A DNA stretch of 64,000 bases from Caldimonas mangrovi (GTDB lineage Bacteria > Pseudomonadota > Gammaproteobacteria > Burkholderiales > Burkholderiaceae_C), in the NCBI RefSeq assembly GCF_023721835.1, contig NZ_JAMKFE010000015.1, positions 83,766 through 147,765 of the forward strand, given 5' to 3'. Positions 1 through 64,000 of the stretch are shown in pieces. The position numbers were made by a program, and so were the translations under genes. Under the pieces are notes generated by a model. The model was not told the origin of the DNA. It saw only the letters and a list, made by a program, of their open reading frames with translations, and did not search any database. The number at the start of each line of letters is the position of its first letter. The stretch's first letter is position 1.

Positions 1-491
1 CCGGCCGACGCCGTCCATGGCATGCGGGTCTCCAGGCGCACGACGGCTCCCGCGTCGGCGAAGCTCAGCACGGCAATCTGAGCCGCCGTCGCGGCGCTGT
101 GCGAACTGAGCATTTGAACGCCGCCGGACCCCTGCACCGGCGGCGCCGTCCAGGGCACCCCTTCCATTTCACCCAGCGCGGACCATTCGCGCAGGAACTC
201 CGGCATCGGCGCGCTCAACGCGATCTGCACGACGATGTCGCAGGCTCCGTCCTGGCCGGCGGTGACCTGCGCCCCACAAAACACATGGCCACCACGCGCG
301 AGGTGTATGGCCCGCGCAAGCACCGCCGATACCAGCGCCGCGAAGCGCTCTTCCGAGCCACGCACCAGCGCATGCAGGCCTTCGTGGTCATAGAGGAAGA
401 CGAGGCCGCGAGCGCAGCAGGCTTCGAGACCGCTGCGAGCCAGTTGAGCGAGCAGCTCACTCAGGTCGAAGTCAGCGGGCGGTACAGCCAT
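1..491 (-). CDS. Degenerate histidine-kinase-type ATPase domain protein, cut by the left edge
   Basis: Reading from the ATG at 491 leftwards gives 163 codons with no stop, so the gene continues outside the window. The start LSELLAQLARSGLEA and the later segment LVRGSEERFAALVSAVLARAI follow the pattern of the region between the phospho-His helix and the N-box of sensor kinases (FDLRELL..., ...LRQVLLNLLGNALKF). Residues from about 130 (VQMLSSHSAATAAQIAVLS) match the end of an HATPase fold (GLAI...LGG.I.V.S). The ATP-binding N of the N-box and the G boxes are not visible, so this looks like a catalytically dead ATPase-like module rather than a working kinase. It starts 34 bases after the phosphoribosyltransferase stop on the same strand and is probably co-transcribed. 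The family assignment is my inference from pattern, with moderate certainty. Confidence 0.55.
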   Translation of the reverse strand, partial: MAVPPADFDLSELLAQLARSGLEACCARGLVFLYDHEGLHALVRGSEERFAALVSAVLARAIHLARGGHVFCGAQVTAGQDGACDIVVQIALSAPMPEFLREWSALGEMEGVPWTAPPVQGSGGVQMLSSHSAATAAQIAVLSFADAGAVVRLETRMPWTASA

Positions 492-525
492 GTCCCGTCT
501 CGGCAAGGGACGTTCCCGGACCGGC

Positions 526-1185
526 TCATCTTTCTGCGCTTCTTGCTGCACGGATCAGCTCGACCACCTCGCCATCTTCCAGTTGCTCGAAGCGCCGGTA
601 GTACGGGCTGACCGCCTCGAAGTGCTCGGGGGTGGACAGGCATGCGACGTCGTCCGCCTCGCCACGCAAGGCTTCGAGGCTCTCGCGCGCCGCCACCGGA
701 ACGGCGAGCACCAGACGCCGCACGCGGCGCCTTCTGAGTGCTCGCAACGCCGCGCGGGCAGTGGTGCCTGTCGCCAGGCCATCGTCGACCACCACGACGT
801 CGCGCCCGGATGGGTCCACCGGTGCTTCGGCGCCAAGGTAGGCTGCGCGGCGACGCTCGATCTCGGCCAGCGCATATGGCAGCTGTGCTTCCACATGCGC
901 GCGTCCACAGCCGACGGCCCGCAGCGCATGGTCGTCCACCACCAACTCCGGCGGCGAGCCGTCGACGACCGCTGCCACCGCCAGTTCGGGTTGCCACGGT
1001 GCGCCGATCTTGCGCACCAGCAACAACTCGAGCGGGGCTTGCAGCTCCCTGGCAACTTCGGCCCCCACCGGCACGCCGCCGCGCGGCAGCGCGATCACCA
1101 GAGGGTCGTGAAGCGACAACGCTTTCACCCGGGCGGCAAGCAACCGTCCGGCATGAGCGCGATCGTCGAAGAGTGGTGGGGCCAT
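526..1185 (-). CDS. Phosphoribosyltransferase-family protein (stand-alone type I PRTase fold)
   Basis: This 219-residue protein starts at the ATG giving MAPPLFDDRAHAG; the longer open frame upstream lacks coding character. LVIALPRGGVPVGAEVA is the usual N-terminal signature of the family, and VVVVDDGLATGTTARAAL is the PRPP-binding loop with its two acidic residues. These proteins transfer or hydrolyse PRPP-linked substrates, but the substrate of this subfamily is not known, and it is often found beside hydrolases or stress proteins. Here it precedes the ATPase-like gene that runs off the left edge. The C-terminal helix (YYRRFEQLEDGEVVELI) is typical for the subfamily. Family certain, role unknown. 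Confidence 0.85.
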   Translation of the reverse strand: MAPPLFDDRAHAGRLLAARVKALSLHDPLVIALPRGGVPVGAEVARELQAPLELLLVRKIGAPWQPELAVAAVVDGSPPELVVDDHALRAVGCGRAHVEAQLPYALAEIERRRAAYLGAEAPVDPSGRDVVVVDDGLATGTTARAALRALRRRRVRRLVLAVPVAARESLEALRGEADDVACLSTPEHFEAVSPYYRRFEQLEDGEVVELIRAARSAER

Positions 1186-1860
1186 GGCAGCCGAAACGCC
1201 CCAGTATCGGTCTCTCGCGGCGGCGCCGGACCTGCGACCCCCTCCCTCAGCAGGGGCAAGTACCGTCAGCCCAGGCCGAGCGGCCCCTCGCGCCCGATGT
1301 GGTGCGGTGGCAGCGGGTGGATGCGCGGCTGGGTGTCCTGAAAATCGGCGTGACGCTGGAGCCCGGTGCGCGGTCGATGCTGCAGGATGGACGGGCCGGT
1401 GGCCAAGTGCCGGTGCAACGGCGATCGCCGTCGGCGTGCCAGCGGGACCAGTACACGGCCGACCCAGTGCAGCAGAGCAAGGGTATCGCGAACGGCAGCG
1501 AAAGGCATGACGGCACCTTTGAAGCTCGGCCCCCGGACGCGCAGGGCGCGGCAGCGAGGAAGAATCGAGAGCATCACACAAAGACCATGTCCGGTTCTTG
1601 ACAGGCTCGCGCGGTCGTTGGTTCAGAGCAACGGCGTGCCGATGAAAACCGTGGCGGCCGGCCGGCACCCCGTCGCTTCGGCTGCCCTTGCACGGCGCGC
1701 GCACGGTTCGCCGAAAGTCAAGCCCGCCCGCGATGCCCCTGACCAGGGTCACCCTTCGCAACGGTTTCAAGCTGGTCTTTCGTCTATAAACGGGCAAAAT
1801 GACCTGCTGAGCGATGGCTCAGTTCTTGCGGCGCCTCCGGGCTCCGAACTGGCCCGATCG
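1186..1860. other. 675-base stretch with no well-supported gene
   Basis: The stretch lies between two divergently read genes. It must hold the promoters of the phosphoribosyltransferase (leftwards) and of the kinase (rightwards). The only candidate gene is an 80-codon minus-strand frame at 1266-1508, listed separately. A TTGACA-like hexamer sits near 1592 and TATAAAC near 1789, but they are not spaced as one promoter, so I do not call one. Confidence 0.4.
1266..1508 (-). CDS. Possible small basic protein, unrecognised
   Basis: This is an 80-codon frame with G or C in most third positions and an AAAGG element about eight bases before its ATG. The product has a short hydrophobic N-terminal stretch (DTLALLHWVGRVLVPLA) followed by an Arg/His/Pro-rich tail. 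I recognise no family. It lies 80 bases upstream of the phosphoribosyltransferase in the same direction, so it could be the first gene of that operon. In DNA this GC-rich, chance open frames of this size are common, so support is weak. Confidence 0.3.
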   Translation of the reverse strand: MPFAAVRDTLALLHWVGRVLVPLARRRRSPLHRHLATGPSILQHRPRTGLQRHADFQDTQPRIHPLPPHHIGREGPLGLG

Positions 1861-3768
1861 ATGAACCACCCTCGTCCACCCGCGCCCCCGGAGAGCTTCG
1901 ATCCGGGGTTCGAACCCACACAGACACTGGCACCCAGCCATGACGCACTCCCGGCCGGGACCCGGCTGGCGGAGTACGAGGTCGAGCGGGTGCTCGGCGA
2001 AGGCGGCTTCGGCATCGTCTACCTCGCAGCCGACCACGGGCTGCAGCGTCACGTGGCGATCAAGGAATACCTCCCCGCCGCACTGGCTGCCCGCGGTGCT
2101 CGCGCCTCCGTCACCCTGCGCGCCACGTCGCACAATGACACCTTCAAGCTCGGCCTGCGCTCGTTCGTCAACGAGGCGCGGCTGCTGGCCCGCTTCGACC
2201 ACCCTTCGCTGGTGCGTGTGTACCGCTTCTGGGAAGCAAACGGCACCGCCTATATGGTGATGCCCTATTACGAAGGCACGACGCTGGCGGCCGCCCGCAT
2301 GGCCATGACGCAGCCTCCGGACGAAACCTGGTTGCGCAACCTGCTGCTGTCGCTCATGGGCGCCCTGGAGGTCCTGCACGCCAGTTCGTGCTACCACCGC
2401 GACATCGCTCCCGACAATATCCTGCTGCTGCCCGACGGGCGGCCGGTATTGCTCGATTTCGGTGCGGCTCGCCGTGTGATCGGCGACCGTACGCAGACGT
2501 TGACAGCCATCCTCAAGCCCGCTTTCGCACCGATCGAGCAGTACGCCGAGGCCGGGCATCTGCAGCAGGGCCCCTGGACCGATCTGTACGCCCTCGGCGC
2601 GGTGATGTACTACCTGATCAGCGGCCGCTCGCCGCTGCCGTCGACGGTGCGAGCCGTCGACGATCAACTCAAGCCGCTGGCCGAGGTGGCCGAATCGCTG
2701 CGCAACACCTTCCCTGACTTGCGCTACAGCGCGTCTTTCCTGTCGGTGATCGAATGGGCGCTGTCGGTGCGCCCCAAGGACCGGCCGCAAACGGTGGCCC
2801 AGCTGCGCGACGCATTGAGCCAGCCAGGTTGGTCGCGTCCGGTGTCGGCACCGGCCGCTTCGTTCGCCCCCGCACCCGCGCCCATACCTGCATCCGCACC
2901 CGCGGAGTCCCCCTTCTTCGCGGCCATCCCGCCGCTCGGGCCTTCCCCGGCGCCCACGGCCGTGCCGCCCGCTGCGACGGCTGCCACGCCGGTTCCGCCG
3001 CCGGCCCCTGCGCCGTCTCCCGCCGCGGCTCCTTCCGTCGCCGCGCCGCCCACACTGTCCGACGAGGTCCCTTCGGACGCTGCGGTCATGGCCGCCCTGA
3101 ACGCTGCGCTCGGCTCGATCCCGCCCAGCCGGCCCGACCCCGCGTGGGGCACCATGCGGCCGGACGACGACGACGTGCAGCAGCGCACGCGCGCGGGCCG
3201 CGGCGCCGGTGCGCGGTGGGGCGCCGCGCTCGCGGTGCTGGCTGCACTGGGCCTGGGCGCCTGGCAATGGCAGGAACACCGCACCGCCGAAGAGTTGCTG
3301 CGCCGGCTGGCCAACACTTCGCTTGGCAGCGACGAAACGCCGCCGCAGCAGGCCACCGCGGTGCCTCCGGCGGTCGCCGCACCGCCTGCACGAGAGCCGG
3401 CGCCAGTTCCGACAGCGCCCGAGCCTCCACCCGTTGCCGAAACGGCACCGGCTCCACGCGAGCCCGTGGTCGCAGCCTCTCCCGCTCCCGAGGCCGCTCC
3501 GGTGTCTGCGCGCGGTGAGTCAGAAGACGTCAGCCCCCCTGAAGACGAACAGATCCAGGCCCAGCCGCCCGCCGCAGGACCGGCGCCTGCTGCGGCCGAG
3601 CCGGCGGTCAAGGTCGCCGCACCGCAGATTGCCAGCAACCCGCGGGCAGCCTGCGGGTCGCGTACCAACTTCTCGCTGTACTACTGCATGCAGTCGCAGT
3701 GCAGGCAGGGCCACTTCTTCAATCATCCGCAGTGCATCCGGCTGCGCGAGCACGACGAGGTCGAATGA
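1861..3768 (+). CDS. Membrane-anchored Hanks-type Ser/Thr protein kinase
   Basis: The product is 635 residues when started at MNHPRPPAPPES; earlier in-frame ATGs lie in sequence without coding character. The kinase domain spans about 38-320: glycine loop GEGGFGIVY (46-54), catalytic Lys68 in VAIKEYLP, catalytic loop HRDIAPDN with Asp181, and DFG with Asp199. A long Pro/Ala-rich linker (about 325-450) leads to one transmembrane helix at about 453-470. Beyond it comes a second Pro/Ala-rich region and a C-terminal cysteine patch (AACGSRTNFSLYYCMQSQC) that would lie in the periplasm, so the protein is built as a receptor kinase. The usual Lys of the HRDxKxxN loop is Ala here, a variant that I recall from proteobacterial kinases of this group. 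Its ligand and substrates cannot be told from sequence. Confidence 0.85.
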   Translation: MNHPRPPAPPESFDPGFEPTQTLAPSHDALPAGTRLAEYEVERVLGEGGFGIVYLAADHGLQRHVAIKEYLPAALAARGARASVTLRATSHNDTFKLGLRSFVNEARLLARFDHPSLVRVYRFWEANGTAYMVMPYYEGTTLAAARMAMTQPPDETWLRNLLLSLMGALEVLHASSCYHRDIAPDNILLLPDGRPVLLDFGAARRVIGDRTQTLTAILKPAFAPIEQYAEAGHLQQGPWTDLYALGAVMYYLISGRSPLPSTVRAVDDQLKPLAEVAESLRNTFPDLRYSASFLSVIEWALSVRPKDRPQTVAQLRDALSQPGWSRPVSAPAASFAPAPAPIPASAPAESPFFAAIPPLGPSPAPTAVPPAATAATPVPPPAPAPSPAAAPSVAAPPTLSDEVPSDAAVMAALNAALGSIPPSRPDPAWGTMRPDDDDVQQRTRAGRGAGARWGAALAVLAALGLGAWQWQEHRTAEELLRRLANTSLGSDETPPQQATAVPPAVAAPPAREPAPVPTAPEPPPVAETAPAPREPVVAASPAPEAAPVSARGESEDVSPPEDEQIQAQPPAAGPAPAAAEPAVKVAAPQIASNPRAACGSRTNFSLYYCMQSQCRQGHFFNHPQCIRLREHDEVE

Positions 3769-3843
3769 ACGGTCCTGCGCGTAGCGTAGGCGCCGGAATT
3801 GCTGACTGACATCGCCACCCCAGACCCTCGTCGAAAGGAAACG

Positions 3844-4236
3844 ATGTCCCATTTGTCCGATCAGCAGTTGCAGACACTGCGCCGTCTGCTCGACCGACGC
3901 GAGGCCGATCTGCAGGCCGAGGTACGCAGTGCGCGCGAGGCAGCGGAGCAGCAGGCCATCGGTCAGGCCGGAGTGGTCGGCGACCACGGCGACAACGCGA
4001 CGGATCACCTGCAGAACGGCATCCGCCACATCGAGATGTCGCGTGACATCGAGGAACTCGACCAGATCGAAGCGGCGCGCCGCCGCATCCAGGAAGGCAG
4101 CTACGGCGAGTGCATCGACTGCGCCCAGCCGATCGGCGAGCGCAGGCTGCTGGCCCAGCCTACCGCCTCGCGCTGCGCGCCCTGCCAGGAGCGCTACGAG
4201 CGCCAACATCCGCACACCCTGCGCGATCCCGGTTGA
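3844..4236 (+). CDS. DksA/TraR-family zinc-finger protein
   Basis: This 130-residue protein begins at the ATG preceded by GAAAGGAAACG, a good ribosome site. Residues about 1-85 form a charged coiled coil (LQTLRRLLDRREADLQAEV), followed by a four-cysteine zinc finger of the form CIDC...CAPC near the C terminus, the DksA/TraR layout. DksA-type proteins enter the RNA polymerase secondary channel and modify transcription with ppGpp. The coiled-coil tip carries GDHGDNATD rather than the DxxDxA of true DksA, so it is better seen as a paralogue than as the housekeeping DksA. It lies 75 bases after the kinase gene. Confidence 0.85.
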   Translation: MSHLSDQQLQTLRRLLDRREADLQAEVRSAREAAEQQAIGQAGVVGDHGDNATDHLQNGIRHIEMSRDIEELDQIEAARRRIQEGSYGECIDCAQPIGERRLLAQPTASRCAPCQERYERQHPHTLRDPG

Positions 4237-4395
4237 CTCCGGTACCGCGGGCGCGGCACAAATTCTCGGAGCCCGCGGCTGCCTGCGGCGGCACGGCCCT
4301 TCTTCGCCGTGGCGACCGATACCATCGCTCGAGCCCCAGGCAGCGCAGTGTCCTGCGCCGGCCCGCGCGGGCGTTTTGCGAGCAAGACGGATCAG

Positions 4396-4578
4396 ATGTT
4401 CGGAGAGATCACAGGCTGGCTGGTGGCCTTCAAATACCCAGCCGGGGACGCCGCCCCTCATTGGCTCGAAATTCTCGACGCCGAGCGCGAGAGTGCGGTG
4501 CAGACGGCCTGCGCACTGGCCGCAGAGCGCTGGCCGGAGGCGGCGGTCTTCAAGATCGTCCCCGTGATGGATTTCTGA
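4396..4578 (+). CDS. Small hypothetical protein, 60 residues
   Basis: The product starting MFGEITGWLVAFKYPAG is 60 residues, acidic and soluble-looking, with no transmembrane segment. A GTG 87 bases upstream in the same frame would add 29 residues of poor coding character, so I chose the ATG, although no clear ribosome site precedes it. I recognise no family. It sits between the DksA-like gene and flhD on the same strand, with over 150 bases to each, so it may have its own promoter. Confidence 0.55.
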   Translation: MFGEITGWLVAFKYPAGDAAPHWLEILDAERESAVQTACALAAERWPEAAVFKIVPVMDF

Positions 4579-4795
4579 TTCGGCGTACTTGAGCGGAAAG
4601 TGAAACGGCTTTCGGGCAGTTTTGTAGGAATTTGCCTGACAAGCCCCCTCAGTTCGCGGCGACGCGCCGAACAGAAGCGGGCTGATGGGCCGTTCGAAAG
4701 GGGTTGGTCAGAATTGGTTTCACGGTGCAAGCAAAAGCAAACACCAGAAACCGGGCCAGTTCCGCGAACAGCGGGGACAAGAAGGAGCCAAGAAG

Positions 4796-5125
4796 ATGAC
4801 CACCACCGCCGACCAGATCCTCACCGAAATCCGCGAAGCCAATCTGTCGTACCTGATGCTGGCGCAGAATCTGATCCGCTCCGACCGCGAAGAAGCGCTG
4901 TTCCGCCTGGGCATCAGTGAAGACACCGCGGACATGCTGGCGATGCTGACTCCGGCCCAGATGATGAAGATCGCCTCCGGCAACACGCTGCTGTGCCGCT
5001 TCCGCTTCGATGACGAACTGGTCTGGGGCCTGCTGACGAACCACGGCAAGACGGCGGCCAATGACGGCACCTCGCGACTGCACGCGTCCATCGTGCTGGC
5101 CGGCCGCCATCAAGAAGCGGCCTGA
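4796..5125 (+). CDS. flhD: Flagellar transcriptional activator subunit FlhD
   Basis: The 109-residue product starts at the ATG after GAAGGAG; the upstream extension is not coding. It matches FlhD along its length: ILTEIREANLSYLMLAQNLI at the N terminus, ALFRLGISEDTADMLAMLTP in the middle, and a C terminus with MKIASGNTLLCRFRFDD. FlhD and FlhC form a DNA-binding FlhD4C2 complex that switches on class II flagellar genes with sigma-70. flhC follows 41 bases later. No motAB, cheA or other flagellar gene lies in the window. The 217 bases upstream probably carry its regulatory region, but I could not identify a specific site. Confidence 0.95.
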   Translation: MTTTADQILTEIREANLSYLMLAQNLIRSDREEALFRLGISEDTADMLAMLTPAQMMKIASGNTLLCRFRFDDELVWGLLTNHGKTAANDGTSRLHASIVLAGRHQEAA

Positions 5126-5166
5126 CCGCCCCCGGATCATCGACACCCCTCGCGAAAGCCCGCCCC

Positions 5167-5703
5167 ATGCGCAACAAGAGCATCCTCACCGAAGCCAGGC
5201 AGATCGAGCGTGCGGTCACCCTGATCCAGCTCGGTGCCCGCCTGCAGGTGCTGGAGTCCGAGACCGACCTGTCGTACGAACGACTGCTGCGGCTGTACAA
5301 GGAAGTCTCCGGCAAGTCGCCGTCGAAGGGGCAGCTGCCGTTTTCCACCGACTGGTTCATGACCTGGCAGCCGAACATCCATGCCAGCCTGTTCCTGAAC
5401 ATCCACGAATACCTGAACAAGGTGGCCGAGCTCGACGAGATCGACACCATCATCAAGGCCTACCGGCTGTACCTGGAGCAGACGCAGGCGCAGTCGCTGG
5501 AGCCGCTGTTGTCGGTCACCCGCGCGTGGCGCCTGGTGAAGTTCATCGACAACGGCATGCTGTCGATGACCCAATGCAGCAAATGCGGCGGGCACTTCGT
5601 GACCCACCCGCACGAGATCGCGCGGCACTATGTGTGCGGCATGTGCAATCCGCCGGCGCGCGCCGGCAAGGGCAAGGCAAGCGGTGGCTTGCACATCCAT
5701 TGA
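5167..5703 (+). CDS. flhC: Flagellar transcriptional activator subunit FlhC
   Basis: This 178-residue protein begins MRNKSILTEARQIERAVTLI, typical of FlhC, and keeps the four zinc-binding cysteines at residues 137, 140, 157 and 160 (QCSKC...CGMC). FlhC supplies the main promoter-recognition surface of the FlhD4C2 activator. It is the second gene of the flhDC operon, and a strong hairpin terminator lies about 75 bases after its stop. Length and motifs are those of a normal, intact FlhC. Confidence 0.96.
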   Translation: MRNKSILTEARQIERAVTLIQLGARLQVLESETDLSYERLLRLYKEVSGKSPSKGQLPFSTDWFMTWQPNIHASLFLNIHEYLNKVAELDEIDTIIKAYRLYLEQTQAQSLEPLLSVTRAWRLVKFIDNGMLSMTQCSKCGGHFVTHPHEIARHYVCGMCNPPARAGKGKASGGLHIH

Positions 5704-5776
5704 TTTCTGGTGCGATTGTCAGACGTTCGTTGGTGATATAGCCTCCTCCTGAGAGCACAGCTCGCTGTGCATTCAT

Positions 5777-5800
5777 ACGGGCCCTCCGGGGCCCGTTTTC
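5777..5800 (+). terminator. Intrinsic terminator after flhDC
   Basis: The sequence ACGGGCCC-TCCG-GGGCCCGT forms a perfect eight-base-pair stem with a four-base loop and is followed by TTTTC. It ends the flhDC transcript. The next gene reads towards it from the other strand, so the stem may work in both directions. Confidence 0.85.
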
Positions 5801-5812
5801 TTTGGCGGCAGC

Positions 5813-6286
5813 TCAGCGGCCGGTGCGTCTCAGCAGCCAGGCGCCCGTCACCAGCCCGGCGGCGAGCCCACCGTACACCAGCCACAGGCTGCGGCCGGAC
5901 AACCGCCGCTCGAAGCCCGGCGTCAGGCGCCGCGGCACCAGGCACAGGTCGACGACGGCCGCCGCCGCGGTCGCCTTCACCGCGCTGCGCACGACCGCAT
6001 CGAAGTGATCCTGCCGACGTTCACGTCCGAGCAGCCGCTCGAACAGCACGCCCCAGAACACTGCCGAGCCGGCATGCAGCAAGGTGCCGGTCAAAGTGTG
6101 CCGCACGGTCGGGCGGTCGACATGCAGCGATTCGTCGCCCCACACGATATGGCTGGTCGCGTTGAGCGGTGCCACCGCACTGCGCGTGTCGTGCCGCCCT
6201 CGCCAAGCCAGCACGGCGGCCGACAGCACGCCAGCGGTACCACCGGAGACGAGGGAATCTTTCATCGATACGGACCAGGTCTTCAT
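5813..6286 (-). CDS. Small integral membrane protein, unrecognised
   Basis: The 157-residue product (start MKTWSVSMKDSLVSGG, with GAGG just upstream) has about four hydrophobic segments: GTAGVLSAAVLAW, LLHAGSAVFWGVLFERLL, AVKATAAAAVVDLCLVP and SLWLVYGGLAAGLVTGAWLL. This suggests a four-helix inner-membrane protein. I do not recognise the family. It is transcribed away from the copper-binding gene across 101 bases, so the two could share a control region. The second Met (residue 8) is an alternative start. Confidence 0.65.
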   Translation of the reverse strand: MKTWSVSMKDSLVSGGTAGVLSAAVLAWRGRHDTRSAVAPLNATSHIVWGDESLHVDRPTVRHTLTGTLLHAGSAVFWGVLFERLLGRERRQDHFDAVVRSAVKATAAAAVVDLCLVPRRLTPGFERRLSGRSLWLVYGGLAAGLVTGAWLLRRTGR

Positions 6287-6387
6287 GTCGCCTCGCTTGC
6301 AGGAAGTTCGTGCTGCCTGCGCGGCAAGCCCCATTCCTGCAGGTACGTCGCTTGCCGCCCAGGCTAGGCAACCCGAGGAGTCCCGAC

Positions 6388-6810
6388 GTGACCGGTATTG
6401 CCAACGACCCCGCCGTCAAGCAGTGCATCGACGACTGCCTGCAATGCCGCACCATCTGCCTGGCGATGGCCATGGGTCATTGTCTGGAGCAAGGCGGTGC
6501 GCACGCCGAACGCGAACACCTGAGCCTGATGCTCAACTGCGCCGAGATGTGCGGTACCGCCGGCCACTTCATGCTGGCGGAGTCGACGCTGCACGCGGAG
6601 GTTTGCGCACTTTGTGCAAAAGTCTGCGGCGCCTGCGCGCAAAGCTGCCGGCAGTTGGGCGGCATGGAAGACTGCGTGGACGCCTGCGAGCGCTGCGCCA
6701 AGAGTTGCGCACGGGTGGCTGGGGTCGATGGCCCGCCCACGCATGGCACCGACCGCCTGCCGACCACCGGGGTCTCCGGCGGCCCGCCGCGCCAAGGCGC
6801 CTACGGCTAG
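6388..6810 (+). CDS. Four-helix-bundle copper-binding protein (Csp/DUF326-like)
   Basis: This 140-residue protein starts at a GTG preceded by CGAGGAG. It has 16 cysteines, spaced as CxxxCxxCxxxC pairs facing one side of helices (CIDDCLQCRTIC, CALCAKVCGACAQSC, CVDACERCAKSC), together with Met and His residues. This is the pattern of the Csp family, in which the cysteines inside a four-helix bundle bind many Cu(I) ions. No signal peptide is visible, so it is probably cytosolic, like the Csp3 type. The Gly/Pro-rich tail after residue 115 is likely disordered. A role in copper storage or buffering follows from the family, not from the context. Confidence 0.85.
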   Translation: MTGIANDPAVKQCIDDCLQCRTICLAMAMGHCLEQGGAHAEREHLSLMLNCAEMCGTAGHFMLAESTLHAEVCALCAKVCGACAQSCRQLGGMEDCVDACERCAKSCARVAGVDGPPTHGTDRLPTTGVSGGPPRQGAYG

Positions 6811-6854
6811 CCGAACAGAATGCGGAAAAGTGCGGCGAGGCGTGCCGCGAGTCG

Positions 6855-7100
6855 TCAGGCCGCCTTGCGGCGAGGCGGCGCGGGCTTGCGCACGCTGCGC
6901 GTCTCGGCGGTGTAGGACCATCCGGGCAGCAGCCGGGAGATGCGCTTGATCTGAGGCAATTCGGCATCGACGATCAATGTGCCGGTGCCGGCCGCGACCA
7001 CTTTGGCTCCTTCGGCGCGGGTGGCTGCGGCCGCCTCTTCGGGGCCGACCTGCGGGCCGCTGGGGGCAGCCCCCCCGCAATAAAGGACAAAGCGCTTCAT
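6855..7100 (-). CDS. Small protein downstream of the subtilase, possible prodomain/inhibitor-like
   Basis: This 81-residue protein starts eight bases after the protease stop on the same strand, so it is very likely translated from the same message. Its core (GAKVVAAGTGTLIVDAELPQ, then IKRISRLLPGWSYTAE) has the strand-helix-strand rhythm and the LPGW turn seen in subtilase propeptides of the I9 type. The last 14 residues are Arg/Lys/Pro-rich. I infer that it folds or inhibits the neighbouring protease, but similarity is at the level of pattern only, and no catalytic residue is expected. It could also be an unrelated orphan. Confidence 0.6.
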   Translation of the reverse strand: MKRFVLYCGGAAPSGPQVGPEEAAAATRAEGAKVVAAGTGTLIVDAELPQIKRISRLLPGWSYTAETRSVRKPAPPRRKAA

Positions 7101-7108
7101 GGGCAGGA

Positions 7109-8620
7109 TTATCGCGCCAGACCCTTGCCCTGCATAGTCGCAGGGAAGCCCAGGTCTTCGGCGCGCCGCGCGGCCAGTTCCAGAATCGCCTCCGAGCGCC
7201 GCGCATCCCGGGGTGAATTCAACACCTCCGGCGTGCTCGCCAGGACGCGAGCGAGCACGCCGGCGGCCACCGGGCTGGCCATCGAGGTGCCGTCCATCAC
7301 GCCGTAGCGGTCGCGGTGGATGGTCGAGATGATGCCGACGCCCGGCGCCGCCTGCCGGATCTGGGGCCCGCGGTTGGAAAAACGCGCGACGAAGCTGTCA
7401 TGTTTGCCGGGCGGCTGGGTCAGGTGGCGCTGCTGCGCGGCCCCCTTCGGCCATGCACCCTTGATACCGACGGCCGCCACGGCCAGTGACAGCGGGTCGT
7501 TGGCCGGGAAACTGACCGGCCCGCCTTCGTTGCCCGCCGCGACGACACAAACTGCCCCGCTCAGCCGTGCGAACTGGATCGCCTCGGAGATCGCCGGGTC
7601 GCTGTCGCCCCCGCCCAGGCTCATGTTGAGAATGTCGCAGCCGTCGAGCACCGCTTGGCGGATCGCCTCGCGGATCGCGGCATTCGAGGCCCCACCTTCG
7701 CCGCGCTCGAACACCCGGTAGGCGTGCAGGCGAACCTGTGCCGCCTCCCCGCTGACGCCCTGCCCGGTCGCTCCATGGCCCCCGATGACACCGGCGACGT
7801 GCGTTCCGTGGCCGTCTTCGTCGTGCCACTGGTCGACCGGCTCCACCAGCGTCGTGTTGCGCCCGATCGCAACGCGCAGATCGGCGTGCGGCCCGACGCC
7901 CGTGTCGATCACGGCCACCTTCACGCCCCCGCCTTCGTCGCCTTTCGGCGCCTCGTACAGCACGCGCCGGGCATCGGCAAAGCCCAGTTCGAGGGCCGGC
8001 AGCGCGATCGCCATGCCCGCCTGCAACGGCAAGTTGCGCCACTCGCGCGCCCATGCACCGTGCAGCGGGTAGGCGGCCACGATCGGTGCCTGGCGCAGCG
8101 TGGCCGGCAGCCGCAGACGCACTTCGCCGCGCGCATTGCTGGTGCCCTCGACACCGGTGCCGGTCGCGACGTCGGTCAGCACCACCACCACGCAGTCCGG
8201 CAGCGGCTTCGCATGCTGCCCCTCGCCGGCCGTGACACGCAGCGTCAGGGTCTGGGGAGGCTCCGCGGCCTTCACGGCCGGCTTGCGCAACGCGCGCAGC
8301 CGGGGGGCCCTGGCCGGCAGGTAGCGGCGCTCGGGCACGACACGCAGCCCTGGCATGCCGGCCTGCAGCAGCGCGGCTTCGTTCGGGGTCAGCGCAACCA
8401 CCTTGGTACCGTCGCTCGCAGCCGACGCGATCACGCGCAGCGTGACGCCGGCCACCGTTTCCATGCCGTCCTGCGGCCGCGGCATCAGCTGGCGCAGCCA
8501 CTGCTGCGTGCTGTTCGAGGTGAAGATGCCGCCTGCCACGAAGCCTGCTGCCGGCAGCAGCAGAAACCGCGACGTGTGCGGACGCGAGTGCGAAGTCGCG
8601 GGATGCGAAGGGGGATGCAA
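7109..8620 (-). CDS. S8 family serine peptidase (subtilase) with N-terminal anchor
   Basis: I start the gene at a TTG directly after AGGAGG (503 residues); the first ATG would give 458 and lose the hydrophobic segment at about 19-31 that may serve as signal or anchor. The catalytic triad is visible: Asp239 in VAVIDTGVG, His271 in HGTHVAG and Ser446 in GTSMASP, with oxyanion Asn364 in AAGNEGG. Before the catalytic domain are a possible prodomain (about 53-102, with VVALTPNEAALLQ) and a beta-rich segment at about 123-195 that resembles a carboxypeptidase regulatory-like domain. The enzyme should act outside the cytoplasm. A small partner gene follows eight bases downstream. No secretion system gene is adjacent. 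Confidence 0.85.
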   Translation of the reverse strand: MHPPSHPATSHSRPHTSRFLLLPAAGFVAGGIFTSNSTQQWLRQLMPRPQDGMETVAGVTLRVIASAASDGTKVVALTPNEAALLQAGMPGLRVVPERRYLPARAPRLRALRKPAVKAAEPPQTLTLRVTAGEGQHAKPLPDCVVVVLTDVATGTGVEGTSNARGEVRLRLPATLRQAPIVAAYPLHGAWAREWRNLPLQAGMAIALPALELGFADARRVLYEAPKGDEGGGVKVAVIDTGVGPHADLRVAIGRNTTLVEPVDQWHDEDGHGTHVAGVIGGHGATGQGVSGEAAQVRLHAYRVFERGEGGASNAAIREAIRQAVLDGCDILNMSLGGGDSDPAISEAIQFARLSGAVCVVAAGNEGGPVSFPANDPLSLAVAAVGIKGAWPKGAAQQRHLTQPPGKHDSFVARFSNRGPQIRQAAPGVGIISTIHRDRYGVMDGTSMASPVAAGVLARVLASTPEVLNSPRDARRSEAILELAARRAEDLGFPATMQGKGLAR

Positions 8621-8792
8621 TGGGCCTCCTGTTCGTTGTGATTGCACACGCGGTGCGAGGCGCTGATTCTGGACGCAACGCGGCGGCGCTGTCACCGGCG
8701 GCGCTGAAACGCGTGTATCGGGTATGCCGCTTGCAGCAAGCGAGCAAGGCCTGCATGCGTGGGTCCCGGTCGTTTTCAAGGAGTCCGTCAAG

Positions 8793-9290
8793 ATGCAACA
8801 ACAGATCTCTGAAGTCATGACGCGCGACGTGCGCGTGGTCTCGCCCGACGACACGCTGCAGGCTGCAGCGCAGGTGATGGACGAGTTGAACGTCGGCGCG
8901 GTGCCTGTCTGCACGGGCCAGCGGCTCGTCGGCATGATCACCGACCGCGACATCACGGTGCGCGCGGTCGCCAGCGGCCTCCCGGCCGACGGCACCGCCG
9001 TGAAGGACGTGATGACCGAGCAGGTGCGCTGGTGTTTCGAAGACCAGGACGTCGACGAAGTAATGCAGCAAATGAGCGACGTGCAGATCCGCCGCGTGCC
9101 TGTCGTCGACCGCGACAAGCATCTGGTCGGCATCGTCTCATTGGGCGACCTGGCAACCAGGCACGGAGCAGACGTCGAGGACACGCTGGAACGCATCTCC
9201 TCACCGTCCGAGCCGGACCGATCGACCACCGGGACGAGCGACGGCGGCGCGGCGAAACCGGCTCGCAAAGGTTCGCGCACCGCGCACTGA
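8793..9290 (+). CDS. Tandem CBS-domain protein
   Basis: The 165-residue product starts after AAGGAG (nine-base spacing). Two CBS motifs fill residues about 7-130: ISEVMTRDVRVVSPDDTL...VGMITDRDI and VKDVMTEQVRWCFEDQDV...VGIVSLGDLA. Paired CBS domains bind adenine nucleotides or other ligands and act as energy or redox sensors. There is no catalytic or transport domain attached, so its partner is unknown. The last 35 residues are a Ser/Thr/Lys-rich, probably disordered tail. It is read away from the subtilase and lies about 200 bases upstream of egtD. Confidence 0.9.
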   Translation: MQQQISEVMTRDVRVVSPDDTLQAAAQVMDELNVGAVPVCTGQRLVGMITDRDITVRAVASGLPADGTAVKDVMTEQVRWCFEDQDVDEVMQQMSDVQIRRVPVVDRDKHLVGIVSLGDLATRHGADVEDTLERISSPSEPDRSTTGTSDGGAAKPARKGSRTAH

Positions 9291-9486
9291 GCACCCCGGA
9301 CATTCATTGCCGTCACCTGCCGCCAACGCGCCGCGAAGCAAGCGCTGATGCGGCCGGGCGCTCTCGACGGGTGGCTTCGCGCCACCTGTCGCGAGGCGCC
9401 GCGGGCTTGCACGAGCGCCCGGCAGGCGTTACCGTGCCTGCAGCCGTCGCCCGTACGGCTGCAGGCCCGCGCAACAAAGGACCCCA

Positions 9487-10545
9487 ATGAAACCGCCGCC
9501 CCCGCATCACGTACCGGCCCCCGCCTCGGCTCTTGCACACTCCCTCGACCCCGAACTGAACTTCCGCGGCGAGCCCGCCCCGTGGGGGCCGCCGAGCATC
9601 GTCGTCGACGCCGTGGAGGACCGTGCCTCGCAGCTCGCCGCGCTGCGCGCCGGCTTGTTCGAGCACCCGGCACAGATTTCCCCCAAGTTCTTCTACGACG
9701 CGCAAGGCTGCGCGCTGTACAGCGCGATCTGCGAGTTGCAGGAGTACTACCCGACACGGACCGAGGCAGCCATCTTTGATCGCTACCGCGGCGCCATCGC
9801 GCGGCGGCTGCCGCGCGGTGCTCAATGGGTCGATCTGGGCTGCGGCGACGGAGCCAAGTCTTGGCCGTGGCTCGAGCCGGTGGGCGCGCGCCGCTGGCTG
9901 GGGGTCGACATCTCCCCGCAGTGGTTGCGCATCTCGCTCGACGCCGGCACCGGGCGCTTCCCGGACGTCGAGTTCGTCGGCGTCGCCACCGACTTCACCA
10001 AGCCGTTGCGGCTGCAACGCGTGCTGAGGCGCTCGCCGGCCCCTGCCGTGTTCTTCTATCCCGGCTCGTCGATCGGCAACTTCACGCCGGCCGAAGCACT
10101 GGTGCTGTTGCGGTCCGTGCGCGAGCATCTCGGCGCCGACGGTCGCCTGCTGATCGGCGTCGACGGCGTCAAGGAACGCCACGTGCTGGAGGCAGCGTAC
10201 GACGATGCGCTGGGCGTCACGGCTGCCTTCAACCTGAACGTGCTGCGCGTCGTCAACCGCGAGCTGGGCGCCGACTTCGACCCGCGCCGCTTCGCGCACC
10301 GGGCGGTCTTCAACCCGCATGCCGGCCGCATCGAGATGCACCTCGTGTCCCGCGAGGCTCAGACGGTACGCATCGGCCACGACGAACGGCACTTCGACGA
10401 TGGCGAGGCTGTCGTGACGGAGTACTCGTACAAGTACACGGCGCAGAGCTTCTCGGCATTGCTGCGCGATGCGGGCTTCGGTGCATTGCAGCACTGGAGC
10501 GACGATCGCGAGTGGTTCCACGTTTTCGTCGCTGCACCGGCATGA
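9487..10545 (+). CDS. egtD: L-histidine N-alpha-methyltransferase EgtD
   Basis: EgtD makes hercynine from histidine by adding three methyl groups from SAM, the first step of ergothioneine synthesis. The 352-residue protein carries the SAM site WVDLGCGDGAKS (about 115-126), FFYPGSSIGNF of the EgtD family, and the C-terminal EYSYKYT...FSALLRDAGF segment. KFFYDAQGCALYSAICELQE near the N terminus is diagnostic for the family. Its stop overlaps the egtB start by four bases (ATGA), so the pair is translationally coupled. The roughly 25 extra N-terminal residues are Pro-rich and probably disordered. Confidence 0.95.
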   Translation: MKPPPPHHVPAPASALAHSLDPELNFRGEPAPWGPPSIVVDAVEDRASQLAALRAGLFEHPAQISPKFFYDAQGCALYSAICELQEYYPTRTEAAIFDRYRGAIARRLPRGAQWVDLGCGDGAKSWPWLEPVGARRWLGVDISPQWLRISLDAGTGRFPDVEFVGVATDFTKPLRLQRVLRRSPAPAVFFYPGSSIGNFTPAEALVLLRSVREHLGADGRLLIGVDGVKERHVLEAAYDDALGVTAAFNLNVLRVVNRELGADFDPRRFAHRAVFNPHAGRIEMHLVSREAQTVRIGHDERHFDDGEAVVTEYSYKYTAQSFSALLRDAGFGALQHWSDDREWFHVFVAAPA

Positions 10546-11882
10546 GCGCCGTCCGGACGCCCGACGGGGCGAACGCCTTGCTCGAGGAACCCGGCCGCGG
10601 ACCCGTGTCGGCGCAGTCGCGCATCCCCACGTCGCTGTTTGCCGCGTTCCAGGCGGTGCGCCGGCAGACCGACGCCCTGGTCGAGGGACTGTCCGCCGAG
10701 GACTGCCTGCTGCAGTCGATGCCGGATGCCAGTCCCGTCAAATGGCATCTCGCGCACACCACATGGTTCTTCGAGACCTTCGTGTTGGAGCGCGCGGTAC
10801 CGGGTTATCGCAGCGTCGATCCGGCTTATCGGCAGTTGTTCAACTCATATTACGTCGGTGTCGGCGAGCGTCATCCGCGCCCTGAGCGCGGCATGCTGTC
10901 CCGCCCTTCTCTCGATGAGGTGCTGGCGTATCGCCGCCGTATAGAGCAGCAGGTGGGTGCGGTGCTGCACCGCCCAGACCTGTCTCCCGACATGGCGGCA
11001 CTGGTCGAACTCGGGCTGCACCACGAGCAACAGCATCAGGAACTGATCCTGACCGACCTGAAGCACCACTTCTCGCGCAATCCGGTCGCACCGGTTTATC
11101 GTCCGCGCACGCCGACGCCTCACGGGTCCCGTCCTCCACTGCAGCACGTCGCGTTCGACGGCGGGCTCACCGAGATCGGCCACAGCGATAAGAGCTTCTG
11201 CTTCGACAACGAACTCCCGTCACACCGTGTCTGGCTCGAACCCTACTCGCTGGCCTCGCGCCTGGTTACCAACGCCGAGTACCTCGAGTTCATCGACGAC
11301 GGCGGGTATGCGCGGCCCGAACTGTGGTTGTCGGACGGCTGGGACGCCCGGGAACGTGGGGAGTGGCTGGCGCCCCTGTACTGGCAGCCTCCCGAGCAGC
11401 CGACGAGTCCGTGGCAGGTCTTCACGCTGCATGGGCGCTGCACGGTCGATCCCGACGAACCGGTCTGCCATGTCAGCTACTACGAAGCTGAAGCGTATGC
11501 CCGCTGGGCTGGCGCCCGGCTGCCGACCGAAGCCGAATGGGAAACCGCTGCGCGCTCGCTGGCCCCTCATACGCCCTGCGGCGCGTTGCTCGAAGACGGC
11601 TGCTTTCACCCTCGACCTGCGGTGCGCAGCGGCAGCGCCGGCCTGGCGCAGATGTTCGGCGACGTCTGGGAATGGACGCAAAGCGCCTACCTGCCCTACC
11701 CGGGGTTCCGCCCGGCCGAGGGCGCGGTCGGCGAATACAACGGCAAGTTCATGATCAACCAGATGGTGCTGCGCGGCGGCTCGTGTGCGACACCGATTTC
11801 CCATCTCCGCAGCAGTTATCGCAACTTCTTTCCGCCGCAAGCGCGCTGGCAGTTCAGCGGCATCCGGTTGGTTTTGTCGTGA
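10542..11882 (+). CDS. egtB: Hercynine oxygenase (sulfoxide synthase) EgtB
   Basis: EgtB is a non-haem iron enzyme that joins a thiol substrate to hercynine with O2. The 446-residue protein has an N-terminal DinB-like domain with the iron ligands His72 (AHTTWFFETF), His161 and His165 (HHEQQHQELILTDLKHH), and a C-terminal formylglycine-generating-enzyme-like domain (LPTEAEWETAAR, MFGDVWEWTQSAY, RGGSC). The start is the ATG overlapping the egtD stop. No egtA, egtC or egtE is in the window, so whether it uses gamma-glutamylcysteine or cysteine is open; proteobacterial egtB-egtD pairs without egtA/egtC suggest cysteine, as an inference. Confidence 0.94.
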   Translation: MSAVRTPDGANALLEEPGRGPVSAQSRIPTSLFAAFQAVRRQTDALVEGLSAEDCLLQSMPDASPVKWHLAHTTWFFETFVLERAVPGYRSVDPAYRQLFNSYYVGVGERHPRPERGMLSRPSLDEVLAYRRRIEQQVGAVLHRPDLSPDMAALVELGLHHEQQHQELILTDLKHHFSRNPVAPVYRPRTPTPHGSRPPLQHVAFDGGLTEIGHSDKSFCFDNELPSHRVWLEPYSLASRLVTNAEYLEFIDDGGYARPELWLSDGWDARERGEWLAPLYWQPPEQPTSPWQVFTLHGRCTVDPDEPVCHVSYYEAEAYARWAGARLPTEAEWETAARSLAPHTPCGALLEDGCFHPRPAVRSGSAGLAQMFGDVWEWTQSAYLPYPGFRPAEGAVGEYNGKFMINQMVLRGGSCATPISHLRSSYRNFFPPQARWQFSGIRLVLS

Positions 11883-12319
11883 ACCGAAATGACAGCGGCA
11901 ACGTGAGGACGGGCGGGTGCTACTGCGGCCAGGTGCGCGTCAGCTTCGATGGCGCGCCGCAGAATGTCGTGCACTGCCACTGCGGACAGTGCCGGCGCCT
12001 CGGCGGCGGCGCCTTCACGACCTGGGCCAGCGTGCGCCACGACGCATTGACCCTCGAGGGTGCGGGCCATCTGCTGGCCTTCGAGGCCACCCCCAACATC
12101 ACGCGCCGGTTTTGCCGGCATTGCGGTACGCACGTCTACACGGACGACCGCCGCCTGCCCGGGATCGCCGGCATTCCCGCCGGCGTGCTGGCCCCGGGCG
12201 CCGTCATCACGCCGGAGGGGCACTACTACTTCGACGACCGAGTGCCCTGGCACCGTGTGGGCGACGAGCTGCCGCGTCACGGCGGCGACAGCGGTTTCGA
12301 GCCGTTGCCGATGCCTTAG
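11879..12319 (+). CDS. GFA-family zinc protein, coupled to egtB
   Basis: This 146-residue product begins at a GTG that overlaps the egtB stop (GTGA), so it belongs to the egt operon; a GTG 24 bases later is an alternative. It has the GFA/CENP-V zinc pattern: GGCYCGQV, VHCHCGQCRRLGG and RRFCRHCGTHVY. The founding member was reported to speed the reaction of formaldehyde with glutathione, but most relatives have no proven activity. Its coupling to ergothioneine genes suggests a thiol-linked role, which is inference. The next gene, bioB, converges on it 19 bases away. Confidence 0.85.
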   Translation: MNRNDSGNVRTGGCYCGQVRVSFDGAPQNVVHCHCGQCRRLGGGAFTTWASVRHDALTLEGAGHLLAFEATPNITRRFCRHCGTHVYTDDRRLPGIAGIPAGVLAPGAVITPEGHYYFDDRVPWHRVGDELPRHGGDSGFEPLPMP

Positions 12320-12338
12320 GCGTGCCCGCGCCCGAGGG

Positions 12339-13340
12339 TCAGACGGCCCGCAGTCCCAGCTTGCCGAACAGGCGCTGGTCCCGCTCCCAGTCCGGGTTGC
12401 CGGTGGTCAGCAGCTTGTCGCCATAGAAGATCGAGTTGGCGCCGGCCATGAAGCACAGCGCCTGCACCGCTTCGCTCATTTGCTGCCGCCCGGCCGACAG
12501 CCGCACGCGGGCGGTGGGCATCGTGATGCGCGCGACCGCGATGGTGCGCACGAACTCGAGCGGGTCGAGCGGGTCGAGCCCGTGCAGCGGCGTGCCCTCG
12601 ACCTGCACCAGGTGGTTGATCGGCACCGACTCGGGATACGGGTCGAGGTTGGCGAGCTGCGCGACCAGCCCGGCGCGCTCGCGGCGCGACTCGCCCATGC
12701 CGACGATACCGCCGCTGCACACATGCATGCCGGCGGCACGTACATGCTCCAGCGTGTCGAGCCGGTCCTGGTAGTCGCGCGTCGTGATGATGCGGCCGTA
12801 GGCTTCCGGCTCCGTATCGAGGTTGTGGTTGTAGTAGTCGAGGCCGGCGTCCTTCAGCGTGCGGGCCTGCGTGTCGGTCAGCATGCCCAGCGTGCAGCAG
12901 GCTTCCAGCCCGAGGTCCTTCACCGTGCGCACCAGTTCGGCGACCTTCTCGATGTCGCGGTCCTTCGGCGCACGCCACGCGGCGCCCATGCAGAAGCGCG
13001 ACGCACCCTGCTCGCGCGCAGCCGCCGCGGCCGCTTTCACGGCATCCACGTCCATCAGCTTGTCGGCCTCGACACCGGTGTCGTAGTGCACCGACTGCGG
13101 GCAGTAGGCGCAGTCCTCCGGGCATCCGCCGGTCTTGATCGACAGCAGCGTCGACAGCTGCACCTCGTTCGCGGCGAAGTGCTGCCGGTGCACGGTCTGT
13201 GCTTCGAACAGCAGATCGGCAAAGGGCTGGTCGAACAGGGCCTGGACCGCGTCGACCGGCCAGCGCTGCCCAGCGGTCTCCGGCGTCGGTGCACGGCGCA
13301 CGATCTGGACCGGCTGCTCAGTGACGGTGGCGTTCGTCAT
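12339..13340 (-). CDS. bioB: Biotin synthase BioB
   Basis: BioB is the radical SAM enzyme that inserts sulfur into dethiobiotin. The 333-residue protein has the CxxxCxxC cluster ligands at Cys73, Cys77 and Cys80 ([13 protein letters not shown]), the [11 protein letters not shown] segment and the C-terminal [12 protein letters not shown] motif of the family. It is read in the same direction as the thiamine genes and starts 57 bases after thiDE, so it may be the last gene of a vitamin operon. The other biotin genes (bioA, bioD, bioF) are not in the window. Confidence 0.96.
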
Positions 13341-13397
13341 CGATGTCTCGTTAGCGAAAGAAGGCCGAAGTGTATCGGGCGGGTGGTTCGCGGCGCT

Positions 13398-14969
13398 TTA
13401 CATCCAGGGCACCGGGCCTGGCAGCGTGCTGCGGGGCAGCTCCGGCGGCGCGAACGCAGGCGCCTTCCGCCCCGCTTCGATGGCCGCCTGCAAGCGACCG
13501 ATCGCCTGCTCAGGCTCCGCAGCCTGCACGATGCCGCGCAGCACGGCAATGCCGCCCGCACCGCAACGCGTGGCTTCCAGGCTGCGCGCCTCGTCCATGC
13601 CGGCGATCGCCACCACCGGCTCGCGCAGCACCCGGCACCAATAGGCGAGATTGCCGGCGCCTTGCGGCCGCCAGGGCATTTCCTTCGTGGTGGTCGCGTG
13701 GATCGGGCCGCAGGCGATGTAGCTCGGCGCATGGGCATGCGCGCGGCACACCTCCCAGTAGCTGTGGGTGCTGAGCCCCAGGCGCAGCCCGGCGTCGCGG
13801 ATGGCGCCGAGGGCTGCGCTGTCGAGCGTCTGCAAGTCCTCCTGGCCCAGGTGGACGCCGTAGGCGCCATGCTCGAGGGCCAGCTGCCAGTAATCGTTGA
13901 TGAACAACTGCGCCTGCACGGCGCGAGCGGCCTGCACGCTGCGTCGCACCTCGCGCGACAGCAGCTCGTGCGGCGCTTGCTTGATGCGCAACTGCACCGT
14001 GCGCACACCGGCCGAGAGCACCCGCTCCACCCAGTCGGCGCTGTCCACCACCGGGTACAGGCCCATGCGAGCATCGACGAGCGGCGCAAAACCGCTCACG
14101 TCCGGGCCACCGGGCGATGCCTGCCATGCGGGTAACATCTCGGACTGCCACCCGAAGCCGCTGCGGGGACGCACCGGCCCGGCACCTCGTCCGGCCGGGT
14201 AGCCGTGCTGCAACGCCACGGTGGTCGCCATCTTCGCCAGCACCACCGCATCGGCCTCGCAGAAGCCGAGCGCCAGGGCCGCCGCCGCGGACGACGCATA
14301 CACGCAGCCGGTGCCGTGCGTGTGCGGTGTCGGCACGCGCGATAGCGACAACCAGCCTTGCGCCTGCGGAGTGTCGGCGAAGTCGAGCGAGACCGGACTG
14401 CCGGCATCGCCGCCCGTGATGGCCACGGCACCCGTTCCCGAAGCGCGCAGCCTCGCTGCCGCTTGCGGCACCTCGTCCGTCTGCAAAGGCGTCGTCAGAC
14501 CCAGCAGCCATGCCGCTTCGTCCCGGTTCGGCGTGATCAGCGTGGCGCGCGGCAACAGCTCGGCCACGAAGGCCTGTCGCAACGTCTCGGCCGCGAAGCT
14601 GGCGCCGCTGCTCGCGCGCCGCACCGGGTCGACCACCAGGGCCACGGGCCGGTGCTGCCGCAGGCGGTCGATCCAGCGCGCCACGCAGTGCAGGTTCTCG
14701 ACACTGCCGAGCAAGCCGGTCTTGACGACCTGCGGCGGCAGGTCAGCCGCGAGGGCCGCGAGTTGCGCATCCAGCATCTCGGGCGAGACGGCGTCGATGC
14801 GCTCGACCGCCACGGAGTTCTGCGCCGTCAATGCTGCGATCGCCGTGCACCCGTGCACGTCCAAGGCCTCGAACGCCTTCAGGTCGGCCTGTATGCCAGC
14901 GCCCGCGCCGCTGTCGGAGCCGGCCACGCTCCAGACCAGGCTCCGGCGCTTGTCGTCCTGCCGGCTCAT
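13398..14969 (-). CDS. thiDE: Bifunctional HMP(-P) kinase / thiamine-phosphate synthase (ThiD-ThiE fusion)
   Basis: This 523-residue protein is a fusion. Residues about 9-255 are ThiD, which phosphorylates hydroxymethylpyrimidine twice: VAGSDSGAGAGIQADLKAFE at the start, and the anion-hole motif HTHGTGCVYASS. Residues about 295-500 are ThiE, which joins HMP-PP with thiazole phosphate: VRTVQLRIKQ, FINDYWQLALEHGAYGVHLG, GLSTHSYWEV and a GPIHATTTK phosphate loop. In ThiD the usual DPVMxAKSG loop reads DPVRRASSG. The gene follows thiG after 31 bases, which places both coupling steps in the riboswitch-controlled operon. Confidence 0.93.
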   Translation of the reverse strand: MSRQDDKRRSLVWSVAGSDSGAGAGIQADLKAFEALDVHGCTAIAALTAQNSVAVERIDAVSPEMLDAQLAALAADLPPQVVKTGLLGSVENLHCVARWIDRLRQHRPVALVVDPVRRASSGASFAAETLRQAFVAELLPRATLITPNRDEAAWLLGLTTPLQTDEVPQAAARLRASGTGAVAITGGDAGSPVSLDFADTPQAQGWLSLSRVPTPHTHGTGCVYASSAAAALALGFCEADAVVLAKMATTVALQHGYPAGRGAGPVRPRSGFGWQSEMLPAWQASPGGPDVSGFAPLVDARMGLYPVVDSADWVERVLSAGVRTVQLRIKQAPHELLSREVRRSVQAARAVQAQLFINDYWQLALEHGAYGVHLGQEDLQTLDSAALGAIRDAGLRLGLSTHSYWEVCRAHAHAPSYIACGPIHATTTKEMPWRPQGAGNLAYWCRVLREPVVAIAGMDEARSLEATRCGAGGIAVLRGIVQAAEPEQAIGRLQAAIEAGRKAPAFAPPELPRSTLPGPVPWM

Positions 14970-15000
14970 CCAGCGCTCCTGCGGGCGCCCTTGGAGCGCG

Positions 15001-15792
15001 TCATACCTCGAACGGCCGGCCGGTGACGGGCGTGGAGGCGACCGCCATGTCCTGGGGTGCCAGCAAACCGGACCGATGGCCCAGGCGGCCCGCTTCGATC
15101 GCGTGGCGGAACGCTCGCGCCATGCCGACCGGGTCAGTCGCCTGTGCGACGGCGGAATTCAACAGCACGCCGTCGTAGCCCAGCTCCATCGCCTGCGCCG
15201 CATGCGACGGCGCGCCGATGCCCGCGTCGACGATCAAGGTCACGTCCGGAAGCCGTGCCCGCAGCGTGCGCAGCGCCCAGGGGTTCAACAGGCCCTGCCC
15301 GGAGCCGATCGGCGCGCCCCAGGGCATCAGGATGCGGCAGCCGACGTCGAGCAGCCGTTGGCAAGTGACCAGATCGTCGGTGCAGTAGGGAAACACCTCG
15401 AACCCGTCCTTGACCAGTTGTTCGGCCGCCTCGACGAGCCCGAACGGATCGGGCTGCAAGGTGTGCTCGTCGCCGACCACCTCGAGCTTGATCCAGTGCG
15501 TGTCCAGCAGCTCGCGCGCCATCTGCGCCAGCGTGACCGCCTCGCGCGAGGTGCGGCAGCCGGCGGTGTTGGGCAGCAGCCGGGCCCCACAGCCCTTGAT
15601 GATCTCGATGAAGCCGTTGTCGCCCGCGCCGGACGACAGCTGGCGCTTCAAGCCCAGCGTCACCACCTGTGCGCCGGAGGCCTCGACGGCCTCGCGCAGC
15701 ACCTGCGGCGACGGATAGCCGGCGGTGCCGAGCAGAAAGCGGCTGTGCAGTGCAACGCCTGCCAGTTGAAAGTCGGAGGTCGTACGGCTCAT
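15001..15792 (-). CDS. thiG: Thiazole synthase ThiG
   Basis: ThiG builds the thiazole phosphate ring from deoxyxylulose phosphate, dehydroglycine and the ThiS thiocarboxylate. The 263-residue product shows the family segments [36 protein letters not shown] (with the Schiff-base Lys), [14 protein letters not shown] and [18 protein letters not shown]. Its start lies one base past the thiS stop, so the two are tightly coupled. The protein is full length with no missing motif. Confidence 0.96.
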
Positions 15793-15793
15793 C

Positions 15794-16042
15794 TCATCCT
15801 CCCACGATGGGTTCGAAACAGCTCACCTGGTCGCCGGACTGCAGCACGCAACCAGCCCGCGCTGCACGCCCGACGAAGTTGCCGTTGACGGCGGTGGCTA
15901 CCGAGGTTGGCGGATGCCCCAGCCGCTCCAGCAGCGCCGCCAGCGTCGTCCCGCGGGCGACATGCCGCTGCGCGCCATTGACGTTGATCGCCACCGCGCC
16001 AGGCTGCTGCGGGGAGACGTAGGCATCGGTGTAGGCGTTCAT
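15794..16042 (-). CDS. thiS: Sulfur carrier protein ThiS
   Basis: ThiS is a ubiquitin-like protein whose C-terminal Gly-Gly is adenylated and turned into a thiocarboxylate, the sulfur donor for ThiG. The 82-residue product ends FEPIVGG, as required, and contains the core [21 protein letters not shown]. It has about 15 more N-terminal residues than most ThiS proteins; a shorter start within AVAINVNG is not available as ATG, and the ATG used overlaps the thiO stop by four bases. No thiF-like activating enzyme is in the window. Confidence 0.9.
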
Positions 16043-17115
16043 GCCACGACTTTCTGCGGCCGCAGCGTGCCGACGTCCGGCATCTGCGACAGCGCCTCCT
16101 CGACCATGGCCGGCGCGATCAGCCAACCGTGCCGGAACAGGCCGTTGATGCGAGTAAGGCCTGCCTGTATTTCGATCACCGGCAGGTTGTCGGGCAAGGC
16201 CGGCCGCAGGTTGGACTCCATGTGCACGATACGGGCCTCGGCCAGTTCCGGGATCACGCTGTGCGCAGCACTCAGCAATGCGAGCGTCGTGCGCACCGAG
16301 ACCGGCGAGCGGTCTTCCGACTCGACCTCGCTGGCGCCGACCACCACCTGGTCGCCGGGCCGCGGCACGATGTAGACGCGCCAGCGCGGGTGCAGCAGCC
16401 GTGCCGGTCGCCCGAGCCGCACGCCGGGCACGTGCAGCCAGAACACCTCGCCGCGCACGCCGCGCACCGGCAAGTCGGGCCGCGCGCCGAGGCCGCGCAC
16501 GTCGAACACCCAGTCGAAGCGACGTGTACCGCCGGCTTCGACGATTCCGGGGCCGAGCCGTTCGACACTTCGGCCCCAGTGCCACTGCACGCCTTGCCGC
16601 GTGGCGCCTTCTGCCAGCGCGAGCATGGCCTGCACCGTGTGGATCTGGCCTTCCTGTTCGAGCAGCCATGCGTGTGCCGGGCCGTGGATCGACGGCTCCA
16701 TCTGGCGCAGGTCCTGCAGCGGCAGGTTGCGCGGGAAGTGCTCGCCGGGTGCCTTGGCGCGCAGCACATCGAGCAGGCGCTGTGCGGCACCGACGTCGGG
16801 CCGGTGCGCCAGCAACAGGCTGCCGTTGCGGCGGAAGTCGACAGGGCCGGGCAGGCGGGCCACGATGTCCTGCCACAGGTCGAGCGAGCGCAAGCCGTAC
16901 TGCGCCACCTTCGCATCGGCACATTCCAGCTCGGCCAGCGGGCTCAGCATGCCGGCCGCCGTCCAGCCCGCCGCGTAAGCGGTGCCCGGTGCGCGGCTCA
17001 TGCCGTCGGGCGACGGGTCGAACACGCTCACCTGATGTCCACGGGCCGACAACTGCCACGCCAGCAGGCGGCCGAGCAGCCCGGCGCCGGCGACCCCGAC
17101 ATGCATGCGTTTCAT
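16039..17115 (-). CDS. thiO: Glycine oxidase ThiO
   Basis: ThiO is a FAD enzyme that oxidises glycine to the imine used by ThiG. The 358-residue product starts MKRMHVGVAGAGLLGRLLAW, with the GxGxxG FAD-binding fold at residues about 8-13; a longer upstream frame is not coding. Later motifs fit DAO-type oxidases: AAGWTAAGMLSPLAELE, VRGVRGEVFWL, RVYIVPRPGDQVVVGAS and GLTRINGLFRHGWLIAPA. It sits 23 bases after thiC and overlaps thiS by four bases. Use of ThiO rather than the radical enzyme ThiH fits an aerobic life style. Confidence 0.93.
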   Translation of the reverse strand: MKRMHVGVAGAGLLGRLLAWQLSARGHQVSVFDPSPDGMSRAPGTAYAAGWTAAGMLSPLAELECADAKVAQYGLRSLDLWQDIVARLPGPVDFRRNGSLLLAHRPDVGAAQRLLDVLRAKAPGEHFPRNLPLQDLRQMEPSIHGPAHAWLLEQEGQIHTVQAMLALAEGATRQGVQWHWGRSVERLGPGIVEAGGTRRFDWVFDVRGLGARPDLPVRGVRGEVFWLHVPGVRLGRPARLLHPRWRVYIVPRPGDQVVVGASEVESEDRSPVSVRTTLALLSAAHSVIPELAEARIVHMESNLRPALPDNLPVIEIQAGLTRINGLFRHGWLIAPAMVEEALSQMPDVGTLRPQKVVA

Positions 17116-17138
17116 CGTGCCGATCTTTCCGTGCGGCT

Positions 17139-19214
<2,076 letters not shown>

Positions 19215-19281
19215 TTAGAAGCCCGGTGCCGGCGGGTCAAGCGAACGTGGAAAGCATGCGCCGCCGCGTCCGCGCCCGGTG

Positions 19282-19746
19282 TCAGTACGAGCAGTCCCAT
19301 TCGTCGCATTCGAGACCGTACCGACTGTGCCGGCAGCCGCAGAACGCCAGCAGTTCGGCATAGAAGCGGCCGATCGCGTCGGGGTAGTCGTCGGCCGCTT
19401 CCAGCGTGAGCACCAGCTGCCCGTGCCGGCCCGCCGGCAGCGCCGCCGACACCGGCCGCTCCGCCAGCGTCAGCGTCCGCAAGGCCGCCACGAGTTCGCC
19501 CGGAAAACGCCAAGGCTCGCGCCGATGGCTACCGTACAAGTCTTCATCGGCGGTCAGACGGAACTCGAAGCCGGCGGCGCCATAAGCGTCCAGCAACCCT
19601 TGCCCGATGCCGGCCTGGCGCTCGGCCTGCGCCGGACCGTCGACGCGTTGGCTGTCGTGCAGCGCGGCCAGCAACGGAGCGAGTTTGCCCACGCCAGCGG
19701 CGATCTCGGTCAGCTCCGCCTTCACGACGATATGGACTTCCGTCAT
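19282..19746 (-). CDS. Hypothetical protein, 154 residues
   Basis: The product starts MTEVHIVVKAELTEIAAGVG after a GGGAGG-like ribosome site. It looks soluble, with no signal peptide, and ends in a Cys-containing tail (FCGCRHSRYGLECDEWDCSY) whose four cysteines might bind metal or form a redox pair. The middle contains ERQAGIGQGLLDAYGAAGFE and an acidic stretch with PGELVAALRTL. I recognise no family. It lies just upstream of the thiC riboswitch in the same direction, but the riboswitch separates them. It is read away from the phospholipase D gene. Confidence 0.7.
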   Translation of the reverse strand: MTEVHIVVKAELTEIAAGVGKLAPLLAALHDSQRVDGPAQAERQAGIGQGLLDAYGAAGFEFRLTADEDLYGSHRREPWRFPGELVAALRTLTLAERPVSAALPAGRHGQLVLTLEAADDYPDAIGRFYAELLAFCGCRHSRYGLECDEWDCSY

Positions 19747-19957
19747 CCGTTTCCCTCCCTGTGCATGACGAGCACCGCATCGTCGGGGCGCTGCGTGCAC
19801 GCCGCATTTCAACCGTGCTGCGCCGGTTTCATCTGTGTGCCGCGCCGGCTTGACGGGGGGGCATGTAGTTTTTACCGTTGCCCGAACGCCGCCGCCACGC
19901 GAAAGGCTGGTGTGCCGCGGGCTGGCTGATGGCGTCGTTCTTGCTCTCGGCGCTGTG

Positions 19958-22138
19958 ATGCTTCGCTCGCCACCTGCCGTGACCCCTCCGGACCGCTCGC
20001 CAGCGTCCGCCGCCGTGCTGCGGCCGGGACACAACTGCTGGCGGCTCGAATCGGCGCGCCGCGTGGCTTTCCTGATCGATGGTCAGGACTACTTCAGCGC
20101 GGTCCGTTCCGCGCTCTCGCAGGCGCGGCACTCCATCTACATCCTCGGCTGGGACATCGACAGTCGCATGAAGCTGGTGCCCGAAGCGAACGACGGCCTG
20201 CCCGAGCCGCTCGGCGAATTCCTCGATGCGATCGTCGCACGCAAGCATGGCGTGCAGGCGCGGGTGCTGAGCTGGGACTTCGCCATGCTGTTCGCGCTGG
20301 AGCGCGAGTGGCTCACCACGTACAAGCTCGACTGGCTGACCCACCGGCACCTGCGCTTTCGCCTTGACGACCGCCACCCGTTCGGCGCCTCGCATCATCA
20401 GAAGGTCGTGGTGGTCGACGACACCGTCGCCTTCGTGTCCGGCTTCGACCTGACCCGCTGCCGCTGGGACACGCCCGCTCATGCACCCGACGACCCGCGC
20501 CGGGTCGATCCGGACGGCAAGCCGTACGCACCGTTCCACGATGTGGGCGCCGTCGTCGAAGGCGATGTGGCTCGCGCGCTGGGCCAACTCGCACGCGACC
20601 GGTGGAGCCGGGCGACCGGTGTCCGCGCCCATCCGCCGCTGCAAACCGCTCACGCCCCGCCGTGGCCTCCCGGCTTGAAACCCGACCTCGAAGACGTGCG
20701 AGTCGCGATCGCACGCACCGCGCCCCGCTTCGATGGCCACGAAGCCGTCGAGGAGGTCCGTCACCTGCACCTCGATGCCATCGCGTCGGCGCGTCGCTGG
20801 CTCTACCTCGAGAACCAGTACTTCAGCTCGGCCGCGGTCGGCAAGGCCCTGGAGCAGCGGCTGGCCGAGGCTGAAGGCCCGGAGGTCGTGCTCGTCACGC
20901 CGCAACGCGAAAGCGGGTGGCTCGAGGAAACGACGATGGGCGTGCTGCGTTCACGGCTGCACCGGCGGCTCGGTGCGGCTGACCGGCACGGTCGCTATCG
21001 CCCCTACTGCCCGTCGCTGCCTGCACTGGGCGAGCAGTGCCTGAACGTGCACAGCAAGGTGATGACCGTTGATGATGAGCTGTTGACCGTCGGTTCGGCG
21101 AACCTGTCCAACCGCTCGATGGGTTTCGACACCGAGTGCAATCTGGTGATCGAGGCCGCCTGCCAGCGGGACGGCGACTGCGCGCAACGCGTGCGCGGCG
21201 CCGTCGCGGCGTTGCGCAACCGGCTGCTTGCCGAACACCTCGCGATCACGCCCGACGTGGTGGCCGCAACGACTCGCGAGCGCGGCAGCCTGGTGGCCGC
21301 CATCGAGGCCTTGCGCGGCACCGGGCGTACGCTGCGACCTGCGCATCCCGAGGTGTCGAGCGAGCTGGACGCCCTGGTGCCCGACTCGGCATTGATCGAC
21401 CCGGAGGCCCCGCTCGACCCGGACCGCTTCGTGGCCGAATTCGTGCCGCCCGAGACGAAGCCGCGCGTCTCCCGCCGGGTGGTGACGATGGCCGCGGCGG
21501 CCGCGCTGCTCGGCACGCTGGCCGCGGCATGGCGCCTGACGCCGCTGAACGAGCTGCTCGACCTGGCCACGCTGGCCGCATTGGCCGAACGCCTGCGCGA
21601 GCAGCCGATGGCCCCATTGCTGACGCTGCTGGCCTACGTCGTCGGCGGCCTGCTCGTGATGCCGGTGACGGCGCTGATCGCCGTCACCGGCATCGTCTTC
21701 GGACCGCTGCTCGGCATCGTCTACGCCGTCGCCGGTGCGCTGTCGAGTGCTGCCGTCACCTACGGCCTCGGCCGCCTGCTCGGGCGCGACGCGGTGCGCC
21801 GCTTCGCCGGGCGACGCATCAACCGGCTCAGTCGCCAGCTCGCACGGCGTGGCGTCGTCGCGATGACCGTGCTGCGCATGCTGCCGGTGGCACCGTTCAC
21901 CGTCGTCAACGTGGTCGCGGGTGCCTCGCAGATCAGCCTGCGCGACTACCTGCTCGGCACCTTGCTCGGCATGGCGCCGGGCATCTGCGCAACGGTGCTG
22001 TTCGCCAACGGCATCGTCGACGCGGTGCGCAGCCCCGACCTGGGCAATCTCACTTTCCTCGCGATCGTCGTCGCGGTGGTGGTCGCCGCCTCGCTGCTGC
22101 TGCGCCAGCAGCTCTTGGCGCGGCGTGCGGCCCGATGA
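19958..22138 (+). CDS. Phospholipase D-like protein fused to a VTT (SNARE-associated/DedA-like) membrane domain
   Basis: The 726-residue product starts at MLRSPPAVTPP. Residues about 30-500 form a PLD enzyme with two HKD motifs: His147/Lys149 in SHHQKVVVVDD and His365/Lys367 in VHSKVMTVDD, each followed by the expected SGFDL or GSANLS. From about 508 on there is a membrane domain of the VTT type with several helices and the motif LGRLLGRDAVRRFAGRR...MLPVAPFTVVN. Such fusions are likely to act on phospholipids at the inner membrane; the substrate is not shown by sequence. The following EEP gene overlaps it by four bases, so the two work together. Confidence 0.9.
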   Translation: MLRSPPAVTPPDRSPASAAVLRPGHNCWRLESARRVAFLIDGQDYFSAVRSALSQARHSIYILGWDIDSRMKLVPEANDGLPEPLGEFLDAIVARKHGVQARVLSWDFAMLFALEREWLTTYKLDWLTHRHLRFRLDDRHPFGASHHQKVVVVDDTVAFVSGFDLTRCRWDTPAHAPDDPRRVDPDGKPYAPFHDVGAVVEGDVARALGQLARDRWSRATGVRAHPPLQTAHAPPWPPGLKPDLEDVRVAIARTAPRFDGHEAVEEVRHLHLDAIASARRWLYLENQYFSSAAVGKALEQRLAEAEGPEVVLVTPQRESGWLEETTMGVLRSRLHRRLGAADRHGRYRPYCPSLPALGEQCLNVHSKVMTVDDELLTVGSANLSNRSMGFDTECNLVIEAACQRDGDCAQRVRGAVAALRNRLLAEHLAITPDVVAATTRERGSLVAAIEALRGTGRTLRPAHPEVSSELDALVPDSALIDPEAPLDPDRFVAEFVPPETKPRVSRRVVTMAAAAALLGTLAAAWRLTPLNELLDLATLAALAERLREQPMAPLLTLLAYVVGGLLVMPVTALIAVTGIVFGPLLGIVYAVAGALSSAAVTYGLGRLLGRDAVRRFAGRRINRLSRQLARRGVVAMTVLRMLPVAPFTVVNVVAGASQISLRDYLLGTLLGMAPGICATVLFANGIVDAVRSPDLGNLTFLAIVVAVVVAASLLLRQQLLARRAAR

Positions 22139-22842
22139 GCAGCGTGAGGCTCGCCACCTACAACATCCATGGCGGGGTCGGATGCGACGGTCACTTCGTG
22201 CCCCGGCGCATCGCCGATGTGCTGGCTGAGCTGCAGGCCGACGTGATCGCACTGCAAGAGGTGGAATCACGTCGCACCGGGTTCGACATGCTGGGCTTCC
22301 TCGCCCACGCCACCGGCCTGCACCCCATCGCGGGCCCCACGCTGCTCGATGCGCAGGGCGACTACGGTAACGGCCTGCTCACGCGCCACCCGCCGTTGGC
22401 GGTGCGCCGGCTCGACCTGTCATGGCCGCGCCGGGAGCCGCGCGGTGCGATCGATGCCGAATTGCGCGTCGATAGCGCGGCATTGCGTATCGTCGCCACG
22501 CACCTGGGCCTGCGGCCGGCCGAGCGGCGCGCGCAGGTCAGGGCGCTGCTCGCCGCCTTCGAGCAAGACCCGGTCATGCCCACGGTGCTGATGGGCGACC
22601 TGAACGAGTGGCTGCTGGCGGGCCGGCCGCTGCGATGGCTGCACCGGCACTTCGAGAAAGCGCCGGCACCGGCGAGCTTCCCGTCGCGTTGGCCGATCTT
22701 TGCGCTGGACCGCATATGGACCAAGCCGCGCACGCTTTTGCAACAGGTCGCAATTCATGCAACGCCCCTCGCGCGGGTTGCCTCGGACCATCTGCCCGTG
22801 GTGGCGACCCTGCGCCTCGACGCTGACGCGGCCCCGGTATAG
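22135..22842 (+). CDS. Endonuclease/exonuclease/phosphatase (EEP) family protein
   Basis: This 235-residue protein starts at an ATG overlapping the stop of the PLD gene (ATGA). It has the EEP catalytic elements: RLATYNIHGGVG, IALQEVESR with the metal-binding Glu, LMGDLNEW and the final SDHLPVVATL. Family members include nucleases, phosphatases and sphingomyelinase/phosphodiesterases, so nucleic acid need not be the substrate. Coupling to a phospholipase D suggests a phosphodiester lipid head group as target, which is inference. No signal peptide is visible. Confidence 0.88.
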   Translation: MSSVRLATYNIHGGVGCDGHFVPRRIADVLAELQADVIALQEVESRRTGFDMLGFLAHATGLHPIAGPTLLDAQGDYGNGLLTRHPPLAVRRLDLSWPRREPRGAIDAELRVDSAALRIVATHLGLRPAERRAQVRALLAAFEQDPVMPTVLMGDLNEWLLAGRPLRWLHRHFEKAPAPASFPSRWPIFALDRIWTKPRTLLQQVAIHATPLARVASDHLPVVATLRLDADAAPV

Positions 22843-22885
22843 TCGCCGCCGCGAGCCGCCACACCGCGCGGCACCCTCCTACTCC

Positions 22886-24307
22886 ATGCTCACGCTGCAC
22901 CGAGCCTCCTTCCGCCAGTTGCTGCTGGTCGCCTTTCTGCTGATCGCCGCCCTGCTCGGTGCAGTGTCGCTGCGCGGGCTGTTCACGCTCGAACGGTTGA
23001 TGGCGCAGTCGCGCGCCGGGGCTGAACAGGCGGTGCAGCTGGCAGCGCAGGTACAGACCCTGGCAGATCGCAGCGTCGGATTGGAGCGCACCGCGCGGCA
23101 GTACGTGGTGCTGGATGACAAGGTGCTGCGTGAGCGTTTCGAGGACGACGCCGAAGCCGCCGAGACGGTGCTGGCCCGCTTGGCTGACAACGGGCTGCCG
23201 CCCAAGCTGGCTGACGAGTGGCGCACGCACCTGGCCGGCATCCGCGAGCAGATGCAGGGCCCGCGCGCCACCGCACGCCTGCGCGAGCAGACGCTGAGCC
23301 TCGCTTTTCGCGAGCTGGCCGACATCAACACCGCGGTGGCCGACCAGATCCGGCGCGCGAACGAAAAGCGCAACCGCGAACTGCAGGACGAACTCGAGGC
23401 CAGCCGGCTCGAACTCGGCCGCCAGGTGCTCGCCGCGATTGCGGTCGCGGTGGTGCTGGCCTTCGGTTTCGGCCTGTGGCTGGCGAGGCCGCTGAAGCGG
23501 TTGGAGCGCGCCATCGTCGGTCTGGGTGAAAACCGGCTCGATCAACCGATCGAGATCCAGGGCCCGGCCGACGTGCGCCTGGTCGGGCGGCGACTCGATT
23601 GGCTGCGGTTGCGACTGGCGGAACTGGATGCCGACAAGGCCCGTTTTCTGCGGCACATCTCCCACGAGCTGAAAACACCGCTGGCAGCGCTGCGCGAAGG
23701 CGTTGCGCTGCTGGAGGACGGTGTCGCCGGAACGCTGACCGACAACCAACGCGAGATCGCACGCATCCTGCACCACAACACCGGCGTGCTGCAACGGCAG
23801 ATCGAGGACCTGCTACGCTTCAACGCCGCAGCGTTCGAGGCGCGCCGGCTGTTGCGCCGTCGCACTGAACTGCTCGCGCTGCTGCGCCAGCTCGTCGAAG
23901 AACAGAAGCTGCAATGGCAGGCCAAGCAACTGCGCGTGGAGCTGAATGGCGAGCCGCTGCACGCCGAAGTCGACCAGGACAAGCTCGGCACGGCGATCGG
24001 CAACCTGCTGTCCAACGCGATACGCTTCAGCCCGCCGGGCGCTACCATTCGGTTTTCCTTGACCCGGCACGCCGGCCTCGCCTGCATCGACATCGTCGAT
24101 GAAGGCCCGGGCGTGTCGCCTGCCGACCGTGCCCGGGTGTTCGAGCCCTTCTACCGCGGTGAACGCCAGCCCGAAGGTGCCGAGCGCGGTACCGGCGTGG
24201 GCCTGTCCATCGTGCAGGAGTACGTCGCTGCCCATGGCGGCCGGGTCGAACTGCTGCCGAATGCTCCTGGTGCCCATTTCCGTATCGAGTTGCCTCATGC
24301 CGCCTAG
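22886..24307 (+). CDS. glrK: Sensor histidine kinase GlrK (QseE-like)
   Basis: The 473-residue protein has a transmembrane helix at about 10-30, a helical periplasmic region to about 178, a second helix at about 181-201, a HAMP region, then the kinase core with phospho-His260 in FLRHISHELKTPL and ATP-binding boxes NLLSNAIRFSP, DEGPGVSPADR and GTGVGLSIV. The gene order kinase, QseG-like lipoprotein, sigma-54 regulator is that of glrK-qseG-glrR, known to respond to envelope conditions in enterobacteria. Its end overlaps the lipoprotein gene by 11 bases. The actual signal here is unknown. Confidence 0.9.
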   Translation: MLTLHRASFRQLLLVAFLLIAALLGAVSLRGLFTLERLMAQSRAGAEQAVQLAAQVQTLADRSVGLERTARQYVVLDDKVLRERFEDDAEAAETVLARLADNGLPPKLADEWRTHLAGIREQMQGPRATARLREQTLSLAFRELADINTAVADQIRRANEKRNRELQDELEASRLELGRQVLAAIAVAVVLAFGFGLWLARPLKRLERAIVGLGENRLDQPIEIQGPADVRLVGRRLDWLRLRLAELDADKARFLRHISHELKTPLAALREGVALLEDGVAGTLTDNQREIARILHHNTGVLQRQIEDLLRFNAAAFEARRLLRRRTELLALLRQLVEEQKLQWQAKQLRVELNGEPLHAEVDQDKLGTAIGNLLSNAIRFSPPGATIRFSLTRHAGLACIDIVDEGPGVSPADRARVFEPFYRGERQPEGAERGTGVGLSIVQEYVAAHGGRVELLPNAPGAHFRIELPHAA

Positions 24308-24890
24308 GCCCGCCGCACTTTTCTGTTGCCTGCTGTGGATCATCACGGGCTGCGCCCCGTTGCCCGAAGTGACCGAAGTGCGCCAGGTCAAGGTGCCGGT
24401 GCGCGTCGACGTGCCCGTGCCGATGATGGACCCGGTCGACCAGGCCAACCGCCATGCCATGCGCTATGCCGAGCGGGTACGCGGCCTGCCGTTGCCGGAA
24501 CTGCAGCAGGAGATCGTGCGGTTGAACGAAAGCCCGGTGACGCCGAAATCGACACTGGAGCTCGCGTTCGCACTCGGTCAGACGCGCGCACCCGGCGACT
24601 TGCAAAAAGCCGTCGGTCTGCTCGAAGGCCTGTTGCGCTCCACCGAGCCCGAGGCCGCCCCCTGGCAACCCATGGCTCGCATGACTCTTGCAAGGTTCTT
24701 GGAAATGCGCCGGCTCGAGGAACAGCTCGACAAGCAGAACCAGCAGTTGCGCGACAGCCAGCGCCGCATCGACCAGCTCAACGAGAAGCTCGAGGCACTG
24801 AAGGCCATCGAGCGCAGTCTGGCGCCGAGGCCGGTGCCCGCAGCACCGGCCTCGGCACCGGTGCCCGGTACCCGACCCACCCCGCCATGA
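24297..24890 (+). CDS. qseG: QseG-like outer-membrane lipoprotein with coiled coil
   Basis: The 197-residue product starts inside the end of glrK and has a lipoprotein signal (LLWIITGC, with Cys19 as the lipid site). Residues about 138-178 (RRLEEQLDKQNQQLRDSQRR onward) form a coiled coil, and the tail is Pro/Ala-rich. In enterobacteria QseG lies between glrK and glrR and contacts the GlrK sensor from the outer membrane. Position and layout argue for the same job here, although sequence likeness in this family is low. Confidence 0.8.
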   Translation: MPPRPAALFCCLLWIITGCAPLPEVTEVRQVKVPVRVDVPVPMMDPVDQANRHAMRYAERVRGLPLPELQQEIVRLNESPVTPKSTLELAFALGQTRAPGDLQKAVGLLEGLLRSTEPEAAPWQPMARMTLARFLEMRRLEEQLDKQNQQLRDSQRRIDQLNEKLEALKAIERSLAPRPVPAAPASAPVPGTRPTPP

Positions 24891-24921
24891 CATCACGCAC
24901 CAACGACCCCAGGAGACTCCG

Positions 24922-26280
24922 ATGAGCGCCCATGTACTGGTCGTCGACGACGACCCGGACATGCTGCGGCTGCTGTCGATGCGGCTCGGTGCGGCCGGCT
25001 ATCGTGTGACGGCGGTCGAGACTGCCGAGGCCGCCCTGACGCAGATCGCTGTCGAACGCCCGCAGCTTGTCGTCAGCGACGTGCAACTGCCCGGCAAGGA
25101 CGGGCTCGCCCTCTATGACGAGATCCGTGCCCGGCATCCGGCGTTGCCCGTGATCCTTCTGACCGCGCACGGCACCATCCCCGACGCGGTCGAAGCGACC
25201 TCGCGCGGCGTGTTCACTTATCTGACCAAGCCGTTCGACGGCAAGGAGCTGCTCGACAAGATCGCGCAGGCACTGTCTCTTTCGGTGCCGGCCGGGCAAG
25301 AGGCGCCGGCCTACGAGGCCTGGCGCGAAGCCATCGTCAGCCGCTCGAACCGCATGGCCGATCTGCTGGCGGAAGCCAAGCTCGTGGCCGCCTCGGACGC
25401 GAGCGTGCTGATTCGCGGCGAAAGCGGCACCGGCAAGGAGCTGCTCGCGCAAGCCATCCACCAGGCCAGTTCGCGGGCCAGCCGGCCCTTCGTCGCGGTG
25501 AACTGCGGCGCCATCCCCGAGGCGTTGCTCGAGTCCGAGCTGTTCGGCCACGTGAAGGGGGCGTTCACCGGCGCGGTCACCAACCATCGAGGGCTGTTCC
25601 AGGCCGCGGACGGCGGCACCTTGTTTCTGGATGAAATCGGCGACATGCCCGTTCCGCTGCAGGTCAAGCTGCTGCGGGTGCTGCAGGAACGCTCGGTGCG
25701 CCCGGTCGGCTCGGCCCAGGCCGTGCCGGTCGACGTGCGCATCATTTCGGCCACGCACCGCAACCTCGACGAAGCCATGGCCGAAGGGCTGTTTCGCGAA
25801 GACCTCTACTACCGGCTCAATGTCGTCTCGTTGACGTTGCCGCCGCTGGCCGAGCGGCGCGAAGACATCCCGCTGCTGGCCAACCACTTCCTCGCCAAGC
25901 TCGCGGTCAAGTACGGCCGGCGCCTCAACGGTTTCGCCCCGGACGCCCTGAAAGCACTGGCTACCGCCTCGTGGCCGGGCAACATACGTCAGCTCTATAA
26001 CGTGGTTGAGCAGGTGTGCGCGTTGGCGACCACCCCGCTGGTACCGCTGGCGCTCGTGCAGCGCGCGCTGCGCGTCCCCAGCGTCGAAGTGGTCAGCTAT
26101 GCCGAGGCGCGCCACCGCTTCGAGCGCGACTATCTGGTCGGGCTGCTCAAGCTCACCGACGGCAACGTCGCCGATGCCGCCCGACTCGCCGAGCGCAACC
26201 GCACCGAGTTCTACCGGCTGCTGCAAAAGCACGGCCTGACGCCCGGGCTGTTCCGCGGCGATTCGCCTGTCGCCGAATAG
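24922..26280 (+). CDS. glrR: Sigma-54-dependent response regulator GlrR
   Basis: The 452-residue protein has a receiver domain (about 4-120) with the acidic pocket VVDDD and phospho-Asp53, an AAA+ sigma-54 activator domain (about 135-370) with Walker A GESGTGKE (166-173), the sigma-54 contact loop GAFTGA (213-218) and LFLDEIGDMP, and a C-terminal Fis-type helix-turn-helix (about 410-440, GNVADAARLAERNRTEFYRL). It should bind DNA upstream of sigma-54 promoters when phosphorylated by GlrK. A sigma-54 promoter and palindromes of the GlrR type lie directly behind it, before mdoG. Confidence 0.92.
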   Translation: MSAHVLVVDDDPDMLRLLSMRLGAAGYRVTAVETAEAALTQIAVERPQLVVSDVQLPGKDGLALYDEIRARHPALPVILLTAHGTIPDAVEATSRGVFTYLTKPFDGKELLDKIAQALSLSVPAGQEAPAYEAWREAIVSRSNRMADLLAEAKLVAASDASVLIRGESGTGKELLAQAIHQASSRASRPFVAVNCGAIPEALLESELFGHVKGAFTGAVTNHRGLFQAADGGTLFLDEIGDMPVPLQVKLLRVLQERSVRPVGSAQAVPVDVRIISATHRNLDEAMAEGLFREDLYYRLNVVSLTLPPLAERREDIPLLANHFLAKLAVKYGRRLNGFAPDALKALATASWPGNIRQLYNVVEQVCALATTPLVPLALVQRALRVPSVEVVSYAEARHRFERDYLVGLLKLTDGNVADAARLAERNRTEFYRLLQKHGLTPGLFRGDSPVAE

Positions 26281-26285
26281 CGACC
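26268..26285 (+). promoter_or_regulatory. Second, imperfect GlrR-type site
   Basis: TGTC-N10-GACC begins in the last codons of glrR. It differs from TGTC-N10-GACA in one base and lies 66 bases (a little over six helical turns) upstream of the perfect site. It may be a weaker activator site for the mdoG promoter. Confidence 0.45.
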
Positions 26286-26333
26286 GACTTTTTCGTTCTA
26301 AATCAATAGCTTAGCGCTCTGGGCGCCGCCTCC

Positions 26334-26351
26334 TGTCGCCACTTGGCGACA
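26334..26351 (+). promoter_or_regulatory. Candidate GlrR binding site upstream of mdoG
   Basis: TGTCGCCAC-TTGGCGACA is an inverted repeat with eight of nine pairs matching, and fits TGTC-N10-GACA, the GlrR recognition pattern as I recall it from enterobacterial glmY/glmZ promoters. It is about 96 bases upstream of the sigma-54 promoter, a normal distance for an enhancer site. Confidence 0.7.
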
Positions 26352-26446
26352 TTTTCGAGGGGGCGGCTGGCTCCTAGGGTTTCCCTGGGGCATGCAACCC
26401 CTTGTAAGCACGCCTAAGTTGTTGATCTTCCAGATCTTTTCCCTGT

Positions 26447-26461
26447 TGGCACAGCCATTGC
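26447..26461 (+). promoter_or_regulatory. Sigma-54 promoter of mdoGH
   Basis: TGGCAC-AGCCA-TTGC matches the -24/-12 consensus exactly, with GG and GC ten bases apart. Transcription should begin near 26473, about 70 bases before the mdoG start. The sigma-54 activator gene glrR ends 166 bases upstream. Confidence 0.85.
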
Positions 26462-26545
26462 GAACTGCGTCACGAACCGGGGAGTGCAGCGAGCTTCGCA
26501 GCCTCCTCGCAGATCAGCAGACGATTCAGGGAAAGGACTCTGCAC

Positions 26546-28072
26546 GTGCCCTTGTGGGACCGGAACGCCGGTTGGTGGCGTCTTGTCATGTGGTCGACGG
26601 CCGCGTTCGCGCTGCCCGGCCTCGCGAACGCCTTCGGCTTCGATGAACTGAGCGAGCGTGCGCGCCGCCTGGCGCAGCAGCCCCATCGCGCGTCGGCATC
26701 GACGCTGCCGGGGGAGTTGCAGGCGCTGAGCTACGACCAGTACCGCGACATCCGCTTCAAGCCCGAACGCGCGTTGTGGCGCGGCGAGGGCCTGCCCTTC
26801 GAGGTGATGTTCTTCCACCTCGGCAAGCAGCAGACCGAACCCGTGCTCATCAACGAAATCACGGCCCAGGGCGTGCGTCACGTCGGCTTCGATCGCGACA
26901 ACTTCGACTACGGCAAGAATCGGCTCTCGCCGCAGACGTGGGGCGATGTCGGCTTCGCCGGCTTCCGGGTCCACTTCCCGTTGAAGCAGGGAAATTACAA
27001 AGACGAACTGATCGTCTTCCTCGGTGCAAGCTATTTCCGCGCACTCGGCGCCGGGCAGCACTACGGCCTGTCGGCGCGCGGGCTGGCGATCGACACCGTC
27101 GGCGGCGAGCGAGAGGAGTTTCCGCGCTTCAAGGAGTTCTGGATCCGCAAGCCCGAGCGCGGCGCGGCCTCGCTGACCGTTTATGCGCTGCTCGACTCGC
27201 CGCGCGCCGCCGGCGCCTGGCAATTCGAAGTGAAGCCCGGCGAACAGACGCTCGTCGAGGTGCGTTCCAGGCTCTACCTGCGTGACGGCGTCGCGACGCT
27301 CGGCCTGGCGCCGCTGACCAGCATGTACATGTTCGGCGAGAACCAGCCGCACCCCGAGGATTTCCGCCCCGAGGTGCACGACTCCGACGGCCTGATGGTG
27401 GCCACGCGGGGTGGCGAGTGGCTGTGGCGCCCGCTGGTCAACCCGCGCCGGCCCCTGACCACGTCGTTCTCGATGCAGGGCCTGCAAGGTTACGGCCTGA
27501 TGCAGCGGGACCGGTCCTTCGGCAGCTATGAAGACACCGAGGCTCGCTACGAAAAGCGCCCCAGCACATGGATCGAGCCGGTCGGCGACTGGGGTCCGGG
27601 CCGCGTCGAACTGGTGCAGCTGCCGACGCCCGACGAAACCAACGACAACATCGTCGCCTACTGGGTGCCGGAGCGGCTACCCGCTGCCGGGCAGCCGCTC
27701 GAGCTGCGCTATCGCATGCGCTGGCAGGGCGACGCCCAGCAGCGCCCGCCCGGCGGCTGGGTCACACAGACCCGCTCGGGCCGCGGTTTTCAGCAACTGG
27801 CGAAGAACGAGCACCAGTTCATCGTCGATTTCACCGGCCCCAAGCTCGCGGACCTGCCCTTGCGGGCCGAGCTGCAGGCCATGGTCACCAGCGGCCCCAA
27901 CGGCCGCATCACCGAACGCAACGTCTACCGCAACGAGGCCAACAACTCGTGGCGCATGGCGGTGCGCGTCCAGCAGCTCTCAACGGCCGAGCCCGTCGAG
28001 TTGCGGGGCTATCTCCAACACGGCAACGACATCCTGACCGAGACATGGAGCAACATCATTCCCCCCCAATGA
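26546..28072 (+). CDS. mdoG: Periplasmic glucan biosynthesis protein MdoG/OpgG
   Basis: MdoG shapes osmoregulated periplasmic glucans in the periplasm. The 508-residue product starts at a GTG after AAAGGA and has a signal peptide ending about ALPGLANA (residue 29). The mature part shows the family blocks LSYDQYRDIRFKPERALW, LGASYFRALGAGQHYGLSAR, LAPLTSMYMFGENQPH and LQGYGLMQRDRSFGSYEDTE. It is the first gene of the mdoGH operon; mdoH overlaps its stop by four bases. A sigma-54 promoter and GlrR-like sites precede it, which suggests control by the adjacent GlrK/GlrR system. Confidence 0.95.
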   Translation: MPLWDRNAGWWRLVMWSTAAFALPGLANAFGFDELSERARRLAQQPHRASASTLPGELQALSYDQYRDIRFKPERALWRGEGLPFEVMFFHLGKQQTEPVLINEITAQGVRHVGFDRDNFDYGKNRLSPQTWGDVGFAGFRVHFPLKQGNYKDELIVFLGASYFRALGAGQHYGLSARGLAIDTVGGEREEFPRFKEFWIRKPERGAASLTVYALLDSPRAAGAWQFEVKPGEQTLVEVRSRLYLRDGVATLGLAPLTSMYMFGENQPHPEDFRPEVHDSDGLMVATRGGEWLWRPLVNPRRPLTTSFSMQGLQGYGLMQRDRSFGSYEDTEARYEKRPSTWIEPVGDWGPGRVELVQLPTPDETNDNIVAYWVPERLPAAGQPLELRYRMRWQGDAQQRPPGGWVTQTRSGRGFQQLAKNEHQFIVDFTGPKLADLPLRAELQAMVTSGPNGRITERNVYRNEANNSWRMAVRVQQLSTAEPVELRGYLQHGNDILTETWSNIIPPQ

Positions 28073-30324
28073 GCCCCCGTGGCGATCTCACGCCGCGCCT
28101 GCCCAGCACCACTGCCGGGGCAAGCGCGCCGCCGATACGCCGCGCCTCGATGCCGGCACAACCGTGGCGCGGCTTCCTGCGCGGGCTGGTGGATGGCATC
28201 GCAGGCCTGTTCAGGCAGCGCTCCGGTCAGCCCGCCGCCCCCCTGTCGGGCTGGGAGCAGGCGGCCGTCGTGCGACGTCGTGTTTTCCTCGGGCTGATCG
28301 CGCTGTCGACCACCGTGGCCACGGCCCTGATGGCACAGGTGCAGCCGCCCTACGAGCACCCGGCGTTGCAGTACGGCCAGATCGCACTGTTCGCACTGCT
28401 GTTCGCGTGGGTGTCCGCTGGCTTCTTCACCGCGGCGATGGGCTTCGTCGTCATGCTGCGCGGCGACCGGCACTCGTTGTCCCGGCACGACGTGGTGCAC
28501 GACCCGGTGCGGGCCGACGCGCGCACCGCGGTCATCATGCCGATCTGCAACGAGCACGTCAGCACGGTTTTCGCCGGGCTGCGCGCCACCTGCGAATCGC
28601 TCGCGGCGACCGGCGCGCAACGCCTGTTCGACATCTACATTCTGTCGGACAGCAACGACCCCGACATCCGCAGCGCCGAACTCGCGGCCTGGGGCGAGCT
28701 GCGCGCGACGCTGGGCGACAACGCACGCGTCTTCTACCGTTGGCGCCAGCGCCGCACCAAGCGCAAGGCCGGCAATGTGGCCGACTTCTGCCGTCGCTGG
28801 GGCAGCAACTACCGCTACATGGTGGTGCTCGATGCCGACAGCGTGATGAGCGGTGATTGCCTGCTGACCATGGTGCGCCTGATGGAAGCCAACCCGAAGG
28901 CCGGCATCATCCAGACCGCGCCGCAAGCCGTCGGCCATGCCACCGTGCACGCGCGTTCACAGCAGTTCGCCAGCCGCGTCACCGGCCGGCTGTTCACGCT
29001 GGGCATGCAGTACTGGCAACTGGGCGAGTCGCACTACTGGGGCCACAACGCGATCATTCGTGTCGAGCCCTTCATGAAGCACTGCGGCCTGGCACCGTTG
29101 CCCGGGCGTGGCGCGCTGAGCGGCGAGATCATGTCGCACGACTTCGTCGAGGCCGCGCTGATGCGTCGCGCCGGCTACCACGTCTGGCTGGTGACCGATC
29201 TGCCCGGCAGCTACGAGCAGCAGCCGCCCAACCTGATCGAGGAACTGCAACGCGACCGCCGCTGGTGCCAGGGCAACCTGCAGAACGCACGCCTGATCGC
29301 CGAGCCCGGGCTGCACGGCGTGCACCGCGCAATGCTCGCGACCGGTGCGATGGCATACGGCTCGGCGCCGCTGTGGCTGGCCTTCGTGGTGCTGGGCGCC
29401 GCGCTGTGGCTGACTGGCGGGCTGCAGGCCAGCGTGACGGCCTTCGGCATGCCGCTGGCCGTCGGTGGCTTGTGGGCCGGCACGCTGACGATGCTGGTGC
29501 TGCCGCGCGTGCTCGGCATACTCGGGATCGTCCTGCGCCAAGAGCAGCGCTTCTTCGGGGGCACCGGCGCACTCATCAAGAGCGCGTTCATCGAGGCCGG
29601 GCTGTCCGTGTTGCAGGCGCCGGTGCGCATGGTGGCGCACAGCATGTTCGTGTTGGCCGCCCTGACCGGTTGGCGCATCGACTGGAAATCGCCCCCGCGC
29701 GAAGCCCAGTCGATCGCGTGGCGCGACGCCGGCCGCCGGTTTGCGCCGAGCTGCGCGGTGGTGCTGCTCGCAGCGCTCGCCATCGCGGTCGTCAACCCCG
29801 CCGCGGTGCTGTGGATGGCGCCCATCGCGCTGCCGCTGCTGTTCGCGGTGCCGCTGGCCGTCTTCACGAGCCAGGAACGGCTCGGCGAACGCGTGCGCTC
29901 GTACGGCCTGCTGACCATCCCGGAGGAAAGCTGGACGCCGGCGGTATTGCGCCACGCCTGGGCTTACGCACGCCGCGAGACGCCGCCGGCCCGCTGGGCC
30001 GACGTGCTGCGCGACCCCGGCCTGTTCGACCTGGTGCGCAGCGCCATGGGTGCGCGCCACACCGGCCACGGTGGTCGGGCGGTTGCTCGCCGACGGCTTC
30101 TGCTCGACCTGTCGCCCGAGCGCAATGCCGACAGCCTCGCGCCGATGGAGCGCATGCGCTTCCTGAGCGAACCGCAAAGCCTGGAACAATTGCGCGTGCG
30201 TCACAGCGTGCTGCGCGGTCAGGTCTTCGGCCGCCAGCTCGCACGCGAACTGGAGTTGCCGCAGACGCACCATGCGCTCATCGTCAACGGCTTGCGGGCT
30301 GCGGGTGGCCGAGCGGTGCACTGA
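28069..30324 (+). CDS. mdoH: Glucans biosynthesis glucosyltransferase MdoH/OpgH
   Basis: MdoH is the inner-membrane enzyme that polymerises glucose from UDP-glucose for periplasmic glucans. The 751-residue protein has two N-terminal membrane helices, a GT2 domain with TAVIMPICNE, VLDADSVMSGD, the acidic SHDFVEAALMRRAG and the RRWCQGNLQ acceptor motif, and several C-terminal membrane helices. The start overlaps the mdoG stop (ATGA). The very N-terminal 55 residues are polar and may carry the regulatory region found in E. coli OpgH. Full length and intact. Confidence 0.95.
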   Translation: MSPRGDLTPRLPSTTAGASAPPIRRASMPAQPWRGFLRGLVDGIAGLFRQRSGQPAAPLSGWEQAAVVRRRVFLGLIALSTTVATALMAQVQPPYEHPALQYGQIALFALLFAWVSAGFFTAAMGFVVMLRGDRHSLSRHDVVHDPVRADARTAVIMPICNEHVSTVFAGLRATCESLAATGAQRLFDIYILSDSNDPDIRSAELAAWGELRATLGDNARVFYRWRQRRTKRKAGNVADFCRRWGSNYRYMVVLDADSVMSGDCLLTMVRLMEANPKAGIIQTAPQAVGHATVHARSQQFASRVTGRLFTLGMQYWQLGESHYWGHNAIIRVEPFMKHCGLAPLPGRGALSGEIMSHDFVEAALMRRAGYHVWLVTDLPGSYEQQPPNLIEELQRDRRWCQGNLQNARLIAEPGLHGVHRAMLATGAMAYGSAPLWLAFVVLGAALWLTGGLQASVTAFGMPLAVGGLWAGTLTMLVLPRVLGILGIVLRQEQRFFGGTGALIKSAFIEAGLSVLQAPVRMVAHSMFVLAALTGWRIDWKSPPREAQSIAWRDAGRRFAPSCAVVLLAALAIAVVNPAAVLWMAPIALPLLFAVPLAVFTSQERLGERVRSYGLLTIPEESWTPAVLRHAWAYARRETPPARWADVLRDPGLFDLVRSAMGARHTGHGGRAVARRRLLLDLSPERNADSLAPMERMRFLSEPQSLEQLRVRHSVLRGQVFGRQLARELELPQTHHALIVNGLRAAGGRAVH

Positions 30325-30380
30325 AGCACGGCACAATCGTCTTTCTCGGGCGCGCCACGCGCCTGGGGGAGACGTCGTCT

Positions 30381-31055
30381 ATGAGCCAACTCACCCGCTG
30401 GCTGCGTGAAAACCGCGGCCTCATTGCTTTCCTGCTGTTGTTCGGGTTGTTCAGAACGGCCGTGGCCGACTGGAATCCCATCCCTTCGGGTTCGATGCGT
30501 CCGACACTGCGAGAAGGCGACGTCGTCTTCGTCAACCGGCTCGCCTACCAGGTCAAGTTGCCCCTGACCGACATCGTGCTGGCCCGCACCGGCGAGGTGT
30601 CGCGTGGCGACATCGTCACTTTCTCGTCACCCGAGGACGGCACCCGCCTCATCAAGCGCGTGGTCGGTCTGCCCGGCGACGTGGTTTCGATGCGTGGCAA
30701 GGTGTTGTCGATCAACGGCCTGCCTCTCGGCTACCGGACGACCGGCACCGTGTTGGAGCCCGTCGCGGGCCGGCAGGTGCCGGCAACGCGGCTGCATGAG
30801 CAGCTCGGCGAGCACCAACATGCCCTGCAATGGCTCGACGGCCTGGCCACCGTGCCCGATTTCGGCCCGGTGACGGTACCGGCCGATGCCTACCTGGTGC
30901 TCGGCGACAACCGTGACGACAGCGCCGACTCTCGTTACTTCGGCTTCGTGCCACACCACCTGCTGATCGGACGCGCAGAGCGCGTGCTGGTGTCTGTCGA
31001 CCTGCTCGGGCGCTGGGCGCCGCAATTCGCACGCTTCGGGATGAGGCTGCAATAG
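30381..31055 (+). CDS. lepB: Signal peptidase I
   Basis: This 224-residue protein removes signal peptides at the outer face of the inner membrane. It has one N-terminal helix (about 13-28), catalytic Ser38 in PSGSMRPTL and catalytic Lys92 in IKRVVGLPGD, then the LVLGDNRDDSADSRYFGFV box. With only one membrane helix it is shorter than the usual proteobacterial LepB and is not next to lepA or rnc, so it may be a second signal peptidase. It follows mdoH by 56 bases and has GGGGGAG before its ATG, so it may be read from the mdoGH transcript. Confidence 0.92.
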   Translation: MSQLTRWLRENRGLIAFLLLFGLFRTAVADWNPIPSGSMRPTLREGDVVFVNRLAYQVKLPLTDIVLARTGEVSRGDIVTFSSPEDGTRLIKRVVGLPGDVVSMRGKVLSINGLPLGYRTTGTVLEPVAGRQVPATRLHEQLGEHQHALQWLDGLATVPDFGPVTVPADAYLVLGDNRDDSADSRYFGFVPHHLLIGRAERVLVSVDLLGRWAPQFARFGMRLQ

Positions 31056-31070
31056 CCTCCGCGCGCGGAA

Positions 31071-32471
31071 CTACTTGATGCCGGCGAGCGCGGCCCGCGC
31101 CTTGGTCCGATCTGCATCGCTGCCGAGTTCGGCACAGAGCAGCTCATAGAATTCCGCGCGGGTGGTCGCCTTGGCCGCGGCCTTCTTGGTCACGATCTTC
31201 GCGATCGGCCCGATGTGACCCGCGAGTATGCGTTGCGCCTGCTCGATCACTTGCGCGTCGAGCCGCAGGTGCGTGCTCAACACGGTGGCCGTGCCGCCCG
31301 TGCTGCGCTGGGCCCGCACGCTGACGCCACTGGTGGTGTGCTGCATGAATGCAGCCCGCTCCGGCTCCGTCGGCAAATGCTCCGCCAACCGCGAGGCGAG
31401 CGTCTCGATGTCGAAGCAGTCGCGCGCGGCACGCCGTACCAGCACCTTCGCGACCGGGCCGACATACTTGGCCAGCGTGGCTTCCAGATGCGACAGCGTC
31501 GACGCGTCCCAGTGCGTCGGCGGCGCGGTGGTGACGGCCCCCGACGAGCCGCTGCGCACGGCACTCGACACGCTGCCTGCGCCCCGCGGTTCCGGTCGCA
31601 TCACTTCCATGATCACCGTCTCCTCCGACACCGTCGGCTTGACGGGCTCGTCCGCGTGGCTGGTCAGGGCCTCGAGAAACAGCAGCGCATTGGCATAGCG
31701 GGCCTCGGGCCGCTTGGCGAGTGCCGTGGCGACGATCTGGTCGTAGACGACCGGGCGGGTCGAGCCGGCATGCTGAGAGGGCCACACCGGCTCCTCGTGC
31801 ACGATCTTGTACATCAGCGTTTCGGCACTGCCGTTGAACGGCAGTTGCCCGGTGAGCAGCTGGTACAGCAGCACGCCGGCGGCCCACACATCGACGCGAT
31901 GGTCCAGCGGCTGACCGGTGTACTGCTCGGGCGACATGTAGCCCGGCGTGCCGACCACCGAGTTCACCTGGGTCAAGCCGATCGCATCGACGCGCGCGAT
32001 ACCGAAATCGGCGATCTTCAGCCGGCCCTGGCGCGTGATGATCAGGTTGGCCGGCTTGATGTCGCGGTGCCACACCCCCTGCTCGTGCGCATGGTCGAGC
32101 GCGGCGAGCAACTGCGTCATGATGCTCAGCACGTCCTGGTCAGGGAAGCGCGTCTTGCGCGACAGGTAGTGCGACAGACTGTTGCCCTCGACGAACTCCA
32201 TCGCGATGAAGGCCTGGTCCTGGTCCTCGCCGTACTCATAAACCGCCACGATGCCGGGGTGCAGCAGCCGCCCTGCGGCCTGCGCCTCGTTGCGAAAGCG
32301 CGCCGCGACCGACTGGCCGTGCTCGCTGTCGTCGATCAATTGCCGGCGGATGGTCTTGATCGCCACCTGCCGCTTGATGTGCGGATCGAAGGCCTTGTAG
32401 ACCACCCCCATCGCGCCCTCGCCGAGGACACCGGTGATGGGGTACTTGCCCAGCCGTTCAGGGTGCTTCAT
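31071..32471 (-). CDS. Soluble Hanks-type Ser/Thr protein kinase with duplicated C-terminal domain
   Basis: The 466-residue product has a complete kinase domain (about 8-275): glycine loop GEGAMGVVY (17-25), Lys39, catalytic HRDIKPAN with Asp137, DFG with Asp155 and activation-segment GTPGYMSPEQ. No membrane helix is present. The C-terminal part holds two copies of a helical motif, KYVGPVAKVLVRRAA (about 335-349) and GHIGPIAKIVTKKAA (about 419-433), as seen in a domain of unknown function attached to proteobacterial kinases. The gene starts 16 bases after the haem-receptor gene, so the kinase is probably the output of that receptor. Confidence 0.9.
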   Translation of the reverse strand: MKHPERLGKYPITGVLGEGAMGVVYKAFDPHIKRQVAIKTIRRQLIDDSEHGQSVAARFRNEAQAAGRLLHPGIVAVYEYGEDQDQAFIAMEFVEGNSLSHYLSRKTRFPDQDVLSIMTQLLAALDHAHEQGVWHRDIKPANLIITRQGRLKIADFGIARVDAIGLTQVNSVVGTPGYMSPEQYTGQPLDHRVDVWAAGVLLYQLLTGQLPFNGSAETLMYKIVHEEPVWPSQHAGSTRPVVYDQIVATALAKRPEARYANALLFLEALTSHADEPVKPTVSEETVIMEVMRPEPRGAGSVSSAVRSGSSGAVTTAPPTHWDASTLSHLEATLAKYVGPVAKVLVRRAARDCFDIETLASRLAEHLPTEPERAAFMQHTTSGVSVRAQRSTGGTATVLSTHLRLDAQVIEQAQRILAGHIGPIAKIVTKKAAAKATTRAEFYELLCAELGSDADRTKARAALAGIK

Positions 32472-32487
32472 GCGTCACCTTGCGGCA

Positions 32488-33360
32488 TCAGGTGTCGAGC
32501 ATCTTCATCGCCTGCACCAGGCTCTTGCGCATGCGCGTGAAGGAATCGGCCAGTGTGCCGATCTCGTCGCGGCTCCTGGCGGTGAACTCCGGGGCTTCGA
32601 GTTCACCCAGACTCACGCGGTCGGCAATCTTCGACAGGCGGCTCACCGGCTGGATCACCAGCTTCCACAACATCAGGTTCAGGGCCAGGCCGATCAGCAC
32701 GAAAACGCCGGTCAGCATCGTCATGAAGACACTGAAGGCGCGGTTCGCCCGCTCCAGCGGCACGGCCATCGGCACCGAGACGATCTGCGCGCCGATGATC
32801 TCGTTGTGGTTCCAGCCGAAGCCGTTGGCCGGGCCGTAGCGATCCACCATCGGCTTAGGGGCTGCATCGACCGTGCTGTGGCAGCGCAGGCAGGCCGCGT
32901 CCTTGATCTGGATCGGCCGGGCAATGTAGAGCGAACGGCCGCTCGGCGTGTCGCGCTGGCCGACGAATTCGGTCTGCGCCGGCGTGTTGCGGAACTGGTT
33001 GACGATGTCCACTTCCCACTCGACCGCGCGGTCGCGCGGGTTGGTCGGATTCAGCGTCGCTTCCTTGTAGGCGTAGTCCGGGTACTTCTTGTGCAGCGTC
33101 GCCAGCACTTCGGTGGCCGAGTACGCAGGCACCGACTGGGGCAGGAAGCTGTATTTCATCTGCGTCTCGAGCAGCGGCGCGATCTGGCCCGAGGTGTAGC
33201 CACGCACTGCCAGCGCCTTCTCCATCAACAGGCGCGCATGGTCGAGCACTTCGTCCTGGGCATTGCGCTGCAGCAGATCACGGGTGATGTACCCGGTGGC
33301 GCCGAGGCCGAGCACGAAAACCAGCACAAAGACCAGGTTGAACTTGAGCAGCAGTTTCAT
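32488..33360 (-). CDS. Tll0287-like (DUF3365) haem-binding HAMP receptor without output domain
   Basis: The 290-residue product has a transmembrane helix at about 6-26, a periplasmic Tll0287-like domain (about 30-205) with a c-type haem motif CLRCH (157-161), a second helix at about 208-232 and a HAMP domain (about 233-285), and then stops. Such domains sense redox state or small gases through haem and usually sit in front of kinase or cyclase modules. Here no such module is attached, which suggests that the signal passes to a separate protein. The Ser/Thr kinase gene begins 16 bases downstream. The FecR gene lies 44 bases upstream. Confidence 0.85.
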   Translation of the reverse strand: MKLLLKFNLVFVLVFVLGLGATGYITRDLLQRNAQDEVLDHARLLMEKALAVRGYTSGQIAPLLETQMKYSFLPQSVPAYSATEVLATLHKKYPDYAYKEATLNPTNPRDRAVEWEVDIVNQFRNTPAQTEFVGQRDTPSGRSLYIARPIQIKDAACLRCHSTVDAAPKPMVDRYGPANGFGWNHNEIIGAQIVSVPMAVPLERANRAFSVFMTMLTGVFVLIGLALNLMLWKLVIQPVSRLSKIADRVSLGELEAPEFTARSRDEIGTLADSFTRMRKSLVQAMKMLDT

Positions 33361-33404
33361 GGAGTCTCACAGAGTCGGGCATGTTGTTGTCGATCGGGCG
33401 CCGG

Positions 33405-34307
33405 TCAGCGTGCGCCCGCCGCGCCGGCCGGCGCCGATGCGGCCACGGGCGGTTTGGGCAGGTACTTCTCGGGGAACAGCACGCGGTCCCACTCGGGGTG
33501 CGCGCGCAGGTTGGCGATCAATGCCTGGCGAAAGCCGTCGTCGTTGGCCAGCGATTTCCAGCGCGAGACGAAGTTCGCCCGCACCGCGCGCTCGGCTTGC
33601 AGCCAGCCTTTGAGGTCTTCGTAGTCCACCGTGCGCTGCGCCCTGGGCTGGATCGTTTGTGCGCCGTAGCGGTCGGACAGCGGCGGCAGCGTGTCGCGGA
33701 AAGCGCGGGGCATGCGCTCCAGCATCTCGCCTGGCGGCCGCTGACCGACGGCGCCCTTGTCGGCGCCCCGTCGCCAGTAGCTCTCGCCACCCTTCAGCGA
33801 CAAGCTCGGGCCGGCATTGCCGCTGCGGCGCTCGACCACTTTCAGCGGCCGCGTCTCGGCGAAAACAAAGCTTTCGGCATCATCGATGAACGCAACCACC
33901 ACGCCTTCGACCTCGCTGACGTCGTACTCGGGCGACGAAAAGCCCGCCTGGCCCTTGGCTCGGCCTGCGCCAGTCAGCTTCACCCAGCCCTGCCGCAGGT
34001 ACAGATCGGCCGGCCGCCGCTCGCGCTTGCCCGACGCCAGCTTGGGTGCCAGCAGCACCGCGGTGCCGGGCCCGAGATCGGCGATGCGGCCGTCCTTGAA
34101 CTCGATCCTCAGCAGGCCGGTCTTGGGACCCGTCTCGACGATGTCTTCCGGCTGGAGCCGAACGCCCTCGCCAAGCGCAAAGCGCTCCGACTCGCGCACC
34201 AGCGCAGCGTCCCCTTCCAGGATGGTCACGATCGCATGCGCATCGGCTGCCGTCGCCCAGGCAGGCAACAGCGCCAACAACAACAGAATCGTTCGAAGAC
34301 AAAACAT
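33405..34307 (-). CDS. FecR-domain periplasmic protein
   Basis: This 300-residue protein has a signal peptide (MFCLRTILLLLALLPAWATA) and a FecR domain at about 25-130 (AIVTILEGDAALVRESERFA, PEDIVETGPKTGLLRIEF, LGPGTAVLLAP). The C-terminal half contains WRRGADKGAVGQRPPGEMLE and a Pro/Ala-rich end. FecR domains take part in transmembrane signalling or serve as extracytoplasmic scaffolds. No sigma factor or TonB receptor lies nearby; instead it heads the operon with the haem receptor and the Ser/Thr kinase. Its role is inferred from that context. Confidence 0.82.
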   Translation of the reverse strand: MFCLRTILLLLALLPAWATAADAHAIVTILEGDAALVRESERFALGEGVRLQPEDIVETGPKTGLLRIEFKDGRIADLGPGTAVLLAPKLASGKRERRPADLYLRQGWVKLTGAGRAKGQAGFSSPEYDVSEVEGVVVAFIDDAESFVFAETRPLKVVERRSGNAGPSLSLKGGESYWRRGADKGAVGQRPPGEMLERMPRAFRDTLPPLSDRYGAQTIQPRAQRTVDYEDLKGWLQAERAVRANFVSRWKSLANDDGFRQALIANLRAHPEWDRVLFPEKYLPKPPVAASAPAGAAGAR

Positions 34308-34492
34308 CTCGCTCCCTACTCCTGCACGGCGGGCGCCGCGCTTCCCCGGCTGCGTTTACAGCAGAATCATATTGTTGCAGCTGCTGCGATGGTATCCGGC
34401 GGATCCCTTCGCCCACCTAGGGGGGGCCTGCCTTCTGGCTGTGTTGCCAAATACTTCACTGCCAGCGGGGAATTTGCACCGGAAACGGCGGC

Positions 34493-35419
34493 TCAGCCCA
34501 ACAGCTCGATGCCCGGCAGCAGCCGCATGCACTGCTCGCGCACGATGCCGAGCAGGTCGACCAGGTAGGGTTTGACCGCCAGCGTCTTCGGCGCAGTTGC
34601 ATGCAGCTCGCTCCACAACCCCTTCGGCCCGATGCGCTTGGCGACCACGTAGTCGTAGTCGACATAGTTCTTGACGCCCCAGTTCGGCAGCGCCGCGACC
34701 CCTCGACGGCTGGCGACCAGTTGCAGGATCGCGATGGTGAGTTCGGCCGTGCGCCGCTCGAAGGCGATGCCGGCCGGTCGCAGCACCTCGCGGATCACGT
34801 CGATGCGTTCTTCGGGCACCGGGTAGGTGATCAGCGTCTCGCCTGCGAAATCCTCGGCCTGCAGGCGCCGCCGGTGGCGCAGGCGGTGCTCGACCGGCAG
34901 CACACCGAGGATCTCGAAGCGAAACAGCGGCCAGCTCGCCAGGCCGCGCCGTCCCGACGTCCTCGCACCGGGCGGCGAGCCGATCACCAGCTCGCACTTG
35001 CCGTCGCCCAGCAGCGTCATCGGGTCGCTGTGGAACCCCGCCACCAGGTCGACCTCGACCTCCGGCCAGCGACGGCGGAACTCGTCCATCACTGGCATCA
35101 GCCAGTCGAAGCAGGTGTGACACTCGAGCGCGATGCGCAATTCGCCGCGGGTGTCGCTGTGCGCACGCGCCAGATCCCGTTCGGCCGCGGCCACCCCAGG
35201 CAGTACTTCTCGCGCCAGCACCAGCAGCCGTTCGCCGGCGGGCGTGAACCGCAGGCCCTGGCTGGTGCGCTGAAACAGCGGCACGCCGTAGTGTGCTTCA
35301 ACCGCCCGCACCTGGTGTGACAGCGCGGACTGCGTCAGATGCAGGCGTTCGGCAGCAGCAGCGAGCTTGCCGGTCTCGGCGATCGCCAACAGCGAGCGCA
35401 GGTGTCGTAGTTCGAGCAT
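34493..35419 (-). CDS. metR: LysR-type regulator MetR
   Basis: MetR activates methionine genes with homocysteine as co-inducer. The 308-residue product has the LysR helix-turn-helix (about 1-60: LRHLRSLLAIAETGKLAAAA, LTQSALSHQVRAVE) and a ligand domain with ELRIALECHTCFDWLMPVM and VDLVAGFHSDP, typical of MetR. It is read away from metE across 111 bases that contain two MetR-like boxes, the standard autoregulated arrangement. The 185 bases after its stop up to the FecR gene hold no feature I recognise. Confidence 0.94.
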   Translation of the reverse strand: MLELRHLRSLLAIAETGKLAAAAERLHLTQSALSHQVRAVEAHYGVPLFQRTSQGLRFTPAGERLLVLAREVLPGVAAAERDLARAHSDTRGELRIALECHTCFDWLMPVMDEFRRRWPEVEVDLVAGFHSDPMTLLGDGKCELVIGSPPGARTSGRRGLASWPLFRFEILGVLPVEHRLRHRRRLQAEDFAGETLITYPVPEERIDVIREVLRPAGIAFERRTAELTIAILQLVASRRGVAALPNWGVKNYVDYDYVVAKRIGPKGLWSELHATAPKTLAVKPYLVDLLGIVREQCMRLLPGIELLG

Positions 35420-35427
35420 GAGGTTCG

Positions 35428-35446
35428 ACTTGAATGAAATTCAAGT
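35428..35446. promoter_or_regulatory. MetR box between metR and metE
   Basis: ACTTGAA-TGAAA-TTCAAGT is a perfect inverted repeat of seven bases per arm and contains the MetR consensus TGAA-N5-TTCA. It lies 8 bases from the metR start and 84 bases from the metE start, fit for control of both. Confidence 0.85.
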
Positions 35447-35451
35447 TCTTC

Positions 35452-35464
35452 TGAAAAGATTTCG
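35452..35464. promoter_or_regulatory. Second, imperfect MetR box
   Basis: TGAA-AAGAT-TTCG matches the MetR pattern in seven of eight fixed bases. Its centre is 21 bases from that of the perfect box, two helical turns, so both sites face the same side of the DNA. Confidence 0.6.
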
Positions 35465-35530
35465 CTTGATCGAAGGAGTGTCCCAAACCAGACTGCACAG
35501 CGTCAACCGCAACCTCACACCCGCACCCTC

Positions 35531-37804
35531 ATGGCCCTCACCCACCTCCTCGGATATCCGCGCATCGGCGAACGGCGCGAGCTCAAGTTCGCCCTCGAAT
35601 CTTTCTGGCAAGGCGGCAGTGACGCCGCGGCGCTGCAACAAGTGGGCGCCCGGTTGCGCCATGCCGCGTGGCTGCGGCAGCAGCAGGCCGGCCTCGGCCT
35701 GCTGTCGGCCGGCGACTTCGCGTTCTACGACCCGATGCTCGACCACGCCTTGATGTTCGGCGCGATCCCGCCGCGCTTCACCGCCGAACGATGCGACCGG
35801 CTGGCGACGGCCTTCGCCCTGGCCCGCGGCACGCCGGGCCAGCCAGCGCTCGAAATGACCAAGTGGTTCGACACCAACTACCACTACCTGAAGCCCGAGC
35901 TGCATGCCGGGCAGGATTTCCACCTCGACGCACACGCCTACCTGGCGCAGGTGGCCGATGCGCAGGCGCTCGGCAGTCCGGTCAAGCCGGTGTTGATCGG
36001 GCCGCTGAGCTTCCTGTGGCTGGCGAAGTCGACCGACGGCGCCGATCGGCTCGCGCTGTGGCCGGCGCTGACAGCCTGCTATGCCGAGCTGCTGCGATCG
36101 CTGGCCGACGCGGGCGTCGAATGGGTACAGATCGACGAGCCCATCCTCGCACTGGACCTGGACCCGGCGTGGCGCGACGCGTTCGCACCGGCCTACGCCG
36201 CGCTCGCCGGCACACGCCCGAAGCTGCTGCTCGCGACCTATTTCGACGACGTGACCCACCACCTGGACACGATCACTGCGTTGCCGGTGCAAGGATTGCA
36301 CGTCGACGCGGTGCGTGCGCCGTGGCAGCTCGCTGCCGCCGCCGATCGCCTCGGCGCGCAGCGGGTACTGTCGGTCGGCATCGTCGATGGCCGCAACATC
36401 TGGCGCACCGATCTGCGGCGCGCGCTCGCCACGCTGCAGCCGCTGCACGAGCGATTCGGCGAGCGCCTGTGGCTGGCACCGTCCTGCTCGCTGGCGCATG
36501 TGCCGCTCAGCCTGCGGCATGAAACGCGGCTGGACCCGCAGATCAAGCGTTGGTTGGCCTTCGCCGACGAGAAGCTCGGCGAGCTGAGCACGTTGCAGCG
36601 CGCGCTCGACGAGGGCGAGGACGCCGTGCGCGAGGCGCTGGCCGAGAGCGACGCCGCCCTCGCCTCGCGTCGCCACTCGCGGCTGGTGACCCACCCCTAC
36701 GTCGCCAAAAGGCTGCAGCAGCTGACGCCGGCGATGGAGCGGCGCACCAGCGCCTACCCGGTGCGGGCCGAACGCCAGCGCGCCGCCTTGCAGTTGCCGT
36801 TGCTGCCGACAACGACGATCGGCTCCTTCCCGCAGACGCCCGAAATCCGCGCCGATCGTGCCGCCTGGCGCCGCGGCGAGCTGGGCGCTTACGACTACCT
36901 GCAGCGCATGCGCGAGGAAATCCGCCATGCGATCCAGCAGCAGGAGTCGCTCGGTCTGGACGTGCTGGTGCATGGCGAGGCCGAGCGCAGCGACATGGTC
37001 GACTACTTCGCCGAGCACCTGTTCGGCTTTGCGCTCACCGAGAATGGCTGGGTGCAGAGCTACGGCTCCCGCTGCGTCAAGCCGCCGGTCATCTATGGCG
37101 ACGTGCACCGCCCGGACGCGATCACGGTCGACACCGCCCGCTACGCCCAATCGCTGACCGACAAGCCCGTCAAAGGCATGCTGACCGGGCCGGTGACCAT
37201 GCTGCAATGGTCTTTCGTGCGCGACGACCAGCCGCGCGAGCTGACCGCACGGCAGCTCGCACTGGCGATCCGCGACGAAGTGGCCGACCTCGAGAAGGCC
37301 GGCATCGGTGTCATCCAGATCGACGAACCGGCCTTCCGCGAAGGCTTGCCACTCAAGCGCCGAGACTGGCCGCCCTATCTGCACTGGGCCGTCCAGGCCT
37401 TCAAGCTGGCCGCCTGCTGCGTGGCCGACGAGACGCAAGTCCACACGCACATGTGCTACTCGGAGTTCAACGACATCCTGCCCGCCATTGCTGCGATGGA
37501 CGCCGACGTGATCACGATCGAGACCTCGCGCTCGAACATGGAGCTGCTCGACGGCTTCGGCAGCTTCGCGTACCCGAACGAGATCGGCCCCGGCGTCTAC
37601 GACATCCATTCGCCGCGCGTGCCGAGCCAGCAGGAGATGGAACGCCTGCTGGAGCGTGCCTGCGAAGTGGTCGACCCACGGCGCTTGTGGGTCAACCCCG
37701 ACTGCGGCTTGAAGACCCGGCGCTGGCCCGAGACAAACGCGGCCCTGTCGCACATGGTGCAGGCGGCGAAGACGCTGCGCGAGCGGCTGCTGCAACCAGC
37801 CTGA
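35531..37804 (+). CDS. metE: Cobalamin-independent methionine synthase MetE
   Basis: MetE methylates homocysteine with methyltetrahydropteroyltriglutamate, without B12. The 757-residue protein has the expected two barrels; the zinc ligands are seen at His640 and Cys642 (HTHMCYSEF) and Cys725 (NPDCGLKTR). Other family blocks are [31 protein letters not shown] and [17 protein letters not shown]. Length equals that of E. coli MetE. It is controlled from the MetR sites upstream, and no cobalamin riboswitch is visible. Confidence 0.97.
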
Positions 37805-37855
37805 GCCGACCGGCAGGCGGTACAGTGGCGCGTCTTCGCCACCGTGCCGCCCGCG

Positions 37856-38920
37856 ATGAGTCCGCCCATGCATCCGGCTGCCCCGCAAGCCAGCCTGTTC
37901 GAATCTCCGGAAGAACATGCGCCGCCTCCGACCGCCCCCGCGCCTGCGCCGCCCAAGGCGCGCTCTGAGTCCGGTGACCTGATCGCTGCCGACCCCGGCG
38001 CCGAATTGCTCGCGCTCGCCGGGCGGCTGAGTCCGCTCGTCCGCTTCGGTACGTCGTCGTGGTACTTCCCCGGCTGGACCGGGCTGGTGTGGGGCCGCGA
38101 CTACGCCCCATCGACGCTGTCGAGGCGAGGCCTCACCGCCTATTCCCGCCACCCGCTGCTGCGCTGCGTCAGCCTCGATCGCAGTTTCTACCGCCCGCTG
38201 GAAGCCGCGACGTACGCCGACCTGGCAGGCCAGGTGCCTCCCGGCTTCCGGTTTGTCGTCAAGGCGCCGTCGCTGGTCACCGACGCCACGGTGCGCAACC
38301 CCGACAACGGCAAGGCCACCAGCCCCAACCCGCTGTTCCTCGACGGACCGTCGGCCACCGACCTGTTCGTGCGGCCGGCATTGCAGGGCATGGGCGAGGC
38401 GCTGGGCGTGCTGGTGTTCCAGCTCTCGCCGCTGACCCTGGACTGGCTGAGCCGGCCGCAGGCGTTGCTGGAACGCCTCGACACGATGTTTGCAACGGTG
38501 CGCGCCGCCGTCGCCACCGGCACCTGCCGGCCGCTGGTGGCGCTCGAAATCCGCGACGGCGAGCTGCTCGGCCCCGAACTCGCAGCGCTGCTGAAGCGCC
38601 ATGAGGTGCGCTACTGCCTGGGCCTGCACGACCGCATGCCACCGATCGAAGCCCAGTTGCCGATGCTGCGCGCGCTGTGGCCCGGGCCACTGGTATGCCG
38701 CTGGAACCTGCTGCGCGGCCTGAAATACGAGCAGGCCCGCAAGCGCTTCGAGCCCTTCGACAGGATGCAAGCGCCAGACCCCGACACCCGGCACGTGCTG
38801 GCCAAGGTGGTCGCTGCCACGGCCCTGGCCGGCCATGAAGTCTATGTAACCATCAACAACAAGGCCGAAGGCAGCGCGCCGCTTTCGGTGTTCGAGCTGG
38901 CAAAGGCCGTGCTCTCGTAG
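37856..38920 (+). CDS. DUF72 family protein
   Basis: The 354-residue product begins at MSPPMHPAAP; a GTG 12 bases upstream and an ATG 12 bases downstream are also possible. Residues about 60-350 match DUF72 (LVRFGTSSWYFPGWTGLVW at the start, later YVTINNKAEGSAP), a TIM-barrel-like family of unknown function. The first 55 residues are Pro/Ala-rich and lack structure. It lies 51 bases after metE in the same direction, and could share its transcript. Confidence 0.85.
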   Translation: MSPPMHPAAPQASLFESPEEHAPPPTAPAPAPPKARSESGDLIAADPGAELLALAGRLSPLVRFGTSSWYFPGWTGLVWGRDYAPSTLSRRGLTAYSRHPLLRCVSLDRSFYRPLEAATYADLAGQVPPGFRFVVKAPSLVTDATVRNPDNGKATSPNPLFLDGPSATDLFVRPALQGMGEALGVLVFQLSPLTLDWLSRPQALLERLDTMFATVRAAVATGTCRPLVALEIRDGELLGPELAALLKRHEVRYCLGLHDRMPPIEAQLPMLRALWPGPLVCRWNLLRGLKYEQARKRFEPFDRMQAPDPDTRHVLAKVVAATALAGHEVYVTINNKAEGSAPLSVFELAKAVLS

Positions 38921-38949
38921 ACCTGACAGCTTTCCCAGGGCTGCGAACA

Positions 38950-38970
38950 GCCCGATACTGCATCTCGGGC
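38950..38970 (+). terminator. Possible weak terminator
   Basis: GCCCGA and TCGGGC, nine bases apart, form a six-pair stem followed by CTTTC. It lies in the 102 bases between the DUF72 gene and the next membrane protein gene. Confidence 0.4.
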
Positions 38971-39022
38971 CTTTCGCTGCTCCGGCAGACGATCGGCACC
39001 CAACCACAAGGAGCAGTTCGGC

Positions 39023-39736
39023 ATGCAGGGCAGCGATCTACACGGCGCAGGGCGCAAAGCCGGCGTTGTGTCGCGTCTGGCGGCGCTGTTCGGTGCCACC
39101 GCGCAGGGCCGTCAGCCACGCCGGCACGGCTGGCTGAACCCGGTGCAGCGGGCCGGCGAAATCGTCTGCGGCTTGCTGGTCACGGTGTTGTTCACCGGTG
39201 CCTTTGCCATCCTCGGCAGCAGCGCACGGACGATCGCGTTGGCCGCGATGTCGGCCGGGGCGGCCTGGAGCATGGTGTGCGCGGTGCTGTTCCTGCGCCG
39301 CAGCAGGCTGGCCGGCGTGCAGCGCAAACAGCTGCAGGCCGACTTGCTGCAGGCTTCCACGCCCGACCTGTTCGCTCAACGGCTCGAACGCGAACTGCCG
39401 GCCGGCCTGCTCGGCGACCTGAGGCCTCACGAGGTGCATCGCATGAAAACCGTGGTCCGCGAATCGGCGCAAGCCGAGCCAAGCGGCCTCACGACTTTGC
39501 TGAGAGCTGCGGCAGTGCTGCTGCTGGTGCTCGCCGGCACGCTGCCGGCCGCCCTGCCGCTGCTGTGGATCGACGACGCCGAATCGAGCCTGCGCCTGGC
39601 ACACGGCATCGCCATTGGCCTGCTGTTCGTACTGGGCGGCTTTCTGGGCCACCACGCCGGGCTGCGACCCGTGCTGCTCGGCAGTTGCCTTGCGGGCCTC
39701 GGGGCGCTGCTGGCGGGGCCCAGCTGGGTGCTGTAA
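39023..39736 (+). CDS. Membrane protein of unknown function
   Basis: The 237-residue product starts after AAGGAG (nine-base spacing). It has two N-terminal hydrophobic helices (about 45-65 and 70-92), a charged cytoplasmic stretch (about 95-155, with DLFAQRLERELPAGLLGDLR) and three C-terminal helices. The two-plus-three helix plan with a charged helical insert recalls VIT/CCC1-type iron and manganese transporters, but I see no metal-ligand motif that proves it. It converges with the penicillin acylase gene, 12 bases away. Confidence 0.7.
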   Translation: MQGSDLHGAGRKAGVVSRLAALFGATAQGRQPRRHGWLNPVQRAGEIVCGLLVTVLFTGAFAILGSSARTIALAAMSAGAAWSMVCAVLFLRRSRLAGVQRKQLQADLLQASTPDLFAQRLERELPAGLLGDLRPHEVHRMKTVVRESAQAEPSGLTTLLRAAAVLLLVLAGTLPAALPLLWIDDAESSLRLAHGIAIGLLFVLGGFLGHHAGLRPVLLGSCLAGLGALLAGPSWVL

Positions 39737-39748
39737 GGCGCGGTCGGC

Positions 39749-42157
39749 TCACTCGGGCAGCAGCGTCAGCACGCGGTCGCCGCGGGCCCATACCGGCACA
39801 TAGCGCACCTCGGCCCACGGCTGTACGAAGCTGCGGTACAGGCCAGAGAACGGCAGCCCGGATTGGCCGGTCGAATGCATGAAGCGCGAGCGGCTCGGAT
39901 CCGCAAGGTCGTACACCGCCCGCAGGCTGGGCCCATGCTCGTTGAGGTATCGCTCGCCAGACAGCGGGTCGGCCTTCAATGCCACGCGGGTGGCGTTGAC
40001 GGTGTACGTGTCGCCCGGTGTCGGGGTGCGCAGCTCGAACAGCCGCGCCAGCGGGCCGACACGGCTGAAGGGCCGATGCTCGGAGCGTGCCAGGTGCACA
40101 CGCCCCCAGTTCCACGATGAAACCTCCGGCCCATAGGCCCCCTGCAATTCCGTCAACGCCCGCGTCATCGCCATGTCGATCGCCTGCTGGCAGGTTTCGA
40201 CCGGCACACTGGTCTTGTCGTCGCACCACCAACCGTTGTCGTTCTCGAGCACGCCTTCGATGGCGTCCTGAAAGTTGCGGTTCGCCACCTGCGGCCACAG
40301 GTCGGCGCCCAACTCGTCGGCGAACAGCACCTGCGGCACGTGCCGCAGCCAGGCCCAAAGGATGGTCGGCGCGACCCGGTCCGTTGTCATCTGGCCATCG
40401 AAGGCCGCCAGCTGCTGCAGCGCGGCGGGCGCCAGGGGGTGGTCCGACTGCGCGCGCCGCAGCAGCGGCAGCAGGCGGCGCGCCGCCAGCGAGACGACAT
40501 CCGCCTGGATGGAAGCCATCGTCTCGACGTTGTGCTTGGGGTGCGCCGGCAGCAGCTGTTCGATGCGCTGCTGGCGGTACGGCAGCGTCCATTCACTGGT
40601 GATGAAGTGCGGGTACTCGGGCGGGTGGATGCGCTGGTTGGCGGTGGCGATCCAGCCGCGCGGCGGGTCGAATTCACGCGGGGTCAGCATGGCGTCGAGG
40701 TAGCCGGCCCAGTCGTATTTCGCGTCCCAGCCCGGCGCCGGCACCAGGCCCTTCAGGTCGTGCTCGGGCTTGCGCACCGGTACCCGGCCGGCCGACACCA
40801 TGCCGATGCGGCCCTGCGCGTCGGCCACCACCATGTTCTGCATCGGCGCAAGGTGCTGCGATGCAGCCTGCACGAATTCGTCCACGGTGCGTGCGCGGTT
40901 CAGGCCGAGTGCGGCTTCCAGGGTCGTGTTGGGGGTTTCCAGCGCGGTCCAGCGCATCGCCAGCGCATGGGTCGGCTGCGCGCGCGGGCCGGTCAGCCGC
41001 TCGGCGGCGCCAGGCGCGTCGGAGATGACCGGACCGTGCCGTGTCGCGCGCACGATCACGCGGACATCGGCCTTGCCCTTGACGCGAATGATCTCTTCCT
41101 CGGACTCGAACTTGGCCCAACCGTCCGGCGTGCGGTACAGCGTGGGGTCGTCCGCATGGATCTGTTCGAGGTAGAGGTCCTGCACGTCCGGCGCGGTATT
41201 CGTGAAGCCCCACGCGAGGTGCTCGTTCTGCCCCAGGATCACGGCGGGCAACCCCGGCATGGTCGCACCCGCGACCTTGAAGCCCGGCGCCTGCAGCCGC
41301 GCGAAGTACCACAGCGCGGGCACGCTCAGGCGCAGATGCGGGTCGTTGGCGAGCAGCGGCTTGCCGCTTTCGGTGTGTGAGCCGGCCACGACCCAGTTGT
41401 TGGAGCCGATGCCGTCGAGCCCGGACTCCGGTGCGGCGGCGAGGGCCGGCTGCCCGAGCGACGCGTCGAGCCGCAAGCCGCGAAACAGCGCAGCGTAGTC
41501 GATCGTGGGCAGCGGTTGCGTGCCGGGGTACGGCGGCAGCAATTCGTTGATGCGCTCGACCGGCAGCTTGAGCGAGAGGCCCATGCGCAGCAGCTCGTTG
41601 TTCCAGTTTCCGCCCAGGTCCCACGCCATCATCGTCGTCCATGCGACGGTGTCGGCCGGCTCCCAGGTGCCGGGCTCCAGCCCCAGCACGACGAACTCCG
41701 GCGGGCGTGCCTTCATGTGCTCGCGCACGAAGGCGTTGATACCGGCCGCGTAGGCTTCCACGGTGGTGCGCGTATCGCCACCGACGCTCTCCCATTGGCG
41801 CATGGCAGTGCGGCGCACGCCGAGCGCGCGCAGGAACTGGTCGGTGTCCAGCGCGCTGCTGCCGAAGGCCTCGGCGAGCCGTCCGGAGCCGATGCGCTTG
41901 TGCATCTCCAGTTGCCAGAGCCGGTCTTGGGCATGCACGAAACCCAGGCCCCACATGACGTCTGCAAGCGACTCGCCCTCGATCGTCGGGATGCCGTGCT
42001 CGTCGCGCGTGATCGTGACCGCGGCCTTGAGCCCCTGGACTGCCAGGCGCCCCTCGGTCTGGGGCGACGCCTGACGCGTATAGAACCAGACCGCAGCCAC
42101 CATGGCGACGGCCAACAGCACCAGTGCGGCTAGCGCACGACGTATCCACTTCATCAT
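39749..42157 (-). CDS. Penicillin acylase family (Ntn) amidohydrolase
   Basis: This 802-residue protein starts MMKWIRRALAALVLLAVAM after GAGGAG, giving an N-terminal helix as signal or anchor. It has the pattern of a proenzyme cut into two chains: the nucleophile is Ser252 in GIGSNNWVVAG, exposed after self-cleavage before it. Family blocks include DEHGIPTIEGESLADVMWGL, LLANDPHLRLSVP, QNEHLAWGFTNTAPDVQDLY and RWTALE. Relatives cleave acyl-homoserine lactones, beta-lactams or other N-acyl amides; the substrate cannot be read from sequence. It should act in the periplasm. Confidence 0.93.
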   Translation of the reverse strand: MMKWIRRALAALVLLAVAMVAAVWFYTRQASPQTEGRLAVQGLKAAVTITRDEHGIPTIEGESLADVMWGLGFVHAQDRLWQLEMHKRIGSGRLAEAFGSSALDTDQFLRALGVRRTAMRQWESVGGDTRTTVEAYAAGINAFVREHMKARPPEFVVLGLEPGTWEPADTVAWTTMMAWDLGGNWNNELLRMGLSLKLPVERINELLPPYPGTQPLPTIDYAALFRGLRLDASLGQPALAAAPESGLDGIGSNNWVVAGSHTESGKPLLANDPHLRLSVPALWYFARLQAPGFKVAGATMPGLPAVILGQNEHLAWGFTNTAPDVQDLYLEQIHADDPTLYRTPDGWAKFESEEEIIRVKGKADVRVIVRATRHGPVISDAPGAAERLTGPRAQPTHALAMRWTALETPNTTLEAALGLNRARTVDEFVQAASQHLAPMQNMVVADAQGRIGMVSAGRVPVRKPEHDLKGLVPAPGWDAKYDWAGYLDAMLTPREFDPPRGWIATANQRIHPPEYPHFITSEWTLPYRQQRIEQLLPAHPKHNVETMASIQADVVSLAARRLLPLLRRAQSDHPLAPAALQQLAAFDGQMTTDRVAPTILWAWLRHVPQVLFADELGADLWPQVANRNFQDAIEGVLENDNGWWCDDKTSVPVETCQQAIDMAMTRALTELQGAYGPEVSSWNWGRVHLARSEHRPFSRVGPLARLFELRTPTPGDTYTVNATRVALKADPLSGERYLNEHGPSLRAVYDLADPSRSRFMHSTGQSGLPFSGLYRSFVQPWAEVRYVPVWARGDRVLTLLPE

Positions 42158-42317
42158 CTGAAAGCTCCTCGTCCACCAGCGTAACCGCCGTCGCGCGGCG
42201 CCGCCAGTGCTTCGAGAAGCGGCCCGGAAAGCCCGTTTTCCCGGGTTTCGGCCAGGGCCCGGCCGCCGACAATGACAAACAACTGCCATCAGGTTCTCAC
42301 CGGCCCTTCTGTTTGCC

Positions 42318-42770
42318 ATGATCTCCCTGCTCACTCACGCGCCAGGCTCGCTCCCGCTCCACGAGGGCGGCTACGACGACGAGCCGACGTTGGCGGCCGA
42401 AGCGGCACCGGCTCAGGCCGCATGGCAGCGCCCGGCAGCGGGCGAACGGCCATCGCACGTGCCGTGGTGGCGCACCGCGCTGCAGCGTCTGCATCTGTTG
42501 CCGGGCACACCGTCTCACGTGCCGGAACGCGTGCGGCTGGCCCGTCACGACTTCGAGGCGGCGCTGGCCGACATCCCGAGTGCAGCGGCCGAACGTGCGG
42601 TGCACGGCATCCGTCGCGCACGCGGCCTTCACGAGCTGTGGTACCTGCGTTCGCAGGTCTTCGACGCGGTGTCGATGGCCCACTCGCAGAAAGAGGCGGC
42701 ACACCGGCTGGAACGGCTCGACCAGCACTTCCCGACGCGTTCGCTGCGCTCGGGCTTCGTGCCGCTCTGA
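42318..42770 (+). CDS. Hypothetical protein, 150 residues
   Basis: The product starts MISLLTHAPGSLPLHEGGYD, has a Pro/Ala-rich stretch to about residue 60, and then a helical part with RVRLARHDFEAALADIPSAA and LHELWYLRSQVFDAVSMAHS, ending FPTRSLRSGFVPL. It seems cytoplasmic. I recognise no family, though codon use and the regular helix pattern support a real gene. It is read away from the penicillin acylase gene and lies 127 bases upstream of the dehydrogenase gene. Confidence 0.7.
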   Translation: MISLLTHAPGSLPLHEGGYDDEPTLAAEAAPAQAAWQRPAAGERPSHVPWWRTALQRLHLLPGTPSHVPERVRLARHDFEAALADIPSAAAERAVHGIRRARGLHELWYLRSQVFDAVSMAHSQKEAAHRLERLDQHFPTRSLRSGFVPL

Positions 42771-42897
42771 ACGTCCCCGACTCGAAAGCGCCTTGTTGCG
42801 CGTGACACGCCGGCCCCAGCGCCGCGTCGGTGAGAAACATGCAGAATGTCGGTTTGGCGGCGGCTTCCCTGGCGGCCGTCCACAGCCGGCAGCCTTC

Positions 42898-43908
42898 ATG
42901 AACATCATCATCCTGGACGACTATCAGGACGCCGTGCGCAAGCTCAAGTGCGCGGCGAAACTCGAGCCCTACAACGCCAAGGTCTTCACCAACACCGTCA
43001 AGGGCATCGGTCAACTCTCGGTGCGGCTGCGCGACGCCGACGTGCTCGTGCTGATCCGCGAACGCACGCAGTTCCCACGCCAGTTGCTGGAGAAACTGCC
43101 CAAGCTCAAGCTGATTTCGCAGACCGGCCGCGTCGGCTCGCACATCGACGTCGAGACCTGCACCCGGATGGGCATCGCGGTGTCCGAGGGCGTGGGCTCG
43201 CCGGTGGCGCCGGCTGAGCTGACCTGGGCGTTGATCATGGCGGCAATGCGACGCCTGCCGCAGTACATCGGCAACCTGAAGCACGGTGCCTGGCAGCAGT
43301 CGGGGCTGAAAGCCGCCTCGATGCCGCCGAACTTCGGCGTCGGCATGGTGTTGCGCGGCAAGACGCTCGGCCTGTGGGGTTACGGCAAGATCGGCCAGAT
43401 CGTCGCCGGCTACGCCAAGGCTTTCGGGATGAACGTGCTGGTCTGGGGCAGCGAGGCTTCGCGCGCCAAAGCCGAGGCCGACGGCTACGGCGCGGCGTTC
43501 ACGCGCGAGGCGCTGTTCGAAGCGAGCGACGTGGTGAGCGTGCACCTGCGGCTGGTCGACTCGACCCGGGGTGTCATCAAGTTCGACGACCTGCTGCGCA
43601 TGAAGCCCAATGCACTGTTCGTCAACACCTCGCGGGCCGAACTGGTCGAGGAGAACGCGCTCGTCAGCGCGCTGAACCGCGGCCGCCCTGGCATGGCGGC
43701 GGTCGACGTCTTCGAAAGCGAACCCATCCTGCAGGGCCATCCGCTGTTGCGGCTGGAAAACGCCGTGTGCACGCCACACATCGGCTACGTCGAGCAGGAC
43801 AGCTACGAGCTCTATTTCGACGCCGCGTTCGACAACGTCATCAACTTCATCAACGGCGCGCCGACCGGTCTCGTCAACCCCGATGCACTGAAAGTGATCC
43901 GGGGATGA
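42898..43908 (+). CDS. D-2-hydroxyacid dehydrogenase family protein
   Basis: The 336-residue product starts MNIIILDDYQDAVRKLKC. It has the NAD-binding motif GLWGYGKIGQIVAGYAKAFG and the catalytic elements VNTSRAELVEE (Arg), the Glu in VFESEPI and PHIGYVEQ (His). These enzymes reduce 2-keto acids or oxidise D-2-hydroxy acids, including steps like phosphoglycerate dehydrogenase. The C terminus is short and has no ACT domain. It is coupled by a four-base overlap to a small monooxygenase-like gene. Confidence 0.9.
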   Translation: MNIIILDDYQDAVRKLKCAAKLEPYNAKVFTNTVKGIGQLSVRLRDADVLVLIRERTQFPRQLLEKLPKLKLISQTGRVGSHIDVETCTRMGIAVSEGVGSPVAPAELTWALIMAAMRRLPQYIGNLKHGAWQQSGLKAASMPPNFGVGMVLRGKTLGLWGYGKIGQIVAGYAKAFGMNVLVWGSEASRAKAEADGYGAAFTREALFEASDVVSVHLRLVDSTRGVIKFDDLLRMKPNALFVNTSRAELVEENALVSALNRGRPGMAAVDVFESEPILQGHPLLRLENAVCTPHIGYVEQDSYELYFDAAFDNVINFINGAPTGLVNPDALKVIRG

Positions 43909-44192
43909 TTCTCGAAGTTGCCACGCTCGACGTGCGGCCAGGCCAGGAAGAGGCTTTCGAGTCGGCATTCCGCGAAGCCGCGCCCATCATCGACGGGACA
44001 CCCGGCTGTCTCGGCCATCAGCTCCAACGTTGCCTGGAGCGGCGCAATCGCTACGTGCTGCTGGTCCGGTGGAACACGCTGGAAGACCACACGCTGGGCT
44101 TCCGCGGCTCGCCCGGCTACCAGCGGTGGAAAGCTCTGCTGCATCACTTCTACGATCCCTTTCCCACCGTCGAGCACTATGAAGCCGTGTAG
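43905..44192 (+). CDS. Antibiotic biosynthesis monooxygenase (ABM) domain protein
   Basis: This 95-residue protein starts at the ATG overlapping the dehydrogenase stop. It matches the small dimeric ABM fold: ILEVATLDVRPGQEEAFESA at the start, then PGCLGHQLQRC and RYVLLVRWNTLEDHTLGFRG. Members include quinol monooxygenases and haem-degrading enzymes, but many have no known activity. The coupling suggests work on a product or side product of the dehydrogenase, which is inference. Confidence 0.85.
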   Translation: MILEVATLDVRPGQEEAFESAFREAAPIIDGTPGCLGHQLQRCLERRNRYVLLVRWNTLEDHTLGFRGSPGYQRWKALLHHFYDPFPTVEHYEAV

Positions 44193-44226
44193 GACGGTGC
44201 CACCCCCGTCGCGCGCCTGAGTGCCC

Positions 44227-45411
44227 ATGAGCACCACTACCGACTGGGCTCCCGCCCTGCCGTCGACCTGCCGCGCGCTGCTGTTCGGCAACTTCGTGAT
44301 CGGCAGCGGCGTGATGGTGGTCAGCGGCACGCTGAACGATCTGGCGCACTCGCTGCAGGTATCCGTCGCGCTGGCCGGGCAGTTGGTGGCGATCGGCGCC
44401 GCGGTCATCTGCTTCGGTGCACCGCTGCTCGGCGGCCTGCTCGCCAGCTGGGACCGCCGCCGGCTGCTGACGCTGACGATGCTGTGGTACGCGGCGGGCC
44501 ACGCCGCGTGCGCGCTGCTGCCCGACTACGCCACGCTGTGGCCGGTGCGTGCGCTGACCGTGCTGGCCGCCGCCGTGTTCACCCCCCAGGCTGCGGCGGC
44601 CATCGGCCACATGGCGACACCGCAGCAGCGCGGTCGCAGCATCACCTTCGTGTTTCTCGGTTGGTCGGTCGCCTCGGTGGCCGGCATGCCGATGTCGGCC
44701 TGGGTCGGTGAGACCTGGGGCTGGCGCTGGGCCATGGCAGGCGTCGCGGCGATGTCGTTGGGTGCGGCCGTCGCGGTACACCGTTCACTGCCCGACGGCG
44801 TGCGCCCGCCGGGCATGAGCCTACGTGCCTGGCGCGGCGTGTTCGGTGACCGCGTGCTGATGGCCATGGTCGGCGTGACGGCGCTGCAGGGCGCCGGACA
44901 GTTCACCGTGTTCGCGTACTTCGCGCCCTACCTGCGCCAGGTGCTGCATGCCAGCCCGGCGCAGATCAGTCTGGTCTTCGCGTGGTTCGGCGCCTGGGGC
45001 CTGACGGGCAACGTGCTGCTGTCGCGCTCTATCGACCGTTACGGTGCCTCGCGCGCGGTCGCGGTGTTGCTGGTGCTCATCGCGGCCAGCCTGCTGCTGT
45101 TCCCGCTGGCCACGACGCCATGGATGCTGGCGGCCGTGCTGGTGCCCTGGGGCCTCGGCTGCTTCGCCACCAATTCGGCCCAGCAGGCCCGGCTCGGCCT
45201 TGCCGCCCCGCTGCTGGCCCCGGCACTGATGGCGCTCAACACCTCCGCGATCTACCTGGGCCAGGCCGTCGGTGCAGCGGGTGGCGGCTGGCTCATGCTG
45301 CATGGCGGCTACGCGCCGTTGAGCTGGGTCGGGTTCGGGTGGCTGCTGCTGGCCATGGCGGCGAGCCACTGGGTGACCCGCAAGCTCGCCGGGCCCACGC
45401 AAACGGGCTGA
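44227..45411 (+). CDS. MFS transporter, drug-efflux/AraJ-like
   Basis: The 394-residue product (start MSTTTDWAPALP; a GTG six bases upstream is also possible) has about twelve hydrophobic helices and the MFS signature between helices two and three (GAPLLGGLLASWDRRRLL). The blocks VLAAAVFTPQAAAAIGHMA and GWSVASVAGMPMSAWVGETW resemble the AraJ/NepI group of the DHA1 exporters. Substrate unknown. No regulator is next to it. It lies 34 bases after the ABM gene on the same strand and could be part of that operon. Confidence 0.88.
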   Translation: MSTTTDWAPALPSTCRALLFGNFVIGSGVMVVSGTLNDLAHSLQVSVALAGQLVAIGAAVICFGAPLLGGLLASWDRRRLLTLTMLWYAAGHAACALLPDYATLWPVRALTVLAAAVFTPQAAAAIGHMATPQQRGRSITFVFLGWSVASVAGMPMSAWVGETWGWRWAMAGVAAMSLGAAVAVHRSLPDGVRPPGMSLRAWRGVFGDRVLMAMVGVTALQGAGQFTVFAYFAPYLRQVLHASPAQISLVFAWFGAWGLTGNVLLSRSIDRYGASRAVAVLLVLIAASLLLFPLATTPWMLAAVLVPWGLGCFATNSAQQARLGLAAPLLAPALMALNTSAIYLGQAVGAAGGGWLMLHGGYAPLSWVGFGWLLLAMAASHWVTRKLAGPTQTG

Positions 45412-45466
45412 GCGCATGCCGCACTGACCCTGGCAAGGTCGCCCGCCGCATCGGTACACTGGGCAC

Positions 45467-46045
45467 ATGCCGAATTCATCCGATGATTCCCCGTTGCCGC
45501 GGCCCGAATCCCTGACAGAGCTGTTCTTCGCTTTCACGCGGCTGGCGCTGCAGGGATTCGGGGGCGTGCTGCCGATCGCGCAGCGCGAACTCGTCGAACG
45601 CCGGCGCTGGCTCGGCAAGCAGGATTTCGTCGACATGCTATCGCTTGGACAGGTGCTGCCCGGGCCGAACATCATCAATGTGTCGCTGATGGTCGGTGAC
45701 CGTTTTTTCGGCTGGAAGGGTGCTGCCGTCGCTGTCGCCGGCATGTTGCTGTTCCCGCTGCTGATCGTGCTGGGACTTGCGGCGCTGTACACCGAGGTCC
45801 TGGCGCATCCTCTCGCGGCCGGAGCGCTGCGCGGCATGGGGGCGGTCGCGGCCGGGCTGGTCATCGCCACGGCGCTGAAGCTCGTTGCGTCCCTGAAGCG
45901 CTCGCCGCTGGGACAAGTTCCGGCCGCGCTGCTGGCGCTTGCGACACTCGCCATGATCGCCGGCCTGCGCTGGCCGCTATTGTGGGTGCTGGCGGGGCTC
46001 GGGCCGCCGGGCATCGCGCTGGCCTGGTGGAGGCTCAAGCGATGA
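45467..46045 (+). CDS. chrA: Short-chain chromate transporter, first half (ChrA-like)
   Basis: The 192-residue product is one ChrA domain: LFFAFTRLALQGFGGVLPIA at the start and the signature LSLGQVLPGPNIINVSLMVG. It forms a pair with the next gene, overlapping it by four bases. Paired short ChrA proteins work together as an oppositely oriented dimer, replacing one long ChrA. Family members export chromate or move sulfate-like anions; the natural substrate here is unproven. Confidence 0.9.
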   Translation: MPNSSDDSPLPRPESLTELFFAFTRLALQGFGGVLPIAQRELVERRRWLGKQDFVDMLSLGQVLPGPNIINVSLMVGDRFFGWKGAAVAVAGMLLFPLLIVLGLAALYTEVLAHPLAAGALRGMGAVAAGLVIATALKLVASLKRSPLGQVPAALLALATLAMIAGLRWPLLWVLAGLGPPGIALAWWRLKR

Positions 46046-46578
46046 ACCCGCTCGCCCCCGTGGACCTGCTCGCGCTGCTCGGTCACTTCATGCTGCTGTC
46101 ACTGCTGGCGGTCGGCGGTGCCATCACGACCGCGCCCGACATGCACCGCTACGTCGTGCTCGAACACGGCTGGATCACCGACACGCAGTTCACGTCGTCG
46201 ATTGCGCTGGCCCAGGCCGCCCCCGGGCCCAACATCCTGTTCGTCGCCGTGGTGGGCTGGAACGTTGCCGGCCTGCCCGGTGCGGCGGCGACGATGATCG
46301 GCATCATGGTGCCATCGACGGTACTCGCCTTGTGGGTGACCCGCTGGCGTCAACGCCGGCAGGATTCCCTGGGCGTCCGCGCCTTCAGTGCCGGCATGGC
46401 GCCCGTCACGGTGGGCCTGCTGCTGGCGACCGGATGGATCCTGGCGGAGCCCACGCGCGGCAGTGCCGGCGGCTTGGCGGCCATCGGGCTGACAGTGCTG
46501 CTGATGCTGCGCACGAAGTGGAGCCCGATGTGGATGGTGGCGGCCGGTGCCGCGGCCGGCATGTTGGGGTGGGTCTGA
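46042..46578 (+). CDS. chrA: Short-chain chromate transporter, second half (ChrA-like)
   Basis: The 178-residue partner starts at the ATG overlapping the stop of the first half. It has the same ChrA signature (SIALAQAAPGPNILFVAVVG) and about six hydrophobic segments. Both halves are needed for transport in characterised split ChrA systems. No chrB regulator is near. It converges with the DUF302 gene, 22 bases away. Confidence 0.9.
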   Translation: MNPLAPVDLLALLGHFMLLSLLAVGGAITTAPDMHRYVVLEHGWITDTQFTSSIALAQAAPGPNILFVAVVGWNVAGLPGAAATMIGIMVPSTVLALWVTRWRQRRQDSLGVRAFSAGMAPVTVGLLLATGWILAEPTRGSAGGLAAIGLTVLLMLRTKWSPMWMVAAGAAAGMLGWV

Positions 46579-46600
46579 GGCCGCGCCCCGACGGCTCGCT

Positions 46601-47026
46601 TCAGGACAGCGCGGAGTCAACCAGGCGGCTGAGCGGAACGAGGCCCGAGATCGGCAGGCCGGGCTCGCCCGGCACCCTCACCTCCGTGCGCCCGTCGGGC
46701 CGCGCGACGATGGTCAGGGCCAAAGGCACCTCGATCGACGCGGCGGCCTCGTCGACCATCACCGGCGTACCGCCTTCCGGGACGCCCAGCACCAGTGCCA
46801 TTGAGCGGCCGGCTTCCGCTGCGGCCGATGTTGCGGCCAGTCGCGCGAAAATCGTGTAGCCGTGACCGCGGGCTGCGGTCTCGAGCTTGCGCAGGGTCTC
46901 GTCGGCGTCGTACTGGCTGTAGCGTGCGGTGGACCCGCTGGTGGACGGCTCACGCACCAGGTCGCCGCTGACGGCCGCCATCACGACGGCCAGGCCCCCG
47001 GTCATCCAGAAACGTAGTCTTTTCAT
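46601..47026 (-). CDS. DUF302 domain protein, exported
   Basis: The 141-residue product starts MKRLRFWMTGGLAVVMAAVS, which looks like a signal peptide or anchor. The rest fits DUF302: ETLRKLETAARGHGYTIFAR, then RSMALVLGVPEGGTPVMVDE and IEVPLALTIVARPDGRTEV. The function of this family is not known. It lies 107 bases downstream of the lipoprotein gene on the same strand. Confidence 0.75.
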   Translation of the reverse strand: MKRLRFWMTGGLAVVMAAVSGDLVREPSTSGSTARYSQYDADETLRKLETAARGHGYTIFARLAATSAAAEAGRSMALVLGVPEGGTPVMVDEAAASIEVPLALTIVARPDGRTEVRVPGEPGLPISGLVPLSRLVDSALS

Positions 47027-47133
47027 TCGGATCGCTCCTTCGCGTCGACACCGTCCATAGACCGGTTGACGCGGCAAGCGTTCAGGCCCCGGTCTGTAAA
47101 GCTGTGTATCGCATGCTGAAGGGGCGCGCCCGC

Positions 47134-47475
47134 TCAGCGAGGGCTTTCGTAGAAGATGTAGCTCGACGCGTAGTCGCTGATCTCGAAATAGACCCGGCGC
47201 TCGGTGTCGTCGACCAGCCCATTGAGGTTCTCGTCGAGCACGCCATAGCCGAAGCGGTAGGAACGCGGTACGCCGTCGCCCGTGCCCATCGCGGTGCTCA
47301 TCTTGTCGATCTTCAGGAAGCGTTTGACCAGCTTGTCGCCGGCATAGATTTCGAGCACGCCGTTGGTGCCGGTCCAGTTCTGCACGCCGCGGCGGAACTG
47401 GTTCTGCTGTTCCTGGGTGCAGCCACCGAGCACCAAGGCTGTGGCCGCGCCACAACTGACGACCCAACGTTTCAT
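47134..47475 (-). CDS. Small lipoprotein
   Basis: The 113-residue product has a lipoprotein signal ending LVLGGC (Cys19). The mature part reads QNWTGTNGVLEIYAGDKLVK and later RVYFEISDYASSYIFYESPR, a small beta-rich domain. I recognise no named family. The gene begins 16 bases after the upp stop, so it is likely in the upp transcript, though a link to uracil salvage is not evident. Confidence 0.75.
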   Translation of the reverse strand: MKRWVVSCGAATALVLGGCTQEQQNQFRRGVQNWTGTNGVLEIYAGDKLVKRFLKIDKMSTAMGTGDGVPRSYRFGYGVLDENLNGLVDDTERRVYFEISDYASSYIFYESPR

Positions 47476-47491
47476 CGGCTGCCTCTTTGCG

Positions 47492-48124
47492 CTATTCGTG
47501 CTTGGTCCCGAAGATCTTGTCGCCGGCATCGCCCAGCCCCGGGATGATGTAGCCGTGTTCGTTGAGATGGCTGTCGATCGCCGCGGTCCAGCAGCGCACC
47601 TCCGGGTGCGCACCATCGAGCGCCTTGACGCCCTCCGGCGCCGCCACGAGCACCAGTGCACGGATGTCCTTGCAGCCCTTGCGCTTGAGCAGGTCGATGG
47701 TGGCAATCATCGAGCCGGCGGTCGCGAGCATCGGGTCGATGATCAACGCGGTGCGCGCGCCGAGCTCGCCGACGAAGTTCTCGAAGTAGTGCTCCGGCTG
47801 CAGCGTGTCATGGTTGCGCGACAGCCCGACGACGCTGATCTTCGCGTTCGGGATCATGTCGAGCACGCCGTCCAGCATGCCGAGGCCGGCACGCAGGATG
47901 GGCACCACGGTGACCTTCTTGCCCTTGATCCGGTCCACTTCGGCCGGGCCGCTCCAGCACTCGATCGTCGTCTTCTCGAGCGGGAAGTCGGCAGTCGCCT
48001 CGTAGGCCAGCAGCCGTGCCACCTCGGCGGTCAGTTCGCGAAACTTCTTGGTGGAGATCTCGGCTTCGCGCATCAGGCCGACCTTGTGCTTGACGAGCGG
48101 GTGCTTGACTTCGATGACGGGCAT
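47492..48124 (-). CDS. upp: Uracil phosphoribosyltransferase
   Basis: Upp converts uracil and PRPP into UMP in pyrimidine salvage. The 210-residue protein shows [19 protein letters not shown], the PRPP-binding loop [17 protein letters not shown], and the uracil site [18 protein letters not shown] at the C terminus. The length is the usual one. It lies 48 bases after the sirtuin gene on the same strand. Confidence 0.97.
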
Positions 48125-48172
48125 GGAGGGACCTTGGCGAGGCGTGTCGGTGCAAGGCGTCCAGTGTAGCGA

Positions 48173-48922
48173 TCAGCCCAGCAGCTTGGGCAGGAGTTCG
48201 GCGGCGGTGCCGCGCAGCAGCACGTCGGCGGCATCGTCGATCTCGCTCGGACCGGGATTGACGATCGCCACCCGGGCGCCCGCCCGCCGCGCCAGGACCG
48301 GCAGCCCGGCGGCCGGATGCACGGCGCCCGAGGTGCCGACGACCAGCATCACGTCGCATTCGGCTGCCGCCCGCTGCGCTGCGGCGAGCGCGTGCTGCGG
48401 CAATGCCTCGCCGAACCATACGACGCCCGGGCGCACCGGGTTGCCGCACTCGCCGCAACGCGGCGGGCTGCCGGGCCGGGCCCATTGCGTGTCGCAGCTC
48501 GGCTCGCCGCGGGCGCGGCGGCGGCAGTCGTCGAGCCAGCGGTCTTCGAAGATGGCGCCGTGCAGGCAGATCACCTCGCAACTGCCGGCTCGCTGGTGCA
48601 GGTCGTCGACGTTCTGCGTGACCAGCGTCAGGCCGCCCGGATGTGCGGCCTCCCACTGCGCGATCGCGACATGGCCGAGGTTCGGCTGCGCGCGGCTCAC
48701 GCCGGTGCGGCGCAAGGCGTACCAGTCCCACACCAGCTGCGGGTTCGCGCGAAACCCCTCTTCGGTGGCCAGCTGCTGCGGGTCGTACCGCGCCCACAAG
48801 CCGGTCAACGCGTCGCGGAAGGTCGGTACGCCGCTCTCGGCGGACATGCCGGCGCCTGTCAGCACGCACAGGCGCCCGGCGCCGGCGATCCACTCGCGCA
48901 CGGTGCCGAGCAGCACGTCCAC
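48173..48922 (-). CDS. cobB: NAD-dependent protein deacylase (sirtuin)
   Basis: The 249-residue product has the sirtuin elements: LCVLTGAGMSAESGVPTFRD (NAD site), TQNVDDLHQRAG, catalytic His in CLHGAIFED, a zinc site with CRRRARGEPSC and CGECGNPVRPGVVWFGE, and VVGTSGAVHPAAGLP. It removes acyl groups from lysines using NAD. It starts five bases after the rlmB stop, in the same operon. Whether it prefers acetyl or longer acyl groups cannot be told with confidence. Confidence 0.92.
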   Translation of the reverse strand: MDVLLGTVREWIAGAGRLCVLTGAGMSAESGVPTFRDALTGLWARYDPQQLATEEGFRANPQLVWDWYALRRTGVSRAQPNLGHVAIAQWEAAHPGGLTLVTQNVDDLHQRAGSCEVICLHGAIFEDRWLDDCRRRARGEPSCDTQWARPGSPPRCGECGNPVRPGVVWFGEALPQHALAAAQRAAAECDVMLVVGTSGAVHPAAGLPVLARRAGARVAIVNPGPSEIDDAADVLLRGTAAELLPKLLG

Positions 48923-48927
48923 TGTCG

Positions 48928-49665
48928 TCAGCTGCGCTGGCGCAGCGCCTCGTAAAGACAGATCCCGCTGGCCACCGAGACGTTGAGGCTTTCGACGGCG
49001 CCGCGCATCGGCAGGCTGACCAGTTCGTCGCAGGTCTTGCGCGTCAGTTGCCGCAGGCCCGCGCCCTCGGCACCCAGCACCAGCGCGACCGGGCCCTTCA
49101 GGTCGGCCTGGTAGAGCGTCTTCGGCGCATCGTCCGACGTGCCGATGACCCGGATGTCGCGCTCCTTCAGCTCATTCAGGCTGCGCGCCAGGTTGGTCAC
49201 CATGAAATACGGCATCGTCTCGGCGGCACCGCTGGCGACCTTCGCGACGGTCGCGTTGATGCCCACCGCATGATCCTTCGGTGCCACCACTGCGTGCGCA
49301 CCCGCGCCGTCGGCCACGCGCAGGCAGGCTCCCAGATTGTGCGGGTCGGTCACGCCGTCGAGCACCAGCAGCAGCGGCGGCTCGCCGAGCCCATCGAGCA
49401 GGTCGTCGAGCGAGCGCGCCTGCGGCACCGGCTCCACCTTCGCCACCACACCCTGGTGACGGTGCGTCCCGCACAGCTTGTGCAGCCGCTCGTCGTCGCT
49501 GTCGATCAGGCGCACGCCCGCCTCCTGCGCACGTGCCGAGAACTGGCGCATGCGCTGGTCGCGGCGCGACGCATCGACGTAGATTTTGTGGATGGATTGC
49601 GGCGCCGTCTTCAGGCGCACCGTGACGGCATGGAAGCCGAACAGGATCTTGGGGACTGCGGTCAT
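48928..49665 (-). CDS. rlmB: 23S rRNA 2'-O-ribose methyltransferase RlmB
   Basis: RlmB methylates G2251 of 23S rRNA. The 245-residue product starts MTAVPKILFGFHAVTVRL and has the SpoU/TrmH motifs: LLVLDGVTDPHNLGACLRVA (motif 1), ALVLGAEGAGLRQLTRK (motif 2) and SLPMRGAVESLNVSVASGIC (motif 3). Its start overlaps the stop of the LolD-like ATPase gene by four bases. Upstream ATG extension lacks coding character. Confidence 0.95.
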   Translation of the reverse strand: MTAVPKILFGFHAVTVRLKTAPQSIHKIYVDASRRDQRMRQFSARAQEAGVRLIDSDDERLHKLCGTHRHQGVVAKVEPVPQARSLDDLLDGLGEPPLLLVLDGVTDPHNLGACLRVADGAGAHAVVAPKDHAVGINATVAKVASGAAETMPYFMVTNLARSLNELKERDIRVIGTSDDAPKTLYQADLKGPVALVLGAEGAGLRQLTRKTCDELVSLPMRGAVESLNVSVASGICLYEALRQRS

Positions 49666-50348
49666 GCCGCGATGGTAGCCGGCGCCACCTGACCCGCCTC
49701 GATGCGGATCTGCCGGTCGCAACGCTCGGCAATGGCGCGGTCGTGCGTGACCAGTACCAGCGTGGTGCCCCGTTCGCGGTTCAGGTCGAACATCAGCTCC
49801 ATCACCTTCTCGCCGGTGGCGAAGTCGAGGCTGCCGGTCGGCTCGTCGGCCAGCAGCACGGCCGGCTGCACGACGAAGGCTCGCGCCAGTGCCACACGTT
49901 GCTGCTCGCCGCCGGACAGCACCTTGGGATAGTGATTCAGGCGCTCGCCGAGGCCCACGCGCTGCAGCATCTCGGTCGCGGCCCGGCGTGCGTCATTGCG
50001 GCCCTGCAGCTCCAGCGGCAGCATCACGTTTTCCAGCGCCGTCAGGTTGCCCATCAGCTGGAAGCTCTGGAACACGAAGCCGACCTTCTCGGCGCGCAGC
50101 GCAGCACGGGCATCTTCATCGATCGAGAACAGATCCTGCCCGGCCAGCCTGACAGTGCCGCCGGTCGGCGTGTCGAGGCCGGCGATGATGCTCAGCAAGG
50201 TCGACTTGCCGGAACCCGAGGCGCCGACGATGGCCACCGATTCCTTCGGCTGCAGGGTGAAATCGATATCGTGGAGAATCGTCAGCGTCCCTGTGGAATC
50301 GCGCACCTGCTTGGTGACGCGTTCGACTGCAATGATCGGTTGGCTCAT
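49662..50348 (-). CDS. ABC transporter ATP-binding protein, LolD/YbbA-like
   Basis: The 228-residue protein has Walker A GASGSGKST, the MacB/LolD-like Q-loop segment GFVFQSFQLMGNLTALENV, signature LSGGEQQRV and Walker B AVLLADEPTGSLD. In E. coli the same divergent pair is ybbA and tesA, with ybbP as permease. No permease gene is in this operon here; rlmB and the sirtuin follow instead. AAAGGA lies seven bases before the ATG. The ATG shares bases with the tesA start on the other strand. Confidence 0.9.
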   Translation of the reverse strand: MSQPIIAVERVTKQVRDSTGTLTILHDIDFTLQPKESVAIVGASGSGKSTLLSIIAGLDTPTGGTVRLAGQDLFSIDEDARAALRAEKVGFVFQSFQLMGNLTALENVMLPLELQGRNDARRAATEMLQRVGLGERLNHYPKVLSGGEQQRVALARAFVVQPAVLLADEPTGSLDFATGEKVMELMFDLNRERGTTLVLVTHDRAIAERCDRQIRIEAGQVAPATIAA

Positions 50349-50988
50349 GGCGTCCTTTCGACAACGTCGCGACTTTATCCTGCTTGCCGCTGCACTGGCG
50401 TGCGTGGGCTCTCTCGCCGCTGCCCCCCCCCGTACGGCACGCATCCTCGTCGTCGGCGACAGCCTGTCGGCAGAGTACGGGCTCAAGCGCGGCAGCGGCT
50501 GGGTGGCGCTGCTGGAGCAGAAGCTGGCCCGGGAGAAGATGACGGCCGCCGTGGTCAACGCCAGCATCAGCGGCGATACCACCTCCGGTGGGCGCTCGCG
50601 ACTGCCGGCGCTGCTGAAGCGCCATCAGCCGACCCATGTGGTGATCGAACTCGGCGGCAACGACGCGCTGCGCGGCCTGCCGCTGAAGATGACCGAGGAC
50701 AACCTGGTGCGCATGGTGACCGATGCGCAGGCCGCAGGAGCAAACGTTTTGCTGGTGGGCATGCAGATGCCCCCCAACTACGGCCGCGCCTACGCCGAGG
50801 ATTTCAACGCCCTCTACCCGCGTGTCGCCAAGGCGCACAAGGCGCAACTCGTCCCTTTTCTGCTGAAGGGCGTGGCCGACGTGCCGCAAGCGGCGCAACT
50901 GTTCCAGCCGGACCGCATCCACCCCAATGAGCAGGCCCAGGCCAGGATGCTCGACAACGTCTGGCCGGCTTTGCAGCAGATGCTTTGA
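50347..50988 (+). CDS. tesA: Arylesterase / acyl-CoA thioesterase I TesA (GDSL family)
   Basis: The 213-residue product has a signal peptide (about 1-26, ending SLAAA), so it acts in the periplasm. SGNH motifs are all visible: Ser39 in VVGDSLSAEYG, Gly in SISGDTTSGG, Asn in ELGGNDALRG and the Asp/His pair in PDRIHPNEQAQ. Relatives act as thioesterase, protease I and lysophospholipase L1. No clear ribosome site precedes the ATG; an ATG 15 bases upstream in frame is an alternative. It converges on phaB with a strong hairpin between. Confidence 0.93.
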   Translation: MASFRQRRDFILLAAALACVGSLAAAPPRTARILVVGDSLSAEYGLKRGSGWVALLEQKLAREKMTAAVVNASISGDTTSGGRSRLPALLKRHQPTHVVIELGGNDALRGLPLKMTEDNLVRMVTDAQAAGANVLLVGMQMPPNYGRAYAEDFNALYPRVAKAHKAQLVPFLLKGVADVPQAAQLFQPDRIHPNEQAQARMLDNVWPALQQML

Positions 50989-50991
50989 ACG

Positions 50992-51019
50992 GACGAAGCC
51001 GCCCGAGAGCGGCTTCGTC
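50992..51019. terminator. Hairpin between convergent tesA and phaB
   Basis: GACGAAGCCGC and GCGGCTTCGTC form a perfect 11-base-pair stem with a six-base loop between the two converging stops. There is no long T run on either side, but the stem is strong enough to end or protect both transcripts. Confidence 0.75.
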
Positions 51020-51038
51020 GCAAGGCAGTTGCGCGGAT

Positions 51039-51776
51039 TCAGCCCATGTGCAGCCCGCCGTTGACCGAAAAATCGGCGCCGGTCGCGAAGCCGGATTCGT
51101 CCGACGCGACCCAGGCCACGATGGAAGCGATCTCGTCGGGCGTGCCGAGGCGCTTGACCGGGATCGTCGCGACGATCTTCTCCAGCACTTCGGGCTTGAT
51201 CGAGCGGACCATGTCGGTGCCGATGTAGCCCGGGCTCACGGTGTTCACCGTCACGCCCTTGGACGCCACCTCCTGCGCCAGCGCCATCGTGAAGCCGTGC
51301 ATGCCGGCTTTGGCGGCCGAATAGTTGGTCTGGCCGGCCTGGCCCTTTTCGCCGTTGACCGACGAAATCTGGATGATGCGGCCCCAGCCCTTCTCGACCA
51401 TGTCCGGCACCACCTGCTTGGTGACGTTGAACATGCTGTTCAGGTTGGTGTCGATCACGGCGTGCCAGTCCTCGGGCGACATCTTCAGGAACATGCGGTC
51501 GCGCGTGATGCCCGCGTTGTTCACCAGCACCTCGATGGGGCCGTGCTCGGCACGCGCCTTCGAGAAAGCCGCGACGGTCGAGTCCCAGTCCGCAACATTG
51601 CCGACCGACGCATAGAAGGTGAAACCGAGTTCCTTCTGCTGATCGATCCACTTCTGGAAGTCGCGGCTCGGGCCGCAGCCGGCGATCACCTTGAAGCCGT
51701 CCTTGGCCAAGCGCTGGCAGATCGCCGTGCCGATGCCACCCATGCCGCCGGTGACGTATGCAACCTTCTGGGTCAT
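51039..51776 (-). CDS. phaB: Acetoacetyl-CoA reductase PhaB
   Basis: PhaB makes (R)-3-hydroxybutyryl-CoA with NADPH, the second step of PHB synthesis. The 245-residue product starts MTQKVAYVTGGMGGIGTAIC (SDR nucleotide site) after AGGAG, and has NNAGITRD and the catalytic Ser-Tyr-Lys in ISSVNGEKGQAGQTNYSAAK. FYASVGNVADWDS is typical of PhaB. It is the last gene of phaC-phaA-phaB, 111 bases after phaA. Confidence 0.96.
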   Translation of the reverse strand: MTQKVAYVTGGMGGIGTAICQRLAKDGFKVIAGCGPSRDFQKWIDQQKELGFTFYASVGNVADWDSTVAAFSKARAEHGPIEVLVNNAGITRDRMFLKMSPEDWHAVIDTNLNSMFNVTKQVVPDMVEKGWGRIIQISSVNGEKGQAGQTNYSAAKAGMHGFTMALAQEVASKGVTVNTVSPGYIGTDMVRSIKPEVLEKIVATIPVKRLGTPDEIASIVAWVASDESGFATGADFSVNGGLHMG

Positions 51777-51887
51777 TTGTCTGCTCCTGTTCAGATTCGT
51801 TGTGCCGGAGACGAGGGTTGCCTCAAAGGCTCTGCGGGTCAACCCCGTGTTCCCCCTGCCCCGTCTCCGGGTTGATGTCGAGAAGTC

Positions 51888-53066
51888 TCAGCGCTCCACG
51901 GTCAGGGCGACGCCCATGCCACCGCCGATGCACAGCGACGCAATGCCCTTCCTGGCATTGCGCTTTTGCATCTCGTGCAGCAGCGTGACCAGGATGCGGC
52001 AGCCGGACGCACCGATCGGGTGGCCGATGGCGATGGCGCCGCCATTGACGTTGACCTTGCTCGTGTCCCAGCCCATTTCCTTGTGCACCGCGCAGGCCTG
52101 CGCGGCGAAGGCCTCGTTGATCTCCAGCAGATCGAGGTCGGCGGGCTTCCAGCCGGCACGCTCGAGCGCCTTGCGCGCGGCCGGCACCGGCCCCATGCCC
52201 ATGTAGGCCGGATCGAGGCCGGCGCTGGCATATGAGGCGATGCGCGCCAGCGGCTTCAAGCCCAGTTGGTCGGCCCGCTGGGCGGTCATCACGACCACGG
52301 CAGCGGCGCCGTCGTTGATACCGGACGCGTTGCCCGCGGTCACGCTGCCGGCCTTGTCGAATGCGGGCCGCAGGCCGGCCAGCGCGTCGGCGTTGGTCTT
52401 GCGGTTGACAAATTCGTCGGTGTCGAACACCACCGGGTCACCCTTTCTCTGCGGAATCTTCACCGACACGATCTCGTCCTTGAAGCGGCCGGCGTCCTGG
52501 GCGGCAGCCGCCTTCTGCTGCGAGGCCAGCGCCAGTTCGTCCTGCTGTTCGCGCGTGATGCCGTACTGCTTGGCCACGTTCTCGGCAGTGATGCCCATGT
52601 GGTACTGGTTGTAGACGTCCCACAGGCCGTCCGTGATCATCGAGTCGATCATCTTCCAGTCGCCCATGCGCTGGCCATCGCGCGAGCCGAGCAGCACGTG
52701 CGGTGACAGGCTCATGTTCTCCTGGCCGCCGGCGATGACGATGTCGGCGTCGCCGTCACGGATGGCCTGGGCTGCCAGCATCACGGCCTTCAGGCCCGAG
52801 CCGCACACCTTGTTGATGGTCATGGCAGGCACGCTGTTCGGCAACCCGGCTTTGATGACAGCTTGACGTGCGGGGTTCTGGCCGCAACCGGCCTGCAGCA
52901 CCTGGCCCAGGATCACGTCGCTGACCTGGTCGCCCTGCAGCCTGGCGCGTTGGAGCACTTCGTTGATGACGGTGGCGCCCAGCTCGGCCGCCGGCGTCTT
53001 GGCCAGCGATCCTCCGAACTTGCCCACGGCGGTTCGGGCGGCGGAAACGATCACGATTTCGGTCAT
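51888..53066 (-). CDS. phaA: Acetyl-CoA acetyltransferase (beta-ketothiolase) PhaA
   Basis: PhaA condenses two acetyl-CoA into acetoacetyl-CoA. The 392-residue protein starts after AAAGGAG and has the nucleophile Cys in [14 protein letters not shown], the His in [17 protein letters not shown] and the second catalytic Cys in [12 protein letters not shown]. Sequence and length are those of a biosynthetic thiolase. It lies 53 bases after phaC on the same strand. Confidence 0.97.
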
Positions 53067-53119
53067 GGCTCTAGCTCCTTTGTATGGGTCGGATCTGGGG
53101 TGGGTTTCAGGATGCGGGT

Positions 53120-54814
53120 TCAGGCTTTCTGCTTGACGTACCGGCCCGGGGCCGGCTCGATGGCCTGGTGGATGCGGTTGCCTGGCGCGCGCGGCGCCGC
53201 AATCTGCTTGCCCGAATGGTTCTTGATCCATTCGGTCCACTCGGGCCACCAGCTGCCTGGGTGCTCGACCGCCCCGGCCAGCCATTCCTGTGCGCGCGCA
53301 GGCAGCTTGGCGTGGGTCCAGTAGCTGCGCTTTTTCTTGGCCGGCGGGTTGATGACACCGGCAATGTGGCCGGAAGCGCCGAGCACGAATCGCTTTTTGC
53401 CCTTGAGCAGTCGTGTGGAGGCATAGGCGGCGTCCCACGGCACGATGTGGTCGTCGCGCGAACCGTAGATGAAGGCCGGTGCCTCGATGCGGCCGAAGTC
53501 GACCGGCTCGCCGCAGACGACGGTCTTGCCGGGTTCCTTCAGATTGTTTTCCAGGTAGGTGTTGCGCAGGTACCAGCAGAACATCGGCCCCGGCAGGTTG
53601 GTGCTGTCGGAGTTCCAGTACAGCAGGTCGAACGGCGGTGGTGTCTCGCCTTTCAGGTAGTTGCCGACGACGTAGTTCCACACCAGGTCGTTCGGGCGCA
53701 GGAAGGAGAAGGTGGTCGCCAGCTCGCTGCCACGCAGCAACCCACCCTTCATCGGGCTGTTCGGCCCGATGGCCATCTCGCGCATCTGCACGGCCGCTTC
53801 GTCGATGAACAGGTCGATGACCCCGGTGTTGGCGAAGTCGAGAAAGGACGTGAGCAGCGTCAGGCTGGCCGCAGGCTGCTCGCCGCGCGCCGCCAGCACC
53901 GCCAGTGCAGTGCCCAACAGCGTGCCACCGATGCAAAAACCCAGCGTGCTGATCTGCTTGGCCTTCGCCACTTCCTGCACGACGCGGATCGCGCGGATCA
54001 CGCCGTCGTCGATGTACTCGTCCCAGCCGATCTGCGCCATGCTCTCGTCAGCATTGCGCCAGCTGACGAGGAACACTCGCTGGCCCTGCTCCACCGCATG
54101 ACGGATGAAGGAGTTCTCGGGTTGCAGGTCAAGGATGTAGAACTTGTTGATGCAAGGCGGCACGACAAGCAGCGGCCGCTCGTAGACCTGTCTGGTGAGC
54201 GGCCTGTATTCGATCAGCTGGAACAGCTGATTCTCGAAGATCACGCTGCCCTCGGTGGTGGCCATGTTGCGGCCGACCTCGAACACGCTCTCGTCGGTCT
54301 GCGACATGTGGCCTTGCTGCAGATCGTTCAGCAGATGGAGCACCCCTTGCGCGATGCTTTCGCCCTTGGTTTCAAGCGCCTTGCGCAGCACCTCGGGGTT
54401 GCACGCCAGGAAGTTGCTTGGCGCCGATGCGTCGAGCCATTGCTGCACCGCGAAGCGGATACGCTGGCGCGTCTTCTCGTCGCCCTGCACGCTGTCGGCC
54501 ATCTTCAGCATCGTGCGGGCATTGAGCAGGTACATCGCCGCGGTATACGAGGCCGCCGGGTTGTCGGCCCAATCGGACGCCGTGAAACGGCGGTCGGCTA
54601 CGGCCACCGGCTGCCCCGGCTGCGAGACGGCCGTGTTCCAGATGCGGGACGCTTCCTTCAGGTATTCGGACTGCAGTTGCGAGAGTTCCTGGATCGGCAG
54701 GTTCAGGCGCGCAAACGCATCGACGGCTGCACCGACATGCTCGCCAAACGCCTGTGCCGGATCGGCGTCCGGTCGCCGCTGCGCTGCGGCACGGGGGGTC
54801 GCGCTTTGCTTCAT
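53120..54814 (-). CDS. phaC: Class I poly(3-hydroxyalkanoate) synthase PhaC
   Basis: PhaC polymerises 3-hydroxyacyl-CoA into the storage polyester at the granule surface. The 564-residue product (start [14 protein letters not shown] after GAGGAG) has the lipase-like box [10 protein letters not shown] with catalytic Cys294, the Asp in SRDDHIVPW and the His in [13 protein letters not shown], all typical of class I enzymes that need no PhaE or PhaR partner. It heads the phaCAB operon. Upstream are a TTGACA element and a short open frame (separate entries). Confidence 0.97.
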
Positions 54815-54822
54815 CGTCTCCT

Positions 54823-54921
54823 CTATCGGGTAGGTGCAAACAGGGCAAGGTTCTGCACGCACCGTGCATCCACCACGTGTTTGTACACCCGGCGCCCTCG
54901 GGCGCTCAGTGTCGCTTCCAT
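54823..54921 (-). CDS. Possible 32-codon leader frame upstream of phaC
   Basis: ATG at 54921 directly follows AGGAGGATT and opens a 32-codon frame that ends in TAG nine bases before the phaC start, next to the phaC ribosome site. The predicted peptide is basic (MEATLSARGRRVYKHVVDAR at its start) and matches no family I know. The SD to ATG gap is only three bases, short for good initiation. It could be a real leader peptide, or chance. Confidence 0.3.
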   Translation of the reverse strand: MEATLSARGRRVYKHVVDARCVQNLALFAPTR

Positions 54922-54950
54922 AATCCTCCTGTCTGTTTGATAGCTGTCAA
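54920..54950 (-). promoter_or_regulatory. Possible sigma-70 promoter for phaC
   Basis: On the minus strand a perfect TTGACA (54950-54945) is followed after 19 bases by GATTAT (54925-54920), a partial -10 box. The spacing is long. It lies about 110 bases before phaC and would start transcription inside the short leader frame, so the promoter and the leader peptide are competing readings. Confidence 0.35.
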
Positions 54951-54983
54951 TCGGGCACACCTGCCCGCCGAACCGGAACGAAC

Positions 54984-55286
54984 GTGCTGTATCTCGTTGC
55001 AATCACCTGGCTCTATGTCGCTTTGATGATGGCTGTGGCCGAAGCGTTCAGCAGCCAGGGCACCGTGCTCGGCGCGGTCTTCACCTTCATGCTCTATGGG
55101 TTGGGACCGGTCGCCCTGGTGGTGTACCTGCTGGGCACTCCGGCCCGGCGCAGGGCGCAGCAGGCGCAACGGCAAGCGGCGCTGGGGTCGGCAGCAGCGC
55201 CCTCACCTCCGGCGGCCATCGGCGATCCAGACGGCGGCAGCCATGCGGCCGGTGACGCCGTCGCGCCGGAACGAAAAGAACCGTGA
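54984..55286 (+). CDS. Small membrane protein, 100 residues
   Basis: The product starts at a GTG and has two hydrophobic helices (about 2-21 and 28-50: VLGAVFTFMLYGLGPVALVV), followed by a basic Arg/Gln stretch and a polar tail. No family recognised. It is read away from phaC, and its last 84 bases overlap the end of pgeF on the other strand. The hydrophobic pattern and high third-base GC support a real gene. Confidence 0.65.
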   Translation: MLYLVAITWLYVALMMAVAEAFSSQGTVLGAVFTFMLYGLGPVALVVYLLGTPARRRAQQAQRQAALGSAAAPSPPAAIGDPDGGSHAAGDAVAPERKEP

Positions 55287-55991
55287 GCGGTCTTCGACGG
55301 TACACCAGTGGCCCCCACCGACCTTGACCACCCCGGCGGCGGCAAGCCGGTCGCGGGCCAGACCTGGCAGGTCAGCCCACCACTTGCCGGCCCGCGCACC
55401 GGACCGGAACCGCAGGGCCGCTCCGGCCTGCGCCTGGCGGAAAACCTGTCTTACGTCATCCCCCACCTCGAAGCTGTCGGCACCGATGCAAGGGCCGAGC
55501 CAGGCCAGCAGGTCGGCCGGCTCGCAGCCCCCCGCCACGCACAGCGCCGCCACGGTGTGGTCGAGCACACCTGCGGCGAGCCCGCGCCAGCCGGCATGCG
55601 CGGCGGCCACCGCGCGGCCATCGGGTGAAGCGAACAGCACCGGTAGGCAGTCGGCCACCATCACCGTGCAGGCCAGGCCCGGCTCGGTGGCCAGCGCCGC
55701 GTCGGCTTCGACGGGCATCCCGCTCCGGGTGTGCTCCGGTCGCAGGTGCACCACCTTGGTGCCGTGCACCTGGCGCAGGAACACCGGCTCGGCCCGCAGC
55801 ACTGCGACCAGGCGCGCGCGGTTGCCTGCCACGGCGTCCGGGGCATCGCCGACATGGTCCCCCAGATTGAGGCTGTCGTAGGGGGCCGCGCTGATGCCGC
55901 CGGCCCGGGTGGTCATCAGCGCGCCGACACTGGGCGGCACCGGCCACTCGGGCCGCATCCAGGCTGCGGCCGTCACGTCGTGTCCGCTCAT
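55203..55991 (-). CDS. pgeF: Peptidoglycan editing factor PgeF (laccase-domain protein, YfiH)
   Basis: The 262-residue product has the family zinc ligands: His in FLRQVHGTKVVHL, Cys in VMVADCLPVLF and His in AAAHAGWRGLAAGV, with GPCIGADSFEVGDDV. PgeF removes wrongly added residues from peptidoglycan precursors; relatives have purine nucleoside phosphorylase or adenosine deaminase activity. A gene of this family commonly lies near phaC in related bacteria. Its start is seven bases after the maiA-like stop, in the same direction. Confidence 0.93.
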   Translation of the reverse strand: MSGHDVTAAAWMRPEWPVPPSVGALMTTRAGGISAAPYDSLNLGDHVGDAPDAVAGNRARLVAVLRAEPVFLRQVHGTKVVHLRPEHTRSGMPVEADAALATEPGLACTVMVADCLPVLFASPDGRAVAAAHAGWRGLAAGVLDHTVAALCVAGGCEPADLLAWLGPCIGADSFEVGDDVRQVFRQAQAGAALRFRSGARAGKWWADLPGLARDRLAAAGVVKVGGGHWCTVEDRSRFFSFRRDGVTGRMAAAVWIADGRRR

Positions 55992-55998
55992 CGGCGCC

Positions 55999-56640
55999 TC
56001 AACCCTCGGCGTCGGGGCAACGCGACGGCTGGGCCGCCATGAATGCCGGGTGCTGCATGCAGTGGTCGAAGACCTTCATGACGGTCGGGACGTGGTCGAG
56101 CCGGCATTCGAAGCGCCGGGCGTTGAAGATCTGCGGCACCAGCACGCAGTCGGCCAGCGTGGGCCGGTCGCCGTGGCAGAAGGGGCCGGCGGCCGGGGCT
56201 GCCGCGAGTTGCCGCTCCACGGCTTCGAGGCCGCTCTCGACCCAGTGCCGATACCAGGCGGTCTTGGCCTCGTCGCTCGCCCCGAGTTCCTTCACCAGGT
56301 ATTTCAGCACGCGCAGGTTGTTCAACGGATGGATCTCGCAGGCGATGTCGAGCGCCAGCGCCCGAACGCGCGCCCGCCCGGCGGCATCGGCCGGCAGCAA
56401 CGGCGGTTCGGGGTGGGTTTCCTCGAGGTATTCGATGATCGCGAGCGACTGGGTCAGCGTGTGATCGCCGTCCTGCAGCACCGGCACCAGGCGTTCCGGC
56501 GAGATCGACGCGAAAGGCTCCTTGAGCTGCTCGCCCTTGACCAGGTGGACCGGCGCATAGTCGTACCCGAGGCCCTTGAGTTCGAGGGCGATGCGCACGC
56601 GGAAGGAAGCGGAGGAACGGAAGTAGTTGTGCAACCTCAT
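55999..56640 (-). CDS. maiA: Maleylacetoacetate/maleylpyruvate isomerase (zeta-class GST)
   Basis: This 213-residue protein has the zeta-class signature SSASFRVRIALELKG, the glutathione-site block LTQSLAIIEYLEETHPEPPL and a C-terminal all-helical domain with ALALDIACEIHPLNNLRVLK. It isomerises maleyl- to fumaryl-acetoacetate or -pyruvate with glutathione. A fumarylpyruvate hydrolase-like gene lies nearby on the same strand, past ubiC, so a gentisate-type route (NagL-like) is as likely as tyrosine breakdown. No ring-opening dioxygenase is in the window. Confidence 0.9.
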   Translation of the reverse strand: MRLHNYFRSSASFRVRIALELKGLGYDYAPVHLVKGEQLKEPFASISPERLVPVLQDGDHTLTQSLAIIEYLEETHPEPPLLPADAAGRARVRALALDIACEIHPLNNLRVLKYLVKELGASDEAKTAWYRHWVESGLEAVERQLAAAPAAGPFCHGDRPTLADCVLVPQIFNARRFECRLDHVPTVMKVFDHCMQHPAFMAAQPSRCPDAEG

Positions 56641-56726
56641 GCGCGGCAGTGTAGCCAGCTTCGATGTCGATGCTGCGGCGACCCCATCGCTATGATGGCG
56701 CCCGCTTGCCCTTCCACCCGGTGTCG

Positions 56727-57281
56727 ATGTCGTCCTGGTCTTCCCGCCCCCTGCCCTGGTGTCGCGTGCGCCGCTGGCTCACCGCCGGCGGCTCGCTGAG
56801 CGCGCGGCTGCAGGCGGTGTGCGAGAGCTTCACCGTGCAGCGGTTGCGCCAGGGGCCGAGCGCTTTGCGCGCCGGCGAAGCCGCTGCGCTGAACAAGCCC
56901 GGCGGCCGGGTGCACGCGCGCGAGGTGGTGCTGCGCTGCGACGGCGAGCCGATCGTCTATGCGCGCAGCCTGGTCGATGCCCGCCATGTGCGAGGCCCAT
57001 GGCGCGCATTGCGAGGGCTGGGCACCCGCCCTCTGGCGCAATTGCTGTTCCAGGACCGCGCCATTGCACGCTCGGCGCTGGAGTACCAGCGTCTGTGTCC
57101 GGCCGGCGCATGGCGCCGGCAGGTGGCGCGCCGCTGGCTGGAAGCAACGGGCGAGCCGTTGCCCGCCGGCACATGGTGGGCGCGACGCTCCCGCTTCAGA
57201 AAAGGGGGAGCGACGCTGCTGCTGCTCGAGGTGTTCTCGCCCGCCCTGGAACGGCGTCGGACCGTCAAGCGACGACGCTGA
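56727..57281 (+). CDS. ubiC: Chorismate lyase UbiC
   Basis: UbiC turns chorismate into 4-hydroxybenzoate and pyruvate, the first committed step of ubiquinone. The 184-residue product (start MSSWSSRPLPWCRVRRWLTA) has SLSARLQAVCESFTVQRLRQ, VHAREVVLRCDGEPIVYARS and LGTRPLAQLLFQD, all features of the family; the C terminus has WARRSRF and LLLLEVFSPA. An ATG 63 bases upstream is possible but adds poor sequence. ubiA is not adjacent. It lies alone between two minus-strand genes and overlaps neither. Confidence 0.88.
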   Translation: MSSWSSRPLPWCRVRRWLTAGGSLSARLQAVCESFTVQRLRQGPSALRAGEAAALNKPGGRVHAREVVLRCDGEPIVYARSLVDARHVRGPWRALRGLGTRPLAQLLFQDRAIARSALEYQRLCPAGAWRRQVARRWLEATGEPLPAGTWWARRSRFRKGGATLLLLEVFSPALERRRTVKRRR

Positions 57282-57963
57282 CGCGCAGCGGCACGAGCCC
57301 GTCGATGCGGCCTTCCAGCGTGTCTTCGGGCAACACGGCGCCCACGCCTGCGGGAGTGCCCGAGAAGATCAGGTCGCCGGGCGCCAGCGTCCAGGCCATC
57401 GACAGGTGCTCGATCACCTCGGCGATGCTCCAGATCAGCTTGCTGGTGCGACTGTTCTGCCGGGTCTCGCCGTTGACCGTCAGCGCGATGGCGGCGTCAT
57501 GCACCCCCGGCACCTGCGCTGCGGGCGTGATCGGGCCGATCGGAGCGGACTCTTCGAAGCCCTTGCCGACGCACCAGGGGCGGCCCTGCTTCTTCATCTC
57601 GTTTTGCAGGTCGCGCCGGGTCATGTCCAGGCCGACGGCGTAACCCCACACATGTTCAAGCGCCTGGGCCGCCGGGATGTCACGCCCGCCCTTGCCGATG
57701 GCCACGACCAGCTCCAGCTCGTGATGCAGGTTCTTGGTCAGACCGGGATAGCGCATGCGGCCGGTCTCTCCTTGCGCCACCGGGAGCACCGCATCGGCCG
57801 GTTTCATGAAAAAGAACGGCGCCTCGCGGCCGGAATGGCCCATCTCGATCGCATGCTCGACATAGTTGCGCCCGACGCAATAAATCCGGTGGACCGGGAA
57901 GGTATCGCTGCCGCCGACCACCGGGACGCGGGGAATCGGGGCCGCTTGAAGGACGTCGCTCAA
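57265..57963 (-). CDS. Fumarylacetoacetate hydrolase family protein, fumarylpyruvate hydrolase-like
   Basis: The 232-residue product has the FAH fold marks: HRIYCVGRNYVEHAIEMGH, FFMKPADAVLP, metal ligands Glu-x-Glu in HHELELVVAIG and Asp in GLDMTRRDLQ, then LIFSGTPAGVG. Likeness is closest to small NagK/YcgM-type hydrolases that split fumarylpyruvate or related acylpyruvates. The maiA-like isomerase would make its substrate. Its last 17 bases overlap the end of ubiC on the other strand. Confidence 0.9.
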   Translation of the reverse strand: MSDVLQAAPIPRVPVVGGSDTFPVHRIYCVGRNYVEHAIEMGHSGREAPFFFMKPADAVLPVAQGETGRMRYPGLTKNLHHELELVVAIGKGGRDIPAAQALEHVWGYAVGLDMTRRDLQNEMKKQGRPWCVGKGFEESAPIGPITPAAQVPGVHDAAIALTVNGETRQNSRTSKLIWSIAEVIEHLSMAWTLAPGDLIFSGTPAGVGAVLPEDTLEGRIDGLVPLRVSVVA

Positions 57964-58064
57964 GGGTTACTCCTGATCGTTGAGCCCTCCATGCTACTGC
58001 GGCGCGGCTTCCAAGCGGCTTGACAGGGCCTGCGAGCGGCCGGTCGCAGGCTACACTGCCCGCC

Positions 58065-58610
58065 ATGCTTCATGCCCGCCAGATCAAGCATTGCCGAGCC
58101 TGCGGCTCACCTGTCACGTACCTGATCCCCGCGGACGACAACCGCGAGCGCGCCGTGTGCGGGGCGTGCGGGACCATCCACTACGAAAACCCGCTGAACG
58201 TGGTCGGCACGGTACCGATCTGGGACGACCGGGTGCTGCTGTGCCGCCGCAACATCGAGCCACGCTACGGCTTCTGGACCTTGCCGGCCGGCTTCATGGA
58301 ACTTGGCGAAACCACCGAGCAAGGCGCCTTGCGCGAAACCGAGGAAGAAGCGGGGGCCACCATAGAACTGCAGGGCCTGTTCACGCTGCTGAACGTGGTG
58401 CGGGTCGGCCAGGTGCACCTGTTCTATCGCGCGCGGCTGCTCAACGATCATTTCAACCCCGGCCCGGAGACCATCGAGGCGCAGCTGTTCGCCGAGCAGG
58501 AGATTCCCTGGGAGGAACTCGCCTTCCGTACGGTGAGGGAAACGCTGAAACACTATTTTTCCGACCGAGCCCGGGGTCAATTCGGCGTTCATACGGCCGA
58601 TATCGCGTAG
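58065..58610 (+). CDS. Nudix hydrolase with N-terminal zinc ribbon
   Basis: The 181-residue product has a four-cysteine ribbon at about 10-33 (HCRACG...VCGACG), then a Nudix domain with the box GFMELGETTEQGA followed by LRETEEEAGA. This layout is shared with NADH pyrophosphatase-like and NudC-related proteins, though it is shorter than NudC. Substrate is probably a nucleoside diphosphate derivative such as FAD, ADP-ribose or NADH, which I cannot narrow. It is read away from the FAH gene, 101 bases apart. Confidence 0.88.
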   Translation: MLHARQIKHCRACGSPVTYLIPADDNRERAVCGACGTIHYENPLNVVGTVPIWDDRVLLCRRNIEPRYGFWTLPAGFMELGETTEQGALRETEEEAGATIELQGLFTLLNVVRVGQVHLFYRARLLNDHFNPGPETIEAQLFAEQEIPWEELAFRTVRETLKHYFSDRARGQFGVHTADIA

Positions 58611-58686
58611 GAGTTCCGGTTTCGGCTCTCCAGTCCGAGAACCTGCGACCCGACCGGGAACCGAAGGGCTTGCTCCCCCATAGCCG

Positions 58687-60876
58687 ATGACCGCTCAGAT
58701 TCCGTCCGCCAACAAGCCACTGCCGACCGGCGCTGCCGCACGGCAGCGCGAAGATCTGGTCCATCCTGATCCGCTGCTCGACTGCCTCGTGGAGGTCTGC
58801 CGCCTGCATGGGGTCGGCGCCTCGCGCGCGTCGCTGTCGGCCGGGTTGCCGCTGGTGCAGGGGCGCCTGACGCTCGCACTGGTCGAACGTGCTGCCGCGC
58901 GCGCCGACATGGCGAGCAAGCTGCAACGGCAGCCGCTCGACAAGATCGACCCCGCCCTGCTGCCGGCCATCCTGATCCTGCACGGCGACGAAGCCTGCGT
59001 CCTGCTCGGCTGGGATGCGCAGACCGGCGCCGCACGGTTGCTGATGCCGGCCTCGGGCCAGGGGTCGGTCAGCCTGCCGCGCGAAGAACTGGCGCAGCGC
59101 TACGTCGGGCTCGCCCTGTTCGTGCGGCCGCATTTCCGCTTCGACGCGCGCACACCCGACGTGCGCAAGCCGCGCAGCCGACACTGGTTCTGGGGCGCAT
59201 TCTCGGAGCAGCGCTTCGTCTACCGAGACATCCTGTGGGCGGCGTTGCTGGTCAATGCCTTCGCGCTGGCCTTTCCGATGTTCTCGATGAACGTCTACGA
59301 CCGGGTGGTGCCGAACAACGCGGTCGAGACGCTGTGGGCGTTGGGCATCGGCGTCGCACTGGTGCTGACCGCCGACCTCGTGATGCGGTTGCTGCGCGGT
59401 CGTTTCGTCGACGAGGCGAGCGCGCGCATCGACGTGCAGATTTCTGCGCAGCTGATGGAACGGGTGCTCGGCATGCGCATGGAGTCGCGGCCGGAGTCGG
59501 TCGGCTCGTTCGCGTCCAACCTGCGCGGCTTCGAGCAGGTGCGCGACTTCATCGCCTCTTCGACCGTGACGACGCTGATCGATCTGCCCTTCGCCGTGCT
59601 GTTCATCGTCGCGATCGCCTGGATTTCACCCTGGCTGGCGGTTCCGGTGCTCGCGGTTTTCGTGCTGGTGCTGGTGATCGGCTACTTCCTGCAGCACCGT
59701 CTGCATTCGCTGGCCGAGGTGACCTACCGCGCCAGCGCGATGCGCAACGCGACGCTGGTGGAAAGCCTCACCGCGCTGGAGACCATCAAGTCACAGGGCG
59801 CCGAAGGCGTGATCCAGAGCCGCTGGGAGCGCGCCAACACCTTTCTCGCCGGGCTCAACGTGCGCATGCGCGGGCTGTCGGCCAAGGCGATGTACGGCAC
59901 GGCCTGGGCGCAGCAACTGGTGTCGGTGATCGTCGTGATCGTCGGCGTGTACCTGATCGGCGCGCGCGAGCTGACCATGGGCGGGTTGATCGCCTGCACG
60001 ATGCTGTCGGGCCGTGCACTGGCGCCCGCCGGGCAGATCATCGGGCTGCTGATGCAGTACCAGGGCGCCCGCACGGCGCTCGACTCGCTGAACAAGATCA
60101 TGGATCAACCGGTCGAACGGCCGCTGGGCAAGAGCTACGTACAGCGCAAGGAATTCCGCGGCGAGATCGAGTTCCGCAACGTCAAGTTCGCCTACCCCAA
60201 CCGGCAGGATGCCGCACTGGACAGCGTCAGCTTCAAGATCAACCCGGGTGACCGGGTGGCGCTGATCGGCCGCGTCGGCTCGGGCAAGACGACGATCGAG
60301 AAGCTGATCCTGGGGCTGTACGCGCCCACCGAAGGTTCGGTACTGATCGACGGCATCGACCTGCGCCAGCTCGACCCGGCGGACGTGCGCGCCAATGTCG
60401 GCTGCGTATCGCAGGACGTGATGCTGTTTTACGGCACGCTGCGCGACAACGTCACCTTCGGCCTGCCCTTTGCCGACGACACGGCCATCGTCGCGGCCGC
60501 CGAGGTGGCCGGGCTGACCGAGTTCATCAATCGCCACCCGCGCGGCTTTGACATGATGGTCGGCGAGCGCGGCGAATCGCTGTCGGGAGGGCAACGCCAG
60601 AGTGTCGGCATCGCCCGGGCCGTGCTGCACAACGCGCCCATCCTGCTGCTCGACGAGCCGACCAGCGCGATGGATTTCTCGACTGAGGCGCACATCAACC
60701 AGAAGATCGCGCAGTACGCCGAAGGCAAGACCATCGTGCTCGTCACGCACCGGACCTCGCTGCTGTCGCTGGCCAACCGGGTCATCGTCGTCGACGGCGG
60801 CCGCGTGGTGGCCGATGGGCCGCGTGATCGCATCCTGGAGGCCTTGTCGGCCGGCAAGATCGCGAGGGCGGCATGA
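58687..60876 (+). CDS. lapB: Type I secretion ABC transporter, LapB-like
   Basis: The 729-residue protein has an N-terminal C39-like domain (about 25-150, DPLLDCLVEVCRLHGV) without a recognisable Cys-His peptidase pair, an ABC membrane domain (about 175-455, with FPMFSMNVYDRVVPNNAVET) and an ATPase with Walker A GRVGSGKTT, signature LSGGQRQ and Walker B ILLLDEPTSAMD. C39-like transporters of this group export giant RTX adhesins in one step. The adhesin gene is just downstream and the adaptor gene overlaps the stop by four bases. An outer-membrane TolC/LapE partner is not in the window. Confidence 0.94.
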   Translation: MTAQIPSANKPLPTGAAARQREDLVHPDPLLDCLVEVCRLHGVGASRASLSAGLPLVQGRLTLALVERAAARADMASKLQRQPLDKIDPALLPAILILHGDEACVLLGWDAQTGAARLLMPASGQGSVSLPREELAQRYVGLALFVRPHFRFDARTPDVRKPRSRHWFWGAFSEQRFVYRDILWAALLVNAFALAFPMFSMNVYDRVVPNNAVETLWALGIGVALVLTADLVMRLLRGRFVDEASARIDVQISAQLMERVLGMRMESRPESVGSFASNLRGFEQVRDFIASSTVTTLIDLPFAVLFIVAIAWISPWLAVPVLAVFVLVLVIGYFLQHRLHSLAEVTYRASAMRNATLVESLTALETIKSQGAEGVIQSRWERANTFLAGLNVRMRGLSAKAMYGTAWAQQLVSVIVVIVGVYLIGARELTMGGLIACTMLSGRALAPAGQIIGLLMQYQGARTALDSLNKIMDQPVERPLGKSYVQRKEFRGEIEFRNVKFAYPNRQDAALDSVSFKINPGDRVALIGRVGSGKTTIEKLILGLYAPTEGSVLIDGIDLRQLDPADVRANVGCVSQDVMLFYGTLRDNVTFGLPFADDTAIVAAAEVAGLTEFINRHPRGFDMMVGERGESLSGGQRQSVGIARAVLHNAPILLLDEPTSAMDFSTEAHINQKIAQYAEGKTIVLVTHRTSLLSLANRVIVVDGGRVVADGPRDRILEALSAGKIARAA

Positions 60877-62300
60877 AGCTGCTGATGGTGATCGGAAAAG
60901 TGCTGTTCGGCTTGCTCGAAGGCCTGCGTCGGCTGCTGCAGCCTGCCGTCGATCGCGTGCTCGGGCCGGTCGACGCCACGGCCGAGGAGCAGCGCGCGGC
61001 CTATCGAGGCTTCGAATTCGAGGCGGACGAAGTGATGAACCGGCGCCGCACTGCGCACGCGCAGCGCATCGTGCGCACCGCGCTGCTGGTGCTGCTGGTG
61101 CTGCTGGTCTGGGCGGCGCTGGCCCACGTGGACGAGATGACGCGCGGTGAAGGCAAGGTGATCTCGTCGCGTCAGCTGCAGGTGGTGCAGTCGCTCGACG
61201 GCGGTGTGGTCGCCGAAATCCTGGTGCGCGAAGGCCAGGTCGTCGAGCCCGGCCAGTTGCTGCTGCGCATCGACGAAACACGCGCCGTGTCGGGCGTGAA
61301 CGAGAGCCAAGCGCAGGTGTTCGCGCTGCAGGCCCGCGCGGCACGGTTGCGCGCGATTGCCGAGGACACGGCGTTCGCGCCGCCCAAGCCCAGCGACGGC
61401 AACACTGCCGAACAGCGCACCGTCGACGAGGAGCGGCAACTGTACCAGTCGCGCCAGTCCGAGCTCAACACCTTGCTGCTGATCAACCGCCAGCAGCTGC
61501 AGCAGCGCCAGGAAGAGCTGCGCGAAATGCAGGCCAAGCGGAGCTCTGCGGCGCGCGGGCTCGAGCTCGCGCAGCAGGAACTGAACAAGACCCGGCCGCT
61601 GCTGGCTTCGGGGGCGGTGTCGGAGGTGGACATCCTGCGTCTGGAGCGCGAGGTGGCGCGCTTCCGCGGCGATGTCGACCAGGGCACGGCGCAGATTGCC
61701 CGGGTGCAGGCGTCGATCGGCGAGGCGCAGCGCAAGATACAGGAAACCGAGATTTCTTTCCGCAACGAGGCCCGCAAGGAACTGTCGGACGTCGTCGCCA
61801 AGCTCAATGCGCTGAACGAAGGAGCGGTGGCACTGGCCGACAAGGTCGACAAAACCTCGGTACGCTCGCCGGTGCGCGGCACCGTGCAGCGCCTGCTGGC
61901 GAATACGGTCGGCGGCGTCGTGCAGCCCGGCAAGGACATCGTCGAGATCGTGCCGCTGGACGATGCGCTCCTGCTCGAGGCTCGCGTGCTGCCCAAGAAC
62001 ATCGCTTTCATCCGCCCTGGCCAGCGGGCGACCGTCAAGTTCACCGCCTACGATTTCTCCATCTATGGCGGGCTGCAGGCGGAAGTCGTCAACATCAGCC
62101 CGGACACCGTGGTCGACGAGCGCGGCAACGCGTTCTACGTCGTGCGCGTGCGCACCGACCGGCCGAATTTCAGCGAAAAGCTTCCCATCATTCCCGGCAT
62201 GACGGCCGAGGTCGACATCCTCACTGGCAACAAGACGGTGCTGGCCTACCTGCTCAAGCCCATTCTTCGGGCCAAGTCCGTCGCCCTCAGCGAGCGCTGA
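60873..62300 (+). CDS. lapC: Type I secretion membrane fusion protein, HlyD/LapC-like
   Basis: The 475-residue product has a cytoplasmic N terminus of about 65 residues, one membrane helix at about 67-86, and a periplasmic part with a lipoyl-like half (VVQSLDGGVVAEILVREGQV), a long coiled coil (about 190-310) and the HlyD family segment TVGGVVQPGKDIVEIVPLDD. It bridges the ABC transporter to the outer-membrane channel. The start overlaps lapB by four bases. Confidence 0.94.
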   Translation: MKLLMVIGKVLFGLLEGLRRLLQPAVDRVLGPVDATAEEQRAAYRGFEFEADEVMNRRRTAHAQRIVRTALLVLLVLLVWAALAHVDEMTRGEGKVISSRQLQVVQSLDGGVVAEILVREGQVVEPGQLLLRIDETRAVSGVNESQAQVFALQARAARLRAIAEDTAFAPPKPSDGNTAEQRTVDEERQLYQSRQSELNTLLLINRQQLQQRQEELREMQAKRSSAARGLELAQQELNKTRPLLASGAVSEVDILRLEREVARFRGDVDQGTAQIARVQASIGEAQRKIQETEISFRNEARKELSDVVAKLNALNEGAVALADKVDKTSVRSPVRGTVQRLLANTVGGVVQPGKDIVEIVPLDDALLLEARVLPKNIAFIRPGQRATVKFTAYDFSIYGGLQAEVVNISPDTVVDERGNAFYVVRVRTDRPNFSEKLPIIPGMTAEVDILTGNKTVLAYLLKPILRAKSVALSER

Positions 62301-62586
62301 CCCCCAGCGCACGGTGGCCGGGCGCGCACTTTGCGGGCCCCGCTTTACCAAGCAGATCACGAAAACCCCCGAATTCGAGCCCAAATCTGCCACCCGGCAA
62401 TCAACGCCGGCGCGCGTGGGCCGTTGAAGCATCGGCGCGCGCGCATTTCCGCCAGATTCGGGGTGCAAACGTGCTGAGGATCACGTTTTCGGACGGTCGA
62501 GCCGCCCCCGTGGAAGCATTGTTTCCCTATTCTGTAGCTAACTGTTTCAAAGTGCGCTACGCGCCCTGCCTAGAAGGAAAAACGAC
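62301..62586 (+). other. 286-base leader between the secretion genes and the adhesin gene
   Basis: No gene is supported here. The stretch is somewhat less GC-rich near 62510-62560 and ends with AGAAGGAAAAACGAC before the adhesin ATG, a good ribosome site. Adhesin genes of this type often have their own c-di-GMP-linked promoter; I see no specific site. Confidence 0.4.
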
Positions 62587-64000
62587 ATGGCCACCACAAC
62601 TTCCACCGTGCTCGGCAAGGTCAGTGCCATTACCGGCAAGGCGTTCCTCAAGCTGCCGAACGGGCAGATGCGCGAGCTGAAAATCGGCGACGTCGTGCGC
62701 GAAGGCGACGTGATCGTCGTGACCGGTGAGGGCCGGGTCGAGATCGCTGACGAGAGCGGCGCCGTCTACGTGCCGCGTACCAATGAGCCGTTGACAGTGG
62801 CCGGGCTGGAGGCGGGCAAGCCCGAGCGGGTGACCGTCGACGAAATCGAGCGCGCCATCACTGCAGTGGACCAGGGTGGGTCTGAGGAAGATGCGCCTGC
62901 CGCGGGCTTGACCGCAGACGGTGCCGGCAGCGGCCTGGCGCCGGGACTGCGGGTCGACCGGGTGAATGAATCGGTCGACGGCACGGAAATCGAAGCAACC
63001 GCGCCCGCCGCCGGCGTTGAGCCCGCGGTCGTCGAAACCGGCAATGGGACCGCGGGGGACGCGGCCGACGAGGCCGACGCCGTCGATACCACGCCTCCTG
63101 CCGTCAGTGTGGCTGCACCGGCGCTGACCAACGATGCCACCCCCAGACTCGGCGGCACCACCGACCTGCCCGACGGCTCAACCGTGACGCTGGAAGTCAC
63201 GGATGCGGCCGGGGCTGTTCATACATTCACCACGACGGTGGTCGGCGGAGCTTATTCCGTCGATGTGCCCACGCCACTTGCCGACGGCGGATACACCGTC
63301 CGGGTCACTGCGCAAGACGCCGCGGGCAATACCAGCACCGCAGCAGCGGCTGGAACGATCGACACGACAGCTCCCGCTCTCACGATTGACACTCCCGCGC
63401 TGACGAACGACAACCGGCCGACCCTCTCCGGCACGACCGCCCTGCCTGACGGATCGGTCGTTGCGCTGGCCGTCACTGATGCGTCGGGTGCGGTACAGAC
63501 GTTGAATGCGACGGTGTCAGGTGGCGCCTACTCGGTCCAGGTGCCGGTCGCGTTGGTAGACGGCGGCTACACGGTGACCGCAACGGCCAGCGATGCCGCT
63601 GGCAACACTGCGAACGCCAATGACGCTGGCAGCATCGATACGACCGCTCCTGCGCTGACGATCGACGCGCCGACATTGACGGGCGACGCCACGCCGACGA
63701 TCAGCGGGACAGCCGACCTGCCGAACAACTCGACGGTCACGATCACGGTCACCGACTCCGCCGGTGCCACCCAGACGCTCACCGCCACTGTCACCGGTGG
63801 TGCCTACTCGGTCACCGTGCCGATCGCTCTGGCAGAAGGCAGCTTCACCGTGGTCGCATCTGCTGCGGATGCCGCGGGCAACACAGCGACCGCGAACGAT
63901 GCCGGCTCGCTGGACACCACCGCGCCAATCTTGACGGTCGACGCCCCCGCGTTGACCAACGATTCGACACCGACCATCACAGGTACGACGGACCTGCCCA
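62587..64000 (+). CDS. Giant LapA/BapA-like biofilm adhesin, N-terminal part, cut by the right edge
   Basis: The frame runs from ATG 62587 to the window end without a stop (471 codons seen). Residues about 1-100 match the retention module of LapA-type adhesins (STVLGKVSAITGKAFLKLPN, LKIGDVVREGDVIVV), which plugs the outer-membrane channel and keeps the protein on the surface. Two PAAG motifs follow (104-107 and 140-143), like the di-alanine site cut by the LapG protease. From residue 167 there are Ig-like repeats of exactly 92 residues (276 bases), starting DTTxPxxxxxxPxLTxDxxP. The protein is secreted by the adjacent LapB/LapC pair. Confidence 0.93.
   Translation, partial: MATTTSTVLGKVSAITGKAFLKLPNGQMRELKIGDVVREGDVIVVTGEGRVEIADESGAVYVPRTNEPLTVAGLEAGKPERVTVDEIERAITAVDQGGSEEDAPAAGLTADGAGSGLAPGLRVDRVNESVDGTEIEATAPAAGVEPAVVETGNGTAGDAADEADAVDTTPPAVSVAAPALTNDATPRLGGTTDLPDGSTVTLEVTDAAGAVHTFTTTVVGGAYSVDVPTPLADGGYTVRVTAQDAAGNTSTAAAAGTIDTTAPALTIDTPALTNDNRPTLSGTTALPDGSVVALAVTDASGAVQTLNATVSGGAYSVQVPVALVDGGYTVTATASDAAGNTANANDAGSIDTTAPALTIDAPTLTGDATPTISGTADLPNNSTVTITVTDSAGATQTLTATVTGGAYSVTVPIALAEGSFTVVASAADAAGNTATANDAGSLDTTAPILTVDAPALTNDSTPTITGTTDLP
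63085..64000 (+). repeat. 276-base tandem repeats coding Ig-like adhesin domains
   Basis: Units start at 63085, 63361, 63637 and 63913, each exactly 276 bases apart; the fourth is cut by the window edge. Each codes for one domain with DTT(A/P)P, LT(N/G)D, DLPxxSxVT, GGAYSVxVP and DAAGNT. Copies differ at many third positions, so they are not recent duplicates. Confidence 0.92.

Follow-up and report, generated by a model that had tools for sequence, protein, structure and literature searches.

At sigma-54 promoters, DNA bending brings a phosphorylated activator from upstream sites to the polymerase, and ATP hydrolysis opens the promoter. The closest described system is the glmY promoter of Escherichia coli, a known GlrR/sigma-54/IHF promoter at which IHF assists QseF (PMC6075780, accessible part), and the consensus for QseF (GlrR) is TGTC-N10-GACA (PMC8745638, accessible part). 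The DNA upstream of glmY in E. coli MG1655 contains TGTCGCTTTCTGGCGACA, then an IHF consensus TAACTCATTGATT, the palindrome TGTCTCTTTTTAGCGACA 63 bases on and the promoter TGGCACAGTTACTGC 107 bases further, with a third palindrome located farther upstream. GlrR of E. coli has also been described to control the envelope-homeostasis gene rpoE via a sigma-54 promoter (accessible part of PMC6075780). Genes for osmoregulated periplasmic glucans, opgGH (mdoGH), are present in E. coli and Dickeya, and no sigma-54 or GlrR control of opgGH in these organisms was found in the accessible text of the literature searched. In E. coli, mdoGH was placed in the sigma-E regulon (PMC2731931) and opgG was listed with RpoE as activator (PMC10100675) in the accessible parts of both sources.

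The locus examined here is located in a 64-kb window (the whole stretch of DNA that was analysed, G000:C7:83766-147765) and consists of a glrK-like, a qseG-like and a glrR-type gene followed by mdoG and mdoH, all in one direction (Table 1). The GlrK-like product was 32% identical to E. coli GlrK over 425 aligned positions (E 1.6e-59) and included a HAMP region that scored just below the Pfam cut-off. The product of the second gene had no Pfam match and no significant similarity to E. coli QseG (E 0.09), and its identity as QseG is by position and lipobox, not by sequence. For the activator, the best NCBIfam model was GlrR with 620 bits (the runner-up, NtrC, reached 424), which is below the GlrR equivalog cut-off of 763 bits, and the product is therefore named GlrR-type; this cut-off serves annotation and was probably calibrated on proteins more closely related to E. 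coli GlrR. It was 58.7% identical to E. coli GlrR over 443 aligned positions, and an NRTEFY segment near the C-terminus was common to both. Pfam returned no helix-turn-helix match for the product; judged by eye, its putative DNA-binding region at the C-terminus is similar to that of the E. coli protein. Two copies of the sigma-54 gene are present in the genome. A signal-peptidase-like gene (Peptidase_S26, start placed by eye) at 30381-31055 on the same strand begins 56 bases past mdoH and may be co-transcribed with it.

Table 1. Genes and DNA sites of the glrK-qseG-glrR-mdoGH locus (positions in the window)
Feature	Position	Strand	Description
glrK-like sensor histidine kinase gene	22886..24307	+	HisKA and HATPase_c; start codon placed by eye
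qseG-like lipoprotein gene	24297..24890	+	Between glrK and glrR; in-frame lipobox (ITGC); start by eye
glrR-type sigma-54 activator gene (response regulator)	24922..26280	+	Receiver and sigma-54 activator domains (Pfam Response_reg, Sigma54_activat)
GlrR-type palindrome 1	26268..26285		TGTCGCCGAATAGCGACC; one mismatch to TGTC-N10-GACA; overlaps glrR stop codon
IHF consensus	26301..26313		AATCAATAGCTTA; exact; between both palindromes
GlrR-type palindrome 2	26334..26351		TGTCGCCACTTGGCGACA; exact TGTC-N10-GACA
IHF-like site	26415..26427		TAAGTTGTTGATC; one mismatch; before promoter
Sigma-54 -24/-12 promoter	26447..26461	+	TGGCACAGCCATTGC; exact TGGCAC-N5-TTGC
mdoG (opgG), predicted target	26546..28072	+	Pfam MdoG, 643 bits, E 5e-193; GTG start after GGGAAAGGA
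mdoH (opgH), predicted target	28069..30324	+	NCBIfam MdoH, 1047 bits against a cut-off of 829; 4-base overlap with mdoG

An initial annotation of this DNA had read an exact -24/-12 promoter before mdoG, an exact GlrR-type palindrome and a one-mismatch copy of it, located 96 and 162 bases upstream of the promoter, and glrR directly upstream of these elements. All of these readings, both distances included, agreed with the sequence, where the stop codon of glrR occupies 26278-26280. The IHF site located between the palindromes, the weaker one ahead of the promoter and the resemblance to glmY of E. coli were not part of that annotation. The site between the palindromes was the only exact match in the whole 64-kb window to what we take to be the IHF consensus, which was used for all IHF scans. 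The promoter is located 84 bases before the mdoG GTG codon, and a transcript start is predicted near 26473. A simple scan of 24900-27000 found no sigma-70 promoter, a result that says little because just 0.2 were expected by chance.

This arrangement resembles that upstream of glmY in the type of palindrome, the order of the sites, the IHF consensus between palindromes and the TGGCAC-type -24/-12 promoter, and the spacings were 66 bases from palindrome to palindrome and 113 from palindrome 2 to the promoter as compared with 63 and 107 at glmY. The window also has a putative counterpart of the glrK-qseG-glrR cluster of E. coli, with its QseG recognised by position. The E. coli element has a third palindrome and is followed by a small RNA gene, on the upstream side of glrK, whereas the window element follows glrR and precedes glucan genes. 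With the rpoE promoter of E. coli the locus would share GlrR control of an envelope-homeostasis gene, although the target there is a sigma factor. The two glucan genes are also those of the opgGH loci in E. coli and Dickeya. In the gap between opgC and opgG of E. coli, a scan for GlrR-type sites with up to one mismatch and for sigma-54 matches with up to two found neither. With E. coli mdoGH listed in the sigma-E regulon, any GlrR link there would be indirect.

Each motif taken singly is not rare, while the combination is. Promoter matches with up to one mismatch occurred 6 times in the window against 6.9 expected, and palindromes with up to one mismatch 31 times against 22 expected, a number reached in 3 of 100 shuffles. 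A second exact TGGCAC-N5-TTGC is located in the window at 62615-62629 on the minus strand. The whole genome contained 25 exact promoters and 71 exact palindromes, and an exact palindrome started within 200 bases upstream of three of the 25 promoters where 0.064 were expected (21 upstream regions were read, two promoters were inside the window and two were checked by coordinates against the list of palindromes). The composite, in which two palindromes precede a promoter, occurred once in this genome. The exact motifs gave just two other pairs within 200 bases, and neither is claimed as a target in a wider GlrR regulon. One lies upstream of the second rpoN copy, identified by a sigma-54 domain match (L031:2682-4561, G000:C1:52181-54060), with 184 bases from the start of the palindrome to the promoter. 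The other (L032:3143-3320, G000:C6:83642-83819) has inner bases unlike the GlrR consensus, and the reading frame behind it is presumably a D-amino-acid dehydrogenase gene (dadA). Palindrome-promoter pairs away from mdo genes were absent from the other eight genus genomes.

The sites were preserved above their surroundings in an alignment of five genus members (L001-L005), excluding the two GlrR-positive members that have mdoH only. Invariant columns numbered 14 of 18 in site 1, 11 of 18 in site 2 and 11 of 15 in the promoter, compared with 12 of 48 in the inter-site stretch, 20 of 95 in the stretch that separates site 2 and promoter, and 8 of 58 in the leader, or 61-78% against 14-25%. The two IHF stretches had 6 of 13 invariant columns each.

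When 399 genomes of the family were sampled, 74 contained the exact composite, always as a single copy, and none of the 399 contained its reversed form, which served as a control. All 74 copies sit behind glrR, usually directly and with 0.3-0.8 kb between in three, and 64 of them precede mdoG, or mdoH where no mdoG was found there. The commonest spacings were 67 bases from site to site, with most values at 66-67, and 112 from site 2 to the promoter. Their consensus was TGTCGCCga..aGCGACA for site 1 and tGTCGCc....gGCGACA for site 2, of which the GTCG and CGAC parts were imposed by the search pattern. An exact IHF consensus was located between the palindromes in 44 of the 74 genomes (0.10 expected from shuffles) and in the interval before the promoter also in 44 (0.28 expected), and 57 had at least one such site in the element.

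A relaxed scan allowing one mismatch per palindrome and one in the promoter was applied to the GlrR set of 113 genomes, made up of 112 found by search and G397, where glrR lies at a contig end. On the stretch read, mdo genes were downstream of glrR in 97 of these, and 93 of the 97 had a two-site element by the relaxed scan or as the exact composite. Five exact-composite loci were missed by the relaxed scan (L070, L071, L072, L090 and L102), and the four of them with mdo genes are counted in the 93. The exceptions were L016, which retains both palindromes with a weak -24, L228, L236 and L208. Among the sixteen GlrR genomes without mdo genes on the stretch read, eleven had a two-site element on the relaxed scan, L102 had the exact composite and four had none, namely L211 and L226, where mdoG is elsewhere, L229 and L235. 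When the 35 glrR flanks without the exact composite were considered, 28 contained the element on the relaxed scan and two-site elements appeared in none of 700 shuffles.

Named reference loci gave a similar picture. They were the 80 with the highest MdoH similarity out of 571 and included Aquabacterium, Variovorax, Acidovorax, Roseateles, Hydrogenophaga, Polaromonas and other genera, the nearest named relative among them being Aquabacterium sp. A7-Y (L123). At least 600 bases of upstream DNA were required, which left out L130, L160, L169 and L191, and 65-170 bases were allowed from site 2 to the promoter. Of the remaining 76 loci, 70 had the two-site element, four had one site and two (L167 and L202) had neither, although the named and sampled sets are not independent because many of the named loci were drawn from genomes that had also been sampled.

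Given the presence, order, spacing and conservation of these sites, their association with GlrR and the glmY-like layout, GlrR is likely to activate periplasmic glucan synthesis directly. We consider it highly probable that the region preceding mdoG is laid out like the glmY sigma-54 enhancer-promoter and that GlrR, as predicted from the sequence, activates mdoGH directly through it. Binding and activation by GlrR and a role for IHF at this element are what we infer. The two TGTCG-N8-CGACA palindromes would serve as binding sites for phosphorylated GlrR, and IHF would introduce bends into the DNA that separates them and into that preceding the promoter. The ring formed by GlrR would then act on sigma-54 RNA polymerase at TGGCAC-N5-TTGC and open the complex, so that the mdoGH message would start near base 26473. 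The signal would reach GlrR through GlrK and the QseG-like lipoprotein.

The length of the predicted leader bears on the possibility that the sigma-54 promoter chiefly makes a small RNA, as at glmY, with mdoGH expressed by read-through or separately. The E. coli element does precede a small RNA gene, and at 42 loci where mdoH comes first the gap between promoter and gene was 31-370 bases with a median of 174, leaving room in some. However, at 47 loci where mdoG comes first the extrapolated gene start was a median of 37 bases past the promoter, which is too short for an RNA of the size of glmY and suggests that the message likely begins just before mdoG; the corresponding gap in the window is 84 bases. 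No Rfam family reached threshold in the seven loci scanned. With the gap mostly too short and no Rfam match in those loci, a small RNA between promoter and mdoG was rejected as a candidate, and this explanation is regarded as very unlikely.

The occurrence of the element is tied to that of GlrR. GlrR was detected in 112 of the 399 genomes (E up to 1e-160) and MdoH in 136 (E up to 1e-100), with both in 100. Thirty-six genomes had MdoH without a GlrR match, and removal of G397 left 35. The DNA upstream of mdoH in these (L240-L274, mostly 3.3-3.5 kb) contained not even one palindrome with a promoter at the appropriate distance, on either strand, in any of the 35, while shuffles of the same stretches gave one palindrome and a promoter in 4 of 700 and the two-site form in none of 700. 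Thirty-three of the 35 stretches were informative, with 300 bases or more of DNA ahead of the first mdo gene (322 in L267), and L247 and L252 end before the mdoG start. Two genomes with distant MdoH matches of 37-38% away from the element (G290 and G353) are in neither the 35 nor the 97. Control of mdoH is probably different in genomes where it lacks the element and GlrR was not detected. Conservation of the promoter and palindromes in relatives had been set beforehand as a test able to refute the initial annotation, and both were kept, in 93 of 97 genomes as compared with 0 of 35 without detected GlrR. As genomes are related, such counts are not of independent events, and this applies to the contrast as well because GlrR and the element are clustered by phylogeny and the mdoH from genomes without detected GlrR is in most cases more distant. 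Within the genus, GlrR was present in seven of nine genomes and the same seven had a palindrome-promoter pair at their mdo genes. Of the two without GlrR, G007 had mdoG with no element in the 987 bases upstream and G005 had no MdoG match.

A sigma-54 activator other than GlrR could in principle bind the palindromes, given that GlrR binding at mdoG is read here from sequence and that the genome probably encodes further sigma-54 activators (164 candidate stretches at first look, not necessarily all of them activators). Against this, the palindrome has the QseF (GlrR) consensus given in the accessible part of PMC8745638, the C-terminal DNA-binding region of the window GlrR appears similar to that of its E. 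coli counterpart, and the element tracks GlrR across the family, so that another activator is judged highly improbable.

In a few genomes the element and glrR were apart. In G167 the glrR and mdoH genes were 51 kb apart and in G328 they were on separate contigs, and in both the element was found before mdoG (L238 and L239) with none behind glrR (L211 and L226). Rhizobacter sp. SG703 had the element before mdoG (L131) with glrR approximately 50 kb away on the same contig, where 1.5 kb on each side of glrR (L283) contained no palindrome or promoter within one mismatch. These three clear trans cases may represent one rearrangement. About 1.5 kb separated glrR from the element in G137, and the element adjoined mdoG. 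That the element stays with mdoG when glrR is elsewhere indicates that it is not simply a glrR terminator. In a rival reading, the 3' end of glrR would carry one or two intrinsic terminators whose hairpins are the palindromes, with an incidental or minor promoter match. This would fit the T-rich stretches that follow both palindromes and a scan of 24900-27000 that found two terminator-like sites against 1.7 expected by chance, one of them at 26269-26284, but it is extremely unlikely given the trans cases, the recurrence of palindromes, spacing, IHF sites and promoter in the manner of glmY, and the overlap of window palindrome 1 with the glrR stop codon. A metagenome bin labelled Thiobacillus contained mdoG with the element (L126) and, elsewhere in the bin, a GlrR of 65% identity with its own two-site element behind it (L284) on a contig other than that of L126; this is possibly a two-target case or a mixed bin.

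Returning to direct activation by GlrR, the initial annotation had proposed that GlrK/QseG/GlrR switches on glucan synthesis. The GlrR and sigma-54 part of this proposal is upheld by sequence evidence from the family counts and the glmY layout, and the upstream part is qualified by the 32% identity of GlrK and by a QseG assigned by position and lipobox. Glucan control had also been put forward as a new output of GlrR. Direct control does look new, while novelty does not extend to any link at all, since E. coli mdoGH is listed in the sigma-E regulon and GlrR activates rpoE. A literature search that lacked many subscription papers gave no previous description of mdo/opg genes being controlled by GlrR, QseF or RpoN, and none was found in the accessible parts of PMC2731931, PMC3162934, PMC12691602, PMC12316311 and PMC10100675. 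Clusters of qseEGF in betaproteobacteria were described in 2025 (PMC12691602), and the accessible part of that paper named no target there. The mdoGH genes are a concrete and widely conserved candidate target of GlrK/QseG/GlrR outside enterobacteria, which, if true, would tie the GlrR system directly to an envelope polymer. The element is amenable to a clean experiment in culturable genera, e.g. Variovorax and Hydrogenophaga.

Genes other than mdo were located behind similar elements. In fourteen relatives with no mdo match in the 1.5 kb behind glrR (L017-L030), twelve had at least one palindrome and a -24/-12 promoter, counting L019 with two promoter mismatches and L027 with a longer spacing. 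No palindrome and -24/-12 promoter were found behind glrR in L022, L025 and L009, and these three together with L229 and L235 had GlrR with no mdo genes and no element behind glrR. Of nine proteins encoded behind the element, three were BON-domain proteins, one was a glycine-zipper protein and five had no Pfam match; the BON-domain and glycine-zipper proteins follow a GlrR/sigma-54 element in L017, L018, L021 and L029, where no mdo gene is located. The presence of a similar element before BON, glycine-zipper and other small proteins suggests that GlrR probably had an output position of this kind before the mdo genes came to occupy it; the position would be old in the order and would have passed to the mdo genes in one lineage. 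A short DNA module would thus have been kept while the gene downstream of it changed. More tentatively, an ancient GlrR/IHF/sigma-54 enhancer module may have remained nearly unchanged across gamma- and betaproteobacteria while the gene behind it was swapped. It would now drive a small RNA gene in E. coli, genes for small envelope proteins of the BON or glycine-zipper type in several relatives of Burkholderiales type, and glucan genes in the lineage of the window. Osmoregulated periplasmic glucans would then be governed by a circuit of lipoprotein and kinase that senses the envelope and is perhaps reset by its own glucans. A second GlrR-like activator of 58-60% identity was encoded besides the mdo-adjacent copy in three genomes (G181:C10, G247:C3 and G289:C7).
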